Shown: piece by piece, positions 1-64,000 of the stretch
How the letters are laid out: every line of letters begins with the position of its first letter
Numbering within the stretch: the stretch's first letter is position 1
From: Parvibaculum sp.
GTDB taxonomy: Bacteria; Pseudomonadota; Alphaproteobacteria; Parvibaculales; Parvibaculaceae
Direction: 5' to 3'
Length of the DNA stretch: 64,000 nt
Assembly: GCA_017642695.1 (NCBI GenBank)
Contig: JAEPQD010000001.1
Location: 2,241,701 to 2,305,700 of the forward strand
Position numbers and translations under genes: made by a program
The notes under the pieces: model-generated
What the model was told of the DNA's origin: nothing
Databases searched by the model: none
What the model saw: only the letters and a program-made list of their open reading frames with translations

Positions 1-1
1 C

Positions 2-1369
2 TTCACTGCCGCCATGGTGCGCGGCAAACTCGTCGAGGCGGGCATCGAGGCGGAAGTCCCGATGAACATCATTCCGCTCGGCCACCGTTTCGATCTCGGT
101 CCCTTCAACATCGAGCTGGTCACGCTGACGCACTCGATCCTCGAGCCGAACGCCCTCGCGATCCGCACACCGCTCGGCCTCGTCCTCCATACGGGCGACT
201 GGAAGATCGATCCCGATCCCGTTGTCGGCGACGACATGGACATCGCCCGGCTGACGGAGATAGGCGACGAGGGGGTCCGCGCCATCGTTTGCGACTCGAC
301 CAATGTCTTCTCGCCCGGCACCTCGGGCTCGGAGGCCGATGTTGCCGCTAGCCTCACCGAACTCCTGAAGACCTGCGAGGGCAGGGTCGCGGTCACCACC
401 TTCGCCTCCAATGTTGCCCGCCTCGAAAGCATCATCCGCGCCGCCGATGCCTGCGGCCGCCACCCGGTTCTCGTCGGCCGCGCCATGTACCGCGTCGTCG
501 CCGCCGCGCGCGAAGCGGGCTACCTCATGGACTTGCCCGAGATTGTCAGCGAGAGCAACGCGGGCTACCTCCCGCGCGACAAGGTGCTCTTCGTCTGCAC
601 CGGCAGCCAGGGCGAGCCCCGCGCCGCGCTTGCCCGCATCGCCGAGGACAACCACCCCCACATCGTGCTGGAGAAGGGCGACAGTGTCGTCTTTTCCTCG
701 CGTGTCATTCCGGGCAACGAAACCTCTATCTTCGATCTGCAGAACCTGCTGGCCGAACGGGGTATCCGCGTCATCACCGAGAAGGATCACTTCGTTCACG
801 TCTCCGGCCATCCCTGCCGCGACGAGCTTGCCCGCATGTATCAATGGATCAGGCCGCAGGTCTCCGTGCCCGTCCACGGCGAGGCGCGTCATCTCGCGGA
901 GCATGCCGCGCTTGCCCGCGAGCTTCAGGTGCCCGAACAGATCGTCATCCGCAACGGCCTCATGGTCCGCCTCGCGCCGGGCCCCGCCGAGATCGTGGAC
1001 GAGGCGCCGTCGGGCCGCCTCTATCTCGATGGCGAAGTGCTCACCGCCTCCGACGAGGGCGCCGTTCAGGAGCGCCGCCGCCTTGCCTTCGCGGGTTCCG
1101 TCTTCGTCAGCATCGTCCTGAACGGCAAGGGGCAGGTCTGCGGCGACCCGCAGGTCGTTCTCATGGGCCTGCCGGAAGAGGACAGCCACGGCGTCCTCTT
1201 CGAGGACCGCGCCTATGACGCCATCGACGAGGCTCTCGAGCGGCTGCCGCTGAAACGCCGCGGCGACGACGATGCCGTAGCGGAATTCTTGCGTCGCGCC
1301 GTCCGCGGCGCCCTGCGCCGCGAATGGGGCAAGAAAGCCCAGGTCGCGGTCGCGGTCACGCGGATCTAG
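2..1369 (+). CDS. rnj: Ribonuclease J, C-terminal part (5' end outside window)
   Basis: Metallo-beta-lactamase/beta-CASP ribonuclease for mRNA decay and rRNA maturation in the cytoplasm. The frame is open from base 2 and reads sensibly upstream of the first ATG (base 14), so the gene starts left of the window. The first ATG is internal. Visible motifs are the HTGDWK metal-site segment (about 191-208), the beta-CASP HVSGH motif (about 797-811) and PVHGEARH (about 868-891). The C-terminal region (about 1000-1366) matches the RNase J-specific domain. About 455 of roughly 555 residues are present. The next gene, mce, lies 80 bp downstream on the same strand. This pairing is common in Hyphomicrobiales. 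Confidence 0.95.
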   Translation, partial: FTAAMVRGKLVEAGIEAEVPMNIIPLGHRFDLGPFNIELVTLTHSILEPNALAIRTPLGLVLHTGDWKIDPDPVVGDDMDIARLTEIGDEGVRAIVCDSTNVFSPGTSGSEADVAASLTELLKTCEGRVAVTTFASNVARLESIIRAADACGRHPVLVGRAMYRVVAAAREAGYLMDLPEIVSESNAGYLPRDKVLFVCTGSQGEPRAALARIAEDNHPHIVLEKGDSVVFSSRVIPGNETSIFDLQNLLAERGIRVITEKDHFVHVSGHPCRDELARMYQWIRPQVSVPVHGEARHLAEHAALARELQVPEQIVIRNGLMVRLAPGPAEIVDEAPSGRLYLDGEVLTASDEGAVQERRRLAFAGSVFVSIVLNGKGQVCGDPQVVLMGLPEEDSHGVLFEDRAYDAIDEALERLPLKRRGDDDAVAEFLRRAVRGALRREWGKKAQVAVAVTRI

Positions 1370-1449
1370 CTGCCTTGCCTGGGCCGTTGATCCGGCCTAA
1401 ACATGGGATCAAAGAAACCTGAAACCGCTCTAATTCACGGGATAAATCC

Positions 1450-1854
1450 ATGCTCGGTCCGCTCAATCACGTCGCCATCGCCGTACCGGATATCCATGCG
1501 GCTGCAGAGACTTACAAGCAGAAGTTCAATGCAAAGGTCTCCGAGGCCGTACCCCAGCCGGACCATGGCGTGACCACCGTTTTCGTCGATCTCGGCAACA
1601 CCAAGATCGAGCTGCTGGAACCGCTCGGCGAGAACTCGCCCATCGCCGGCTTTCTCGCAAAGAACCCCAAGGGGGGCATCCACCACATCTGCATCGAGGT
1701 CGACGACATCGACGCCGCCTGCGAGAAGATGAACACCGAGGGTGTCACCATCACGGGCACCGGCAAGCCGAAGATCGGCGCCCACGGCAAGCCCGTCGTC
1801 TTCCTCCACCCGAAGGACCTGAACGGCACGCTCGTCGAGCTCGAGCAGGCCTGA
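1450..1854 (+). CDS. mce: Methylmalonyl-CoA epimerase
   Basis: Interconverts (R)- and (S)-methylmalonyl-CoA in propionate and branched-chain catabolism. The protein has 134 residues, the usual length for this vicinal-oxygen-chelate family, with two beta-alpha-beta-beta-beta repeats. Likely metal ligands are His7 (in LNHVAIAV), one of His78/His79 (in GGIHHICIEVDD) and Glu130 near the C-terminus. By family knowledge these match the His/His/Glu ligands of the Propionibacterium enzyme. The stop codon is 8 bp before the DUF1467 gene, so the two are probably cotranscribed. The mutase itself is not in the window. Confidence 0.95.
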   Translation: MLGPLNHVAIAVPDIHAAAETYKQKFNAKVSEAVPQPDHGVTTVFVDLGNTKIELLEPLGENSPIAGFLAKNPKGGIHHICIEVDDIDAACEKMNTEGVTITGTGKPKIGAHGKPVVFLHPKDLNGTLVELEQA

Positions 1855-1862
1855 GAGGGCAC

Positions 1863-2138
1863 ATGGACCCCGTCGCCGGCCTCGCGATCTATTTCATCGT
1901 CTGGTGGATCACGCTCTTTGCCGTGCTCCCCTGGGGTGTCCGTTCGCAGCATGAGACCGGCGACGTCACCCCCGGCACCGAGGTGGGGGCCCCGGTCCGC
2001 CCGGGGCTTCTGAAGAAGATGGCCACGACAACGGTCATCGCCGCGGTCGTCTGGCTCTTCATCGCATGGATCCAGATCTACCAGCCGATCCCCTACGACA
2101 GCATCCCCTTCATGCCGGATTTCGGCGAGGCCTACTGA
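1863..2138 (+). CDS. DUF1467 family small membrane protein
   Basis: A 91-residue protein with two predicted membrane helices (about residues 5-25 and 57-77) joined by a short polar loop. The N-terminal YFIVWWITLFAVLPWGVRSQ segment is the hallmark of DUF1467, found next to mce in many alphaproteobacteria. The start is supported by a GAGAGGG ribosome site just upstream. Function unknown. The conserved place between mce and proS or a permease says little about role. It faces the convergent purine permease gene across a 333-bp gap rich in repeats. Confidence 0.88.
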   Translation: MDPVAGLAIYFIVWWITLFAVLPWGVRSQHETGDVTPGTEVGAPVRPGLLKKMATTTVIAAVVWLFIAWIQIYQPIPYDSIPFMPDFGEAY

Positions 2139-2145
2139 GCGCGAG

Positions 2146-2236
2146 CCCGCCCCGCGCAGCGGACAAAAAAAGCAAGGTCCGCTTTCGCGGCCCGCCCCGC
2201 GCAGCGGACAAAAAAAAGCAAGGTCCGCTTTCGCGG
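2146..2236. repeat. Tandem direct repeat, 45 and 46 bp copies
   Basis: Copy 1 is 2146-2190 and copy 2 is 2191-2236. They are identical except for an A-tract of 7 versus 8. Each copy contains an inverted repeat GCGGAC...GTCCGC with the A-tract in the loop. Copy 2 runs into CCTTGC, which creates a longer stem GCAAGG...CCTTGC (2218-2242) around CCGC-TTTC-GCGG. Confidence 0.9.
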
Positions 2237-2242
2237 CCTTGC
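2218..2242. terminator. Stem-loop, possible terminator of mce-DUF1467
   Basis: Arms GCAAGG/CCTTGC enclose CCGC-TTTC-GCGG with a single bulged T. There is no long T run after it on the plus strand. The upstream A-tract becomes a T run on the minus strand, so termination of the opposing permease transcript is also plausible. The role is inferred from position. Confidence 0.45.
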
Positions 2243-2393
2243 TCGGTAGTGATCCCTCGTGTCGCGCCTTCGCAATCCTTTCCGGATCGTCGAAGTCTGC
2301 GTTCCCTCCCTAAACTTGGGCTGCGCTTGTGCGCTTTTTCCCTTTTGTGCGTGGGACTATACGCACCCTGCGGCGAGGTGTCACGCCCCTTTT

Positions 2394-2430
2394 TGCTGCA
2401 GACGAAATTTTTGCAGCATTATGCGTCTGC
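2394..2430. other. Two overlapping, mutually exclusive inverted repeats
   Basis: TGCTGCA (2394-2400) can pair with TGCAGCA (2412-2418). Alternatively GCAGACG (2398-2404) can pair with CGTCTGC (2424-2430). The left arms share bases, so only one stem can form at a time. The site is 40 bp beyond the stop of the minus-strand permease gene, so a 3' terminator is the simplest reading. Confidence 0.5.
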
Positions 2431-2471
2431 CGGAGCAACTTCCGAACGGGCGCCTGTTCCGGAATGGCATT

Positions 2472-3782
2472 TCATTGCAGCGCGAGCTTGATCGCAAAGG
2501 CGGCCGCGATGATCCCGACCGCCCAGTTGAGGTCCGGGAAGCGCCCGGCCAGCAGCTTGATTGCCACATATGAAATCACCCCGAGCCCGATCCCGCTTGC
2601 GATCGAGAAGGTCAGGGGAATGCCGAGCGCCGTCACCACGGCAGGCACGGTCTCCGTCACGTCGCTCCAGTCTATCTCGGCAAGCGCCCGCGCCATCAGG
2701 CAGGCGATCAGCACCAGCGCGGGCGCCGTCGCATAAAGCGGCACCGTGTCCGCGAGCGGCGCGAGGAAAAGGCTCAGCACGAAGAGCAGGGCGACCGTCA
2801 CCGTCATCAGCCCGGTGCGCCCGCCCGTCTCGATGCCCGCCGTGCTCTCGATATAGGCCGTCGTCGTCGAGGTGCCGAGCGCCGCACCGATGATGGTTGC
2901 CGAGGAGTCGGCCGTCATGGCCTTCCGGAGCCGCGGCAGCTTGCCGTCCGCATCCGTCAGGCCTGCGCGCTGTCCGGCGCTCACCAGCGTGCCCGTGGTG
3001 TCGAGCAGATCGACCAGCAGGAACACGAAGACGATGGTGACGAAGCCCGTCTCGAACGCGCCGCCGATATCCATTTGCAGGATGGTCGGCGCGAGGGAAG
3101 GGGGCATGTCCGCAATCCCCTCCAGCGGTTGCATGCCGAGCAGCACCGCCGCCAGGGTCACGCCGAGGATCGTTACCATGATCGCTCCCGGCACGCGCCG
3201 GTGGTAGAGCGCGACGAGGGCAACGAACCCTCCCATGGCGAGCAGTGCGCTCGTGGCTCCGACATCGCCCAGCGCGACGAGCGTTGCCGGATGATCGATG
3301 ACGATGCCCGCGTTCTGCAGGCCGATCATCGCGAGGAAGAAACCGATGCCCGCGCCGATGCCGTATTTCAGCGAGCGCGGGATCGCATTCACGAGCCATT
3401 CGCGTAAGGGAGACAGCGACAGCGCGAGGAACAGCACGCCCGACGCGAACACGCAGCCGAGCGCAAGCCGCCAGTCGCCGCTGAACTGCGGCACCACCGT
3501 ATAGGCGAAATAGGCGTTGAGCCCCATGCCCGGCGCCAGCGCCACCGGGTAGTTCGCATAGAGCCCCATGATGAGCGAGCCCGCCGCCGCCGCGAGACAG
3601 GTCGCAACGAAGACTGCGCCGAAATCCATTCCCGCCTGCGCGAGGATCGCCGGGTTCACGAAGATGATATAGGCCATCGTCAGAAAGGTCGTGACGCCCG
3701 CCAGGATCTCCTTACGGACGGTCGTCCCGCTGGCTTTCAGCGCGAACAGGCGCTCGAGCACGTCTTCTTTTCTCTCGTTCAC
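2472..3782 (-). CDS. NCS2-family (AzgA/PbuG-like) purine permease
   Basis: Inner-membrane transporter for nucleobases, most like the hypoxanthine/guanine permease branch of NCS2. The 436 residues form many hydrophobic helices, consistent with the 14-segment fold. Family motifs are visible: an N-terminal GTTVRKEILAGVTTFLTMAY segment, APGMGLNAYFAY, and a central TTAYIESTAGIETGGRTG stretch that lines the substrate site in the family. Exact substrate cannot be told from sequence. The gene is monocistronic, facing the DUF1467 gene at its 3' end. An inverted repeat (3805-3857) lies just upstream of its start, and I saw no purine riboswitch there. Confidence 0.93.
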   Translation of the reverse strand: MNERKEDVLERLFALKASGTTVRKEILAGVTTFLTMAYIIFVNPAILAQAGMDFGAVFVATCLAAAAGSLIMGLYANYPVALAPGMGLNAYFAYTVVPQFSGDWRLALGCVFASGVLFLALSLSPLREWLVNAIPRSLKYGIGAGIGFFLAMIGLQNAGIVIDHPATLVALGDVGATSALLAMGGFVALVALYHRRVPGAIMVTILGVTLAAVLLGMQPLEGIADMPPSLAPTILQMDIGGAFETGFVTIVFVFLLVDLLDTTGTLVSAGQRAGLTDADGKLPRLRKAMTADSSATIIGAALGTSTTTAYIESTAGIETGGRTGLMTVTVALLFVLSLFLAPLADTVPLYATAPALVLIACLMARALAEIDWSDVTETVPAVVTALGIPLTFSIASGIGLGVISYVAIKLLAGRFPDLNWAVGIIAAAFAIKLALQ

Positions 3783-3804
3783 TATTTCTTCCCCCAGCCC
3801 TCCA

Positions 3805-3857
3805 CGTCATTGCGAGGAGCGATACGACGAAGCAATCCAGGGCCGCTCGCAATGACG
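3805..3857. repeat. REP-like palindromic intergenic element
   Basis: Perfect 12-bp terminal arms: 3805-3816 (CGTCATTGCGAG) and 3846-3857 (CTCGCAATGACG). A 29-bp middle contains CGAAGCAATCCAG. Elements with this GTCATTGCGAG...CAATCCAG pattern are scattered in many Hyphomicrobiales genomes, from memory. This one lies between the divergent permease and the 147-residue secreted protein. Confidence 0.8.
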
Positions 3858-3941
3858 AAGAAAGAAGGAAACCAATCACGGTCGATCCGGAGTAAACTCT
3901 CCGCAACAATTCCTTAAAGCCGATGCGCGCAGGATGAAAGC

Positions 3942-4385
3942 ATGATGAAGCGCCTCACACCGTTGATGCTCCTCGCGGCCGTCGCCGTCGTGCCCCTTGC
4001 TGCCAGCGCCGAAGAGGAACTCGCGGGTAGCGATGCCCCGCGCATTATCGAAATCTCCGAAACCGACTGCCGCCACATCGCGCCCTACCTGCCGGGCGGA
4101 GCGGACTATGTGCCGGGTATCGCTGCGGACGGCAGCGCCGTCGCGCCCGCCGATATCGGCGGCGGCTATGGATACGGGCTCCGGCCTCTTTATGAATTCG
4201 ACGTGACGCTCGATCCCCTCATTGGCCGCAATCCGGCTTTCAATTCGGCCACCAAGATGACGGTCGCCCGCATCGCCATCGACACCCGCACGGGCAGGGC
4301 CACCATCGACGGTCAGGATGTCTCCGGTGTCGACCATGCCCTCGCCGAGGCCTGTGCAAGATTGCACCAGACGCCCGCGAAATAG
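3942..4385 (+). CDS. Secreted protein of unknown function
   Basis: 147 residues. An N-terminal signal peptide (about 1-23: two basic residues, a Leu/Ala/Val core and an ASA cleavage site) predicts export to the periplasm. The mature part has two cysteines (in ETDCRHIAPYLP and EACARL), so one disulfide is possible, and a tyrosine/glycine-rich segment GGGYGYGLRPLYEFDV. ATG at 3942 is immediately followed by a second ATG at 3945 and either may be used. I do not recognise a family. The next gene, 89 bp downstream, also encodes an exported unknown, so they may be related in function. Confidence 0.75.
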   Translation: MMKRLTPLMLLAAVAVVPLAASAEEELAGSDAPRIIEISETDCRHIAPYLPGGADYVPGIAADGSAVAPADIGGGYGYGLRPLYEFDVTLDPLIGRNPAFNSATKMTVARIAIDTRTGRATIDGQDVSGVDHALAEACARLHQTPAK

Positions 4386-4474
4386 CCGTTTCCAGCTGGT
4401 TCCCGCCGACTTTCGTTGACAGTCCGCGCCGCCCCCCGCAGGCTTCTGGCGGGTCAGGGCTGGGGATCTGTTTC

Positions 4475-6163
4475 ATGCTGTCTCGCTGGCGCAAGGTTGC
4501 GTTTCTCGTCGCGTGCGTTTCGCTCGTCATGTTCGGCATGAGTGCCGCCGCTCATGCCGATGCGCGCTGGCGCATCACCAAGGAACGCTGGAGCGAGAGC
4601 GACGAGAAGGCATGGCAGGACTTCGTCGCCGCACTTGGCGCCACCGATTGCTGGACCTTCGACGAGTGCATCAAGAGCCCGGCCAACCCCTACCGTCACA
4701 CCGACCCGAAGACCCGCTTCTATGTCGACTGCGCCGACATGCCTTATGTCCTGCGTGCCTATTTCGCCTGGAAGAACGGTCTTCCCTTCGCGTGGCAGTC
4801 GGCCATGCAATCGTCGGACGGGCCCGGCGGCGACATCCGCTATTCGTCCAACGGCAACGTTGTCGTCTCGCGTGACAGCGTTCCGCGCACCGCGGCGGGC
4901 GTTCCCGCGGTCCCCATTCTGCACACGCTGGTGAACGTCGTCTCCACCGCCATGTTCCGGCGCAACTCGATGGCGGACGATCCGTCGATGTTTACCGACA
5001 CCTATTCGCCGCGCCTCGACCGCGAGGCGATCGTGCCCGGAACCATCGCCTATGATGTGAACGGCCATGCCTCTCTCGTCTGGCGCGTCGAATCCGGCGG
5101 CCGCATTCTCATCTTCTCCTCGCATCCCGATCACACCTTGAGCCGCAGCCATCTCGGCAAGGAGTTTCTGCGCACGGGGCCGCAGCTCGGCTCGATCTTC
5201 CAGAAGTTCCGCCCGATCGAACTCGTCGGCGCGACGCGCGCATCGAACGGCGCCCTTGTCGGCGGCCGCATCGTTGGCGTGCCCAATGGCGAGATCGATG
5301 ATTTCTCGCTCGAGCAGTATCAGGGCAGTCCGCCCGGCGACCCCTACCGCTGGCATTCTGCTTCCTGGTCGCTCAACGGCGAGAATCTCGACTTCTACAC
5401 CTATCTGCGCGCGCGGCTCTCGAAGGGAGAACTCGAATACAGACCCGTCGAGGAACTGCGCGCCATGATGCAGTCGATCTGTTTCGACACCCGTTCGCGC
5501 AAGCAGGCCGTCGAGGTCTCGCTCGCCCGCGGTATCCAGAACACCGATCCGCCGCATCGCCTGCCGGACAATATCTATGGCACGCACGGCGTCTGGGAGC
5601 TCTACTCGACGCCGTCCCGCGACGCGCGTCTCAAGACGGCCTTCAAGGAGATGTACGATCTCGTCGTCGAGTTCATCAAGATGGATATGGTCGACGCGCC
5701 CCGCCTGAAATATGACGGTGACGATCTCCCCGCCGACCTTCTCGCCGCTTACTGGGAACAGAACGCCGCCTGCGACATCTCCTATGTGAATTCGGCGGGC
5801 AGCACGGTTGCGCTATCCCTCGACGATATCATTGATCGCCTCTACGACCTCTCCTTCGACCCCTATCAATGCGTCGAGCGGCGCTGGGGCGCGAAAGGCG
5901 GCGAGCTCGCCACCTGCCGCGACGGTCCGGAAAAGACCCGCTGGTACGAGGCCCAGCGCTATCTGAGAAACCAGATCGACCGGACCTATGACGTGGACAT
6001 GGGTTACACCGTCGAAAGCCTCGAACGAGGTCCCTGGGGCCTGCGCACCGGCAGGGGCGTCGAGCAGGGGCCGGAAGTCGATATCCGGGCCTGGCTGGAA
6101 GGGATCGTCGCGCGGCGCGGCGCACCGAGGGCCGAGATTGCGAATCCGGCCATGACCCCCTAA
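4475..6163 (+). CDS. Exported protein with NlpC/P60- or transglutaminase-like Cys-His pattern
   Basis: 562 residues with a clear signal peptide (about 1-28, ending AHA-DA). The N-terminal half carries DCADMPYVLRAYFAWK around Cys86 and NGHASLVWRV around His198, followed by HPD at about 218-220. That order (Cys at the start of a helix, His at the start of a strand, then an acidic residue) is typical of papain-like folds such as NlpC/P60 and transglutaminases. The assignment is inference and no enzyme activity is implied. The C-terminal half (about 300-562) has several cysteines and many aromatics and is unrecognised. It probably acts in the periplasm, perhaps on peptidoglycan. It sits 93 bp upstream of proS but is unlikely to share its function. 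Confidence 0.8.
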   Translation: MLSRWRKVAFLVACVSLVMFGMSAAAHADARWRITKERWSESDEKAWQDFVAALGATDCWTFDECIKSPANPYRHTDPKTRFYVDCADMPYVLRAYFAWKNGLPFAWQSAMQSSDGPGGDIRYSSNGNVVVSRDSVPRTAAGVPAVPILHTLVNVVSTAMFRRNSMADDPSMFTDTYSPRLDREAIVPGTIAYDVNGHASLVWRVESGGRILIFSSHPDHTLSRSHLGKEFLRTGPQLGSIFQKFRPIELVGATRASNGALVGGRIVGVPNGEIDDFSLEQYQGSPPGDPYRWHSASWSLNGENLDFYTYLRARLSKGELEYRPVEELRAMMQSICFDTRSRKQAVEVSLARGIQNTDPPHRLPDNIYGTHGVWELYSTPSRDARLKTAFKEMYDLVVEFIKMDMVDAPRLKYDGDDLPADLLAAYWEQNAACDISYVNSAGSTVALSLDDIIDRLYDLSFDPYQCVERRWGAKGGELATCRDGPEKTRWYEAQRYLRNQIDRTYDVDMGYTVESLERGPWGLRTGRGVEQGPEVDIRAWLEGIVARRGAPRAEIANPAMTP

Positions 6164-6256
6164 AACGGAGCACTGTTTTTTGAAGCTCCGGCGGACCTCT
6201 CGGTTCCGCGCCGGGCCGCCTGCGAAACCCGCCGGACGGCCGTTCTCAGGGTCATC

Positions 6257-7573
6257 ATGCGCCTTTCCAGATATTTCCTGCCCACCCTCAAGGAAAACCC
6301 CGCCGAGGCGCAGATCGTCTCTCACCGCCTGATGCTGCGGGCCGGGCTCGTCCGCCAGACCGCCGCCGGTATCTATGCCTGGCTGCCGCTCGGCCTTGCG
6401 GTCCTGCGCAACATCGAGAAGATCGTCCGCGAGGAACAGGCGAGGGCCGGCGCCATCGAACTGCTGATGCCGACGATCCAGTCCGCCGACCTCTGGCGGC
6501 AGTCCGGCCGCTACGACGCCTATGGCCCCGAGATGCTCCGCATCGTCGACCGTCACGAGCGCGACATGCTCTTCGGCCCCACCAACGAAGAGATGATCAC
6601 GGAGATTTTCAAGGGCGCCGTGAAGTCCTATCGCGACCTGCCGCGCAATCTCTTCCACATCCAGTGGAAGTTCCGCGACGAGATCCGCCCTCGCTTCGGC
6701 GTCATGCGCGGCCGCGAATTCCTGATGAAGGACGGTTATTCCTTCGACCTCGACGTCGAAAGCGCGCGCCGCGCCTATCAGAAGATGTTCGTCTCCTATC
6801 TGCGCACCTTCGACCGCCTCGGCCTCCGCGCCATTCCGATGGCGGCCGACACCGGCCCCATCGGCGGCGACATGAGCCACGAATTCATCATCCTCGCCGA
6901 AACGGGCGAGAGCGCCGTCTTCTGCCATCGCGACCTCGTCGACATGCCCGTCCCCGGCGACGACATCGACTATGACGGCGACCTCGAGCCGGTCATCCGC
7001 GCGCGCACCGAGCTCTATGCCGCGACCGACGAGAAGCATGATCCCACTGCCTTCGAGGCGATCCCCGAGGACAAGCGCCTCGCCGCCCGGGGCATCGAGG
7101 TCGGCCACATCTTCTTCTTCGGCACCAAATATTCGCAGGCGATGGGCTGCGTCGTTTCCGGTCCCGACGGCAAGGAAACGCCCCTTCAGATGGGCTCCTA
7201 CGGTATCGGCGTCTCGCGCCTCGTCGGCGGCATCATCGAGGCGAGCCACGACGATGCGGGCATCATCTGGCCGGACGCCGTCGCGCCCTTCAAGGTCGGT
7301 CTCGTGAATTTGAAGAGCGGTGATGCCGAAACCGATGCCGCCTGCGCTACGCTCTACGACAAGCTGCAGGCGGCGGGCGTCACCGTCCTCTACGACGACA
7401 CGGACGAGCGCGCGGGCGCGAAGTTTTCGACCATGGACCTGATCGGTCTGCCTTGGCAGCTCGTGGTCGGTCCCCGCGGCCTCAAGTCCGGCGTGGTCGA
7501 GCTGAAGCGCCGCGCCACCGGTGAGAAGGAAGAGCTCTCGCCCGAAGCCGCGCTCGCGAAGATCGCAAGCTAG
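6257..7573 (+). CDS. proS: Prolyl-tRNA synthetase (short alphaproteobacterial type)
   Basis: Charges tRNA-Pro with proline in the cytoplasm. 438 residues, the length of the class II enzyme that lacks the large editing insertion of E. coli ProRS (about 570 residues). Class II motifs are visible: the [10 protein letters not shown] region, motif 2 around [21 protein letters not shown], and motif 3 near [16 protein letters not shown]. The C-terminal anticodon-binding domain is about 340-438 (contains [19 protein letters not shown]). The start fits the family N-terminus [10 protein letters not shown]. It is followed by three stem-loops and then lolC, an arrangement seen in many Hyphomicrobiales. 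Confidence 0.98.
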
Positions 7574-7599
7574 CTTGGTTTGCGAGGGACAACTGTTAT

Positions 7600-7698
7600 C
7601 CGTTTTTCGCATGCGAAAAACGGCAAGGCCGCCACGAACCGGCACAAAGCCGGTTCGTTCCTAGAGCGAAGAATTTCAAGTCGGATGTTTCCGACTTG
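7600..7698. repeat. Three successive inverted repeats between proS and lolC
   Basis: A 24-bp perfect palindrome lies at 7600-7623 (CGTTTTTCGC then GCGAAAAACG). A stem-loop at 7634-7658 has arms ACGAACCGGC/GCCGGTTCGT around ACAAA. A stem-loop at 7677-7698 has arms CAAGTCGGA/TCCGACTTG around TGTT. The first could end proS transcription. Together they occupy half of the 194-bp intergenic region, leaving about 70 bp upstream of lolC. Confidence 0.8.
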
Positions 7699-7767
7699 AG
7701 GCCCGCCGCGCCTTATGGCGCGTAAGCCAAGCCGCCGGAGGGCGGCGCCGGCGATTGAGGACAAAAA

Positions 7768-9057
7768 ATGACCGACGCCGTTCACCCTCGCGCAAAGTCT
7801 GCCGGTAGAAGCCGCGCCTTCGGTGCCTTCGAATGGCTCCTTGCCATGCGCTATCTGCGCTCGCGCCGCCGCGAGGGCATCGTCTCCGTCATCGCGGGCA
7901 TCTCCTTCGCGGGCATCATGCTCGGCGTCGCCACCCTCATCATCGTCATGTCGGTGATGAACGGTTTCCGCACGGAACTTCTCTCGCGCATCCTCGGCGT
8001 GAACGGCCACATGTTCGTGCAGGGCGTCGGCACCAACATCACGGATTACGACACCATCGCCGCCCGCATCGCGAAGGTGCCGGGTGTTGTCTCCGTCGCG
8101 CCTCTGGTCGACGGTCAGGTCATGGTGCAGAGCGCACGCAATGCGGGGGGCGCGCTGGTGCGTGGCATGCGCGAGGCTGACCTGAAAAATCTCTCCATCG
8201 TTTCGGAAAGCGTCACCGCGGGGTCGCTCGACGGACTGGACGAAGGCGGCGTTGCGGTCGGTTCGCGCCTTGCCATGAATCTCGGCCTCACCGTCGGCGA
8301 CAACATCACGCTTCTTTCGCCGAAAGGCGCGATCACGCCCTTCGGCACCGCGCCCAAGGTTGGCTCCTTCCCGATCCGCGCGATCTTCGAGTTGGGCATG
8401 TCGGAATACGATGCGAGCTTTGTCTTCATGTCGCTCGACGAGGCGCGCGCCTTCTTCCGCACCTATGAAGGTGTCAGCGCCCTCGAAATCCGTCTCGCGA
8501 ACCCCGACCGCGTGAACGATTTCGTGAAGCCGGTTTCCGTTGCAGCCGGTCCCTGCTGCACGGCGACGACATGGCAGCAGCGCAACGAGAGCTTCTTTTC
8601 CGCGCTCCAGGTCGAGCGCAACGTCATGTTCCTGATCCTGACGCTGATCCTCATTGTCGCCTCGCTCAACATCATCTCCGGCCTCGTCATGCTGGTGAAG
8701 GACAAGGGCAGGGACATCGCGGTGCTCCGCACGATGGGCGCAACGCGCGGCGCCGTCATGCGCGCCTTCTTCATCTCCGGCGCGTCCATCGGTGTCGCGG
8801 GCACGCTGGCGGGGTTCGCGCTCGGCCTCGTCTTCTGCCTCAACATCGAGACCTTGCGGCAATGGCTGTCCGAACTGTCGGGCACCGAACTCTTCTCGCC
8901 GGAAGTCTATTTCCTGAGCCGCATGCCTGCCGAAGTCGACGCGAGCGAAGTCACAGCCGTCGTCCTGATGGCGCTCTTCCTCTCCTTCGCGGCCACGCTC
9001 TATCCCGCCTGGCGCGCCGCCTCGCTCGATCCGGTGGAGGCGCTGCGCTATGAGTGA
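7768..9057 (+). CDS. lolC: Lipoprotein-releasing ABC transporter permease (LolC/LolE family)
   Basis: Inner-membrane subunit of the LolCDE machine, which extracts outer-membrane lipoproteins and hands them to LolA. 429 residues. There is one membrane helix near 40-65, a large periplasmic domain (about 70-280), and three helices in a C-terminal FtsX-like domain that includes [13 protein letters not shown]. Many alphaproteobacteria have a single permease gene that serves as a homodimer (LolF type) in place of LolC plus LolE. Only one is visible here, so LolF is an alternative name. Its last 8 bases overlap lolD, which indicates translational coupling. Confidence 0.95.
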
Positions 9058-9763
9058 CGCCCCCGTTCTGTCCCTTCGCGGCATCACCCGCACCTACAAG
9101 CAGGGTGAGGAGGCGCTCCACATCTTCGCGGGAGCGGACCTCGATATTTGGGAGGGCCAGATCGTCGCGCTGGTGGGTCCCTCGGGTTCCGGCAAGTCTT
9201 CGCTGCTGCACATCGCGGGCCTGCTCGAAGCGCCGAACGAGGGCGAGGTCTGGATCGGTGGGCGCGATTGCGTGGCCTTGCCCGATGGAAAGCGCACCGC
9301 CGTCCGCCGCAGCGAGGTCGGCTTCGTCTACCAGTTCCACAATCTGCTGCCCGAATTCTCGGCGGTCGAGAATGTGATCCTGCCGCAGATGATCGCGGGC
9401 GTACCCCGCAAGGAAGCGCGCGTCTTCGCGATGGACCTTCTCGGGCGCATGGGGCTTGCCGAGCGCGCCGAGCACCGCCCGGCCGAGCTGTCGGGCGGCG
9501 AGCAGCAGCGCGTTGCCATCGCCCGCGCGCTCGCCAACCGCCCGGGCATCCTCTTCGCTGACGAGCCGACCGGCAACCTCGACCCGAAAACCTCGCGCAT
9601 GGTCTTCGCCGAGCTCCTCAACATCTGCCGCTCGCAAGGCGTCGCTGCCCTGATCGCGACCCACAATCTCGACCTCGCCAGCCACATGGACCGCGTCGTG
9701 CTCCTTCATGAAGGCAAGCTCCACGAAGGCACTGACATCGCCGCCGAATACCAGAGCCTCTAG
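9050..9763 (+). CDS. lolD: Lipoprotein-releasing ABC transporter ATPase
   Basis: ATPase that drives LolCDE-type lipoprotein release at the cytoplasmic face. 237 residues. Walker A is GPSGSGKSS (43-51), the Q-loop is in [14 protein letters not shown], the ABC signature is [15 protein letters not shown], and Walker B with the catalytic Glu is [12 protein letters not shown]. The H-loop is [18 protein letters not shown] after the Q-loop is typical of the LolD/MacB branch. The ATG lies inside the lolC end (overlap ATGAGTGA). A long inverted repeat follows and may end the operon. Confidence 0.97.
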
Positions 9764-9794
9764 AGCGGAGTTTCGCAGGCCCTCCATCTCGACC

Positions 9795-9950
9795 ATCCTC
9801 CCCCTGTGGGAGGGTCAAACGGGCGAAGCACGTTTGGGGAGGGGGACTCCGCTCTCGGTATTTGGTGAAACTCCCTACTGGTCGCTCACCCCTCCCCGAA
9901 ATTCGCTTCGCTGTGCTCGCCAATCTCGACCCTCCCACAGGGGGAGGGTG
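9795..9950. repeat. Long inverted intergenic repeat (copy A of a dispersed family)
   Basis: The left arm 9795-9817 and right arm 9928-9950 are 23-bp inverted copies with one mismatch, built on CCTCCCCCTGTGGGAGGGTC. The stretch 9795-9858 resembles a second site at 11851-11915 (shared GGAGGGTC, then GGAGGGG-ACTCCGCT). The element fills most of the lolD to DUF411-gene gap and may work as a terminator or a REP-like mobile repeat. Confidence 0.8.
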
Positions 9951-10030
9951 GGCCACGAACAGCGTCCGAAGCCCTTGAGCTTTCCCCCGCTGGAAGGTCT
10001 ATTCTGAAGCTCGAACAGGAGGCCGCCCCC

Positions 10031-10498
10031 ATGAGACCGCCCATGAAACCCGTCACCCGACGCACCTTCGTCCTCGTCGCCGGCGCCGCTGCGCTCTGGA
10101 GCGCAACGGGCCTTCCGGCCCATGCGTCCGGCAAGGTGCTGGAGCTCTGGAAGACGCCGTGGTGCGGCTGCTGCACCGCCTGGGTAGACCATATGCGCGC
10201 GGCGGGCTTCGAGGTCCGCGTCACCGAGATGGAAGACCTTGAGCCCCTGAAGGCGCGCCTCGGCGTCACGCCCGAGCTTGCCTCCTGCCATACCGGCGTC
10301 ATTGACGGCTATGTTCTTGAGGGTCATGTGCCGGCCGCCGACGTCGCTCGCCTCCTCGAGGAGAGGCCGGAGGCGACGGGCCTCGCCGTGCCCGGCATGC
10401 CCATCGGCTCTCCCGGCATGGAGATGGACGGCCAAACGGAGCCTTACGAGGTCGTCCTCTTTGCACCCGGCGGCAACACCGTCTTCGCCCGTTACTGA
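10031..10498 (+). CDS. DUF411 periplasmic metal-binding protein, Tat-type signal
   Basis: 155 residues. The N-terminus has a twin-arginine pattern (TRRTFVLVAGAAALW) and a cleavage site near HASG at about 31-34, so export in folded form is likely. The mature domain has the DUF411 cysteine cluster WCGCC (Cys45, Cys47, Cys48) plus CH at 86-87. By family knowledge such proteins occur with copper and other metal-resistance genes. Here no copper gene adjoins it, so the metal is unknown. ATGs at 10031 and 10043 are both possible and the first keeps the usual polar n-region. It is convergent with the AHSA1 gene, 14 bp away. Confidence 0.88.
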   Translation: MRPPMKPVTRRTFVLVAGAAALWSATGLPAHASGKVLELWKTPWCGCCTAWVDHMRAAGFEVRVTEMEDLEPLKARLGVTPELASCHTGVIDGYVLEGHVPAADVARLLEERPEATGLAVPGMPIGSPGMEMDGQTEPYEVVLFAPGGNTVFARY

Positions 10499-10512
10499 GC
10501 CCCGGCAGGTAC

Positions 10513-10980
10513 TTACGCCACGAACTTCTCAAGCTTGTCGAGCGAGCCCGTCCAGCCATGCGTGTGGCCGGCCTTGGCGGCCTCGTCGAAGAGCTGCTCG
10601 TGGATCAGCGTCAGCAGTGTTCCGCCGTCCTCCTCCTTCAAGCGGACCGTCACCTGTGACTCCCGCTCCGGCGTCGTCACCCACGCCCAGGAGAAGACGA
10701 GCTTCTCGTTAGGCACCACTTCCTTGTAGGTGCCGCTCACCTCGTGACGGTCGCCCGTGTCTTCGATCATCACCGCCCGGAAATAACCGCCCACGCGGCA
10801 TTCGCATTCTGCATGCGACATCGTCACGTTTTCGGGCCCGAACCACTGCATCAGCTGCGCCGGGTCCGTCCACGCCTCGTAGACGCGGGCAGGGGGCGCC
10901 GTCAGCTTCCGGCGGAGCATCAGGGCGGGCTTGGCCGACGGTGCAGTTCCTTCGGCGGGCTTCTTTTCGGCGGACGACAT
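10513..10980 (-). CDS. SRPBCC/AHSA1 domain protein
   Basis: 155 residues forming a single START-like AHSA1 domain. Hallmarks are the RKLTAPPARVYEAWTDPAQL opening, the QWFGPENVT segment and the closing HEQLFDEAAKAGHTHGW. The first 20 residues are a Pro/Ala/Lys tail. These small cytosolic proteins bind hydrophobic ligands and often partner an ArsR-type repressor encoded beside them. None is here, yet a 17-bp palindrome just upstream (11003-11019) looks like an operator. Function beyond the fold is unknown. Confidence 0.88.
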   Translation of the reverse strand: MSSAEKKPAEGTAPSAKPALMLRRKLTAPPARVYEAWTDPAQLMQWFGPENVTMSHAECECRVGGYFRAVMIEDTGDRHEVSGTYKEVVPNEKLVFSWAWVTTPERESQVTVRLKEEDGGTLLTLIHEQLFDEAAKAGHTHGWTGSLDKLEKFVA

Positions 10981-11002
10981 GGGAGGCTCCGGATTACGGC
11001 AA

Positions 11003-11019
11003 AACTAAACCATTTAGTT
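11003..11019. promoter_or_regulatory. Perfect palindrome upstream of AHSA1 gene, likely operator
   Basis: AACTAAA-CCA-TTTAGTT, 23 bases upstream of the AHSA1 start codon. The 7-bp arms are perfect and the site is AT-rich in a GC-rich setting. Its symmetry and spacing suit a dimeric winged-helix repressor such as ArsR, which often controls AHSA1 genes. The regulator is not in the window. Confidence 0.6.
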
Positions 11020-11045
11020 AAGTTTGGGGCCGTTTTCGGCGAAGG

Positions 11046-11576
11046 TCAAGACGCGAGCCGGGCAAGTTCCGGCAAGGTGTCCCACACATAGCGCCGCCCG
11101 TGTATCTCTCCACCGCCGGGCGGTTCGGAGAACGCGCCGCCCCGGTCGCTCGCCCCGTGCTTGCGGTAGAAGTTCTGCGCCGGCTGGTTGTCGTGCAGCA
11201 CCCAGAGATAGAGCCCACAGTCCGGATAGGCCCTCCGGCACCATGCGGCCACCTCGGCGAGGAGGCCGGTCCCGATGCCGCTCTTCTGGTGCTCCGGCCG
11301 GACATGGATGTTGTCGAGAAGCGTTCCCCACCGCTCGTCATCCGCGCCATAGGCACAGGCGAAGCCGGCGGCATCGCCATCCTCCTCGGCAAGAACGACG
11401 AACTGGTTGGGGGCCGGAGAGGCGAGTCTTTCGCGCCAGACGCGGAGCCGGTCTCCGAAGACGTCTCCGTCGAGATATTCATCCCTGTAAGCGCCCCGGT
11501 AGTGGGTTCGCCAGCTTTCGGCGTGAAGCCGCGCGATGGTCTCTGCGTCCCGGCTGGTCGCCTCGCGGTACAGCAT
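11046..11576 (-). CDS. GNAT-family N-acetyltransferase
   Basis: 176 residues from the ATG at 11576, which has GGGGGAGG centred 7-12 bases upstream. An ATG two codons earlier (11582) sits too close to that site. The acetyl-CoA loop is visible as RPEHQKSGIGTGLL (93-106, Q-x-x-G-I-G-x-G). The N-terminus LYREATSRDAETIARLHAESW is typical of this fold. The C-terminal part includes LHDNQPAQNFYRKHGA, a common GNAT beta6-alpha4 segment. Substrate unknown. It diverges from the SOS-type small ORF at 11690 and may feel the same LexA site. Confidence 0.9.
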   Translation of the reverse strand: MLYREATSRDAETIARLHAESWRTHYRGAYRDEYLDGDVFGDRLRVWRERLASPAPNQFVVLAEEDGDAAGFACAYGADDERWGTLLDNIHVRPEHQKSGIGTGLLAEVAAWCRRAYPDCGLYLWVLHDNQPAQNFYRKHGASDRGGAFSEPPGGGEIHGRRYVWDTLPELARLAS

Positions 11577-11629
11577 GATCATCCTCCCCCGGCAGCCAGT
11601 ATAGGGTGGTCGCCCCTCTTGACAGATGA

Positions 11630-11670
11630 GAACATATAGGAAACATTCAACCTTGGAACATTTAGTGAAC
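11630..11670. promoter_or_regulatory. LexA (SOS) box, with a weaker second site upstream
   Basis: GAAC-ATTTAGT-GAAC at 11656-11670 is an exact match to the alphaproteobacterial LexA site (direct repeat GTTC-N7-GTTC on the other strand). A degenerate copy, GAAC-N7-AAAC, lies at 11630-11644. TTGACA at 11619-11624 could be the -35 element of a plus-strand promoter with a weak -10 near 11642-11647, so LexA would cover the start region. The closest relative in this window is the uvrA/ssb box at 47685. Confidence 0.8.
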
Positions 11671-11689
11671 ATTGGCCGGAGGGATCGAT

Positions 11690-11827
11690 ATGCGTGCACT
11701 TATGAGCAGGGCGTCGGAAGGCGAAGCGGGCAACTGGCTGAAGGATGTGGCGGCGCTCCTCTCCGTCGGCGCTTTCCTCTATGTCGCCGCTACCTGGGTG
11801 ACCATCGCCGAAGCGATGGTCGGCTGA
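11690..11827 (+). CDS. Small single-helix membrane protein, SOS-controlled candidate
   Basis: 45 residues, start ATG at 11690 preceded by a good ribosome site (GGAGG at 11678-11682). The polar N-terminus (MRALMSRASEGEAGNW) is followed by one hydrophobic helix (about 20-40, DVAALLSVGAFLYVAATWVT) and a short tail. The LexA box ends 19 bases upstream of the start codon. I know no named family for it. By analogy, Caulobacter SidA is a 29-residue membrane protein induced by LexA that blocks division, and the layout here is similar. The analogy is functional inference, with no claimed homology. It lies 179 bp upstream of dnaE on the same strand. Confidence 0.65.
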   Translation: MRALMSRASEGEAGNWLKDVAALLSVGAFLYVAATWVTIAEAMVG

Positions 11828-11850
11828 GGCGCGGCCTTGGTCGTCTGGAT

Positions 11851-11915
11851 TACCCTCCCCCTGTAGGAGGGTCGAACGATCGGTAGCTCGTTCGCGGAGG
11901 GGACTCCGCTTTCCG
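11851..11915. repeat. Dispersed intergenic repeat, copy B
   Basis: Shares the CCTCCCCCTGT-GGAGGGTC core and the downstream GGAGGGG-ACTCCGCT segment with 9795-9858. It includes the CCTCC...GGAGG hairpin. It lies between the small SOS ORF and dnaE. It lacks the distal right arm seen in copy A. Confidence 0.65.
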
Positions 11916-12005
11916 TGTGTGGCTCGTTCCGGTTCTCCACAGGAATCGTTGAAGCTCCGGCATCGCTGCCCGTGACTCCGGAAGCAGGGCACCCGACAAT
12001 GCCCC

Positions 12006-15000
12006 ATGGCCGACTCGATGCCCCAGTTCATCCATCTGCGTCTCCACTCCGCCTATTCGCTCCTTGAGGGCGCGATCCGGATCAAGGAGCTGCCCAAGCT
12101 CTGCCGCAAGGAAGGCATGCCGGCGGTCGCGCTTACCGACACGGCCAATCTCTTCGGTGCGCTGGAGTTTTCCGAGGTTCTGGCGGATGCCGGCATCCAG
12201 CCGATCACCGGCTGCACACTCCCCGTCCGTCTCGATGAGCCGGAGGAGCCCTCGCGTGGGCCCCTTCGCCGCGAGTCTGCGGGATCGCTCGCCCTTCTGG
12301 TGAAAGACGAGCGCGGCTACGAAAATCTGATGAAGCTTTCGAGCCTTGCCTTCCTCGAGCCGGAATCGGGCGAGTCGGCGCAGGTGCCGCTCGAGCGCGT
12401 CGAGCAATATTCGGAAGGTCTCATCTGCCTTACCGGAGGGCCGGACGGCATCGTCAACAGGCTGATCGAACAGGGCCAGAAGGATGCCGCAGAGGTTCTG
12501 CTTCTCCGCCTTCGCGGGATTTTCGGCGATCGCCTCTATGTCGAACTTCAGCGCCATGACATGCCACGCGAGCGTCAGGCCGAGGGCCCGCTTGTCGAGT
12601 TTGCCTACAAGCACGAATTGCCGCTGGTCGCGACCAACGAGCCCTTCTTCACCACCGAAGCCGAATACGAAGCCCATGACGCGCTGATCTGCATCGCCGA
12701 GGGCGCCTATGTCGTGCAGGCGGATCGACGCCGCCTCACCCCCGAGCATCGCTTCAAGAGCCAGACGGAGATGCTCGCGCTTTTCGCCGATCTCCCGGAA
12801 GCGACCGCCAATACGGTCGAGATCGCGCGCCGCTGCGCCTACCGTCCGCGCACCCGCAAACCCATCCTGCCGAAATTCGCCGCAGGCACCTCGGAAGCAG
12901 ACGAGCTTCGCCGCCAGGCGGAGGAGGGGCTCACTGCCCGCCTCGCCGAACTCGAAACCGTGGCTCCGGAAGAGGAATACCGCGAGCGCCTGCGCTTCGA
13001 ACTCGACGTCATCATCAAGATGGACTTCCCCGGCTACTTCCTGATCGTTGCCGATTTCATCAAATGGGCGAAGCAGCAGGGCATCCCCGTCGGCCCGGGC
13101 CGCGGTTCGGGCGCGGGCTCCGTCGTCGCCTGGGCGCTCACCATCACGGACCTCGATCCGCTTCGCTTCGGCCTCCTCTTCGAGCGCTTCCTCAACCCCG
13201 AACGCGTTTCGATGCCCGACTTCGATATCGATTTCTGCCAGGAGCGCCGCGACGAGGTGATCCGCTACGTGCAGGACCGCTACGGCGTCGACAAGGTCGC
13301 GCAGATCATCACCTTCGGAAAACTGCAGGCCCGTGCGGTGCTGCGCGATGTCGGCCGTGTCCTGCAGATGCCCTATGGCCAGGTCGACCGGCTCTGCAAG
13401 CTCGTGCCGAACAACCCGGCAAACCCCGTCACGCTGCGTCAGGCGATTGACGGTGAGCCGCGCCTTCAGGAGGAGCAGCGCAACGACGAGACCGTTGCGC
13501 GCCTCCTCGAAATCGGCGGCCGTCTCGAAGGGCTCTACCGTCATGCCTCGACCCACGCGGCGGGCGTGGTGATCGGCGACCGTCGGCTCGACGAACTGGT
13601 GCCGCTCTACCGCGATCCGCGGTCCGACATGCCCGTCACCCAGTTCAACATGAAATGGGTGGAACCGGCCGGCCTCGTGAAATTCGACTTTCTGGGATTG
13701 AAGACGCTCACTGTCGTCGACATGGCGGCGAAGCTGCTCGCGCGCCGCGGCATCGAGGTCGATCCGGAAAAGCTCCCGCTCGACGATGCGGGCACCTACG
13801 AGATGCTGACGCGCGGCGAGACGGTGGGTGTCTTCCAGCTTGAAAGTTCGGGCATGCGCGATCTCGTGCGTCAGGCGCGCCCCACCAACATCGAGGACAT
13901 CATCGCCCTTGTCGCCCTTTATCGGCCGGGCCCGATGGAGAACATCCCGAAATATCTCGCCTGCAAGCACGGGCGCGAAGATCCCGAATTCCTGCACGAG
14001 ACGATCGAACCGGTGGTCGAGGATACCTACGGTGTCATCATCTATCAGGAGCAGGTGATGCAGATCGCGCAGGTCTTCGCGGGCTACTCGCTCGGCGAAG
14101 CCGACCTGCTCCGCCGCGCGATGGGCAAGAAGATCAAGGCCGAGATGGACGCGCAGCGCGAGCGTTTCGTCACCGGCGCGGTCGAGCGCGGCGTCGAAAA
14201 GAAGCAGGCCGAGTTCGTTTTCGACCTCGTCGACAAGTTCGCGGGCTACGGCTTCAACAAGTCGCATTCCGCCTGCTACGCCGTCGTCGCCTACCAGACG
14301 GCCTGGCTGAAGGCGAACCATCCGGTCGAGTTCCTCGCCGCCTCAATGAGCTTCGACCTCAACAACACCGACAAGCTCGGCCTCTTCAAGCAGGAAGCCG
14401 AGCGCCTGGGCATCAAGGTCTCGCCGCCCTGCATCAACCGGTCGGAGGCGCTCTTCGGTGTCGCCGAGGGCGAAGTCCTCTACGCGCTTTCGGCCATCAA
14501 GAATGTCGGCCGTCAGGCGATGGAGCATCTTGTCGAATTGCGCAACGAAGGCGGCGCCTTCCGCGACCTCTTCGATTTCGCGCGGCGCATCAATCCGCGC
14601 CTGATCAACAAGCGGACCTTCGAAAATCTCGCCCGCGCAGGCGCCTTCGACGCGCTGAACCCGAACCGCGCCCAGGTGCTTGCCTCGGCCGACCTCTTGC
14701 TCGGCACTGCAAACGTCGCCGCGCAGGAGCGCGAGAGCCAGCAGGACAGCCTGTTCGGCGGCGACAGCGGTGTCGAGGCGGCGCAGCCCGTGCTTCCCGC
14801 CGTCGAGGCATGGACGCCGATGCAGCGTCTGACGGAGGAATTCAACGCTGTCGGTTTCTACCTCTCCGGCCATCCGCTCGACGACTATCGTGCCGAGCTG
14901 CAGCGCGCAGGCGTCGTCACCTATGCCGAACTCCTGAAGCGTACCAACAGCGCCGAAAAGATCGCGGGCACCGTCACCGCCCGTCAGGAACGCAAGTCCA

Positions 15001-15425
15001 AGAAGGGCAACCCCTTCGCCTTTCTCGGCCTGTCGGATCCGACCGGCCAGTTCGAGATCGTGGTCTTTTCCGAAGTCCTCAACAGCGCCCGCGACCTCAT
15101 GCAGCCGGGCAATGCCGTCGTCGTCGGCGTCGAGATCGACCGCACCGGCGAGGAAGTGAAGCTCCGCGCCCAGTCCATCCGCAGCGTCGACGACGCCGTC
15201 AAGGATACCGGCGCGGGATTGAAGATTTTCGTGGACACTCCCGAGCCCCTCGAAGCGGTAAGATCCCGTCTCGCCGAAAAGGGCAAGGGTTTGGTCTCGC
15301 TCGTGCTCATGGGCGAGGGCGGCAGGGAGGTCGAGATCAAGCTCAAGGAGCGTTACAAGGTGACGCCCCAGATCCGCGGCGCCATCAAGTCAGTCCCCGG
15401 CGTGGTCGAAATCCGCGAGATATGA
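12006..15425 (+). CDS. dnaE: DNA polymerase III alpha subunit
   Basis: Replicative DNA polymerase of the cytoplasmic holoenzyme. 1139 residues, close to the usual 1150-1170. Domains in order: PHP (about 1-280, opening FIHLRLHSAYSLLEG), palm with the catalytic pair in MPDFDIDF (Asp405 and Asp407, matching E. coli 401/403), thumb and fingers, the third acidic residue near VKFDFLGLKTL, helix-hairpin-helix around 835-900, and an OB domain (about 985-1070, RKSKKGNPFAFLGLSD). The start ATG at 12006 gives MADSMPQFIHL; an internal ATG at 12018 is also possible. The replicative DnaE1 identity follows from length and PHP sequence, with no ImuA/ImuB genes beside it. Confidence 0.97.
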   Translation: MADSMPQFIHLRLHSAYSLLEGAIRIKELPKLCRKEGMPAVALTDTANLFGALEFSEVLADAGIQPITGCTLPVRLDEPEEPSRGPLRRESAGSLALLVKDERGYENLMKLSSLAFLEPESGESAQVPLERVEQYSEGLICLTGGPDGIVNRLIEQGQKDAAEVLLLRLRGIFGDRLYVELQRHDMPRERQAEGPLVEFAYKHELPLVATNEPFFTTEAEYEAHDALICIAEGAYVVQADRRRLTPEHRFKSQTEMLALFADLPEATANTVEIARRCAYRPRTRKPILPKFAAGTSEADELRRQAEEGLTARLAELETVAPEEEYRERLRFELDVIIKMDFPGYFLIVADFIKWAKQQGIPVGPGRGSGAGSVVAWALTITDLDPLRFGLLFERFLNPERVSMPDFDIDFCQERRDEVIRYVQDRYGVDKVAQIITFGKLQARAVLRDVGRVLQMPYGQVDRLCKLVPNNPANPVTLRQAIDGEPRLQEEQRNDETVARLLEIGGRLEGLYRHASTHAAGVVIGDRRLDELVPLYRDPRSDMPVTQFNMKWVEPAGLVKFDFLGLKTLTVVDMAAKLLARRGIEVDPEKLPLDDAGTYEMLTRGETVGVFQLESSGMRDLVRQARPTNIEDIIALVALYRPGPMENIPKYLACKHGREDPEFLHETIEPVVEDTYGVIIYQEQVMQIAQVFAGYSLGEADLLRRAMGKKIKAEMDAQRERFVTGAVERGVEKKQAEFVFDLVDKFAGYGFNKSHSACYAVVAYQTAWLKANHPVEFLAASMSFDLNNTDKLGLFKQEAERLGIKVSPPCINRSEALFGVAEGEVLYALSAIKNVGRQAMEHLVELRNEGGAFRDLFDFARRINPRLINKRTFENLARAGAFDALNPNRAQVLASADLLLGTANVAAQERESQQDSLFGGDSGVEAAQPVLPAVEAWTPMQRLTEEFNAVGFYLSGHPLDDYRAELQRAGVVTYAELLKRTNSAEKIAGTVTARQERKSKKGNPFAFLGLSDPTGQFEIVVFSEVLNSARDLMQPGNAVVVGVEIDRTGEEVKLRAQSIRSVDDAVKDTGAGLKIFVDTPEPLEAVRSRLAEKGKGLVSLVLMGEGGREVEIKLKERYKVTPQIRGAIKSVPGVVEIREI

Positions 15426-15460
15426 CGTTTCGGTGACAGTTCGATGACGGTCGGCCCGGC

Positions 15461-15481
15461 TTATCCCCGTTTCGGGGATAA
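15461..15481. terminator. Stem-loop between convergent dnaE and xth
   Basis: Perfect 9-bp stem TTATCCCCG/CGGGGATAA with a TTT loop. It lies between the dnaE stop and the end of xth, so it could stop transcription from both sides. No long T run flanks it, so Rho-independent action is uncertain. Confidence 0.55.
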
Positions 15482-15487
15482 ATCCCT

Positions 15488-16273
15488 TCAGCCGATGTCG
15501 AGCTCCGCCCAGATTGGGACGTGGTCGGACGGTTTTTCACGTCCCCTGACATTGCGGTCGATATCGCTTGCTGTCAGCCGGTCCGCCGCCTGCGGCGACA
15601 GCAGCAGATGGTCGATGCGGATGCCGTTGTCCTTCTGCCACGCTCCACCCTGATAGTCCCAGAACGTGTAGCGATGCGCCTCCGTATGACAGGCGCGGAA
15701 CGCATCCGTAAAGCCGAGATTCACGAGTTCGCGGAACTTCGCGCGCGTCTCCGGACGGAACAGCGCGTCGTCCGCCCATGCCTTCGGATCGTGAACATCG
15801 TCCGCCGTCGGAATAACATTGAAATCGCCCGCCAGAACGAGCGGCTCCTCGTATGCAAGGAGTTTTCCCGAGTGGTCGATCAGCCGGTCCATCCAGTGCA
15901 GCTTGTATTCGAACTTCTCACTGTCTACCGGGTTGCCGTTCGGCAGGTAGATCGAGGCGACGCGCAGCGCCTCGTCCCCCGCCGTCACGACCGCTTCGAT
16001 ATAGCGCGACTGCTCGTCCCCGTTACCGCCGGGCAACCCGCGGCTTACATCCTCGAGCGGCGGCTTCGACAGAATGGCGACGCCGTTATAGGTCTTCTGT
16101 CCGTGCGTCGCGACGTTGTAGCCGAGGTCCTCGATCTCGCTGCGCGGAAAGGCTTCGTCCTGGCATTTCAGCTCCTGCAGGCACACGACGTCCGGCGTTG
16201 CCTCCTTCAGCCAGTCGGTTAGGTTCGCAAGACGCGCCTTGATCGAGTTGACGTTGAAGCTCGCGATCTTCAT
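15488..16273 (-). CDS. xth: Exodeoxyribonuclease III
   Basis: Cytoplasmic AP endonuclease and 3'-exonuclease of base-excision repair. 261 residues, the standard length. Motifs of the EEP family in order: MKIASFNVNSIKARL, the metal-binding Glu in LQELKCQDEAFP, LAGDFNVIPTADDVHDP with the Asp-x-Asn pair, and the catalytic His in the closing SDHVPIWAEL. The WDYQGGAWQKDNGIRIDHLL region is typical of the alphaproteobacterial enzyme. It is convergent with dnaE, and its start is 10 bp beyond the end of the PAS gene, so those two may be one transcript. Confidence 0.97.
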   Translation of the reverse strand: MKIASFNVNSIKARLANLTDWLKEATPDVVCLQELKCQDEAFPRSEIEDLGYNVATHGQKTYNGVAILSKPPLEDVSRGLPGGNGDEQSRYIEAVVTAGDEALRVASIYLPNGNPVDSEKFEYKLHWMDRLIDHSGKLLAYEEPLVLAGDFNVIPTADDVHDPKAWADDALFRPETRAKFRELVNLGFTDAFRACHTEAHRYTFWDYQGGAWQKDNGIRIDHLLLSPQAADRLTASDIDRNVRGREKPSDHVPIWAELDIG

Positions 16274-16283
16274 GGCGTTCCTC

Positions 16284-16859
16284 TCAGCACTTCGCGGCCG
16301 TCCGGTCCGCCATCTCTTTCATGATTTTGCCGTCGTCCGGTATGCCGTGCCCGAGATCCACGAAATCGATGCGTGACGCAGGCCTCAGAAACAGGGGTGT
16401 TTCGCTTTTCGATGCGAGCCCGCGGCCGACCGGCGTGACCGCGAGCACCATCATCGGGCCCGCCTGACCATCGCCTCGAAGCGGAAAACCCGCAACCTCG
16501 ATTTGCGACGACATGCCCCGTCCGTAATCTTCCGTATGCACTGAGAGAAACCCGCACGGCCGCGCATGAATGGCTCTTACCCTTGCGACGGCGCGGGCCA
16601 CCTGATCGGGTGCCGCGAAGTCTCCGTACCGCTTTCCCGTGATGTCGATTCCCTGATGTTCCGCGAGGCCGGTGCCGACCAGCCGGAACACGATATCTTC
16701 CGCCACGACTTCCATGATGACGAGATTGGGCAGGAGCGGCGCAATTTCGGGTGACAGTTTGAAAGCGCTTCGCAGAGGAACCTTTTCGCCGTCGTTTCTT
16801 GTTTTTTTCCAGTATTGCTCGAGCTTTCCAGCCGTATCGGTCTCTGCGCCTGTCCTCAT
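16284..16859 (-). CDS. PAS-domain protein (PAS_5 family)
   Basis: 191 residues with a single PAS-like domain (about 24-165) of the alphaproteobacterial PAS_5 type. Marker segments are LPNLVIMEVVAEDIVFRLVG, GKRYGDFAAPDQVARA and GRGMSSQIEVAGFPLRGDG. No kinase, HTH or GGDEF partner is fused, so it is a stand-alone sensor or regulator of unknown input. In some genera such proteins control motility or biofilm. I cannot say that here. No strong ribosome site precedes the ATG at 16859. It reads toward xth with a 10-bp gap. Confidence 0.8.
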   Translation of the reverse strand: MRTGAETDTAGKLEQYWKKTRNDGEKVPLRSAFKLSPEIAPLLPNLVIMEVVAEDIVFRLVGTGLAEHQGIDITGKRYGDFAAPDQVARAVARVRAIHARPCGFLSVHTEDYGRGMSSQIEVAGFPLRGDGQAGPMMVLAVTPVGRGLASKSETPLFLRPASRIDFVDLGHGIPDDGKIMKEMADRTAAKC

Positions 16860-16940
16860 AGAGTTACGTCCGTACCCCCGTACGTAGAATCACCCAGTAC
16901 CGGGAGAATACGCGGCTCGGCTCCAAGGTAAAATGCTAAT

Positions 16941-16957
16941 TGTGCCAAAATGACACA
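16941..16957. promoter_or_regulatory. Imperfect palindrome upstream of the PAS gene
   Basis: TGTGCCA-AAA-TGACACA: 7-bp arms with one mismatch, 82 bases upstream of the PAS start codon and 34 bp past the erpA stop. It could bind a dimeric regulator. No known motif is matched with confidence. Confidence 0.35.
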
Positions 16958-16990
16958 GTAAATTGGGATGCACCGCTGAACGTCTATCCT

Positions 16991-17353
16991 CTAGATCGAG
17001 AAAGACGTTCCGCAACCGCAGGATGCCGTCGCGTTCGGATTGTTGATCCTGAAGGCCGACCCGATAAGATCGTCCACGTAGTCGATCTCCGAGCCAGCCA
17101 GGTATTCGGCCGAAACGGCGTCGATCAGCACGGTGACACCGTCCCGCTCAAGCGCCAGATCGTCATCGTTCCTCAGATCATCCAGCGTGAAACCGTACTG
17201 AAAGCCGGAACAGCCGCCGCCCTGCACGGCGACGCGCAGCATCGTGCCGCTGTCCTCGCTCTCAAGGATGCGCGCCACCTGTTTCGCGGCCCGCGCCGTC
17301 AGGGTGATCGGTGTGCCGGTCGTCGGCGTTTCGGCTGTCACGGTCTCGGTCAT
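16991..17353 (-). CDS. erpA: Iron-sulfur cluster insertion protein (A-type carrier)
   Basis: Carries Fe-S clusters to target enzymes in the cytoplasm. 120 residues. The three cluster cysteines are present: Cys48 in GGGCSGFQYGF and Cys112/Cys114 in the C-terminal SCGCGTSFSI. The start is taken at 17353 (MTETVTAETP) because the conserved domain begins at about residue 16. Upstream in-frame codons run into the divergent gene and look non-coding. It diverges from the dGTPase-like gene, an arrangement common in alphaproteobacteria. Confidence 0.95.
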   Translation of the reverse strand: MTETVTAETPTTGTPITLTARAAKQVARILESEDSGTMLRVAVQGGGCSGFQYGFTLDDLRNDDDLALERDGVTVLIDAVSAEYLAGSEIDYVDDLIGSAFRINNPNATASCGCGTSFSI

Positions 17354-17465
17354 GCTGCTTTCGGCTTCCAACGCTCGGGAAATTAGCTTAGCAGATATGT
17401 AAGCTCGGATGGGCTGCATTTCAAACCGCCTGTCCGCTAACCCCATAGAGTTTCGAGGGTTTATC

Positions 17466-18656
17466 GTGCCGATCGCCAATCCCGCCGCCACCGCGCCCTT
17501 CGCGACGAAGGCGGAAGAGACGAGGGGCAGACTGTTCGCGGAACCTGAAAGCGGAACCCGCACGGCCTTCCAGCGCGATCGGGACAGAATCATCCATGCC
17601 GGCGCCTTCAGGCGGCTCAAATACAAGACGCAGGTTTTCGTCTACCACGAAGGCGACAACTATCGCACGCGCCTGACCCATTCGCTTGAAGTGGCGCAGA
17701 TCGCTCGCTCTGTCGCCCGTGTTCTCGGCCTGGACGAAGACCTCGCCGAGGCATTGGCGCTGGCGCACGATCTCGGTCACACACCGTTTGGCCATGCCGG
17801 CGAGACCGCGCTCGACACGTGCATGGTGGACTATGGCGGCTTCGACCATAATGCCCAGACGTTGCGGATCGTCACCAAGCTTGAGCGCCGCTATCCCGAG
17901 TTCGACGGCCTCAATCTCACCTGGGAAGCGCTGGAAGGCTTGGTGAAGCACAACGGGCCCGTCATCGTGCCTGGCCGCAACCTGAGCGACCTGCCGCGCG
18001 CCATTGTGGAATATGCGGAAACTCAGGACCTCGAGCTCGACACCTTCGCAGGACCGGAGGCGCAGGTCGCGGCTCTTGCCGACGACATCGCCTACAACAA
18101 TCACGACATCGACGATGGCTTGCGCGCTCGTCTTTTCACCATCGACGATCTGATGGCCCTCCCGCTTGTCGGCGATGTCTTCAGGCGCGTGATGGATCGC
18201 TATCCCGGACTTGAGACCGCACGGGTGATTCACGAGGCCGTACGCGAGCTGATCGGCGAAATGATCGGCGATCTCCTTGAGGAAACGAGGCGGCGGCTGG
18301 CCGAGGCGAAGCCCGCTTCCGCGGCCGATATTCGCGCCATGAACCGCCCGCTTGTCGGCTTCACGGACGAGATGAATGAACACAATGCAGCCCTCAAGGC
18401 CTTTCTGTTCGAGCGCATGTACCGCCACTATCGGGTCAACCGGTCGATGAGCAAGGCGCAACGCATCGTGCGCGATCTTTTTGGCCTGCTGCATCGCTCG
18501 CCCGACCAGCTTCCACCGGAATGGCAGCAGGGCTGCGATGGGCCGGAGGGGTTCAAGACAGCCCGTCGCGTTTGCGATTTCATTGCCGGAATGACTGACA
18601 AGTTCGCCATCGAGGAGCATCAGCGCCTCTTCGATCTCCACGATCCGAGGTCATGA
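17466..18656 (+). CDS. dgt: dGTPase-like HD-domain triphosphohydrolase
   Basis: Deoxyguanosinetriphosphate triphosphohydrolase-like protein: hydrolyses dNTPs to nucleoside and triphosphate. The HD-domain ligands are in [13 protein letters not shown] (His) and [17 protein letters not shown] (His-Asp). Other markers are [21 protein letters not shown] and [18 protein letters not shown] chose GTG at 17466, giving 396 residues, because GAGGG lies at the right distance upstream and homologues begin just before this point. An ATG at 17409 in the same frame would add 19 poorly conserved residues. It is 69 bp upstream of the argS GTG/ATG region and probably cotranscribed with it. Confidence 0.93.
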
Positions 18657-18737
18657 TCGCCATCGAGGTAAGGGCTGGAAACGTGGGAGGCGCGCGGCTA
18701 GAGTGCGCGCCCGGCGGGTCCATAAGTGGCGGCAAGA

Positions 18738-20489
18738 ATGAATATTTTCCGGTATTTCGAGGAAAGGGTGCAAGCGGCTCTTGAAGCCCTTGTTGGCGAG
18801 GGAGCGTTGCCGGCCGATCTCGATTTCACCCGCGTCGCGGTCGAGCCCCCGCGCGACCCGAGCCACGGCGACCTCTCCACGAATGCCGCCATGGTGCTCG
18901 CGAAGCCGGCTGGTGCAAAGCCGCGCGACCTCGCGGAGCTCATCGCCGCCCGGCTTGCCACCGAAGAGGCGGTGACGGAAGTATCCGTCGCGGGGCCGGG
19001 CTTCATCAATCTTCGGCTAGATCCGTCCTTCTGGCGTTCGCGTATCCCCGACATTCTCAGAGCCGGAGCGGCCTATGGCGCCGGCGATCTCGGTGCCGGT
19101 CAGGCCGTCAATGTCGAATATGTCTCGGCGAACCCGACCGGACCGATGCATGTTGGCCATGTTCGCGGAGCTGTTTTCGGCGATGCGCTCGCGAACCTGC
19201 TCGAAAAGGTCGGCTATCGCGTCTGCCGTGAGTACTACATCAACGACGCCGGCGGGCAGATCGAGGTGCTCGCGCGGAGCGCCTTTCTGCGCTACCGCGA
19301 AGCGCTCGGACACGAGATAGGCGCCATCCCGGAAGGGCTCTATCCCGGCGACTATCTGAAGCCGGTCGGTCAATCGCTCGCCGCGACCTACGACAAGGAT
19401 TTGATCGAAAAGGACGAAGCGGAAGCGCTCGCGATTGTCCGGGAAGCCGCCGTCGAGGCGATGATGGAACTCATCCGCGGCGATCTCGCCGTGCTCGGCA
19501 TCACGCATGAGGTCTTTTTCTCCGAGCTCTCGCTCCACAGGTCCGGCGCGGTCGAGAAGACCCTGGAGAGGCTCGAGAACAAGGGGCTCATCTATATAGG
19601 CACGCTTGAGCCACCCAAGGGCGAGGTACCGGACGACTGGGAAGCCCGTCCGCAAACGCTCTTCCGATCGACCGAGTTTGGCGACGATACCGATCGGGCC
19701 CTGAAGAAGTCCGATGGGAGCTGGACCTATTTCGCGCCGGACATTGCTTATCACCTCGACAAGTTCGAACGCGGCTATCGCACTCTGATCGACGTCTGGG
19801 GCGCCGATCATTCCGGATATATCAAGCGCATGAAGGCGGCGATAGCGGGTGTCACGGGCGGCGAGGCCGAGTTCGACGTCAAGGTCTGCCAGATGGTCAG
19901 GCTCTTCCGGAATGGCGAGCCTGTCCGTATGTCAAAACGCGCGGGCGATTTCGTGACCTTGCGTGACGTGGTCGATGAAGTCGGCAAGGATGTCGTGCGC
20001 TTCATGATGCTGACGCGCAAGAACGACGCGCCGCTCGATTTCGATTTCGCCAAGGTCATGGAGCAGTCGCGCGACAACCCGGTCTTTTATGTGCAATACG
20101 CACATGCGCGCATCCACTCGGTGCTGCGCAACGCGGCAGAGGCAGGCGGTTACGACTTGTCCGATGCGACCCTTGCCACCGCGAACCTTTCGCGCCTCGC
20201 GGACGAGGCGGAACTCTCGCTTGTGCGTTTGATGGCGACCTTTCCCCGCCAGGTCGAGCAGGCTGCGCTCGCTCATGAACCGCACCGTATCGCCTTTTAT
20301 CTCGACGATCTGGCGGCGGCCTTCCACGCTCTCTGGAACAAGGGCAAGGACGACTCGTCGCTGCGGTTTATCCAGCAGGAAGACCGGGATGGTACCCTTG
20401 CAAGGCTCGCGTTGATTCGAGCTACGGCCCATGTGATTGCCGCCGGTTTGGGAATATTGGGGGTCGAACCGATCGAGGAGATGCGTTGA
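18738..20489 (+). CDS. argS: Arginyl-tRNA synthetase
   Basis: Class I synthetase that charges tRNA-Arg. 583 residues from ATG 18738 ([11 protein letters not shown], the family N-terminus). A GTG four codons earlier (18726) is the alternative. The HIGH motif appears as HVGH within [15 protein letters not shown], and the KMSKS-like loop is [11 protein letters not shown]. The N-terminal Add-1 domain (about 1-110) and C-terminal DALR anticodon domain (about 460-583) are complete. The stop overlaps the next start by one base (TGATG), so the SPOR gene is translationally coupled. Confidence 0.97.
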
Positions 20490-21328
20490 TGTCGCACAGG
20501 GATGGCGGTTGGGACGAAGATCCGGAATACGACATCGATCCTGATATCGAGGATTACGAACGTTACGACGAGGAAGAGGAGGGGGGCGGCAACAAGCGCA
20601 CGCTCATGCTTCTCAGCGTCGTCGCGCTTCTCGTCGTGTTCGCTGGCGTTGTCTTTCTTGCTTATCGGCAGGGTTCTCAGCAGGGCGTGAATGGCGCGCC
20701 GCCGATCCTCCGTGCCGATGGCGAACCGACGAAGGAACTTCCCGAAAACCCGGGCGGTAAGAAATTTCCGCACCAGGATGCGGGCGTCTACGACAGGATC
20801 ACGGGGGAAGGACAGACCGGCTCCAGCGACGGCGAGCAGCTGCTGCCCCCCGCTGAGGAACCGCTTGCGATTGACAATCCCGCTCCCTCGCCACAGGACC
20901 AGCAGGCGCTGGACCGGATGGCGCAAGCGATAGAAACAGCGCCGATTGAGCCGGTGGAAGAGGCGTCAGTGGAACAGACGCCGTCAGCACAAATACAACA
21001 GACACAGACGCCGCCCGCTGCCGAGCTTCCTCCTGCAAGGGAAGAAACGGTTTCCGCAGAAACCGTAGCGCCGCCGTCGGGCGGGGCCTATGTCGTCCAG
21101 CTTGCCGCGCTGCGCGACGAAACCTCCGCGCGCGCGACTTTCGAGCGTATGCAGTCGAAGTATCCCGATCTTCTTGGCGGCCTCAGCCTGGATATCCAGC
21201 GCGCCGATCTCGGTGAGAAGGGCATCTACTACCGTGCTCGCGCAGGCTTCATGGATAAGGCAGCGGCAACAACCTTGTGCGAGCAGCTCGAAGCGCAAGG
21301 GGCGGGTTGCATCGTGAGGGAAAGGTGA
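20489..21328 (+). CDS. SPOR-domain membrane protein
   Basis: 279 residues, anchored in the inner membrane. An acidic cytoplasmic N-terminus rich in Asp/Glu/Tyr (1-33) is followed by one helix (about 36-57). Next comes a long Pro/Glu/Gln-rich periplasmic linker and a C-terminal SPOR domain (about 200-275, from AYVVQLAALRDETSA). SPOR domains bind denuded glycan strands at division septa, so a role in cell division or envelope maintenance is likely. The ATG at 20489 overlaps the argS stop by one base. Its own stop overlaps the nagZ GTG by four bases. The argS-SPOR-nagZ order is conserved in Hyphomicrobiales. Confidence 0.93.
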   Translation: MSHRDGGWDEDPEYDIDPDIEDYERYDEEEEGGGNKRTLMLLSVVALLVVFAGVVFLAYRQGSQQGVNGAPPILRADGEPTKELPENPGGKKFPHQDAGVYDRITGEGQTGSSDGEQLLPPAEEPLAIDNPAPSPQDQQALDRMAQAIETAPIEPVEEASVEQTPSAQIQQTQTPPAAELPPAREETVSAETVAPPSGGAYVVQLAALRDETSARATFERMQSKYPDLLGGLSLDIQRADLGEKGIYYRARAGFMDKAAATTLCEQLEAQGAGCIVRER

Positions 21329-22338
21329 GCGTCCGCGCAGCGATCTATGGCTGCGCCGGCACCCGCATAACGGAAGGCGAGCGACACTTCTTTCGGGAAG
21401 CGCGGCCTTGGGGCTTCATTCTCTTTGCCCGCAACATTGCCGATCCCGGACAGGTCAGGCAACTCGTCGGCGAACTGCGCGAGGCGGCAGGTCACGAAGC
21501 GGAAGTGCTGATCGATCAGGAAGGCGGCAGGGTCCAGCGCCTGACGCCACCGAACTGGCGCGGTTTCCCACCCGGACGGCGCTATGGCGAACTTTACGAA
21601 GCCGATGTTGAGCAGGGACTACATGCAGCCCGCCTCGGTGCGAAGTTGATCGCAGCCGAATTGCGCCACCTCGGTATCACTGTCGATTGCCTGCCGGTGC
21701 TCGATGTTCCCGTTCCCGGTGCGCATGATGTGATCGGCGACCGCGCCTATGCGGATACGCCTGGGCCGATCGCGGCGCTTGGCCTCGCCGCCGCAGAGGG
21801 GCTGCTGTCGGGGGGCGTGCTGCCCGTCATCAAGCATATTCCGGGTCACGGCCGCGCCGGGGTCGACAGCCACAAGAGTCTGCCGGTTGTCGACACACCG
21901 GCGGATGAGCTGTCCCGGATCGACTTTGCGCCGTTTCATGCGCTTCGGCACATGCCGCTCGCAATGACTGCACATGTTGTCTACACGGCGCTCGACCGTG
22001 ACCGTCCGGCCACCACCTCTCCGTCGATCATCGGCGGCGTCATTCGGGGGGAGATTGGGTTCGATGGCCTCCTGATGTCCGACGATCTTTCCATGGAGGC
22101 ACTGAAGGGCAGTCTCGGGGAGAGGGCGCGCCGGAGCCTCGAGGCTGGTTGCGATCTCGTTCTCCACTGCAATGGCAAGATGACGGAGATGGAGGCCGTG
22201 GCGGCAGAGGTACCGATTCTCTCCGGCAGGCCGCTTGAGAGGTCCGAAGCGGCCATATCGCAGCGCAAGACGGCCATTGCCTCACTCGATATCGATTCTG
22301 TGTGGCAGCAATTCTCCGGACTTATTGCGACTTCGTGA
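21325..22338 (+). CDS. nagZ: Beta-N-acetylhexosaminidase (peptidoglycan recycling)
   Basis: Cytoplasmic glycoside hydrolase family 3 enzyme that removes GlcNAc from anhydromuropeptides during wall recycling. 337 residues from GTG 21325, which overlaps the previous stop (GTGA) and has GAGGG upstream. Markers are LIDQEGGRVQRL, the active-site loop KHIPGHGRAGVDSHKSLPVV with the general acid-base His, and the nucleophile Asp in LLMSDDLSMEAL. Length fits the family (about 340). The scpA gene follows after 126 bp. Confidence 0.96.
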   Translation: MSVRAAIYGCAGTRITEGERHFFREARPWGFILFARNIADPGQVRQLVGELREAAGHEAEVLIDQEGGRVQRLTPPNWRGFPPGRRYGELYEADVEQGLHAARLGAKLIAAELRHLGITVDCLPVLDVPVPGAHDVIGDRAYADTPGPIAALGLAAAEGLLSGGVLPVIKHIPGHGRAGVDSHKSLPVVDTPADELSRIDFAPFHALRHMPLAMTAHVVYTALDRDRPATTSPSIIGGVIRGEIGFDGLLMSDDLSMEALKGSLGERARRSLEAGCDLVLHCNGKMTEMEAVAAEVPILSGRPLERSEAAISQRKTAIASLDIDSVWQQFSGLIATS

Positions 22339-22464
22339 CAGATCGCTGGGGATAAGCCGAGAAACGGGGTACCCGCGCCGGGGGGTGCGGGGTATAAAGG
22401 CCAATCGTCCCCTGGCCGGCGGGAAACGGCTTGGGGATACGGGGAATTCAACATTTCGGGCCGA

Positions 22465-23385
22465 ATGCAACAGGCAGTCATGACCGGGGCGCCTCCTCAT
22501 AGCGACGCAGATGGTGGGTCGCAGCCCGATGAGGCTGCCGGCATCGATGGCGCTGCGCCTTTCGAGGAAGGTCCGCCTCGCGGTCCCTCGGAAGATGTCG
22601 AAAACACATTGATCGTCGATCTCGACGGATTCGAGGGGCCACTTGACGTTCTTCTGATGCTCGCGCGCAATCAGAAGGTTGATCTGACGAAGATTTCGAT
22701 TCTCAAGCTTGCCGAGCAGTATCTCGACTTCATCACGCAGGCACGGCGCATGGAGCTTGATCTCGCCGCCGACTACCTGGTGATGGCGTCGTGGCTCGCC
22801 TTCCTGAAATCAAAGCTGCTGCTGCCGCCCCCCGAGGAGGAAGAGGGTCCGTCTGGCGCGGAGATGGCAGCCCGGCTCGCTTTCCAGCTTCAGCGGCTGG
22901 AGGCGATGCGAAAGGCGTCACAGGATATTTTCTCGCGCCAGTGCCGTATGGGAATGCATGTCTTCCAGCGCGGTGCGCCGGAGGGAATTCGTCTCATAAA
23001 GACAAGCCAGTATCAGGGAACGCTCTTCGAGCTTCTCAAGTCCTATTCGGACCAGCGGTTGAAGGGGCACGACACCAAATGGGAGCCGAAGCGTCTTCCC
23101 ATCATGGCGATCGAGGCCGCCCGTCACCGGCTTGAGAAGATGATGGGCATGATGTTCGACTGGGCCCGTATCGATGGCTACCTGCCGCTTGAGGAAATGA
23201 GCCCCGCGCTCCGCCGGTCTGCCGTCGCGAGCACCTTCAGCGCCGCCCTCGTTCTTGCCAAGGACGGGCTCATGGAAATCCGGCAATCCGGCGCTTTCGG
23301 GCCTGTTTTCGTCAGGCGCCGCGAACAGACACCCGACCAACAGCCGTCCGGCCCCGCCGGCGACTCTGAGAAGACGGAAGAATGA
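22465..23385 (+). CDS. scpA: Segregation and condensation protein A (kleisin)
   Basis: Kleisin subunit of the SMC-ScpAB condensin, which organises and helps segregate the chromosome. 306 residues. The core begins at about residue 50 (LIVDLDGFEGPLDVLLMLAR) and includes KISILKLAEQYLDFI and YLVMASWLAFLKSKLLLPPP. The C-terminal winged helix is near 215-280. The first 45 residues are acidic and poorly conserved. ATG at 22465 and ATG at 22480 are both possible starts. The stop overlaps scpB by 4 bp (ATGA). The smc gene is not in the window. Confidence 0.95.
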   Translation: MQQAVMTGAPPHSDADGGSQPDEAAGIDGAAPFEEGPPRGPSEDVENTLIVDLDGFEGPLDVLLMLARNQKVDLTKISILKLAEQYLDFITQARRMELDLAADYLVMASWLAFLKSKLLLPPPEEEEGPSGAEMAARLAFQLQRLEAMRKASQDIFSRQCRMGMHVFQRGAPEGIRLIKTSQYQGTLFELLKSYSDQRLKGHDTKWEPKRLPIMAIEAARHRLEKMMGMMFDWARIDGYLPLEEMSPALRRSAVASTFSAALVLAKDGLMEIRQSGAFGPVFVRRREQTPDQQPSGPAGDSEKTEE

Positions 23386-24176
23386 ACGACGAGACGACCT
23401 TGAGTGAAGCCGAAGTCGAAGACGGTAGCGAAATGGCAGTGGACGAACCGGAACAGCCAGAACAAGACGACGAGGCCGCTGGCAGCCCCGAAAACGTCGT
23501 CCGTTTTCCGGGCAACGCAACGGAACATGCGCAGCTCATGCGGATGGTCGAAGCGCTGCTTTTTGCCGCCGCCGAGCCGCTAGACATCGACAGCATTGCC
23601 GGTCGCTTGCCCGAAGGCGCGGATGTTGGCGCAGTGATCGAGGATCTGCAGAAAGCTTATGAAGACAAGGGCGTCAATCTCGTCCGGATTGCCAACAAGT
23701 GGATGTTCCGGACGGCGGACGACCTCTCCTTCCTGATGGAGAGGGAAGCGGTAGAGCAGAAGCGGCTCTCCCGCGCGGCGATGGAGACGCTAGCCATCAT
23801 CGCCTATCACCAGCCGGCTACGCGGGCCGAGATCGAGGAAATTCGCGGCGTCTCCGTCTCCAAGGGCACGATCGACGTCCTGATGGAAACCGGTTGGGTA
23901 AGACTGCGCGGCCGCAAGCGCACGCCCGGCCGGCCCGTCACTTACGGCACGACGGAAGAATTCCTCGTCCATTTTGGTCTCGAGAATATCGGTGACCTGC
24001 CGGGCGTCGACGAACTCAAGGCCGCCGGTCTTCTCGATGGTCGCTTGCCGCCGGGGTTCGATATTCCGAACCCGAGCGAGGCGGGTGGCGAGGGCGACGG
24101 CGAGTTCTCGGACGAAGAGGAGTACGGCGCCGACATCGACGACCATCTGGCTCAGGGAGCGGCCGAAGACGACTGA
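23382..24176 (+). CDS. scpB: Segregation and condensation protein B
   Basis: Dimeric winged-helix subunit that binds the ScpA linker in condensin. 264 residues. The conserved core runs from about 45 (MRMVEALLFAAAEPLDI) to 220. Markers are QKRLSRAAMETLAIIAYHQP, TRAEIEEIRGVSVSKGTIDVL and GRPVTYGTTEEFLVHFGL. Acidic tails flank the core at both ends. The start overlaps the scpA stop. A stem-loop at 24221-24242 lies 45 bp past the stop and probably separates this unit from tatA. Confidence 0.96.
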   Translation: MNDETTLSEAEVEDGSEMAVDEPEQPEQDDEAAGSPENVVRFPGNATEHAQLMRMVEALLFAAAEPLDIDSIAGRLPEGADVGAVIEDLQKAYEDKGVNLVRIANKWMFRTADDLSFLMEREAVEQKRLSRAAMETLAIIAYHQPATRAEIEEIRGVSVSKGTIDVLMETGWVRLRGRKRTPGRPVTYGTTEEFLVHFGLENIGDLPGVDELKAAGLLDGRLPPGFDIPNPSEAGGEGDGEFSDEEEYGADIDDHLAQGAAEDD

Positions 24177-24220
24177 GTCCCATCTCGTCCTGTTTGTTAA
24201 GAGCAGCCGAAAAATGGAGC

Positions 24221-24242
24221 AAAACCAGAAGGTTCTGGTTTT
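24221..24242 (+). terminator. Stem-loop terminator after scpB
   Basis: Perfect 10-bp arms AAAACCAGAA/TTCTGGTTTT around GG, followed by another T and then GG. The right arm ends in a run of five T. It lies between scpB and tatA and is the clearest candidate stop for the argS-to-scpB transcript. Confidence 0.65.
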
Positions 24243-24386
24243 TGGTTAACTAAAATTATGTGGATGTCGGGCCAGTTGCCGGATTGGATTGCTATCGCAA
24301 TTTCCAGACGGAACGCCCATATTGATTGAAGGTAGTGCTTCATTCAGAGCAAGGTGCGGGTTTTCCCGTTGCCTGTGGAGATAGAA

Positions 24387-24617
24387 ATGCCGGGTTGGAC
24401 CCAAATTCTCATTGTCCTCGTGCTGATCGTGTTGCTGTTCGGACGGGGCAAGATTTCCGACATGATGGGCGACGTCGCTAAGGGCATCCGCAGCTTCAAG
24501 AAGGGCCTCTCCGACGAGGACGAGAACCAGACCGCTCAGCCCGAACCCAAGACGATCGACGCCACCGTCTCGCATGACGAAAGCGCCGAGACGAAGAACA
24601 AGGCGTCTCACGGCTAG
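24387..24617 (+). CDS. tatA: Twin-arginine translocase subunit TatA
   Basis: Forms the size-variable pore component of the Tat pathway in the inner membrane. 76 residues from ATG 24387 ([11 protein letters not shown]), with GGAGA upstream. A short N-terminal helix (about 5-20) leads to [20 protein letters not shown], the hinge and amphipathic helix typical of TatA. A charged tail completes it. An in-frame GTG at 24354 would add 11 unlikely residues. Tat cargo is present in this window: the DUF411 and PhoD-type proteins carry twin-arginine signals. Confidence 0.96.
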
Positions 24618-24678
24618 GATTTGATGCGCCGCGCCGGAACCGGTTGCTCGGGGCGGTGGAGGCTTTGCGGGACCCCTC

Positions 24679-25152
24679 ATGTTCGACATCGGATGGTCAG
24701 AGCTGCTCATTCTCGCGGCGATCGCCATCATCTTCGTCGGTCCGAAGGACCTGCCGCGGATGATGCGGACGATTGGCCAGTATGTCGGCAAGGTCCGGGC
24801 CATGGCCCGCGACTTCCAGAGTTCCTTTGAGGACCTCGCCCGCGAGACCGAACTCGAGGAGCTCCGCAAGGAAGTCTCCAATCTCCGCAACAGCGCGACA
24901 GCTCCGCTCCGTTCCCTCAAGCAGGAAATCGACAAGCCGGTGAAGATCGGCGGAGGCGGTGCGGGCGCCGATGCGGCGGCCGCCTCCGCCGCAAAAGCGG
25001 AAGAGGAGAGGGTCGAATCCCTCGACACCAGTGGCGTCTCGGACGGAATCGCAGACTCGATCCGCGAAGCCGAGGCTGTCGAGGCCTACGGCAAGGACGA
25101 TGCGGCGGCCGGCGATGACGCGGATGTGAAGACCAGGCGGGACGGCGAATGA
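24679..25152 (+). CDS. tatB: Twin-arginine translocase subunit TatB
   Basis: Receptor-complex partner of TatC. 157 residues. MFDIGWSELLILAAIAIIFV is the family N-terminus with the conserved Glu8. It is followed by the GPKDLPRMMRTIGQYVGK hinge and a long amphipathic helix (about 38-75). The C-terminal half is low-complexity Ala/Asp/Glu. It starts 61 bp after tatA and ends with a 4-bp overlap with tatC (ATGA), so all three subunits are cotranscribed. Confidence 0.96.
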   Translation: MFDIGWSELLILAAIAIIFVGPKDLPRMMRTIGQYVGKVRAMARDFQSSFEDLARETELEELRKEVSNLRNSATAPLRSLKQEIDKPVKIGGGGAGADAAAASAAKAEEERVESLDTSGVSDGIADSIREAEAVEAYGKDDAAAGDDADVKTRRDGE

Positions 25153-25970
25153 GTGCGTCTTCCGCCGATCCCAATTCTCCCGGTTCCGACGACGAGATCG
25201 AGGCTTCCCGGGCACCGCTTCTCGATCACCTGATCGAGCTTCGGACGCGCCTCATCAAGGTGATGCTGGCCTTCATCGTCGGCTTTGCAGTCTGCTTCTT
25301 CTTCTCCACCGACATTTTCAACCTGCTGGTCGATCCCTATAACCGGATCGTCACTGCGGAGGGCGGCGCGCATCTGATCTATACGGCGCCGCAGGAATTC
25401 TTCATCACCAAGCTCAAGCTCTCGATGTTCGGGGCGATCTTCCTTGCCTTTCCGATTATTGCGGCGCAGGTCTACATGTTCGTGGCGCCTGGTCTTTACA
25501 AACACGAGCGCGGCGCCTTCATTCCTTATTTGATTGCCACCCCCGTGCTGTTTCTTACGGGCGCTGCGCTTGTTTATTATGGTGCGCTGCCTATCGCGCT
25601 CAACTTCTTCATGAGCATGGAGCAGGCAGGTGGCGACGGCGCAGCGACAATCGAACTCCTGCCCAAGGTCAGCGAGTATCTGAACCTTGTCACCGCCTTC
25701 ATCCTCGCGTTCGGCATCTGCTTCCAACTGCCCGTGATCCTGACGTTGCTGGCGCGTGCCGGTATCGTGAATTCTGCCCAGTTGAAGCGGGGACGACGCT
25801 ACGCCGTCGTCATCATTTTCGCTGTCGCCGCCTTCCTGACGCCGCCGGATTTCTTCAGCCAGATCGCGCTTGGGGTGCCGACTCTGCTTCTCTACGAACT
25901 CTCCATTTTCAGTGTCCGCTGGATGGAGAAGAAGAAGGAAGAAGGCGAGCAGGAAGAGAGCGAGGCCTGA
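25149..25970 (+). CDS. tatC: Twin-arginine translocase subunit TatC
   Basis: Polytopic inner-membrane receptor for twin-arginine signal peptides. 273 residues with six predicted helices. Markers are APLLDHLIELRTRLIKV at the N-terminus, the periplasmic TAPQEFFITKLKLS segment, APGLYKHERGAFIPY, and FLTPPDFFSQIALGVP in the last loop. The C-terminus is Lys/Glu-rich and cytoplasmic. The start overlaps tatB. The serS gene follows after 144 bp. Confidence 0.97.
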   Translation: MSASSADPNSPGSDDEIEASRAPLLDHLIELRTRLIKVMLAFIVGFAVCFFFSTDIFNLLVDPYNRIVTAEGGAHLIYTAPQEFFITKLKLSMFGAIFLAFPIIAAQVYMFVAPGLYKHERGAFIPYLIATPVLFLTGAALVYYGALPIALNFFMSMEQAGGDGAATIELLPKVSEYLNLVTAFILAFGICFQLPVILTLLARAGIVNSAQLKRGRRYAVVIIFAVAAFLTPPDFFSQIALGVPTLLLYELSIFSVRWMEKKKEEGEQEESEA

Positions 25971-26114
25971 TCACTTTCCCTGACAGCCCTTGTCTGGACG
26001 CTTCCGGCCTTCCCGCGTATACAGTGCGCGACAAGCGGGCCGGGTGGCTCGAGGACTGATTCGCTCCTCGCGGTTTCCCATATCCCGGAAAATCTCATTA
26101 TCTCCTGGACTGTC

Positions 26115-27422
26115 ATGTTCGACATCAAGGCCATTCGCGACGACGCACAGGGTTTCGATGCGGGCCTCGCGAAGCGTGGGCTCGAGCCTCAATCCGCACA
26201 CCTCATCGAAATTGACGAACGCCGCCGCAGGGTCATCACCTCGCTGCAGGAAATGCAGCAGCAGCGGAATGATGCGTCGAAGCAGATCGGTCAGGCCAAG
26301 GCGAAGAAGGACGAGGACCTCGCGAAGAAGCTGATGGACGAGGTCTCCTCCCTCAAGGCCCGCATCCAGGCGGGTGAGGAGGAGGAGAGGGCGGCCAATG
26401 CCGAACTCGAGGCGGCGCTCGCCTCGATCCCCAACATTCCGCTCGACGATGTGCCTGTCGGCCCGGACGAGAGCGCCAATGTGGTGCGCCGCGAACATGG
26501 CCGCGCCCGCGACCTGAACTTCGAGCCGAAGGAACACTTCGATCTCGGTGAAGGTCTCGGCCTGATGGATTTCGAGACGGCGGCGAAGCTCTCCGGTTCG
26601 CGCTTTACGGTACTCAAAGGCCCGCTCGCCCGCCTGGAACGGGCCATCGGCAATTTCATGGTCGACCTCCACACCACCGAGTTCGGCTATGAGGAGGTCA
26701 TGCCGCCGCTCATGGTCCGCGACGACGCCATGTTCGGCACGGCGCAGCTGCCGAAATTCGCTGACGACCAGTTCGCGACCTTCAAGGGCCAGAGCCGCGA
26801 CGATCAGGAAAAATACTGGCTGATCCCGACCGCAGAAGTGCCGCTCACCAATCTTGTTCGCGAAAGCATTCTCGCGGAAGAGGAACTGCCAAAGCGTTTC
26901 ACCGCCTACACCGCCTGTTTCCGCGCCGAAGCGGGCGCCGCCGGACGTGACACGCGCGGCATGATCCGGCAGCACCAGTTCTCCAAGGTCGAACTCGTCT
27001 CGATCACGACGCCGGACGCCTCGCTCGACGAGCATGAGCGCATGCTTTCCTGCGCCGAGGAAGTGCTGAAGCGTCTCGATCTCCATTACCGTGTGATGAC
27101 GCTCTCGACCGGCGACATGGGCTTTGCCTCTCGCAAGACCTACGACATCGAGGTCTGGCTGCCGGGACAAAACGCTTATCGCGAGATTTCTTCCTGCTCC
27201 GTCTGCGGCGACTTCCAGGCCAGGCGCATGAACGCGCGCTATCGCCCGAAGGGGGAGAAGAACACCCGCTTCGTCCACACGCTGAACGGCTCAGGCCTCG
27301 CCGTCGGCCGCACGCTAGTCGCCGTCATGGAGAATTACCAGCAGGCGGATGGCTCCATCGCCGTCCCCGCCGTGCTTCAGCCCTATATGGGCGGGCTGGA
27401 GGTCATCGCGCCTCATGGCTGA
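26115..27422 (+). CDS. serS: Seryl-tRNA synthetase
   Basis: Class II synthetase for tRNA-Ser (and the first step of tRNA-Sec charging where present). 435 residues. The N-terminal coiled-coil arm spans about 25-105 (Gln/Lys/Glu-rich). Motif 2 is in [20 protein letters not shown] and motif 3 is in [20 protein letters not shown]. The [20 protein letters not shown] segment is the usual family signature. The final 8 bases overlap surE (ATGGCTGA), so surE is translationally coupled. Confidence 0.98.
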
Positions 27423-28236
27423 GAAATCCGGTAAATCCCTGCGTATCCTGGTCACGAATGACGACGGTATCCACGCGCCCGGCCTGAAGGCGCTCGAAAA
27501 AATCGCCCGCAAGCTCTCGAGCGATGTCTGGGTCGTGGCGCCAGAGGAAGAACAGAGCGGCTCCGCGCATTCGCTCTCGCTCGCGAACCCGCTCCGCATC
27601 CGCAAGCTCACCGCCCGCAAATATGCCGTGCGCGGTACTCCGTCCGATTGTGTGCTGATGGCTGTCCGCCATGTCCTTAAGGACAAGGAGCCGGACCTCG
27701 TACTCTCCGGCGTCAATCGCGGCCAGAACATCGCCGACGACGTCACCTATTCCGGCACCATCGCCGCCGCCATGGAAGGCACGCAGCTCGGTATACCGTC
27801 CATCGCGCTGAGTCAGGCCTTCGGTTTTTCCGGTCACGCCAATGTCAAATGGGCGACCGCCGAGCATTTCGCGCCGGAAATACTGAAGAAGCTCATCGCG
27901 GCAGGCTGGCCCGCGGAAGTCCTCATCAACATCAACTTCCCCGATGTCGTGCCCGCTTCCGTCACCGGTATCGAGGTGACGCGGCAGGGCAAGCGCGACC
28001 AGTCGCTCGTCCGCGTTGAAGAGCGGATCGATGCCCGCAACAATCCCTATTACTGGCTCGGCTTCGAGCGCATCCTGAGCAACCCGCCGCAGGGCACCGA
28101 TCTCCGCGCAATCTACGAGGGCCGCATCTCCATCACGCCGCTCCACATGGACCTCACCCATGCGCGGACCTCGAAGGCGATTTCCGCCGCGCTCGGTTCC
28201 CTCGAGGGTCCGCTGAAGAAGCGTAAGAAGAATTGA
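27415..28236 (+). CDS. surE: 5'/3'-nucleotidase SurE
   Basis: Metal-dependent survival protein that dephosphorylates nucleoside monophosphates. 273 residues. Metal ligands by family comparison are Asp16 and Asp17 in [14 protein letters not shown], Ser48, and Asn101 in [19 protein letters not shown]. The ATG lies inside the end of serS. It is followed after 10 bp by pcm and then an NlpD-like gene. This is the same order as surE-pcm-nlpD in E. coli, though without rpoS. Confidence 0.97.
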
Positions 28237-28246
28237 GCCGCACCCC

Positions 28247-28915
28247 GTGAACGAAGACCCGTCCATGGACGAAATCGAGCACGAGAAGATTGAACTCATC
28301 ATGGGACTGCGCAAGCAGGGCATCCGCGACAAGCGTGTGCTTTCCGCTGTCGAGCGGGTGCCTCGCGAAAAGTTCATCGCAGGGACTTTTCGCAAACAGG
28401 CCTATGAGGATCACGCGCTCCCCATCGAATGCGGTCAGACCATCAGCCAGCCCTATATCGTCGCCTACATGACCGAGCAGCTTCAGGTTGGCGAGCGCAT
28501 GAAGGTGCTGGAAGTCGGCACGGGCTCGGGTTATCAGGCGGCTGTCCTCGCGCGCCTGTGCCGTCGCGTCTACACGGTCGAACGCTACCGCACGCTTCTG
28601 AACGATGCGCTGAAGCGATTCGAGGATCTGCGCCTCACCAACATCACGGCCCGCGTTGGCGATGGTGGTAAGGGCTGGCCGGAACAGGCGCCTTTTGACC
28701 GAATCATCGTGACGGCGGCGGCTCCGTCGGTGCCGCAAATTCTCGTTGATCAGTTGAAAGAAGGCGGCTTGATGGTTGTTCCTGTTGCAATTTCCGGTAG
28801 CAGGGGTGAGCAGAAACTTGTGCGGATCGAGCGGACGGGAGAAGGTGTGAAGCGTGAAGAGCTTCTGCCCGTGCGCTTTGTCCCGCTTGTCGAGGGTGTT
28901 GCCAAGGAGTCCTGA
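28247..28915 (+). CDS. pcm: Protein-L-isoaspartate O-methyltransferase
   Basis: Repairs isoaspartyl damage in aged proteins using S-adenosylmethionine. 222 residues from a GTG at 28247. An ATG at 28265 (MDEIEHEKIEL) is an alternative that matches the usual N-terminus well. Motifs are the SAM site VLEVGTGSGYQAAVLA, the upstream PLPIGCGQTIS-type loop present here as LPIECGQTISQPYIVA, and the post-motif IIVTAAAPSVP. The first ten residues may be non-conserved. It is cotranscribed with surE. Confidence 0.95.
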   Translation: MNEDPSMDEIEHEKIELIMGLRKQGIRDKRVLSAVERVPREKFIAGTFRKQAYEDHALPIECGQTISQPYIVAYMTEQLQVGERMKVLEVGTGSGYQAAVLARLCRRVYTVERYRTLLNDALKRFEDLRLTNITARVGDGGKGWPEQAPFDRIIVTAAAPSVPQILVDQLKEGGLMVVPVAISGSRGEQKLVRIERTGEGVKREELLPVRFVPLVEGVAKES

Positions 28916-28956
28916 GCGGCGAATTCTGACCCGGTGGTGGAGACAGGCGAGGCCAT

Positions 28957-29964
28957 ATGGCGCGGCGCGATCATATGCGGGCGATAATGCGACGGGGGGC
29001 GGCTCTCTCGTTCGCCCTTCTCGTTGCGGCCTGCGGTGGCGGCGGCGAGCGTCCGTGGTGGGACGAGCCGCCGGGCCAGCGCTCGGGCGGTCGCACCCCG
29101 ATGCCCGCATTTTCCAGGCCGATCCAGACGGTTGCGCCCGGGGGCACCTATGTCGTCCGGCGCGGCGACACCGTTTACAGTATCGCCCGCGCGCATGACG
29201 TTCCGCTGCGTTCAGTCATCGACGCGAACGGTCTTCGCCCGCCTTACGAAATCGAAGTTGGTCAGAAGATCGCCATTCCTGCCGGACGCTTTCATGTCGT
29301 GCAGCGCGGCGAGACGGTCTACAGCATCTCCCGGCAGTACAACGTTGACATGGCATCGTTGACGAGCCTGAACCGTATTCCGGCACCCTACACGATCAAG
29401 GTCGGTGAAAAGCTGCAAGTCCCGTCCCGCAAGCCTGCGCGGGCACCTGAGCGTACCGCGTCGTCGCAAGCCCCTTCAGGTGCAAGGTTGCCGTTGGCAC
29501 GGCCGGTCGCGGGCGCTGTCGCTTCGGCGCCATCGGCATCCTCGCCCACGGTGGCGAAGGACCCGCTTCCAGCGCCGCCCGCCGCCGCGGGAGCCTTCCA
29601 ATGGCCGGTGCAGGGCAAGGTCCTGTCGAGCTTTGGCCCCAAGGCGAACGGGCTCCACAACGATGGCGTCAACATTGCCGCCGAGATGGGCGCGCCTGTC
29701 CGCGCTGCCCAGAACGGCGTGGTGGCCTACTCAGGCAACGAACTCAAGGGCTACGGCAACCTGCTTCTTGTCCGCCACGACAATGGCTGGATGACGGCCT
29801 ATGCGCATAACAGCAAGCTGCTGGTGAGGCGCGGCGACACGGTGGTGCGCGGCCAGACGATTTCTCTCGCCGGCAATTCCGGTAGCGTGGTCACGCCGCA
29901 GGTTCACTTCGAGATCCGCAAGGGTGCGAAGGCCGTCAACCCGGCAACCGTCATCGGTATGTGA
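28957..29964 (+). CDS. NlpD-like lipoprotein, LysM repeats and degenerate M23 domain
   Basis: 335 residues. A signal peptide ends in a lipobox LVAAC (Cys26), predicting an outer-membrane lipoprotein. Two LysM modules lie at about 63-108 and 111-156, followed by a Pro/Ala/Ser linker and a C-terminal M23 (LytM) domain (about 225-332). The M23 zinc site is degraded: HNDGVN in place of H-x3-D, and QVHFEIR in place of H-x-H. It therefore probably activates an amidase during division, as NlpD and EnvC do, and is not itself a peptidase. ATGs at 28975 and 28987 are alternative starts. GAGG at 28948 favours 28957. Confidence 0.92.
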   Translation: MARRDHMRAIMRRGAALSFALLVAACGGGGERPWWDEPPGQRSGGRTPMPAFSRPIQTVAPGGTYVVRRGDTVYSIARAHDVPLRSVIDANGLRPPYEIEVGQKIAIPAGRFHVVQRGETVYSISRQYNVDMASLTSLNRIPAPYTIKVGEKLQVPSRKPARAPERTASSQAPSGARLPLARPVAGAVASAPSASSPTVAKDPLPAPPAAAGAFQWPVQGKVLSSFGPKANGLHNDGVNIAAEMGAPVRAAQNGVVAYSGNELKGYGNLLLVRHDNGWMTAYAHNSKLLVRRGDTVVRGQTISLAGNSGSVVTPQVHFEIRKGAKAVNPATVIGM

Positions 29965-29982
29965 CGCTACAGGCCATCACTT

Positions 29983-30843
29983 TCAGTCGAGCCTGTGGCC
30001 GAGCCGTCCCGCAAGATCCTGGATGAATTGCCAGGCGACGCGACCGGAACGCCCTCCGCGCGTCGCCGCCCATTCGATGGCTTCCGCGTTCAGCGTCTCG
30101 TCATCGACCTTCAGCCCGTGATGATTTGCATATCCGGCAACCATGTCGAGATAGTCGGACTGGCTGCAGTTGTGGAACCCGAGCCAGAGGCCGAAACGGT
30201 CGGATAACGACACCTTTTCTTCGACGGCTTCCGAGGGATTGATCGCGGTGGAGCGCTCGTTCTCCATCATGTCGCGCGGCATCAGGTGGCGCCGGTTCGA
30301 GGTCGCATAGAAGATGACATTCTTCGGCCGGCCTTCGATGCCGCCCTCAAGCACGGCTTTAAGCGACTTGTAGCTGGTGTCGTCATGGTCGAAGGAGAGG
30401 TCGTCGCAAAAGATCACTGCGCGCCGCTCTTGCGCTCGAAGCTGCGCCATCAGCCGGGGCAGGCTTTCGATGTCTTCGCGGTGGATTTCGATCAGGATCA
30501 GGCTGCCAGGTGTCTCGGCATTCACGGCCGCATGAGCTGCCTTCACGAGCGAACTCTTGCCCATCCCCCGCGCACCCCAGAGCAGCGCATTGTTGGCCGG
30601 AAGGCCTTTCGCGAAGCGTTTTGTGTTGTCGACTAGAATATCCCGTACTCGGTCCACGCCCTTGATGAGAGACATGTCCACGCGGGAAACCTCGGCCACA
30701 GGGTCCGCGCGACCCGCTTCCGCGTTCCAGACAAAGGCATCTGCCGCATCGAGCCCGCTGGTCGCAGCAGGCGGCGGCGAAAGCCGCTCTAGCGCCTCGG
30801 CAATGCGTTTCAGCAGGAGCTCTGTATCGGGCGTTGTGCTCAT
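29983..30843 (-). CDS. AAA ATPase of the DUF815 family
   Basis: 286 residues. P-loop ATPase with Walker A GARGMGKS (90-97), Walker B AVIFCDDLSF (about 142-151) and a sensor-like FYATSNRRHLMPRDM segment. LKGV...NTKRFAKGLPANN precedes the P-loop, as in DUF815 proteins. The function is unknown. These ATPases are widespread in proteobacteria. It is convergent with the NlpD-like gene (18-bp gap) and divergent from yajC. Confidence 0.92.
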   Translation of the reverse strand: MSTTPDTELLLKRIAEALERLSPPPAATSGLDAADAFVWNAEAGRADPVAEVSRVDMSLIKGVDRVRDILVDNTKRFAKGLPANNALLWGARGMGKSSLVKAAHAAVNAETPGSLILIEIHREDIESLPRLMAQLRAQERRAVIFCDDLSFDHDDTSYKSLKAVLEGGIEGRPKNVIFYATSNRRHLMPRDMMENERSTAINPSEAVEEKVSLSDRFGLWLGFHNCSQSDYLDMVAGYANHHGLKVDDETLNAEAIEWAATRGGRSGRVAWQFIQDLAGRLGHRLD

Positions 30844-30969
30844 GACGGAAGACTTCGTGGGGAACGGAACGGGGCCGGCTGCGCGGGGACCCTAGCACTC
30901 CCCGCAAAGGCCGGAAATGCCTGTATATCCCAAAACTTAAGCGCCCTCACGACGGGTTCCGGCTTCGGT

Positions 30970-30997
30970 TTGCAAAACCTCTGCCGGTCGGTATAGT
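30970..30997 (+). promoter_or_regulatory. Sigma-70-type promoter for yajC-secDF
   Basis: TTGCAA (30970-30975), a 16-bp spacer and TATAGT (30992-30997), 75 bp upstream of the yajC start. It is the best hexamer pair in the 228-bp gap between the divergent ATPase and yajC genes. Confidence 0.5.
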
Positions 30998-31071
30998 CCG
31001 GCGCAATCGAGCGATTTGCGGCTCCTGCGTTCAGGTTCTGCCGCGTTTTGTAGGCAAGACAGGAGACCCAG

Positions 31072-31386
31072 ATGGGTGGCGGCGGCGCTTCGGAATTTCT
31101 GATCCAGCTTTTCCCGTTTATCGCGCTTTTCGCGATCATGTATTTCCTGGTTCTTCGCCCGCAGCAGCGCCGCGTGAAGGAACACCGCGAGATGGTCACC
31201 AACGTGCGCCGGGGCGACGTCGTGGTAACGGCGGGTGGCCTCATTGGCAAGGTGACGAAGGTCGACGATGCCGAAATCACGGTCGAGGTCGCCGATAACG
31301 TCCGCGTGCGCGTTGTGAAGAGTACGCTTGCCGAAGTGCGCTCGAAATCGGAGCCGGTTCCAGCCAACGCAAACAGCCCCTCGTAG
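31072..31386 (+). CDS. yajC: Preprotein translocase accessory subunit YajC
   Basis: Small partner of SecDF in the inner membrane. 104 residues. The Gly-rich start leads into one helix (about 7-26, ending YFLVLRPQQRR, the family signature). A cytoplasmic domain follows, with VKEHREMVTNVRRGDVVVTAGGL, which is diagnostic. It is 39 bp upstream of secD and clearly belongs to the yajC-secD-secF operon. Confidence 0.97.
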   Translation: MGGGGASEFLIQLFPFIALFAIMYFLVLRPQQRRVKEHREMVTNVRRGDVVVTAGGLIGKVTKVDDAEITVEVADNVRVRVVKSTLAEVRSKSEPVPANANSPS

Positions 31387-31425
31387 GTGCGACGACGGAA
31401 TCTCCCGGGAGGGGAATAAGCCGAG

Positions 31426-33033
31426 ATGCTCTACTTCGAACGCTGGAAGATCGTGCTGATCGTCATGCTTTGCCTGGCGGGCATTGTCTATTCTGCGCCG
31501 AACTTCATATCCAAATCCTCGCTTGAGGACGTTCCCGGCTGGCTCCCCCACAAGCAGATCAATCTTGGCCTCGATCTTCGGGGTGGTTCCTACATGCTGC
31601 TCGGCCTCGACACCGGGTCTCTCGAAAAGACGAGGTTGCAGGATCTCGTGGGTGAAGTCCGCGACGCGCTTCGCGACGAACGGATTCCCTACACCGGCCT
31701 GGGCATACAGGGCGACAGCGTTGTCGTGAACGTGACGCGCGCGGAGGATGTCGAGAAAGCCGAAGCCGCTATCGATGACCTCGCGACCATGATAGCGGCG
31801 AACCAGTTCTCCGCGCTGCCGGAGAGCGATCTCTCAGTCGCCGTCGACGGGCAGCGGATCAATGTCACGGTCACGGAAGCGGCGAAGCTCCAGCGGGTTC
31901 AGGCCGCCGTCGAGCAGTCGATCGAGATCGTGCGCCGCCGTATCGACGAACTCGGCACCACAGAGCCCGTCATCCAGCGGCAGGGCGCGGATCGCATTCT
32001 CGTTCAGGTGCCGGGCCTCGAAGACCCGCAGCAGTTGAAGGAACTTCTCGGCAAGACTGCCAAAATGAACTTCCGCCTCGTCAGCAATGCGATGTCGGGA
32101 CAGCAGGCGCTTGCCACGCGGACTGTGCCGGCGGGCACTGAGCTTCTCTACACGGCGGACGAACCCAAAGTGCCTGTTCTGGTCGAGCGGCGCATCATGG
32201 TCGGTGGCGACCGGCTGCAGGACGCCACAGCAGGCTTTGATCAGCGCGACGGACAGCCCGTGGTCAACTTCCGCTTCGACAGTATCGGCGGACGGCAGTT
32301 CGGTGAGGTCACGCGTGACAATGTCGGGCGCCCCTTTGCCATCGTGCTCGACAATGAAGTCATCAGCGCACCCCGCATCAACGAACCCATCATGGGCGGG
32401 CAGGGGCAGATCAGCGGCAACTTCACCGTTCAGGAAGCGAACAATCTCGCAATCCTTCTTCGCTCGGGCGCGCTGCCGGTAGACATAACCATTCTCGAAG
32501 AGCGCACTGTCGGGCCGGGCCTCGGTGCGGACTCCGTTCGTGCCGGTGAGATCGCCGCCATCATTGGCGCCGCTGCCGTCATCCTCTTCATGATTGCGAG
32601 CTACGGTTTCTTCGGCATCCTCGCAAATATCGCCCTCTTCCTGAACGTCATGATGATCTTCGCCGTGCTGTCGGTGCTGCAGGCGACGCTGACGCTGCCG
32701 GGCATTGCCGGCATCGTGCTGACCATCGGCATGGCGGTCGACGCCAACGTGCTCATCTACGAGCGCATCAGGGAAGAAGTCGCTGCGGGCAAGGGGCCGA
32801 TCCCGGCCATTGAGGCGGGTTACAACAAGGCGCTTTCGTCGATCCTCGACGCCAACATTACCACGCTGATTTCCGCTGCCATTCTGTTCCAGATGGGGTC
32901 GGGTCCTGTGCGCGGCTTTGCAGTCACGCTCGCCATCGGCATTGTCACGTCTGTCTTCACGGCCTTCACCGTGAACCGTCTCATGGTCTCGGTTTGGCTG
33001 CGCCGCCGCCGGCCAAAGACGATTACGCTTTAA
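31426..33033 (+). CDS. secD: Protein translocase subunit SecD
   Basis: RND-type subunit that uses the proton gradient to complete export through SecYEG. 535 residues. The first helix (about 7-25) is followed by GLDLRGGSYMLLGLD, a periplasmic P1 domain (about 45-350), and five C-terminal helices including GIAGIVLTIGMAVDANVLIYERIREE (shortened here), which carries the conserved Asp of proton transfer. AGYNKALSSILDANITTL is also typical. A GGGAGGGGAAT ribosome site precedes the ATG. Confidence 0.97.
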   Translation: MLYFERWKIVLIVMLCLAGIVYSAPNFISKSSLEDVPGWLPHKQINLGLDLRGGSYMLLGLDTGSLEKTRLQDLVGEVRDALRDERIPYTGLGIQGDSVVVNVTRAEDVEKAEAAIDDLATMIAANQFSALPESDLSVAVDGQRINVTVTEAAKLQRVQAAVEQSIEIVRRRIDELGTTEPVIQRQGADRILVQVPGLEDPQQLKELLGKTAKMNFRLVSNAMSGQQALATRTVPAGTELLYTADEPKVPVLVERRIMVGGDRLQDATAGFDQRDGQPVVNFRFDSIGGRQFGEVTRDNVGRPFAIVLDNEVISAPRINEPIMGGQGQISGNFTVQEANNLAILLRSGALPVDITILEERTVGPGLGADSVRAGEIAAIIGAAAVILFMIASYGFFGILANIALFLNVMMIFAVLSVLQATLTLPGIAGIVLTIGMAVDANVLIYERIREEVAAGKGPIPAIEAGYNKALSSILDANITTLISAAILFQMGSGPVRGFAVTLAIGIVTSVFTAFTVNRLMVSVWLRRRRPKTITL

Positions 33034-33053
33034 GGGCCGGGAGAAAGACGATC

Positions 33054-34013
33054 ATGAGACATCTGAAACTCATTCCGGACGACACGCATTTCCGCTTTGT
33101 GAAATGGCGTCATGTGGCCGTCGGGCTTTCGCTCGTGGTGGTTGTCGCCTCGGCGATCCTGATGTTCACGCGCGGTCTCAATTTCGGCATCGATTTCGAA
33201 GGTGGCATCGTCATCGAGATTTCGACGGACGGTCCCGCCGATATAGGCCAGCTCCGGGCCGATCTCGGTGGTCTCGGCCTCGGTGAGGTTCAGATCCAGG
33301 AATTCGGTCAGGCCGACGACGTCCTGATCCGCGTCCAGTCGCCCAGCGACGACGACGAAAAGGCATCGCAGCGTGTCGTCGACACGATCAAGGGCGAACT
33401 CGGAGACACCGTCGAATATCGCCGCGTCGAGGTCGTCGGACCGCAGGTCAGTTCCGAACTGGTACAGGACGGTGTTCTTGCTGTCGTCATCGCCATAGCG
33501 CTGATGCTGATCTACATCTGGTTCCGTTTCGAATGGCAGTTCAGCCTGGGCTCCATTGTGGCGCTCGTTCACGACGTCATGGCGACGATAGGGCTCTTCT
33601 GTATCCTTCAGCTTGAATTCAATCTGCAGTCCATTGCGGCTATCCTCACCATCGTCGGCTATTCGATGAACGATACCGTGATCGTGTTCGACCGCGTGCG
33701 CGAGAACCTGCGCAAATACAAGAAGATGGATCTCGGCGAACTGCTCGATCTCTCGATCAACCAGACTCTTTCGCGCACCGTGATGACGTCAGGCACGACG
33801 CTGCTGGCTCTCTTCGCGCTCTTCATCTTCGGCGGTGCGGTGCTCCGCGACTTCACCTTCGCCATGATCTTCGGCATTTTCATCGGCACCTATTCCTCGA
33901 TCTTCATTGCGGCTCCGGTGCTTCTTGCCGTGGGCGTTACGCGCGATGCGGCGTCGGGTGGTCTCGGCCACACGTCGAAAGGCGCAAAGGAAAAGGCGCC
34001 GGGCAAGGCCTGA
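33054..34013 (+). CDS. secF: Protein translocase subunit SecF
   Basis: Partner of SecD in the inner membrane. 319 residues from ATG 33054, preceded by GGGAGAAAG. Six helices, with LNFGIDFEGGIVIEIS after the first, and ILTIVGYSMNDTVIVFDRVRENL carrying the conserved Asp (motif given in part). The closing segment SRTVMTSGTTLLALFALFIF is typical. In-frame codons upstream of 33054 overlap the secD end and are not conserved. Confidence 0.97.
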   Translation: MRHLKLIPDDTHFRFVKWRHVAVGLSLVVVVASAILMFTRGLNFGIDFEGGIVIEISTDGPADIGQLRADLGGLGLGEVQIQEFGQADDVLIRVQSPSDDDEKASQRVVDTIKGELGDTVEYRRVEVVGPQVSSELVQDGVLAVVIAIALMLIYIWFRFEWQFSLGSIVALVHDVMATIGLFCILQLEFNLQSIAAILTIVGYSMNDTVIVFDRVRENLRKYKKMDLGELLDLSINQTLSRTVMTSGTTLLALFALFIFGGAVLRDFTFAMIFGIFIGTYSSIFIAAPVLLAVGVTRDAASGGLGHTSKGAKEKAPGKA

Positions 34014-34017
34014 CATC

Positions 34018-34392
34018 ATGGCCTCCCGCCCGCACTTCGACGGACAGCCTTTCGTGGATGCCTATGGCGAGGGTGGTTTCCGTCTTGCCGGACAGCGGTT
34101 CGAGGGATCGGTGATCGTCGCGCCGCGCGGTCTCTTTCCCTGGGCGGCGAAGTCGATAGCAGACGTGACGCCGGCCTCCCTGGCTCCGCTTGTCGAAGCG
34201 GCAGGCGATTTCGATTTTCTGATCGTCGGATCGGGCGAGGCGACGATGCGGCTTCCCGCTGCGGCGCTCAGGCGGCTTGAGTCGCAGACGATCTTTCCCG
34301 ATGTGATGGCAACGGGGCCCGCCTGCCGGACCTATAATCTCATGCTCTCTGAAAACCGGCGGGTCGCCGCGGCTCTCATCGCGGTCTCCTGA
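34018..34392 (+). CDS. Mth938/NDUFAF3-like domain protein
   Basis: 124 residues. A compact alpha/beta Mth938-like fold. Markers are FEGSVIVAPRGLFPWAA, FDFLIVGSGEATMRLP and VMATGPACRTYNLMLSENRRVAAALI. The human relative NDUFAF3 helps assemble respiratory complex I, and bacterial members often follow secF, as here, 4 bp after its stop. The following gene but one (35235) resembles NDUFAF6, another complex I factor, so a shared role is possible but unproven. Confidence 0.9.
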   Translation: MASRPHFDGQPFVDAYGEGGFRLAGQRFEGSVIVAPRGLFPWAAKSIADVTPASLAPLVEAAGDFDFLIVGSGEATMRLPAAALRRLESQTIFPDVMATGPACRTYNLMLSENRRVAAALIAVS

Positions 34393-34553
34393 CGCCGGAC
34401 TTGGCTTTTTGCCAAGAAACTCCTAGCTTTCACGCGGACTTCGCGACACTGAGTCGCATGATGATGAGGCATGCCAACCCGGGCTAGGGGGCGCGTCTTG
34501 CCATCCCTACTGGCCGCTCGGGCGGCGATTGGCAATCAGAGGGGAGGACTCTT

Positions 34554-35168
34554 ATGGCGGCAATTCTTACATCCCTGAGGAACACGGTGATCGCCGGGTT
34601 CGTGCTCGCGGCGGTTCTGCTGCTGATGTATCTCAACTGGGGCGGCTGGGATGGTGCATCCCTCGGTCACGCTTTCTGGGCTTTCATTTTCCGCTGGCTG
34701 CATGTCATCAGCGGCGTGATGTGGATCGGTCTGCTCTGGTACTTCAACTTCGTGCAGATTCCGAACATGCCGAACATTCCGGACGACCAGAAGCCGGCCA
34801 TCGGCAAGGTCATCGCGCCGGCCGCTCTCTGGTGGTTCCGCTGGGGCGCCATGGCGACCATCATTACCGGTCTCATCCTTGCGGCGATGAATTTCTACCT
34901 CGTCGAGGCGTTGACGCTCGGTGCGGTCGAGGGTTTCGCGGTTCCGAAGAACATCGCCATCGGTATCGGCATGTGGCTCGGCATCATCATGTGGTTCAAC
35001 GTCTGGTTCGTCATCTGGCCGAACCAGAAGATCGCGCTCGGCATCGTCGACGCGCCTGCCGAGCAGAAGCCGGCTGCCGCGCGTACCGCGATGCTCTTCT
35101 CGCGGACCAACACGCTGCTGTCGATCCCCATGCTCTTCGCCATGGTGTCGGCGCAGAACATCTACTGA
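34554..35168 (+). CDS. PuuD-like (urate_ox_N) membrane protein without cytochrome domain
   Basis: 204 residues with about five hydrophobic helices. FIFRWLHVISGVMWIGLLWYF (cited in part), WWFRWGAMATIITG and GMWLGIIMWFNVWFVIWPNQ match the N-terminal membrane domain of urate hydroxylase PuuD. PuuD proteins are about 400 residues with a C-terminal cytochrome c (CxxCH). This protein ends before that domain and has no CxxCH. Either it works with a separate cytochrome or it has another role. There are no other purine-catabolism genes nearby. The ribosome site GGGGAGGA precedes the ATG and a strong terminator follows. Confidence 0.85.
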   Translation: MAAILTSLRNTVIAGFVLAAVLLLMYLNWGGWDGASLGHAFWAFIFRWLHVISGVMWIGLLWYFNFVQIPNMPNIPDDQKPAIGKVIAPAALWWFRWGAMATIITGLILAAMNFYLVEALTLGAVEGFAVPKNIAIGIGMWLGIIMWFNVWFVIWPNQKIALGIVDAPAEQKPAAARTAMLFSRTNTLLSIPMLFAMVSAQNIY

Positions 35169-35191
35169 TCTCCTCGCAAGGAGACTGCCGC

Positions 35192-35214
35192 GGGGCCGCC
35201 TTGAAGGCGGCCCC
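35192..35214 (+). terminator. Rho-independent terminator after the PuuD-like gene
   Basis: 9-bp GC stem GGGGCCGCC/GGCGGCCCC with loop TTGAA, followed by GTTTGCTTT. It lies 24 bp past the stop codon and 21 bp before the next start. Confidence 0.8.
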
Positions 35215-35234
35215 GTTTGCTTTAGGTCAAGGAA

Positions 35235-36083
35235 ATGGCAGGCAAAGGCACAAGTGAAAGCATGGCGGCGTGCCTCGAAGAGGTCCGGGCTCACGACCAT
35301 GACCGTTTCCTGACGCTGCTCTTTGCGCCGTCGTCCCGGCGTCCCGCGCTCGTCGCGCTCTACGCCTTCAACCTCGAAATCGCCCGAGTGGCCGAAACGG
35401 TCACCGAGCCGATGATGGGCCACATACGCCTGCAATGGTGGCGCGAAACGCTGGAAGGCCTCCCAAAAGGCGAAACGCGCGGTCACCCCGCCGCCGTCGC
35501 CCTCCACGAAGCGGATGCCTTTCTCCTTGCCAGCCTGCAGGCCATGATCGACGCGCGCGAACGCGATCTCTCCGAAGACGTCATCGAAGATATGGCTGCG
35601 CTCGAAGCCTATGCGGAAGCAACGTCGTCGTCGGTCATGCGGCTTGCGGCAACGGCGCTCGGAGGAGAAGAGGGGGCGGCCCGTGCCGCTGAAACGATCC
35701 GCCACGCGGGCATCGCTTATTCACTCACGGGTATCTTGCGTGCATTGCCGCTTCACGCGTCGCAGGGTCGTTTGATGCTACCTGCCGATATCCTGCTTGC
35801 CCGCAATGTCGATCCGCACGATGTACTGGCGGGCAAGGCGAATGACGAGCTGCGTGCCGCCATCGCCGATGTCGCGGCCCGCGCCCGCGAACATCTTGCT
35901 GCCGCGCGTGCCACATGCCCCGCAGCGGCAATCCTCCCGGCGTTGATGCCCGCCTCGCTCTGCGACCGTTATCTTGAACTCATGACGGCACGAGGTTTCG
36001 ATCCGTTCAGAACGCCGGTCGACGTTCCCGCCTTCCGGCGGCAGCTTCGGCTCCTGGGCCGGAGTCTCGCCCGAAAAATCTGA
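35235..36083 (+). CDS. Squalene/phytoene-synthase-fold protein, NDUFAF6-like
   Basis: 282 residues with the all-helical trans-isoprenyl synthase fold. Markers are ALVALYAFNLEIARVAE, QWWRETLEGL, YAEATSSSVMRLAA and AYSLTGILRALPLHASQGRLMLP. The two Asp-rich motifs that bind diphosphate in true synthases are missing: the first reads FNLEIARVAET and the second reads ALPLHASQG. This fits the NDUFAF6 branch, a complex I assembly factor in mitochondria, better than an active squalene synthase. The stop abuts the trmFO stop (next base), so the two genes are convergent without a gap. Confidence 0.88.
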   Translation: MAGKGTSESMAACLEEVRAHDHDRFLTLLFAPSSRRPALVALYAFNLEIARVAETVTEPMMGHIRLQWWRETLEGLPKGETRGHPAAVALHEADAFLLASLQAMIDARERDLSEDVIEDMAALEAYAEATSSSVMRLAATALGGEEGAARAAETIRHAGIAYSLTGILRALPLHASQGRLMLPADILLARNVDPHDVLAGKANDELRAAIADVAARAREHLAAARATCPAAAILPALMPASLCDRYLELMTARGFDPFRTPVDVPAFRRQLRLLGRSLARKI

Positions 36084-37493
36084 TTACTCGGCCGCTTCGG
36101 CGCGTGGGCTGAGCCAGCCCTCGAGGTCGCGCAGCGCGCGCGACGTGTAGGCGCGTTTCCGCGCTGGTGCCTTCGCCTTACCGCGCGGGCGCTTGCCGTT
36201 TTCGTCGCGCGGCACTTCCGGTTCCGGGAACAGGCCGAAATTCACGTTCATCGGCTGGAAGGTCGAGGCATCCGCATCGCCCGTGATATGCGCGAGCAGT
36301 GCGCCGAGCGCCGTGGTGCGCGGCGGCGGCGAAACCATGCGGCCTTGCCGCTCGGCAGCAGCGAAGCGTCCTGCGAGAAGCCCCATCGCGCCGCTCTCGA
36401 CATAGCCCTCGACGCCGGTGATCTGCCCCGCGAAGCGGAGCCGCGGCTCGTTCTTCAGCCGCATGATCCCGTCGAGCAGTTTCGGGCTGTTGATGAAGGT
36501 ATTGCGGTGCAGCCCGCCGAGCCGCGCGAACTCCGCGTTCTCAAGTCCGGGAATGGTCCGGAAGACGCGCGTCTGCTCGCCATGCCTCAGCTTCGTCTGG
36601 AAGCCGACCATGTTGTAGAGCGTGCCCAGCGCATTGTCCTGCCGGAGCTGAACCACGGCATAGGGCTTGACGTCCGGTGCGTGCGGATTGGTGAGGCCGA
36701 CCGGTTTCATCGGCCCGAAGCGCAGCGTCTCCGCCCCGCGCTCCGCCATCACCTCGACGGGCAGGCACCCGTCGAAATAGGGCGTCGACTTTTCCCACTC
36801 CTTGAACTCGGTCTTGCCGCCGTCGAGGAGGGCCTGGACGAACGCCTCGTATTGGTCGCGCGTCATCGGGCAGTTGATGTAGTCCTTGCCCGCACCGGCC
36901 GGACCCGTTGCGCCGGTGCTCTCCTTGTCGTAGCGCGACTGAAACCAGCACACCGACATGTCGATGCTGTCGCGATGGACAATGGGCGCGATCGCATCGA
37001 AGAAGGCAAGTTCGTCCGCGCCGGTCACGTCACCGATCGCCTTGCCGAGCGCGTCGGAGGTGAGCGGTCCCGTCGCGACGATAACCTTGTCCCACTCGGC
37101 AGGCGGCAGCCCGGCGATTTCGCCGCGCTCGACCGTCACCAGCGGATGTGCGCTCAGCTTCTCTGTCACATAATTCGAAAAGATGTCGCGGTCGACCGCG
37201 AGGGCACCGCCGGCCGGCACCCGCGCGACTTCGGCCGCTTCCATCATGATCGAGCCCGCGCGCCGCATCTCCTCATGCAGCAACCCGACGGCATTCAATT
37301 CATGATCGTCCGAGCGGAAGGAGTTGGAACAGACGAGTTCGGCGAAGCCGTCCGTGTGATGCGCGTCCGTCTTCACGTGTGGGCGCATCTCGTGCAGCAC
37401 CACCGGGCAGCCCGCTTGCGCGAGCTGCCACGCAGCCTCGGATCCGGCCATGCCGGCGCCGACGACGTGAACAGGGACAATATCCTTCGTCAT
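36084..37493 (-). CDS. trmFO: tRNA (uracil-54) methyltransferase, folate-dependent
   Basis: Makes ribothymidine at position 54 of tRNAs with methylenetetrahydrofolate and FAD. 469 residues. The N-terminal FAD-binding motif is [21 protein letters not shown] (shortened in use). Other markers are [30 protein letters not shown] and the closing [13 protein letters not shown]. The C-terminus has a basic, Ala/Lys/Arg-rich stretch (about 430-450). It is the first of a minus-strand series and is 27 bp beyond the end of the first amidase gene. Confidence 0.97.
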
Positions 37494-37520
37494 GGACGTG
37501 GAGATATCACTCTCGACGCC

Positions 37521-38948
37521 TCAGTTCCACACCTTCGGTTTCCGGCCCGCCCAGGGCAGTTCCTTCTCGAGCTGTGCCGCGAGCCGGAAAAGCGTCGCCT
37601 CGTCGGCATAGCGCGCCGTCAGCATCATGCCGATGGGAAGCCCGCTTTCGGACTGCCAGAGCGGCAGCGAGAGGGAGGGTTGGCCGGTGAAGTTGAAGGG
37701 CGGGGTGTAGGGGAAAACCTGTCCCTGCCGCTTGTTCAGCTCCCGCGGTTCCTGGTCCGGGCCGAGGAAGCCGATCTCTGGCGGCAGTTTCCCCATCACC
37801 GGGCAGAGATAGACGTCGAACTCCTCGAAGGTTGCGAGAACCTGCCGGTTCATCAGGCGAAGCTGCTGCCAGCCCCACATGGCCTGCGCGCCGGTCAGGC
37901 GGCTGCCGTTCTTGAAGCCCGCCCAGGTCAGCGGCTCCAGCTCGTCTTGCTCCGGCTCGCGGCCCATTGCCTCGATCCGGCGCATCATGCCCGCCGCAAA
38001 ATTCGAGCCCGAGACCGCGCCCTGCGCCCGGTAGAGCGCCCGGTAGTCGATGCCGAGTCCCCGGGGCGTCACCTCATGGCCGAGCTTGCCGAGAACATCC
38101 GCCGTCCTTTCGAGTGCTGACTGGATTTCGGGATCGATGGGCTTGCCGCCCGGCGTCTCGGAGGACCAGGCGATCTTGAGCTTGCCCGGGCTCTTCGTGA
38201 TCTCCTCCATGTAGGGCCGTTCCTTCGGCGGCGGTGCGTAGGGCGAGGCGGGCTCGGGATAGCCCGTCGCGTCGAGCATTGCCGCGCTGTCGCGCACCGT
38301 CCGGCTCACCACATGGTCCACGCTGAAGCCGATGGCCCGGTCGAAATCGTCCGGACCCTGAGGGTTCCGGTCGCGTGTGACTTTCATGCCGACAAGGCCG
38401 CAGCAGGCAGCCGGAATGCGGATCGAGCCGAGCCCGTCCGACGCATGCGCAAGCGGTAGGATGCCGGCGCCGACCGCCGACGCCGCGCCCCCCGACGAAC
38501 CGCCGGAGATGCGGTTCGGATCCCAGGGGTTGCGGCACGGCCCGAGCAGCCGCGACTCCGTCGTCCCTGTGATGCCGTATTCCGGCGTGTTCGTCTTGCC
38601 GAAGAGAACGGTGCCCGCCGCGCGGAAGCGGCTCACCAATGTGCTGTCGTGATCGTCCACGATGTTCGCAACGAACTTGCTGCCGCTTGTGCGCGGCCAG
38701 CCTTTGACTTCCGTACCGAGATCCTTGATCAGGAAAGGCACGCCCTTGAAAGGTCCGTCCGGGAGCTTTCCTTTTGCGGCCTCGCGCGCTTCGTCATAGG
38801 CCTCGTAGACGATGGCGTTCAGGGTTCCGTTGTGGCGCTCGGCGCGCTCGATCGCGGCATCCACGAGTTCGAGCGGCGTTACCTCGCCCTTCTTCACGAG
38901 GTCCGCGAGCCCGAGCCCGTCATGATCCGCATATTCGGCAAAGCTCAT
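37521..38948 (-). CDS. Amidase-signature hydrolase (paralogue 1)
   Basis: 475 residues of the amidase signature family, cytosolic, hydrolysing an unknown C-N amide. The Ser-cisSer-Lys triad is Lys75 (FLIKDLG), Ser151 (ISGGSSGG) and Ser175 (LGSIRIPA). The conserved DxGGS turn is altered to DGLGS, with Leu at the third position, but the nucleophile is kept. The full length fits aryl-acylamidases and 6-aminohexanoate-cyclic-dimer hydrolase-like enzymes; substrate cannot be deduced. It lies 33 bp downstream of a 475-residue paralogue in tandem. Confidence 0.93.
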   Translation of the reverse strand: MSFAEYADHDGLGLADLVKKGEVTPLELVDAAIERAERHNGTLNAIVYEAYDEAREAAKGKLPDGPFKGVPFLIKDLGTEVKGWPRTSGSKFVANIVDDHDSTLVSRFRAAGTVLFGKTNTPEYGITGTTESRLLGPCRNPWDPNRISGGSSGGAASAVGAGILPLAHASDGLGSIRIPAACCGLVGMKVTRDRNPQGPDDFDRAIGFSVDHVVSRTVRDSAAMLDATGYPEPASPYAPPPKERPYMEEITKSPGKLKIAWSSETPGGKPIDPEIQSALERTADVLGKLGHEVTPRGLGIDYRALYRAQGAVSGSNFAAGMMRRIEAMGREPEQDELEPLTWAGFKNGSRLTGAQAMWGWQQLRLMNRQVLATFEEFDVYLCPVMGKLPPEIGFLGPDQEPRELNKRQGQVFPYTPPFNFTGQPSLSLPLWQSESGLPIGMMLTARYADEATLFRLAAQLEKELPWAGRKPKVWN

Positions 38949-38981
38949 CGTCTCTCTCCTCCTTGATCTCTGTCGGCGGTG

Positions 38982-40409
38982 TCAGTTCCAGACGGCAGGA
39001 TGCCGATCCTTCCAGGGCATCGCTTCTTCCAGTTGCGCGGCAAGACGGAACAGCGTCGCCTCGTCGCCGTAGCGCGCTGAGAACATCATGCCGATGGGAA
39101 GCCCCTCGGCGGACATCGAAAGCGGCAGCGACAGGGCGGGCTGGCCCGTCAGATTCTGGATCGGCGTGAACGGCACATAGTCGACGGCGGGCGCGAAGGC
39201 GGCGATCGGATCCGGCTCGTTGATGCTGATGAGCCCGAGCGGGATCGGCGGCAGCGCGAGCGTCGGCGTCAGCCACACGTCGTAATCCTGCATGAAGCCT
39301 GCAACGCGGCGGGCAAGTCCGTGCATCTCCTTCACAAGCATCAGGTACTGCGCGGAGCTTACCTGCTTGCCGACCTCGTAAAGCCCCATCGTCAGCGGTT
39401 CGAGGTCGCCCTGCTGCGGCCCGCGGCCGATGCGCGCCGCCTCGCCCTCGATCTCGGAGGCAAGCCATGCGCCCCACATCGGCAGGAAGATGTTGCCGGG
39501 CTCGTCGGCCTTGAGCGGTGGCATCGCCTCGCTCACATCATGGCCAAGGTCGGCGAGGCATTTTGCGACTTCCTCCACGCCTTTCACGCAGTCGGGATGA
39601 AGTGCTGCGCCTGCAGGGTTCGTCCTCGAGAAGGCGACGCGGAGCTTTCCCGGTTTCTGCTTCGTCTCTTCGAGGAAGGGCCGCTCTACAGGTGGCGCGA
39701 CATATGGGTCGCCCGGCTCGTTTCCGTGTATGCAATCGAGCATCGCCGCGCTGTCGCGAACGGTCCGCGTCACCACATGCTCATGACAGAGCCCGCTCAG
39801 CACGTCGCCGTAATGCGGCCCGAAGGGAGAGCGGCCCCGCGTCGGCTTGAGACCGACGAGCCCGCAGCTCGATGCCGGAATGCGGATCGAACCGCCGCTG
39901 TCGTTTGCGTGCGCCAGCGGAACGATGCCCGCCGCCACCGCCGCTCCCGCTCCGCCGGACGAGCCGCCCGTCGAATGCTCCACGTTCCAGGGATTGCGGG
40001 CAGGGCCGTAAAGAGCGGATTCCGTCGTCGGCAGCAGCGTGAACTCCGGCACGTTCGTCTTGCCGAGAAAGGCGAGGCCCGAGGCGCGGAAACGTTTGGC
40101 GAGCGAGGAATCTTCCTTCACAGGTGCGTCGGACTTGAAGCGCGAGCCGAGCCGCGTCGGATAGCCCGCGATATCGCCGAAAGCGTCTTTCAGCAGGAAG
40201 GGCACACCCTTGAAAGGTCCGTCAGCCGGCGCCTTCGCCATTTCGCGGCCGAGATCGTAGAGCTTCAGGATGACGGCGTTGATGGTGGGATTGTGTTTCT
40301 CGATCCGCGAGATTGCTTCTTCGGCGAGCTCGCTTGAAGAAACCTCGCCTTTCTTCACGAGCTCCGCCAGCCCCAGCCCGTCGTAAGACGCATATTCGGA
40401 GAACGCCAT
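38982..40409 (-). CDS. Amidase-signature hydrolase (paralogue 2)
   Basis: 475 residues, the same length as its downstream neighbour, with clear similarity along the whole chain (for example [19 protein letters not shown] at the N-terminus). The triad is Lys74, Ser150 and Ser174 with the standard [11 protein letters not shown] turn. Start at 40409 has AGGAGCGAGGGG upstream. In-frame codons back to 40475 lack similarity. A tandem duplication is the likely origin. No transporter or regulator adjoins to hint at a substrate. Confidence 0.93.
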
Positions 40410-40487
40410 CCCCTCGCTCCTGCCGCTCTTGTTGTCGTTGGGGCAAGAGCTTAGCGGGTGATCCCCGCCCGTCAAACAGGGGTACCG

Positions 40488-42611
40488 TCAACCTTCTGCA
40501 GTGCCCGCATTCCAGGGGTAGGGTGGCGGTCCTTCGAACTCGGGGCCTTCGAGCACCGGCTCCTCGCCGCCGCGCCATGCCTTCAGCGAAAAACGTGCGC
40601 GGCGCAAAACCTCGGAACCCTCGGGACCCGCGTCGCGCGACACGTCGCCCACATTCACTTGTTCGGCTTTTATTGCGTCTTCGCTCAGCGTCACGAGCGT
40701 GAAGCCGTGTGCGTTGGAGTCGAGATAGTCGAGCCCGGGGCTCGCCCGCTCGTTCCGTACCATGTCGAGCAGATATTCGGAGCTGGTGTAATTGACGAGG
40801 ATGCCCGCGCGCAGACCGTTTACAAGTGTATTATTCCAGTTCTCGTGGGTGGTGCCGTTGTCGTCCAGAACGACCGCGCGGTGAAAGAAGCCGCTGTTTC
40901 GTGTCGCGCGGTCCGCCCCGGAGAACATCGAACCGGAGCTGACGGCTGCCGTCATGAATTCCGCGGCCGCGAATGAGAGCGTCTCCGCGTCGGGATCGAC
41001 CGGCAGCCGCCCGGCCGCGAAGGCGTGATAGTCGCCGGAGATCGATACGACGTTGCCGATCTTCTCTTCCTTGAGAAAGCGCATCAGATCTTCGAGTTCG
41101 CCCGGATAGCCCTGCCAGGCATCCGTGCCCGCATAGCCGTCTTCGAGGCCGGCAAAGGGAATGCGGGAAAAATCGAGCCGCATCTGCAGCGCCGGGCCGC
41201 CATTCGCCCAGATACGCCAGGTCGCGGTCGAGGCCTTGAGAACCTCCTTGAACCATCTTCGTTGCGGCCCGCCCATCTGCGTGCCACGCGGCGCATCCTT
41301 GCGCGGGTTCGGCATTTCCTCGCCGCCATAGTCGATCGTTTGCGGCGGCTTGCCGTCATTCGCCATGCGGCCCGCATCCAGCAGCTTCACGAGCCGTACC
41401 GGCGGCACCGGCGCGCCCTTGGTGAAGGCTTGCACCTCCTCCGTCATCACGGGAGGGCTGCGATAGCTCCGCAGATCCGTCACCACAAGGTCCAGCATCG
41501 CGCCCCAGCGGAGTGTCCGGTAGATTGCGATGCTCGACACTGCGCTCAGGCTGTCGCCCTGATAGAGGAAGTCGTCGTCATGTTCAGTGAGCGGAGCGTC
41601 GTTGATCCTGGCGTTCCGGAAGTCGTGTGCCGGTGAGGCGATGCCGTTGAAGGCCGGCGCTTGGCTAAGCACGGCGGGAATGAACTCGAACCACGCCCGG
41701 TTCGCCGCGAGCTTCCGCTTCTGCGCCGGTTCCCCGTCGCCGAAATAGGTGTCGTGTGCTTGCCAGGCATCGTTCGTGAATTCGTGGTCGTCCCAGGTAT
41801 GCACGAAAGGAAAGCGCGCTCGGGCCGCCTGCAGGTCCGGGTCGGTCAGATAGGTCTTGTAGAGGTGCCGGTAGTCGGCAAGCGTCACGGCTGCCTGTCC
41901 GCCCTTCTGCCATTCCGGGTGCGTCCCGTCCGGCTGCCACGGCTCGGAGCCGTCGGGCAGGGGGCCAATCAGACGCACCGGATTCATCGCTTCGGGTACA
42001 TCGCCCGTGCGCTCGTAGATGAAATCGCCGAGATGCAGCACGAAGTCGATCTGGCTTTCGTCCGGGGCGGCAATGTCGTCATTGGTCATTCGCCTGAGCG
42101 CGCCGTAATAGCCCTGCTCGTAATTCTGACAGGAGATCGCGGCAAAACGCACGTCGCGCTTCGCGCCGGGCAGCGGCGCGGTGCGGGTACGGCCGGGATA
42201 GGGCGACTGGTCGCTCCCGGCGTGAAAGCGGTAGTAGTACACGCGGTCCGGTGCGAGCCCCTGCACGAAGATGCGAACCGTGTGGTCGGACGCCGTGCCC
42301 GCGCGTACCGCCTGTTCGGCCACCACCCGCTCGAAGGAGAGGTCCTCGGCCACTTGCACATAGAGGTCGATATCGCCATTCGGCAGCGTGGCGTCCGGAT
42401 CCAGCGCTTCGACGCGCGTCCAGAGCATCACGGCATCGGGCTGCGGATCGCCGGAGGCAAGGCCCTGTGGAAAATGAAAGGCGCCCGGTGTCGCCCGCGC
42501 GGTCCCGAGCCCGGGCAGGAAGGGCGTGGCTGCCGCGTGAACGGCAAAACAGCCGGCCGTCGCGCCGAACAGCTTCAGAAACTCTCGTCGGTCGAGCGAA
42601 AACCCCGGCAT
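40488..42611 (-). CDS. PhoD-family alkaline phosphatase/phosphodiesterase, Tat-exported
   Basis: 707 residues. The N-terminal twin-arginine signal SLDRREFLKLFGATAG (about 5-20) predicts Tat export. An N-terminal PhoD domain (FPQGLASGDPQPDAVMLWTR) is followed by a calcineurin-like metal phosphatase core. Core markers are DFVLHLGDFIYE, HTWDDHEFTND and SISGDYHAFAAG, with the acidic and His metal ligands kept. Such enzymes release phosphate from esters or diesters in the periplasm. The usual length is 500-600; the extra is mainly in the C-terminal third. It is 78 bp downstream of amidase 2's start, so regulation is separate. Confidence 0.93.
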   Translation of the reverse strand: MPGFSLDRREFLKLFGATAGCFAVHAAATPFLPGLGTARATPGAFHFPQGLASGDPQPDAVMLWTRVEALDPDATLPNGDIDLYVQVAEDLSFERVVAEQAVRAGTASDHTVRIFVQGLAPDRVYYYRFHAGSDQSPYPGRTRTAPLPGAKRDVRFAAISCQNYEQGYYGALRRMTNDDIAAPDESQIDFVLHLGDFIYERTGDVPEAMNPVRLIGPLPDGSEPWQPDGTHPEWQKGGQAAVTLADYRHLYKTYLTDPDLQAARARFPFVHTWDDHEFTNDAWQAHDTYFGDGEPAQKRKLAANRAWFEFIPAVLSQAPAFNGIASPAHDFRNARINDAPLTEHDDDFLYQGDSLSAVSSIAIYRTLRWGAMLDLVVTDLRSYRSPPVMTEEVQAFTKGAPVPPVRLVKLLDAGRMANDGKPPQTIDYGGEEMPNPRKDAPRGTQMGGPQRRWFKEVLKASTATWRIWANGGPALQMRLDFSRIPFAGLEDGYAGTDAWQGYPGELEDLMRFLKEEKIGNVVSISGDYHAFAAGRLPVDPDAETLSFAAAEFMTAAVSSGSMFSGADRATRNSGFFHRAVVLDDNGTTHENWNNTLVNGLRAGILVNYTSSEYLLDMVRNERASPGLDYLDSNAHGFTLVTLSEDAIKAEQVNVGDVSRDAGPEGSEVLRRARFSLKAWRGGEEPVLEGPEFEGPPPYPWNAGTAEG

Positions 42612-42668
42612 CGGCCCCGTTTACCCCACTCAATTCCCTTCGGTTACGGGGCTGTTATAGAGAGTTTG

Positions 42669-43523
42669 TCATCTGGAGGAAACGCCGGGGCCGACGGATG
42701 GGCGCGGCTGAGTGTCCGCTGTTGAGACCGGTGCCTTTTGCCCCGACAGTTGGCCGAGAAATTCCCATGTCTCGGCATTTCCCGGAAAGAAACACTCGAT
42801 CCTGATGGACTGCATGGTGGCGTCGTAGGGCGTTCCGAAGGTGCTGTAGTTAGAAACGAACCGGAGGTCACGGCCCTTCTGCCGGATGTCGAATGTGAAG
42901 ATCGGCAGCTCCGTCGCCGCCTTTCGTTCGACGCCTGCCATCCGTCCGACCTTCGAGACAAGCCGTTGCGCTTTCGCCTTGTCGGGCGCGTTGAGCGCCT
43001 CCTGTTCCAGATGATGAAGCAGGGCAGGGGCAACTTCGTCCCAGTTGCTGATGCTCTCGCGGAGGCTCACGTTCGAGAAGAAGGATTCGAACAGGTTGTC
43101 TCCCGGTTCCGGTGCCTTGCCGTCGATGGAGAACAGGAGTTTCGCCGCCTCGTTCATTTCGATGACGTAGCCCAGTGCATCCGACGCGACGGCGGGGATC
43201 GGGTTTTGGCTTTGGAGGAGGTTGGAGATCGCATCCCGAGCAAGCACTCGTTCGTCGGGTGCCATGTCTCCCGGCGCAAAGGCAGGTGCGAACCCGGCGA
43301 GTCGCAACAATGTATTGCGCTGGTTTGCCGAAATCTTCAGTGCATCGCCGAGTCTGAGAATGACATCGCGTCCCGGCCGCGCGCGTCCTGTTTCCAGAAA
43401 ACTCATATGCCGCGCGGAAATCCCTGCCGCCGAGGCTAGGCTTTCCTGACTGAGCTTCCGCGACAGCCGCGCCCGGCGCAGCTGTACGCCGAACGCGCCT
43501 TCGTCCTGCGGTACGATGTTCAC
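42669..43523 (-). CDS. XRE-family transcriptional regulator with MmyB-like ligand domain
   Basis: 284 residues. Helix-turn-helix of the XRE type at about 14-70 (LRRARLSRKLSQESLASAAG, then ISARHMSFLETGRARPGRD). A C-terminal domain of about 180 residues resembles MmyB-type PAS-like ligand binding. FTFDIRQKGRDLRFVSNYSTFG and TPYDATMQSIRIECFFPGN are typical. These often regulate a divergent oxidoreductase or hydrolase. Here a hydrolase diverges at 43607 and a 13-bp palindrome lies 11 bases upstream of this start (43534-43546). Confidence 0.9.
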   Translation of the reverse strand: MNIVPQDEGAFGVQLRRARLSRKLSQESLASAAGISARHMSFLETGRARPGRDVILRLGDALKISANQRNTLLRLAGFAPAFAPGDMAPDERVLARDAISNLLQSQNPIPAVASDALGYVIEMNEAAKLLFSIDGKAPEPGDNLFESFFSNVSLRESISNWDEVAPALLHHLEQEALNAPDKAKAQRLVSKVGRMAGVERKAATELPIFTFDIRQKGRDLRFVSNYSTFGTPYDATMQSIRIECFFPGNAETWEFLGQLSGQKAPVSTADTQPRPSVGPGVSSR

Positions 43524-43533
43524 GGGCGTTTCT

Positions 43534-43546
43534 TACCTTTCAGGTA
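43534..43546. promoter_or_regulatory. Palindromic operator between XRE regulator and hydrolase
   Basis: TACCT-TTC-AGGTA, perfect 5-bp arms. It sits 11 bases before the regulator start and 61 bases before the hydrolase start. It is a likely autoregulatory site for the XRE protein, controlling both genes. Confidence 0.6.
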
Positions 43547-43606
43547 GTGGTGCGTTTCCTGTGTCCGGCCAATTCTCGTTGCAGTTCAAGCGAAAGGAGC
43601 GGTCGG

Positions 43607-44479
43607 ATGACGGTCACGCACACATTTCCTTATGAAGACATCGAACTCGCCTACACGGTCTCGGGAAACGGTCCTGCCCTCATCTTGCTGCACGGCTGGC
43701 CGTTTCACAAGGCGAGCTTCCGCAAGCTGTTGCCTCTCCTCGAACCGCATTTCACCTGCTATGCGCTCGATGCGGCTGGAATGGGCGAGAGCGGCTGGAG
43801 CCGCCACACGAATTTCAGCTTTCATGCCCACGCCGAGCGCGTCCGTGCTTTTGCCGACCGGATGAAGCTTCAGAAATATTCGGTAATGGGTCACGACACT
43901 GGCGGCACCTTCGCGAGAATGCTGGCGGTCTCGGACGCCGCGCGTGTCGAGAAAGTCGTTGCGATAGATACGGAGGTGCCGGGGCATTTGCCCTCCGTCG
44001 TTCCCCGGCTGCAGGCGCTGTTTCGCAGAAGCTTCGGTCGTGCGCTCTTCCGGGCTGCGCTCGGGTCGAGACCGTTGATGCGCCGCTGGCTCGGCCGTTC
44101 GGGTTTCTTTGTCGACAAACGGTTGCTCGATGACGAATACATGGACCTGTTTGTCACGAGCTGGCTTCGCTCCGATCACGCCTATCGGGGGTTGCTCGAA
44201 TATCTTCTCGGTGTCGATCACAGCCTCGTTGCGCGCCTCGACGAGTTGCACGCGAAGATCGAAGTGCCGATGCTGTTTATCTGGGGAGAGAAGGACGGCG
44301 TATTTCCCGTCCGCCGTGCCCGGGAAATGGTCGCACGGATGTCCGGCAAGGCAAGCCTGGCGGTCATCGAAGGGGCGGCTTTCCTTCCCCACGAGGAACG
44401 CCCCGAAGAAGTGGCGCGGCATGTCCTCGCCTTCCTTGGTGCATCGGCGCCCGTTCGCCTTGCGAGCGATGCCCGTTAG
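43607..44479 (+). CDS. Alpha/beta hydrolase with Asp nucleophile (dehalogenase/epoxide-hydrolase type)
   Basis: 290 residues from ATG 43607 (AAAGGAG upstream). The oxyanion motif is HGWP (29-32). The nucleophile elbow is MGHDTGG with Asp97, the residue used by haloalkane/haloacetate dehalogenases and epoxide hydrolases in place of Ser. The acid is likely in [11 protein letters not shown] and the base His in [10 protein letters not shown] near 265. Substrate unknown. It diverges from the XRE regulator, which probably controls it. Its stop overlaps the uvrA stop by four bases (44476-44479). Confidence 0.9.
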
Positions 44480-47400
44480 CGCCGGGTTCCCGCCTTTTTC
44501 TTCTTGGCGGGAGCAACCTTCTTTTTCGGCGCCGCCTTGCTTGCCGTCGTGTTGCTCTTCGCCGCGGCACTTGCCTTGCGGGTTTTTGCCGTACCGGGCC
44601 GCCTCTTGAAGAGTTCCTTCAGGTACTGCCCGGTATAGGAGCGCGGTTCCGCCGCCACGTCTTCCGGCGTGCCCGTCGCCACGATCTCGCCGCCGCCATC
44701 GCCGCCTTCGGGGCCGAGGTCGAGAATCCAGTCGGCCGTCTTGATGACTTCGAGATTGTGCTCGATCACCACCACCGTATTGCCGTTCTCGACCAGCTCG
44801 TGCAGCACCTCGAGCAGTTTCGCGACGTCGTGGAAATGCAGTCCCGTCGTCGGCTCATCGAGAATATAGATCGTCCGGCCCGTCGCGCGCTTGGACAGTT
44901 CCTTGGCGAGCTTCACGCGCTGCGCCTCACCGCCCGAAAGCGTCGTCGCCTGCTGTCCGACCTTGATGTAGCCGAGCCCGACGCGCTGCAGCACTTCCAT
45001 CTTGTCGCGCACCGCCGGCACCGCCTTGAAGAACGACGCCGCCTCGTCGACCGTCATTTCGAGCACGTCGGCGATCGACTTATCCTTGAATTTCACTTCC
45101 AGCGTCTCGCGGTTGTAGCGGTGCCCGTGGCAGGCGTCGCATTCCACATAGACGTCCGGCAGGAAGTGCATCTCGATCTTGATGACGCCGTCGCCCTGGC
45201 AGACCTCGCAGCGTCCGCCCTTCACGTTGAAGGAGAAGCGTCCCGGCTTGTAGCCGCGCGCGCGGGCCTCCGGCAGTTCGGCGAACCAGTCGCGGATGAA
45301 CGTGAAGGCGCCGGTATAGGTCGCCGGGTTCGAGCGCGGCGTGCGGCCGATGGGCGACTGGTCGATGTCGATGATCTTGTCGAGATGCTCGAGCCCGAAG
45401 ATTTCGTCGAAGGTACCCGGATGCTCGCGGCTGTTGTTGAGCCTGCGCGCGACCGCCTTGTAGATCGTCTCGATCAGCAGCGTCGACTTGCCGCCGCCGG
45501 AGACGCCCGTCACGCAGGTGAAGGTGCCGAGCGGAATTTCCGCCGTCACGTCCTTGAGGTTGTTTTCCTTGGCACCCGTGATCTTGATCCACTTGCCGTT
45601 GCCTGGGCGCCGCTCGGCGGGCACGGGCACCTGCAGGAAGCCGGTGAGATATTGCCCGGTCAGGCTGTCGGGCGCCGCCATGATGTCATCGGGCGTACCC
45701 TCCGCCACCACCTTGCCGCCATGGATGCCCGCGCCCGGCCCCATGTCGACCACATGGTCGGCGGTGCGGATCGCATCCTCGTCATGCTCCACCACGATCA
45801 CCGTATTGCCGAGATCGCGAAGCCGTTTCAGGGTTTCGAGCAGCCGGTCATTGTCGCGCTGATGAAGACCGATGGACGGCTCGTCCAGGACATAGAGTAC
45901 ACCCGTCAGCCCCGAACCGATCTGCGAGGCGAGCCGGATGCGCTGGCTCTCGCCGCCCGACAGCGTGCCGGAGTTCCGCGACAGCGTCAGATAGTCGAGG
46001 CCGACATTGTTGAGGAAGTGCAGCCGCTCGCGGATTTCCTTCAACACGCGCCCCGCGATCTCGTTCTGCTTCGCGGTGAGATGCTGGTTCAGGTCGCGGA
46101 ACCAGGCATCCGCCTCGCGGATCGACATCTGCGAGACCTGACCCACATGCAGCTTCGCGATCTTCACCGCGAGCGCTTCCGGTTTCAGCCGGTAGCCCCC
46201 GCAATCCTCGCAATTCGTGATGCCCTGGTAGCGCTCGATCTCCTCGCGCGCCCAGGCGCTGTCCGTCTCGCGCCAGCGCCGTTCGAGGTTCGGGATAACG
46301 CCCTCGAAGGCCTTCTTCGTCTTGTAGGAGCGCATCCCGTCGTCATAAGAGAACGTGACGACCTCATCGCCCGTGCCGTAGAGGATCACGTTCTGCGCTT
46401 CTTCCGGCAGTTGCGACCAGGGTGCCGTCATCGAGAACTTGTACTGCTTCGCCAGCGCCTGCAGCGTCTGCGTGTAGTAGGGCGAGGTCGAGCGCGACCA
46501 CGGCGCGATTGCGCCCTTCTTCAGCGACAGGCCGGGGTCCGGCACCACGAGCTCCGGGTCCATGTAGAACTGCGTGCCGAGCCCGTCGCAGGCGGGACAA
46601 GCGCCGAACGGATTGTTGAACGAGAACAGCCGGGGTTCGATCTCGTCGATGGTGAAGCCGGAAACGGGGCAGGCGAAGCGCGACGAGAAGATGATGCGTT
46701 CCGCATCCTCTCCCTTCTTTTCGCCTTTCGGGGCATCCGCCATCTCGACCACCGCGATCCCGTCCGCCAGCTCGAGCGCGATCTCGAAACTGTCCGCCAG
46801 CCGGTTGCCGAGATCGCCGCGCACGACGATCCGGTCGACCACCACATCGATGTCGTGTTTCAGCTTCTTGTTGAGCGCGGGCACGTCGGCGATCTCGTGG
46901 AACGCGCCGTCCACCTTCACGCGCTGGAAGCCCTTCTTCTGCAGCTCCGCGAATTCCTTGCGGTACTCGCCCTTGCGGCCGCGCACGATGGGCGCCATCA
47001 GGAAGAGCCGGGTTCCCTCCGGCAGCGCCATTACCCGGTCGACCATCTGGGTCACCGTCTGGCTCTCGATGGGCAGCCCCGTCGCCGGCGAATAGGGTAC
47101 GCCGATGCGTGCCCAGAGAAGCCGCATGTAGTCGTAGATTTCCGTGACGGTGCCGACGGTCGAGCGCGGGTTGCGCGAGGTCGTCTTCTGCTCGATGGAG
47201 ATGGCGGGCGAGAGGCCGTCGATCTGGTCGACATCCGGCTTCTGCATCATCTCGAGGAACTGCCGTGCATAGGCCGACAGGCTCTCCACATAGCGCCGCT
47301 GCCCCTCGGCATAGATCGTGTCGAAGGCGAGCGACGACTTGCCGGAGCCCGACAGCCCCGTGATCACGATCAGCTCGTCGCGCGGCAGCTCCACGCTGAC

Positions 47401-47499
47401 ATCGCGCAGATTGTGCTCGCGCGCGCCGATCACGCGGATGAAACGGTTCTGGGTATCGCCATGCTTGTCTGGCGTGGACTTCTTCGAGGCAGTGCTCAT
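44476..47499 (-). CDS. uvrA: Excinuclease ABC subunit A
   Basis: Damage-sensing ATPase of nucleotide excision repair. 1007 residues. Two ABC modules: the first P-loop [14 protein letters not shown] near residue 50, the second [15 protein letters not shown] near 660. Two zinc fingers are visible (CPVSGF...CPACDGLG and [19 protein letters not shown] with CDACHGHRY). The last ~44 residues are a basic Lys/Ala tail (ending [16 protein letters not shown]) not found in E. coli UvrA. A LexA box in the 299-bp gap to ssb indicates SOS control. Confidence 0.97.
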
Positions 47500-47684
47500 C
47501 GGGCGGAACTCTCACGGGCGCGGCCTGCCTTGCGGGCGGCGCGCATCTTTCGCTGCGGGGATTGAGGCTTGGTCTCAGGCTTCATGTATGTAGGGCGGCG
47601 CGGGCGGCTTCAAGGGCTCAGAGCCCCGCACGGCAAAGAATCGTATGGGGCCGATTTCATCTTGCCTCAAATCGTCGACCGTGA

Positions 47685-47699
47685 GAACATAAACAGAAC
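47685..47699. promoter_or_regulatory. LexA (SOS) box between uvrA and ssb
   Basis: GAAC-ATAAACA-GAAC, an exact match to the alphaproteobacterial LexA direct repeat. It is 186 bases upstream of the uvrA start and 100 upstream of ssb. The sequence closely resembles the box at 11656-11670 (both GAACAT...GAACATT). Confidence 0.85.
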
Positions 47700-47798
47700 A
47701 TTCGGGGTCGGCCTGTGGAAAACTTAACGCTTTCGGCGGGCTTGGGGCTCGGTTAGGTTCCGGCATTCCACGGCGGCAGACAGAGCGAGGGCGAGCAC

Positions 47799-48272
47799 AT
47801 GGCAGGCAGCGTCAACAAGGTCATCCTGATCGGCAATCTGGGCGCCGACCCGGAAATCCGCCGCACGCAGGACGGTCGCCCGATCGCCAATCTGCGCATC
47901 GCCACCTCCGAAAGCTGGCGCGACAAGAATACGGGCGAGCGCAAGGAAAAGACCGAGTGGCACCGCGTCGTGGTCTTCAACGAGGGCCTCTGCAAGGTCA
48001 TCGAGCAATATCTGAAGAAGGGCGCGAAGGTCTATATCGAGGGCGCGCTGCAGACCCGCAAATGGACCGACCAGTCCGGCCAGGAGCGCTACTCGACCGA
48101 AGTCGTCCTGCAGGGCTTCAATTCGACCCTCACCATGCTCGACGGCCGCTCCGGCGGTGCCTCGGGCGGCGGCGATTATGGCGGCTCCGACGATTTTGGC
48201 GGCGGCTCGTCGGGCGGCGGTGGCGGCCGGGGCAACTTCTCCCAGGACCTCGACGACGAAATCCCGTTCTAG
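47799..48272 (+). CDS. ssb: Single-stranded DNA-binding protein
   Basis: Coats ssDNA in replication, repair and recombination. 157 residues. OB fold about 1-110 ([38 protein letters not shown]). A Gly/Ser-rich linker (about 115-148) and the acidic protein-interaction tip DLDDEIPF at the C-terminus are present. It diverges from uvrA across a gap containing a LexA box, as in many proteobacteria. Confidence 0.98.
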
Positions 48273-48313
48273 GCGCCACAATTAAGCGCGGATGCGCCGC
48301 GTAGCGTTGCAAG

Positions 48314-49174
48314 ATGCTCCGCATCCTCGAAACCCTCACCGACCCGGGCGACCCGGACAAGCCGAACGAAGATGCCTTCGGTTGTTCCGGCGCGCATGCC
48401 TGGGTGATCGACGGCGCGACCGACGTCACCGACGCGCCGATCCTCGACGGCGAAACCGGCGCGCACTGGCTTGCGCATGAGGCGAGCGCGCTCTTCGCCG
48501 AAAACGCCGCGCGCCACGGTGCCGATCTCCACGGCCTTGTCCGCCACACCATGGAGACGCTGTCGCTCCGCTTCGTCCAACAGCAGCTCCGTCCGCCCAA
48601 CGGCCGTCATGAATGGCCGAGCGCCGCCATGGCGCTTCTCCACGCGGGCAAGGGCAGGCTCGCCTGCGGAAACTTCGCCGATTGCGGGTTGATCCTGCTG
48701 GAAGACGGCAGCGACGAAGCGCAGGTCTTCGGCGTGCGTCATACCTCGCGCGAGGCGCGCGCGGTCAGCCGCACGGCGCAGCTCGTCGCTGCGCTCGGGC
48801 CCGGCGAACGCCCGTTCGAGAATGCCGCGGTCATGGAGTATCTGCGCGACAACCGCCGCCGCCAGAACACGGCCCAGGGCTACTGGATCCTCGGCATCGA
48901 CCCGGATGCCGCCGCCCATATGCGCTACTGGGACATCCCCTTCGATCGTCCGTATACAGGGCTTCTCTTCAGCGACGGCTTTGGCTCCATCACCTTCGAT
49001 TATCACCGCCTCGATCCGGCGACGCTGGTCCGCCGCGCCGCGCTCGGCGGCCTCCGCTCGATCCTCGCGGAGATCCGGAACATCGAAAATGTCGAAGACC
49101 CCGGCTGCCTTTCCTGGCCCCGTTTCAAGTGTCACGACGACGCCACCGCGCTGCTCTTTCGCGCCGAACCGTGA
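48314..49174 (+). CDS. PP2C-like serine/threonine phosphatase domain protein
   Basis: 286 residues. A PP2C fold is indicated by KPNEDAFGCSGAHAWVIDGATDV (shortened) near the N-terminus, with the Asp residues of motifs 1-2, and by ACGNFADCGLILLEDG and KCHDDATALLFRA with a C-terminal Asp pair. No kinase or regulatory partner is adjacent. It begins 41 bp after ssb and may be read through from it. Substrate unknown. Confidence 0.85.
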   Translation: MLRILETLTDPGDPDKPNEDAFGCSGAHAWVIDGATDVTDAPILDGETGAHWLAHEASALFAENAARHGADLHGLVRHTMETLSLRFVQQQLRPPNGRHEWPSAAMALLHAGKGRLACGNFADCGLILLEDGSDEAQVFGVRHTSREARAVSRTAQLVAALGPGERPFENAAVMEYLRDNRRRQNTAQGYWILGIDPDAAAHMRYWDIPFDRPYTGLLFSDGFGSITFDYHRLDPATLVRRAALGGLRSILAEIRNIENVEDPGCLSWPRFKCHDDATALLFRAEP

Positions 49175-49349
49175 GGCCCGGAAAGGGGCCGGGACGAGCC
49201 CTTGTTTTTCCTTTTATTTCAGCAACTTACGAAGCCTCTTTCGGCGTCTTTGAAGTTGCCGTGACGCGCCGGAACTGGTAATCTGCGGCGCAGTAAACGA
49301 GAGGGATTCGGCGCCTGCTGGATGACCTCTTTTTCGTTCCTTCGAGGGC

Positions 49350-52262
<2,913 letters not shown>

Positions 52263-52270
52263 GAGAGGGC

Positions 52271-52783
52271 ATGGCGCGCGTCGGTCTTTATCCCGGCACT
52301 TTCGACCCGATGACCAACGGCCATCTCGACGTGATCCGGCGGGCGCTTCGTCTGGTCGATCATCTCGTGGTCGCCATCGGCGTCAACGCCACCAAGACGC
52401 CGCTGCTTTCGCTCGAGGAGCGTTTCGCCCTGATCGAGAAGGAGGCCGCGCCCGCCGCGAAGAAGGCCGGTGCGAAAATCTCCACCGCCTCCTTTTCGGG
52501 TCTCGTGGTCGATGCGGCGGACGAGCATGGCGCAAACGTCATCATCCGGGGATTGCGCGGTGCCGTCGATTTCGAATACGAGACCCAGATGGTCGGCATG
52601 AACCGCACCATGAACCCGGATGTCGAGACGGTCTTTCTCGCCGCCTCGCCGGAAACACAGTTCATTTCCTCGACGCTGGTCCGCCAGATCGCGGGCATGG
52701 GCGGCGACATCACCCCCTTCGTGCCGGCTTCGGTGAAGAAGAAGGTGCTTGCCGCCGTCGCCAGACAGAAGAAGGGCCGTTGA
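52271..52783 (+). CDS. coaD: Phosphopantetheine adenylyltransferase
   Basis: Penultimate enzyme of coenzyme A synthesis. 170 residues. The nucleotidyltransferase signature GTFDPMTNGHLDVIRRA carries the (H/T)xGH motif. The ISSTLVRQIAGMGGDITPFVP segment, with the ISST(x)VR motif, lies near the C-terminus. It starts 8 bp after gyrA and is probably cotranscribed with gyrA and the cyclophilins. Confidence 0.98.
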   Translation: MARVGLYPGTFDPMTNGHLDVIRRALRLVDHLVVAIGVNATKTPLLSLEERFALIEKEAAPAAKKAGAKISTASFSGLVVDAADEHGANVIIRGLRGAVDFEYETQMVGMNRTMNPDVETVFLAASPETQFISSTLVRQIAGMGGDITPFVPASVKKKVLAAVARQKKGR

Positions 52784-52805
52784 GGCCCGCGTAAAGGAGT
52801 TTCAC

Positions 52806-53348
52806 ATGCGTGGATTGAAGGGAGCGCTGGTTGCGCTCGTCGCCGTCATCGGCCTTGCGGGCGCCGCGTTCGCCGCCGACCCGGAAAACACCATCTATCT
52901 CGACCTCAAGGACGGACGCGTCGTCATCGAGCTGCTGCCGGAAGTCGCCCCGCAGCATGTCGAGCGGGTCAAGACGCTCGCCCGCGAAGGTTTCTACGAC
53001 GGCATCGTCTTCCACCGCGTCATCCCGGGCTTCATGGCCCAGACCGGCGACCCGACGGGCACCGGCATGGGCGGTTCGATGCTGGACGACCTGCCCGCCG
53101 AATTCTCGAACACGGAAAGCTTTACGCGCGGCGCGGTTGGCATGGCCCGCACGCAAAGCCCGAACAGCGCCAACAGCCAGTTCTTCATCGTCACGGAGGA
53201 TTCGCCCTTCCTTGACGGCCAGTACACGCTGTTGGGCCGCGTGGTCGAAGGGATGGAATATGTCGACAACATCACACCAAAGGATCCGGATGTACCGGGC
53301 CCCGTCGACAAGATCGTGAAGATGCAGGTCGCGGCCGACGCCGAATAA
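52806..53348 (+). CDS. Peptidyl-prolyl cis-trans isomerase, exported cyclophilin
   Basis: 180 residues from ATG 52806 (AAAGGAG ribosome site). A signal peptide of about 23 residues (ends AAFA) directs it to the periplasm. The cyclophilin core has FHRVIPGFMAQTGDPTGTG, the catalytic Arg context, MARTQSPNSANSQFFIV and LDGQYTLLGRVVEGM. It helps fold secreted or outer-membrane proteins. The next gene is a cytosolic paralogue 16 bp downstream. Confidence 0.95.
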   Translation: MRGLKGALVALVAVIGLAGAAFAADPENTIYLDLKDGRVVIELLPEVAPQHVERVKTLAREGFYDGIVFHRVIPGFMAQTGDPTGTGMGGSMLDDLPAEFSNTESFTRGAVGMARTQSPNSANSQFFIVTEDSPFLDGQYTLLGRVVEGMEYVDNITPKDPDVPGPVDKIVKMQVAADAE

Positions 53349-53364
53349 GGAAACGGAAATTCAT

Positions 53365-53838
<474 letters not shown>

Positions 53839-53850
53839 GTCAAAAAGTAA

Positions 53851-53985
53851 TGTCATTGCCGGGCCGAAGCGCAGCTTCGTGACCCGGCAATCCAGGGGCA
53901 ACATGCACGGCATGTGTGCCTCTCATTGCCGGATCGCTCTGGATGCCCGGCCTCCTTGAATGAGAAGGAGGGCCCGGGCATGACA
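53851..53985. repeat. Composite palindromic repeat (GTCATTGCCGGG family)
   Basis: The outer arms TGTCATTGCCGGG (53851-53863) and CCCGGGCATGACA (53973-53985) are near-perfect inverts. A second CCCGGCAATCC arm lies at 53883-53893, and a nested hairpin CCTCCTT/GAAGGAGG lies at 53951-53970. The element fills most of the gap between the cyclophilin and queA. Confidence 0.7.
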
Positions 53986-54009
53986 TTTTGTGATGATAGT
54001 CAAGAACCC

Positions 54010-56201
<2,192 letters not shown>

Positions 56202-56247
56202 GTGACGGCGTAAACCTTTCTAACCTCGGCCTATATTGAAAACACGA

Positions 56248-56341
56248 TGTCACCCCGGCGAAAGCCGGGGCCCATGGGCCGGACGGCATATTCGGAGTTC
56301 TCCATTGAGGCACATGGATTCCGGCTTTCGCCGGAATGACA
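56248..56341. repeat. Palindromic intergenic repeat (GTCACCCCGGCGAAAGCCGGGG family)
   Basis: 29-bp imperfect inverted arms: 56248-56276 and 56313-56341, matching at 24 of 29 positions. Each arm has its own CCGGCGAAAGCCGG (or CCGGCTTTCGCCGG) hairpin. It lies between tgt and tRNA-Lys, a type often found near stable RNA genes or between operons. Confidence 0.8.
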
Positions 56342-56473
56342 CAAAACAATTGAGGATGGAACGTGTTCGGGAGCAGGCAGTAATCCCCTCAACCCCACTG
56401 TTGACCCCACCGGAAGCGCCCCTTAAGTTCCGGCCACCTCTTGAGGACGCGCGGATTCCCGCGCCTTCCCGGC

Positions 56474-56548
56474 GGGCCCTTAGCTCAGCGGTAGAGCGGC
56501 TGACTTTTAATCAGTAGGTCGATGGTTCGATCCCATCAGGGCTCACCA
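56474..56548 (+). tRNA. tRNA-Lys (anticodon TTT)
   Basis: 75 nt with encoded CCA. The acceptor stem pairs GGGCCCT (56474-56480) with AGGGCTC (one G-U). The D-arm is TAGCTCAGCGGTAGAGC. The anticodon stem is GCTGA/TCAGT with loop CTTTTAA, giving TTT for lysine. The T-arm GATGG-TTCGATC-CCATC is intact. The only tRNA gene I find in the window. Confidence 0.95.
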
Positions 56549-56574
56549 CTTTCCTTGTCGTACGGCGTATCCCG

Positions 56575-57435
56575 TCACGACGGATTATTGGTGCCGTTTC
56601 GTCCGCCGCTCAACTCCGGATAGATGCCGTACAGCTCGATATCCTCCGCAGGGGTCGGGTACTCGAACGGTTTGGCATTGTCGAATATGGAGGCGATGGC
56701 CGGTCCGTTGGACAGTGCGAAGCTCGCACGATTGCCACCTCGGTAGTCCCACAGACCTCGAGTGTCGGCTTCGAAATCCGCCTCAAGTCGCGTCACTTCC
56801 CTGAACCCGGCTTCCAGTCCCATCCAGTAGATGGCTTTGGGTGAAGAAAACATCTCAAGGCTGAGAACTGACTCGCCGAGCAGATTCTTCGGACGCACGG
56901 GTCTTAGCGAAATGCTGGCGTCATCTGACTTGTGCACCATCGTATCCACGATGACCGCTTCCTTTGCGGCGCGCTGCATGAGCGTCAGCAGCCGGAACGG
57001 ATCGCGTATGTGATAGAAGAAGCCGAGGCAGAAAATGACGTCGAACGAGCCTGCCGCAATGCTCGCGAGCGTGTCGTAGGAATCGGCCAGCCGCAGATCG
57101 CAATTGCCGATCTGCTTTCGCTCGAGAATCCATTTTCCTTGCTCGATGGATGGCGCATGGGCGTCGACACCCACGACCTCTGCGGCTTCGCCTTCGCTCG
57201 CTGCCGCCATGGCCCAGTATCCATAGCTGCAGCCGAGATCCAGCACCCGTTTTCCGCGCAGGAAGCCTGAGCGGAGAAGCGGTTCGATGAAAAGGTCTCT
57301 GCGTATCTTCGTCCTGTTGATGTGATTGTAGTCCTTGGGATCGTTTCTGTTCAGCGTGTTGACGCCATCGATCTCGATGTCCTGTATCCAGTTGGTATAG
57401 GACGCGATTTTTCTTGCCGTTTCTGAGGAAGTCAT
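56575..57435 (-). CDS. Class I SAM-dependent methyltransferase, unknown substrate
   Basis: 286 residues from ATG 57435 (MTSSETARKIASY). An upstream in-frame ATG (57582) would add 49 doubtful residues, and an AAGGAG at 57450-57455 sits rather far from 57435. The SAM motif I is VLDLGCSYGYWAMAA, with a VVGVDAH acidic end and FDVIFCLGFFYHIRDPF as motif IV. The arrangement is like CmoB/UbiG-type enzymes or sugar/lipid methyltransferases. G+C is visibly lower than in neighbours (31-35 of 60 in lines counted), which suggests transfer next to the tRNA gene. Confidence 0.85.
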   Translation of the reverse strand: MTSSETARKIASYTNWIQDIEIDGVNTLNRNDPKDYNHINRTKIRRDLFIEPLLRSGFLRGKRVLDLGCSYGYWAMAAASEGEAAEVVGVDAHAPSIEQGKWILERKQIGNCDLRLADSYDTLASIAAGSFDVIFCLGFFYHIRDPFRLLTLMQRAAKEAVIVDTMVHKSDDASISLRPVRPKNLLGESVLSLEMFSSPKAIYWMGLEAGFREVTRLEADFEADTRGLWDYRGGNRASFALSNGPAIASIFDNAKPFEYPTPAEDIELYGIYPELSGGRNGTNNPS

Positions 57436-57687
57436 AGGCTGAAGGACCACTCCTTTATTGCCGAACTCTGTTCTGAGTTTAACGGCGTGGAGACGGACGA
57501 ACCACAGCAATATCGCCATGTGTACGTCGGGCGGGCCCTTGGCTCGGCGCCAGAGCGGCCTTTTTGCCTTTGCATTTTCCAACAGCGGCGCTCACGAGTT
57601 GAACACTTGTCACCGCCGGTCCGCCGCGCCAGCATCCCGCCATTGCGAAATGGCGCCGAAAAAGGCGCCGCACAGGAAGGAAGTCTC

Positions 57688-58209
57688 ATGTCCCTCTCGC
57701 TCTACGATCTCACCGTCCCGAACTATCTCCAGACGCTCGGCGCCGTCTCCGGCTATCTCGCAAAGGGCGCCGCCTTCTGCGCGGAGCAGGGCACCGATCC
57801 GAACGAGATCGTGGCCGCCCGCATGATCGACGACATGCTGCCCTTCAGCTTCCAGATCGCCTCCGTCGCGCATCATTCGCTGGGCGCCGTCGAGGGCGTG
57901 CAGGCCGGCGAGTTCTATCCGCCGAAGGACCCCGGCACCTACGACTACGCCGGTCTCCAGAAGCTCGTCGAGGACACGAAGGCTGGGCTCGAGAAGGTCA
58001 CGCCCGATGCGCTCAACGCCTGCGAGGGCAAGGACCTCGTCTTCCATCTCGGCAAGCACCAGCTTCCCTTCACGGCGGAGGACTTCCTGCTCTCTTTCTC
58101 CTTCCCGAACTTCTATTTCCACGCGGCGACGGCCTACGACATCCTCCGCGCGCGCGGCGTCAAGATCGGCAAGGGCGACTTCCTCGGCAAGATGCGCATG
58201 AAGATGTGA
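57688..58209 (+). CDS. DUF1993 family protein
   Basis: 173 residues. A helical DUF1993 fold with markers SLYDLTVPNYLQTLGAVSGYL, RMIDDMLPFSFQIASVAHHS, TYAGLQ-type turn, and LPFTAEDFLLSFSFPNFYFH. These proteins resemble DinB four-helix bundles, but no catalytic role is known. The start is supported by AGGAAGG. It is 6 bp upstream of the GFA gene and likely cotranscribed. Confidence 0.9.
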   Translation: MSLSLYDLTVPNYLQTLGAVSGYLAKGAAFCAEQGTDPNEIVAARMIDDMLPFSFQIASVAHHSLGAVEGVQAGEFYPPKDPGTYDYAGLQKLVEDTKAGLEKVTPDALNACEGKDLVFHLGKHQLPFTAEDFLLSFSFPNFYFHAATAYDILRARGVKIGKGDFLGKMRMKM

Positions 58210-58215
58210 GGCACG

Positions 58216-58653
58216 GTGGCCGCCGATCCGCGAAACCTCCCCCCGCCCTATGAAGGCGGCTGCGCCTGCGGCGCGGTCCGCTTCCGCGTCGAAGCCGCTC
58301 CCATCGGCGTTCGCATCTGTCATTGCCGCATCTGTCAGCAGGCGATGGCCTCGCCCTTCATCGTGCAGGCGAGCTTCCCGAAATCGGCCGTGAGCGTCAC
58401 GGGCGAAACGGCGTATTGGCAGTCCTCGCCGCGCCTCCGGCGTCATTTCTGCCTGCGCTGCGGCACGCGCGTCACCATCGAGCCGGTGGACGGCGACAGG
58501 CTCGCCTTTCCGCTCGCAACCTTCGACGATCCCGGCGCCCTCCATCCGGAAATGCACATCTGGGTGACCTCCCGCATCCCCTGGCTGAAACTGGATGACG
58601 GCCTGCCGCAGCACCCGGAGGCCTCGCCCGAGCCCTACCGGACACCGGAGTGA
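58216..58653 (+). CDS. GFA-family zinc protein
   Basis: 145 residues from a GTG at 58216. Zinc-binding cysteines follow the glutathione-dependent formaldehyde-activating (GFA/CENP-V) pattern: Cys16/Cys18, Cys35/Cys37/Cys40 (CHCRIC) and Cys79/Cys82. Family members bind structural and catalytic zinc, but most, including this one, have no proven substrate. It forms a pair with the DUF1993 gene and is convergent with the Rnk genes. Confidence 0.92.
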   Translation: MAADPRNLPPPYEGGCACGAVRFRVEAAPIGVRICHCRICQQAMASPFIVQASFPKSAVSVTGETAYWQSSPRLRRHFCLRCGTRVTIEPVDGDRLAFPLATFDDPGALHPEMHIWVTSRIPWLKLDDGLPQHPEASPEPYRTPE

Positions 58654-58689
58654 ATAAGGCGGCGCGCATCTCCCGCGCGCCGCCTTCCT

Positions 58690-59109
58690 TCACTCACGCC
58701 CGCACACCTTCACCACCTTCAGCCAGCGCATGTCGCCATAGCGCGAGCTCCAGCTGATCGTCTCGCCCTCGTGCATGCCGAGCAGCGCGACACCGGCGGG
58801 CGAGGCGAGCGAGATGCAGCCGCTCTCCGGCATCGTCCGCGCCGGATAGACGAGCTTCAGCCGCTCGGGCCTCCCCTTCATGCCGAAGATGAATTCCACT
58901 GTCGAATTCACCGTCACCACGTCGCCGGGCACGCGCGCCATCGGCACCAGCTTCGCCCGGGCGAGTTCCTGTTCGAGGAAGCCGGACACTTCCGGCAGCA
59001 CGCGCGACAGCCGCTCCGCGATACCGGACAGGTCGTCGAACTGCTCCTCCGCCACGATGATGGGTGGCAGGCTCGATGCGGTCCTTGCCGCCTGCTTTGC
59101 CGTTTCCAT
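58690..59109 (-). CDS. Rnk/GreA-C-terminal-domain regulator, copy 1
   Basis: 139 residues. The C-terminal part (about 50-137) is the GreA/GreB C-terminal fold, as in Rnk (nucleoside-diphosphate-kinase regulator). Markers are VTVNSTVEFIFGMKGRPERL, LVYPARTMPESGCISLASP and GVALLGMHEGETISWSSRYGD. The N-terminus has LPPIIVAEEQFDDLSGIAERL, similar to Rnk. It lacks the GreA N-terminal coiled coil. It probably binds RNA polymerase. The start overlaps the stop of copy 2 by one base, so they are coupled. Confidence 0.9.
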   Translation of the reverse strand: METAKQAARTASSLPPIIVAEEQFDDLSGIAERLSRVLPEVSGFLEQELARAKLVPMARVPGDVVTVNSTVEFIFGMKGRPERLKLVYPARTMPESGCISLASPAGVALLGMHEGETISWSSRYGDMRWLKVVKVCGRE

Positions 59110-59585
59110 CACGCTGCCTCCGGCCCGTCGCCGTCCGGTCCCGCTTCGCGCGCGCGAGCGGCGGCTTCCGGCTGGTATTCCAGCGCGGCAATCGAGATCG
59201 CAAGCATGCGTCCCTCGAAGGTCTCCGCCGTCGCCGTCTCGCCGGGTCGCCGGCCGATCAGCGCAAGGCCGACCGGCGTCAGCACGTTCACATACTGGTC
59301 GTTCGGCGCGTACTCGCGCCCGAGCGTCAGGAGACGCCGTTCCAGCCGGTCGCCGTCGACGCGGTAGCGCACGATGCTGCCGAGCGTGACGGTGTCCGCC
59401 GGGACCTCGTTTCCGGGCACCAGGCATGCCTCGGCGAGCAGCCTGGCGATCCGGGGCCGCATCGGGCTCAGCATGTCCAGCTGCTCGAAGGCGGCGATCT
59501 CGAGCCTCCCATAGTCGTGGAGGCCGATCAGGGGCCGTCCGGCGGGCGGCGGAATGGAATTAAGGGAGCTGTCGCGCATGGACAT
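59109..59585 (-). CDS. Rnk/GreA-C-terminal-domain regulator, copy 2
   Basis: 158 residues from ATG 59585 (GAGGA upstream). An ATG two codons later (59579) is also possible. LIGLHDYGRLEIAAFEQLDM resembles the Rnk N-terminus. The C-terminal domain has VTLGSIVRYRVDGDRLERRLLT and VNVLTPVGLALIGRRPGETA. It is a paralogue of the next gene and probably acts with it on RNA polymerase. An inverted repeat lies in the gap upstream (59700-59777). Confidence 0.88.
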   Translation of the reverse strand: MSMRDSSLNSIPPPAGRPLIGLHDYGRLEIAAFEQLDMLSPMRPRIARLLAEACLVPGNEVPADTVTLGSIVRYRVDGDRLERRLLTLGREYAPNDQYVNVLTPVGLALIGRRPGETATAETFEGRMLAISIAALEYQPEAAARAREAGPDGDGPEAA

Positions 59586-59955
59586 CGCGGAAATCCTCAT
59601 TGCGGCACGGGCCCTCAAGGGCCTGCCGTCAGGAATGTCTGGAAAGGGAAGTGAGGCTTGTCCCCGGACGTCGCGCGCGCAAAGGCGGCGTCGGCCCGGG
59701 GCTAATCTCCCGCGAGCAACGTACCCGGCGTAGCGAGGAAACGTGCGTTCAAGCGTTTCATGCGGGTGAGATTAGCCTTCGCCCCTGCTTTGTCAAAAGG
59801 CGGAAGGTCGCGGTATCGGGGCATCGAACGTCGCCTGATCGCCACAATTCCGGATCGATTTTGTGTGAGTCGCCTCAAACTGAGACAAAACAGTACATTC
59901 TTGGTAACCCTGACCCGTTAGCCTCTTGGAAAATGTCGAAGGCAGGGTGCCGCTA
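59586..59955. other. 370-bp gap between divergent Rnk-like and RodZ-like genes
   Basis: No credible gene. It holds promoters for both sides. A short inverted repeat GGCCCT-CA-AGGGCC lies near 59610-59623, and a large one at 59700-59777. The right half is AT-richer (59825-59925) and probably contains the RodZ-like promoter, though no clear -10/-35 pair stands out. Confidence 0.5.
59700..59777. other. Long inverted repeat with nested hairpin, possible structured RNA
   Basis: GGCTAATCTC (59700-59709) pairs perfectly with GAGATTAGCC (59768-59777), extended by CCGC/GCGG after a bulge. Inside, GAAACG pairs with CGTTTC. This multi-helix layout could be a leader RNA, a small RNA, or a REP-type element. 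No known family was recognised. Confidence 0.45.
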
Positions 59956-60858
59956 ATGACAGACCACAAAGAGGAAATCGGGAACGCGCTCCGGGCCGCA
60001 CGCCAGGCGGCGGGGCTCTCCCTCAAGGATATCGCCGGCCAGATCCGCATCCGTCCGATCTATCTTCAGGCCATCGAGGCGGGCCAGTTCGAGCTCTTGC
60101 CCGCGCTCCCGCAGACCATCGGCTTCACGCGCGCCTATGCGCGGCATCTTCATGTCGATGTCGAGGAACCGCTCTCCCATCTCGGCGAGGAGGTTCACCG
60201 CGACATCGAGAAGGCGGACTATTCGGAGCCGGAGCTTCCCTGGACCGTTTCGCCGCGCCGTCTCGGCTATGTCGGCGCGGGCGTCGTCTCGGGCCTCGCG
60301 CTGCTTGCGCTCGCCGTCATCGACGTCGGGCCGCCGGTCAGCGAAATCGTGGCGGCCTCCGATCCGAACCCCGTCTTCGTGGAGCCGCCTGCGGCGTCGT
60401 CGCCCGTCGCCTCCGCCCGCGCGGGCAATACGCTCGTCATGAAGATCGAGCCCGTCCGTCCGGCCTCCGCGCCGGTCACCGCCGCGCTCGCTTCCCGTCC
60501 TCTCGTCACCGCCCCGGCGGAGTTTCACGATACCACCTATCGTCCGGAGCCGGTTTCCGCTCCCGGCGGGAATTTGTCCGTAAGCGGATCGAATTCGGAT
60601 CTCGCCGCCGAAGAGCCCGCGCAGGCCGGAGCAGGGGCAGGGGACGCGGACTTTCGCTTCGTCACCGGCAGCGTCTATTTCCGCGCGAAGCCGGACAATG
60701 CGGGCGCCGAAATCGGTGTCCTCGATGCCTGCGAACAGGTCGTCTTTCTCGGAACCGACGGCACGGACTACTGGCGCGAGGTCCGGCGGGCCGACGGCAC
60801 GTCCGGCTGGGTCTTCAGGGACTATGTCGCCGGGGATAAGCCGGCGGTCTGCTCCTGA
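59956..60858 (+). CDS. RodZ-like membrane protein with HTH and C-terminal SH3-like domain
   Basis: 300 residues from ATG 59956. An N-terminal Cro/C1-type helix-turn-helix (about 8-70, ALRAARQAAGLSLKDIAGQI) resembles RodZ, the cytoskeletal adaptor for MreB. One membrane helix (about 103-124) and a Pro/Ala/Val-rich periplasmic linker follow. The C-terminal part (about 232-297) looks like a bacterial SH3 domain (VTGSVYFRAKPDNAGAEIG, DYWREVRRADGTSGWVFRDY). RodZ usually ends in a DUF4115 domain. The SH3 end suggests peptidoglycan binding. A TTG at 59926 is a weaker alternative start. Confidence 0.85.
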   Translation: MTDHKEEIGNALRAARQAAGLSLKDIAGQIRIRPIYLQAIEAGQFELLPALPQTIGFTRAYARHLHVDVEEPLSHLGEEVHRDIEKADYSEPELPWTVSPRRLGYVGAGVVSGLALLALAVIDVGPPVSEIVAASDPNPVFVEPPAASSPVASARAGNTLVMKIEPVRPASAPVTAALASRPLVTAPAEFHDTTYRPEPVSAPGGNLSVSGSNSDLAAEEPAQAGAGAGDADFRFVTGSVYFRAKPDNAGAEIGVLDACEQVVFLGTDGTDYWREVRRADGTSGWVFRDYVAGDKPAVCS

Positions 60859-61028
60859 GTGAGGCGGGGATAAGCCGGAGCGCGGGATGGCGCGCGCGGG
60901 AGAGTATTCCCTGTGGGGATATCCGCGCCGTTTGTGACGTTTTGATTGCGGTTCGGTGACAGTGAATTCCGGCTCCGGAAAGAGCGCCGGATTCCGCGCC
61001 TTCGAATTGTGACGGTCGCGCGCCGTTC

Positions 61029-61670
61029 CTATTCCACGACGTCGGAGAACTGGCCCTTTGCGGGGTCGTAGATCGACAGGATTCCGCTGCCGATGCCATA
61101 GAACCAGCCGTGCAGCTTCAGGTTTCCGGCCTTTTCCCGCTCCGCAATGAAGGGAAACGTTCTGAGCCGCTCGAGCGAGGCAACGACCGCCTCCTGCTCC
61201 AGCAGGCGCAGCGCCTTGGACCGCTCCAGATTCTCATTCTTTTCAAGGACCTGGCGGGCAATCGGTTCGGCGAGCGAAATCCAGCTCGGGATGAAGTCGC
61301 CGGATGCCGGCTTGCCGCAGCAGCCATCGTAAAGCGCCTCGATGCCGCCGCAGGCGGCGTGCCCCATCACGATAATGTCCTTTATTTCCAGAGCCTTGAC
61401 CCCGAATTCCAGCGCTGCGCTGGTGCCGTGATAATGGCTGTCCGGCTCGTAGGGCGGCACCAGATTGGCGACGTTCCGCACCACGAACAGCTCGCCCGGA
61501 TCGGACTGGAAGACCATTGCCGGGTCGGTCCGGCTGTCGCAGCACGCGATGATGAGCGCCTTGGGCTGCTGACGCCTCGCCGCAAGTGCCTGATATCGTT
61601 CTTCATTCTGACGATAGGTGCCGGCGCGGAAGGCGCGGTATCCGGCAATCAGGCTCTCGGTCGTGGTCAT
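61029..61670 (-). CDS. can: Beta-class carbonic anhydrase
   Basis: Interconverts CO2 and bicarbonate in the cytoplasm. 213 residues. Zinc ligands are Cys43 (in CCDSR with the Asp45-Arg47 dyad), His104 and Cys107 (GHAACGG). The length and ALIIACCDSRTDPAMVFQSD segment fit the family. It is convergent with the RodZ-like gene and divergent from the small membrane-protein gene at 61922. Confidence 0.97.
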   Translation of the reverse strand: MTTTESLIAGYRAFRAGTYRQNEERYQALAARRQQPKALIIACCDSRTDPAMVFQSDPGELFVVRNVANLVPPYEPDSHYHGTSAALEFGVKALEIKDIIVMGHAACGGIEALYDGCCGKPASGDFIPSWISLAEPIARQVLEKNENLERSKALRLLEQEAVVASLERLRTFPFIAEREKAGNLKLHGWFYGIGSGILSIYDPAKGQFSDVVE

Positions 61671-61921
61671 GGCGGCTCCGTGACGATGCTGGTTTCCGGG
61701 TGCCTACATACACAAGCGCTGCTCTTTGCGAAAGCCGCGGCGATCCCCACTTTCCTGCCTGTTTTGCAGTCACTTGCACAATGCTTGATCGTCGGTAACC
61801 ATTCTGCGGTTTCCGGACGCCTTGATGCGCCGATGCACTGGCAAAGGCCCGAAATCTGCATAGAGTCCGGGCTTAAGGGGCGCGCGAAGGGGCCGCGCTG
61901 AACCAATTGATGGGGAACGAC

Positions 61922-62254
61922 ATGTCGCTTGCTGAACTCCTCGGGAATCTGTCCTTGGAGACACAGATTATCATCGCCGGGGTGGTGGTTCTGTTCGTGA
62001 TCCTGGCGCTGCTGCACGCGTCAAATCTGCGCGACATGCGCGAACGCGAAGCCGCTCACGCCGATCGCGAGATGAGGGCGCGTCTCGATCGGCTGATGCA
62101 GAAACTGGAAGGCAAGAGCATCGGTGCGAATGGACGTATCGTACCTGCTGTCAGCCGTCCGCGGCCGCTCAGCCGCACCGCCGACAAAAAGGTCCCCGCG
62201 GCGCGCTGCCCGGCGCCGGTGAAGGCTCAGGGAAGCGTTGCGGCAAGGCGCTGA
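61922..62254 (+). CDS. Small membrane protein of unknown function
   Basis: 110 residues from ATG 61922 (GGGGAACGAC upstream). One N-terminal membrane helix (about 14-33) is followed by a charged helix (about 38-68, Arg/Glu/Asp-rich) that could form a coiled coil, then a basic, disordered tail. I do not recognise a family. It is 156 bp upstream of cysD on the same strand, but the intervening palindrome suggests cysD has its own promoter. Confidence 0.7.
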   Translation: MSLAELLGNLSLETQIIIAGVVVLFVILALLHASNLRDMREREAAHADREMRARLDRLMQKLEGKSIGANGRIVPAVSRPRPLSRTADKKVPAARCPAPVKAQGSVAARR

Positions 62255-62318
62255 GAAAGCATCGAGAATCCATACGCCCGCGCCGATTTGGCGCTTGCAA
62301 ATGGTGGGCAGGCGCATT

Positions 62319-62373
62319 AAATCACAATCACAAACGGGGTTAGAAATCTAATCCCTTTGTTTTTATGTGATTT
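62319..62373. promoter_or_regulatory. Nested inverted repeats upstream of cysD
   Basis: The outer arms AAATCACA (62319-62326) and TGTGATTT (62366-62373) are perfect inverts. Inside, CAAACGGGGTTAGA and TCTAATCCCTTTG form a near-perfect stem around AA (62331-62360). The site ends 37 bases before the cysD start and is the only AT-rich block nearby. It may be an operator for sulfur control or a 5' leader structure. Confidence 0.55.
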
Positions 62374-62410
62374 GTCCCGGAGCGCAGGACGCACCGGCAG
62401 GAAGGCAGCC

Positions 62411-63205
62411 ATGGATCGTCTGGATCAGCTCGAAAGCCAGAGCATCTTCATCTTCCGCGAGGCATTCAACCGGATCGAGAATATCGCCATGCTCTGGTCG
62501 TTGGGCAAGGACTCCAACGTCATGATCTGGCTCGCCCGCAAGGCTTTTTTCGGTCATGTCCCTTTTCCCGTGATGCACGTGGACACGGAAAAGAAGTTCC
62601 CCGAAATGTACGATTTCCGGGACCGCTATGCTGCGGAGTGGAATCTGAACTTCATTCGCGAACTGTGCCCGCCGATTGAGGAAATCGACGACACGCTGCC
62701 GCCGGCCGCGCGATCTGCGGCTCGCAAGACGGCGGGTCTCAAGAAAGCCATCGAGAAGTACAAGTTCAATGCACTCTTTGCCGGCATTCGCCGCGACGAG
62801 GAGGCAACCCGCGCCAAGGAGCGTGTTTTCAGTCCGCGTGGTGCAACCGGCCAGTGGGACTTTCGCGACCAGCCGCCGGAATTCTGGGATCAGTTCAAGA
62901 CGGACTTTCCGCCCGGTACGCATATCCGCGTCCATCCGCTGCTGCACTGGACCGAGGTCGACATCTGGCTCTACACGCTGCGCGAGAGGATCCCGACCAT
63001 CCCGCTCTATTTCGCCAAGGATGGAAAGCGGTATCGCTCGCTTGGCGACAAGGACATCACCAATCCGGTGCCGAGCACAGCGACGACCATTGAGGAAATC
63101 ATCGAGGAATTGCTGACGACGAAGATTTCCGAACGCTCTGGCCGCGCCATGGACCACGAAGCGGAGGATGCCTTCGAGCGTCTCCGCGCCGACGGTTACC
63201 TCTAA
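62411..63205 (+). CDS. cysD: Sulfate adenylyltransferase subunit 2 (divergent CysD)
   Basis: Forms adenosine phosphosulfate from ATP and sulfate, with CysN. 264 residues from ATG 62411 (AGGAAGG), shorter than E. coli CysD (302). The PP-loop is LWSLGKDSNVMIWLARKAFF. AGIRRDEEATRAKERVFSPRG and HPLLHWTEVDIWLYTLRERI are the other family markers. It differs from the canonical E. coli type at the C-terminus (ends SGRAMDHEAEDAFERLRADGYL, shortened). It is the first gene of the cysD-cysN operon, 12 bp before cysN. Confidence 0.92.
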   Translation: MDRLDQLESQSIFIFREAFNRIENIAMLWSLGKDSNVMIWLARKAFFGHVPFPVMHVDTEKKFPEMYDFRDRYAAEWNLNFIRELCPPIEEIDDTLPPAARSAARKTAGLKKAIEKYKFNALFAGIRRDEEATRAKERVFSPRGATGQWDFRDQPPEFWDQFKTDFPPGTHIRVHPLLHWTEVDIWLYTLRERIPTIPLYFAKDGKRYRSLGDKDITNPVPSTATTIEEIIEELLTTKISERSGRAMDHEAEDAFERLRADGYL

Positions 63206-63217
63206 GGAATTCCGATT

Positions 63218-64000
63218 ATGCCCGAAGCCTCCGAAGCCAAGGTGAAGCTCGCCACTGTCAACGCGTCGCCCGCCTCCGCGCGCGATCTCCTGCGCATTGT
63301 CATCGTCGGTCACGTCGACCACGGCAAGTCCACACTTGTTGGCCGCATGTTTCACGATACGGGGTCGCTCCCGGACGGCAAGTACGAATCCATCAAGGCG
63401 ATGTGTGAACGCCGCGGGGTACCGTTCGAATGGGCTTTCCTTATGGACGCGCTGCAGGCCGAGCGCGACCAGGGCATTACAATCGACACCAGCCAGATCT
63501 GGTTCAAGACAGATGCGCGCGACTACACGATTATCGACGCGCCCGGTCACAAGGAATTCCTGAAGAACATGATTACCGGCGCCGCGCAGTCCGATGCGGC
63601 GCTTCTCATCATCGATGCGGCCGAAGGCGTACGCGAGCAGTCCCGCCGTCACGGTTACTTGCTGCATTTGCTGGGCATTCGCCAGGTCGCCGTTGCCGTC
63701 AACAAGATGGATCTGATCGGCTACGAGAAGGAACAGTTCGACCTCATCGAGCAGGAGTATCGCGACTATCTGACGTCCATCGGCGTCACGCCGACCTTCG
63801 TCATTCCGGTGTCCGCACGAGAAGGCGACAACATCGTCAAGGAATCGACGGCAATGGCCTGGTACAAGGGGCCGACGGTCGTCAAGGCGCTGGACAGCTT
63901 CCTTCCGAAAGCGACCGCCGTCGACCGTCCGCTGCGGTTCCCGGTGCAGGATGTCTACAAATTCGACCAGCGCCGTATCATCGCGGGCAGGATCGAGGAG
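63218..64000 (+). CDS. cysN: Sulfate adenylyltransferase subunit 1 (CysN GTPase), 3' end outside window
   Basis: GTPase subunit that drives the sulfurylase reaction. The first 261 residues are present; the gene continues past the right edge, so a CysC (APS kinase) fusion cannot be excluded. P-loop GHVDHGKST (31-39), [19 protein letters not shown] and NKMDL are the G1, switch, G3 and G4 motifs. E. coli CysN has GSVDDGKST and DTPGHEQYT, so this protein is closer to EF-1alpha-type GTPases. The CysN identity rests on [27 protein letters not shown] and its place after cysD. Confidence 0.85.

Follow-up and report, generated by a model that had tools for sequence, protein, structure and literature searches.

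SidA of Caulobacter crescentus is the closest described counterpart of the gene analyzed here. According to passages in PMC4211646 and PMC12700426, it is a 29-residue inner-membrane protein under LexA control that inhibits division via FtsW, leaving the Z ring in place and blocking a late step, and a lexA mutant no longer filaments once sidA is deleted. DidA, also from Caulobacter, can be likened to the present gene product by description, as a small damage-induced membrane inhibitor of division; it is SOS independent (DriD) and binds FtsN (a passage in PMC4211646). The same source describes two suppressor alleles of ftsW, of which A31K relieves the action of SidA but not of DidA and A246T relieves both.

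Damage-induced small membrane proteins acting on late division further include YneA, SosA, and ChiZ, which are again comparable by description. These proteins come from other phyla, and LysM domains are found in YneA and ChiZ. The helix of YneA mediates its binding to FtsW; in low-confidence models, YneA, SosA, and ChiZ as well as SidA sit on FtsW TM7, with SidA on the other side (passages in PMC13396833).

SulA is poorly conserved outside Enterobacteriaceae (a passage in PMC6851548). The titles, abstract openings, and selected passages of the open literature that were covered hold no account of SidA outside Caulobacter and no SidA-dnaE link; the original SidA paper (Modell 2011), which lies outside this scope, may speak of conservation. 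With SulA poorly conserved and SidA figuring in these sources as a Caulobacter protein alone, other alphaproteobacteria would thus be left, as far as these sources go, without a candidate gene for an SOS division stop.

The DNA analyzed here is a 64-kb stretch (the window) from a Parvibaculum genome, a genus that NCBI taxonomy assigns to Hyphomicrobiales, Parvibaculaceae. It contains a small open reading frame (ORF) whose product has in common with SidA (curated model NF033228) a single short hydrophobic helix, the motif (K/R)(D/E)xxALxSVxxFxW, a position before dnaE with lolD upstream, and, by all indications in the promoter, LexA control (Table 1). Unlike SidA, the protein is 45 residues long, its N-terminal tail exceeding that of SidA by about 13; its family has a tandem operator at fixed spacing and an unshared C-terminal W..IAE part, and it scores below the curated cutoff.

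Table 1. Features of the locus, in window coordinates
Feature	Position	Strand	Basis or remark
lolCE permease gene	7768-9057	+	TIGR02212, 473.2 bits, over cutoff; syntenic anchor
lolD	9050-9763	+	Best match TIGR02211 (LolD), 243.6 bits, below cutoff of 307.75; follows lolCE gene; upstream anchor
GNAT acetyltransferase gene	11046-11576	-	Divergent
Presumed -35 element TTGACA	11619-11624	+	Sequence
Upstream LexA operator GAACATATAGGAAAC	11630-11644	+	One mismatch; 5 bases past -35 hexamer
Downstream LexA operator GAACATTTAGTGAAC	11656-11670	+	Perfect; 19 bases ahead of ATG
Ribosome-binding site GGAGGG	11678-11683	+	Sequence
Small membrane-protein ORF	11690-11827	+	ATG start, 45 codons plus TGA, 45 amino acids
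Predicted transmembrane helix, residues 22-40	11753-11809	+	Kyte-Doolittle mean of 1.87 over 19 residues
dnaE, DNA polymerase III alpha subunit	12006-15425	+	NF004226, 1494 bits, over cutoff; downstream syntenic anchor

The small gene and its tandem operator

A preliminary description of this DNA had reported the ORF with a ribosome-binding site and one hydrophobic helix, and re-checking of the coordinates confirmed all of these elements. Conservation strongly supports a small, single-helix protein, for which hydropathy predicts a place in the membrane. A W-x-K-D motif occupies residues 16 to 19, immediately N-terminal to the helix, and M1, W16, D19, A21, L23, and W36 are invariant across 27 family sequences. 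Searches of Pfam and PHROGs gave no convincing match (best E values, 0.017 and 0.028, respectively).

Conservation of the ORF and its box, which the preliminary description had put forward as a check, is borne out in relatives. Searching with the single protein recovered homologues in 28 of 116 relatives. A profile, A1, built from 27 of these 28 sequences (L017, whose contig ends inside the ORF, was omitted), found a homologue in 37 of the 40 genomes of the order, covering all five genera; both counts include the genome under study. A perfect GAAC-N7-GAAC lies upstream in all 37 genomes with the ORF, although in one of them it is 175 bases before the match. The mutation spectrum is likewise codon-like. 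In a comparison of 23 sequences of the genus, from which L017 and the four loci from other genera were excluded, pairs of equal length gave a median pN/pS of 0.54 for the reading frame versus 0.79 and 1.55 for the two shifted ones, and pN exceeded pS in only 10 of 253 pairs. In the 20 closest pairs, pS is always above pN, as exemplified by L022 and L023, which differ by 8 synonymous changes and 1 other change. By this pattern of substitution, the frame evolves like coding DNA, with purifying selection on the predicted peptide.

The exact LexA box noted earlier, 19 bases upstream of the start codon, was verified in position and sequence. Nevertheless, the window contains 2 perfect boxes against 2.18 expected, so that by count alone a perfect box is at chance level and carries little weight; the weight rests instead on conservation. 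SOS control, which the preliminary description had based on motif identity with the uvrA/ssb box, gains strong support from conservation. What had been called a weaker second site at 11630 is indeed present, with one mismatch, but is better described as one half of a conserved tandem operator. When one mismatch is allowed in its last half site, an upstream box is recognized in 26 of 28 loci, often with that mismatch, and it stands 26 bp from its downstream partner in 23 of these loci and 25 bp from it in three. The other two loci belong to another genus and have a single box 11 bp after TTGAC, which is the place that the upstream box takes elsewhere. In 25 of 28 loci, 36 to 38 bp separate the first TTGAC from the last perfect box that follows it; in L011, the distance is 45 bp, with a second TTGAC at 38 bp. 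Within its own 3.6-Mb genome, the tandem pattern with 26-bp spacing occurs once, at the promoter of the ORF. The genome also has lexA, and this gene carries its own box (GAACCAAACTAGAAC) behind a TTGACA. A consensus -10 element was not found on the plus strand of the ORF promoter. Taken from sequence comparison, LexA control of the 45-residue ORF is strongly supported.

Two other boxes deserve mention. The second perfect LexA box of the window (47685-47699) lies between divergent uvrA (minus strand) and ssb (plus strand), both named by eye, and it likely serves uvrA, ssb, or both. Also, in genus g4, a second GAAC-N7-GAAC is found inside the coding sequence of the SidA-like ORF (L109:1113 and L110:1116).

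Sequence kinship with SidA

The preliminary description compared the ORF with SidA while seeing no sequence family for it. The comparison was right, and with a sequence family and a shared genomic address, the likeness is closer than was first supposed; the view that no family is to be seen was a mistake. In a profile-profile comparison with 25 distinct SidA sequences, which derive from 30 loci over the SidA cutoff and of which some are cut at the match end, A1 reached a probability of 83.9, a score of 24.7, and an E value of 7.8e-6 for one comparison. This score is above all shuffled and natural-helix controls: the best of 100 whole-column shuffles scored 17.4, the best of 100 in-helix shuffles scored 20.4, and the best of 62 hydrophobic segments, drawn from long reading frames of the window, scored 14.5. 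Against A3, a profile of three sequences of SidA's family, A1 reached a probability of 92.0 and a score of 28.7 (best shuffles, 19.7 and 26.4), and two modes of shuffling, with 200 rounds each, never attained that score; the 26.4 came from shuffling the helix only, with the flanks kept. With the SidA of genome G391 alone, A1 gave only a moderate match, at a probability of 50.5 and a score of 19.8 (13.6 and 14.6 for the best shuffles), and the identity of the window protein to that SidA is 17%. The part most like SidA is the collar plus the first part of the helix, residues 15 to 38. As judged from these profiles, the relation to the wider SidA group goes beyond helix composition.

The curated SidA model NF033228 (cutoff, 35 bits) was over its cutoff in none of the 40 genomes of the order and gave no hit to the window protein, and it weakly matched 2 of 27 family members (best E value, 0.0073). 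Because this 29-position model also responds weakly in Escherichia coli and Bacillus subtilis at an E value of 0.05, such weak hits count little. In a sample of the class, 1 of 385 genomes was over the SidA cutoff, namely, G391 (41.9 bits), whose SidA sits between lolD and dnaE. A genome from the same family, G314, was matched by A1 (E = 0.006) and, below the cutoff, by the SidA model (E = 0.001 for the genome and 3.9e-5 for the protein); the ORF concerned lies before dnaE and behind two boxes. Within that family, 61 of 99 genomes were over the SidA cutoff, and 83 of 99 matched at an E value no higher than 0.05, where E. coli and B. subtilis respond too.

The address is shared as well. Among 30 over-cutoff SidA loci examined, dnaE is directly downstream in all 30, lolD is upstream within the fetched stretch in 17, and a perfect box is present within 150 bases in 21. 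The nine SidA loci that lack one at this distance from the start are L224 to L229, L239, L240, and L243.

The slot before dnaE across alphaproteobacteria

The 700 bases before dnaE were scanned in 99 regions from 64 family codes (30 loci plus 69 regions); since these regions come from listed places with the DnaE most like that of the window, the share of occupied slots should not be read as an estimate for the class. Perfect boxes oriented like dnaE were found in 21 loci from 10 families, and oppositely oriented ones were found in 4. By comparison, 100 dinucleotide shuffles of the 99 regions gave means of 1.04 and 0.89, respectively, with a maximum of 4 each (for L083, the shuffles used a stretch inside dnaE; the observed counts are unchanged with the correct stretch). 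In 20 of the 21 box loci, an ATG ORF of 27 to 60 codons with a hydrophobic stretch starts at most 100 bases from the box, while the same test succeeded at 26 of 1,638 matched positions in box-free loci. In the remaining box locus, L079, the family protein is present with another start codon. A hydrophobic stretch was defined as a mean hydropathy of at least 1.3 over 19 residues, a threshold picked after the values were known; other thresholds gave 20 of 21 box loci versus 46 of the 1,638 controls (1.0), 17 of 21 versus 26 (1.5), and 15 of 21 versus 20 (1.6).

Sequence kinship of the occupants to A1 is uneven. Real scores were above all 40 of their own shuffles for the tested occupants from families f4, f121, f82 (one of two types), f126 (two), f91, and f57 and, by a small margin, f70. 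For f41, f123, f116, and G403 of f82, kinship to A1 was not shown, as 3, 1, 1, and 10 of 40 shuffles, respectively, reached the real score. Synteny extends upstream: of 22 such slot loci examined, among them that of the window, 19 have lolD in the stretch that was fetched. L216 of f91 shows the order lolD, ORF with tandem boxes, dnaE. In two f126 genomes (L214 and L215), the SidA-like ORF comes after lolD and is followed by a different gene, and dnaE sits on a different contig; the LexA box upstream of the ORF looks degenerate in both, with the second half site changed.

A combined profile, A4, identified 25 places; six of them are not represented among the rows of A4, not even by a near copy. 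In context, three of these six are SidA-like: G330 has tandem boxes, and G267 and G350 have the ORF after lolD, with boxes that are degenerate by eye. The other three (G391:C2, G109, and the second place in G032) are not SidA-like in context. A gammaproteobacterial match, L195, was taken as false: the reading frame around it is long and, by eye, SecY-like, and it has no box, dnaE, or lolD.

Together with a LexA box, the address lolD, small ORF, dnaE gives candidates in twelve family codes: the ten above plus f63 and f91, where f63 is presumably Caulobacteraceae, judging from the SidA control in Caulobacter vibrioides. SidA is probably an old alphaproteobacterial locus, which would be a new view of this protein. 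We lean toward the further proposal that an SOS division brake of the SidA kind was ancestral to Alphaproteobacteria and has kept one address, between lolD and dnaE, while its sequence drifted almost beyond recognition; in f41, f123, and f116, the occupant would be recognizable by position, operator, and helix alone.

Proposed function and other readings

We consider it likely that the ORF is a divergent sidA orthologue whose product stops septation during the SOS response, probably via FtsW; the division role is drawn from homology to SidA. Several observations count against orthology: the missed curated cutoff, the 17% identity and moderate match to the G391 SidA, the longer tail, the nine SidA loci lacking a perfect box nearby, and the negative result for a consensus -10 element. 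The gene and its operators with their conservation, the hydrophobic helix, the profile kinship to SidA, and the common address are observed here; induction by LexA cleavage, the position of the transcription start, the topology, the FtsW target, and the arrest of division are what we infer for this locus, as follows. LexA bound to two operators, one just behind the -35 element and one near the presumed transcription start, would silence the ORF. Once RecA filaments triggered the cleavage of LexA, the promoter would fire, and a 45-residue inner-membrane peptide would be made. The collar, W-(L/V)-(K/Q)-D-(V/I)-A-A-L, would lie at the cytoplasmic face, with the helix entering the membrane. The peptide might then bind the late divisome, most likely FtsW, and keep septal wall synthesis shut off until the SOS signal declines with repair. 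Residues 15 to 38 would be a plausible contact surface, and the longer N-terminal tail may tune stability or localization.

TisB and DinQ offer a different model, being LexA-controlled single-helix peptides. They are described as membrane toxins with antisense RNA control. A peptide of that kind would slow growth by disturbing the membrane, with division arrest as a secondary effect, and the size class, single helix, and LexA control of the window protein would suit it. Profile kinship and a common address with SidA argue against this reading, which we regard as unlikely. It is also conceivable, albeit quite improbable in our judgment, that the boxes serve dnaE and that the ORF has no role beyond that of a leader peptide or passenger on the dnaE transcript. 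dnaE is the next gene in 24 of the 28 homologue loci (of the remainder, L012 and L017 break off too soon, and L008 and L019 carry different genes at that point), and no terminator-like site was found between the ORF and dnaE in the window, so that read-through into dnaE would be possible. Against a passenger role stands the selection acting on the peptide. Moreover, box and ORF are kept in L008 and L019, which have no dnaE within the roughly 1.5 kb fetched downstream, and L214 and L215 retain the SidA-like ORF after lolD with dnaE on a separate contig, although their box is degenerate. Under the SidA-like reading, a division brake ahead of the gene for the replicative polymerase raises the question of whether SOS reaches dnaE via read-through. 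In the usual dnaE position, L008 has a ParE-like reading frame and L019 a DUF262-like one, both named by eye.

Finally, the boxes might belong to the divergent acetyltransferase gene, on whose side a minus-strand promoter-like site (11625-11598) has 9 of 12 matches. An acetyltransferase homologue was found in only 1 of the 28 homologue loci, the window's own, whereas boxes and ORF are present in all 28, indicating that the boxes go together with the ORF rather than with the gene upstream of it. The acetyltransferase was therefore rejected as the target of the boxes, a role that we consider highly improbable. Because the promoter-like site overlaps the TTGACA of the ORF, LexA might affect the acetyltransferase in this genome too.
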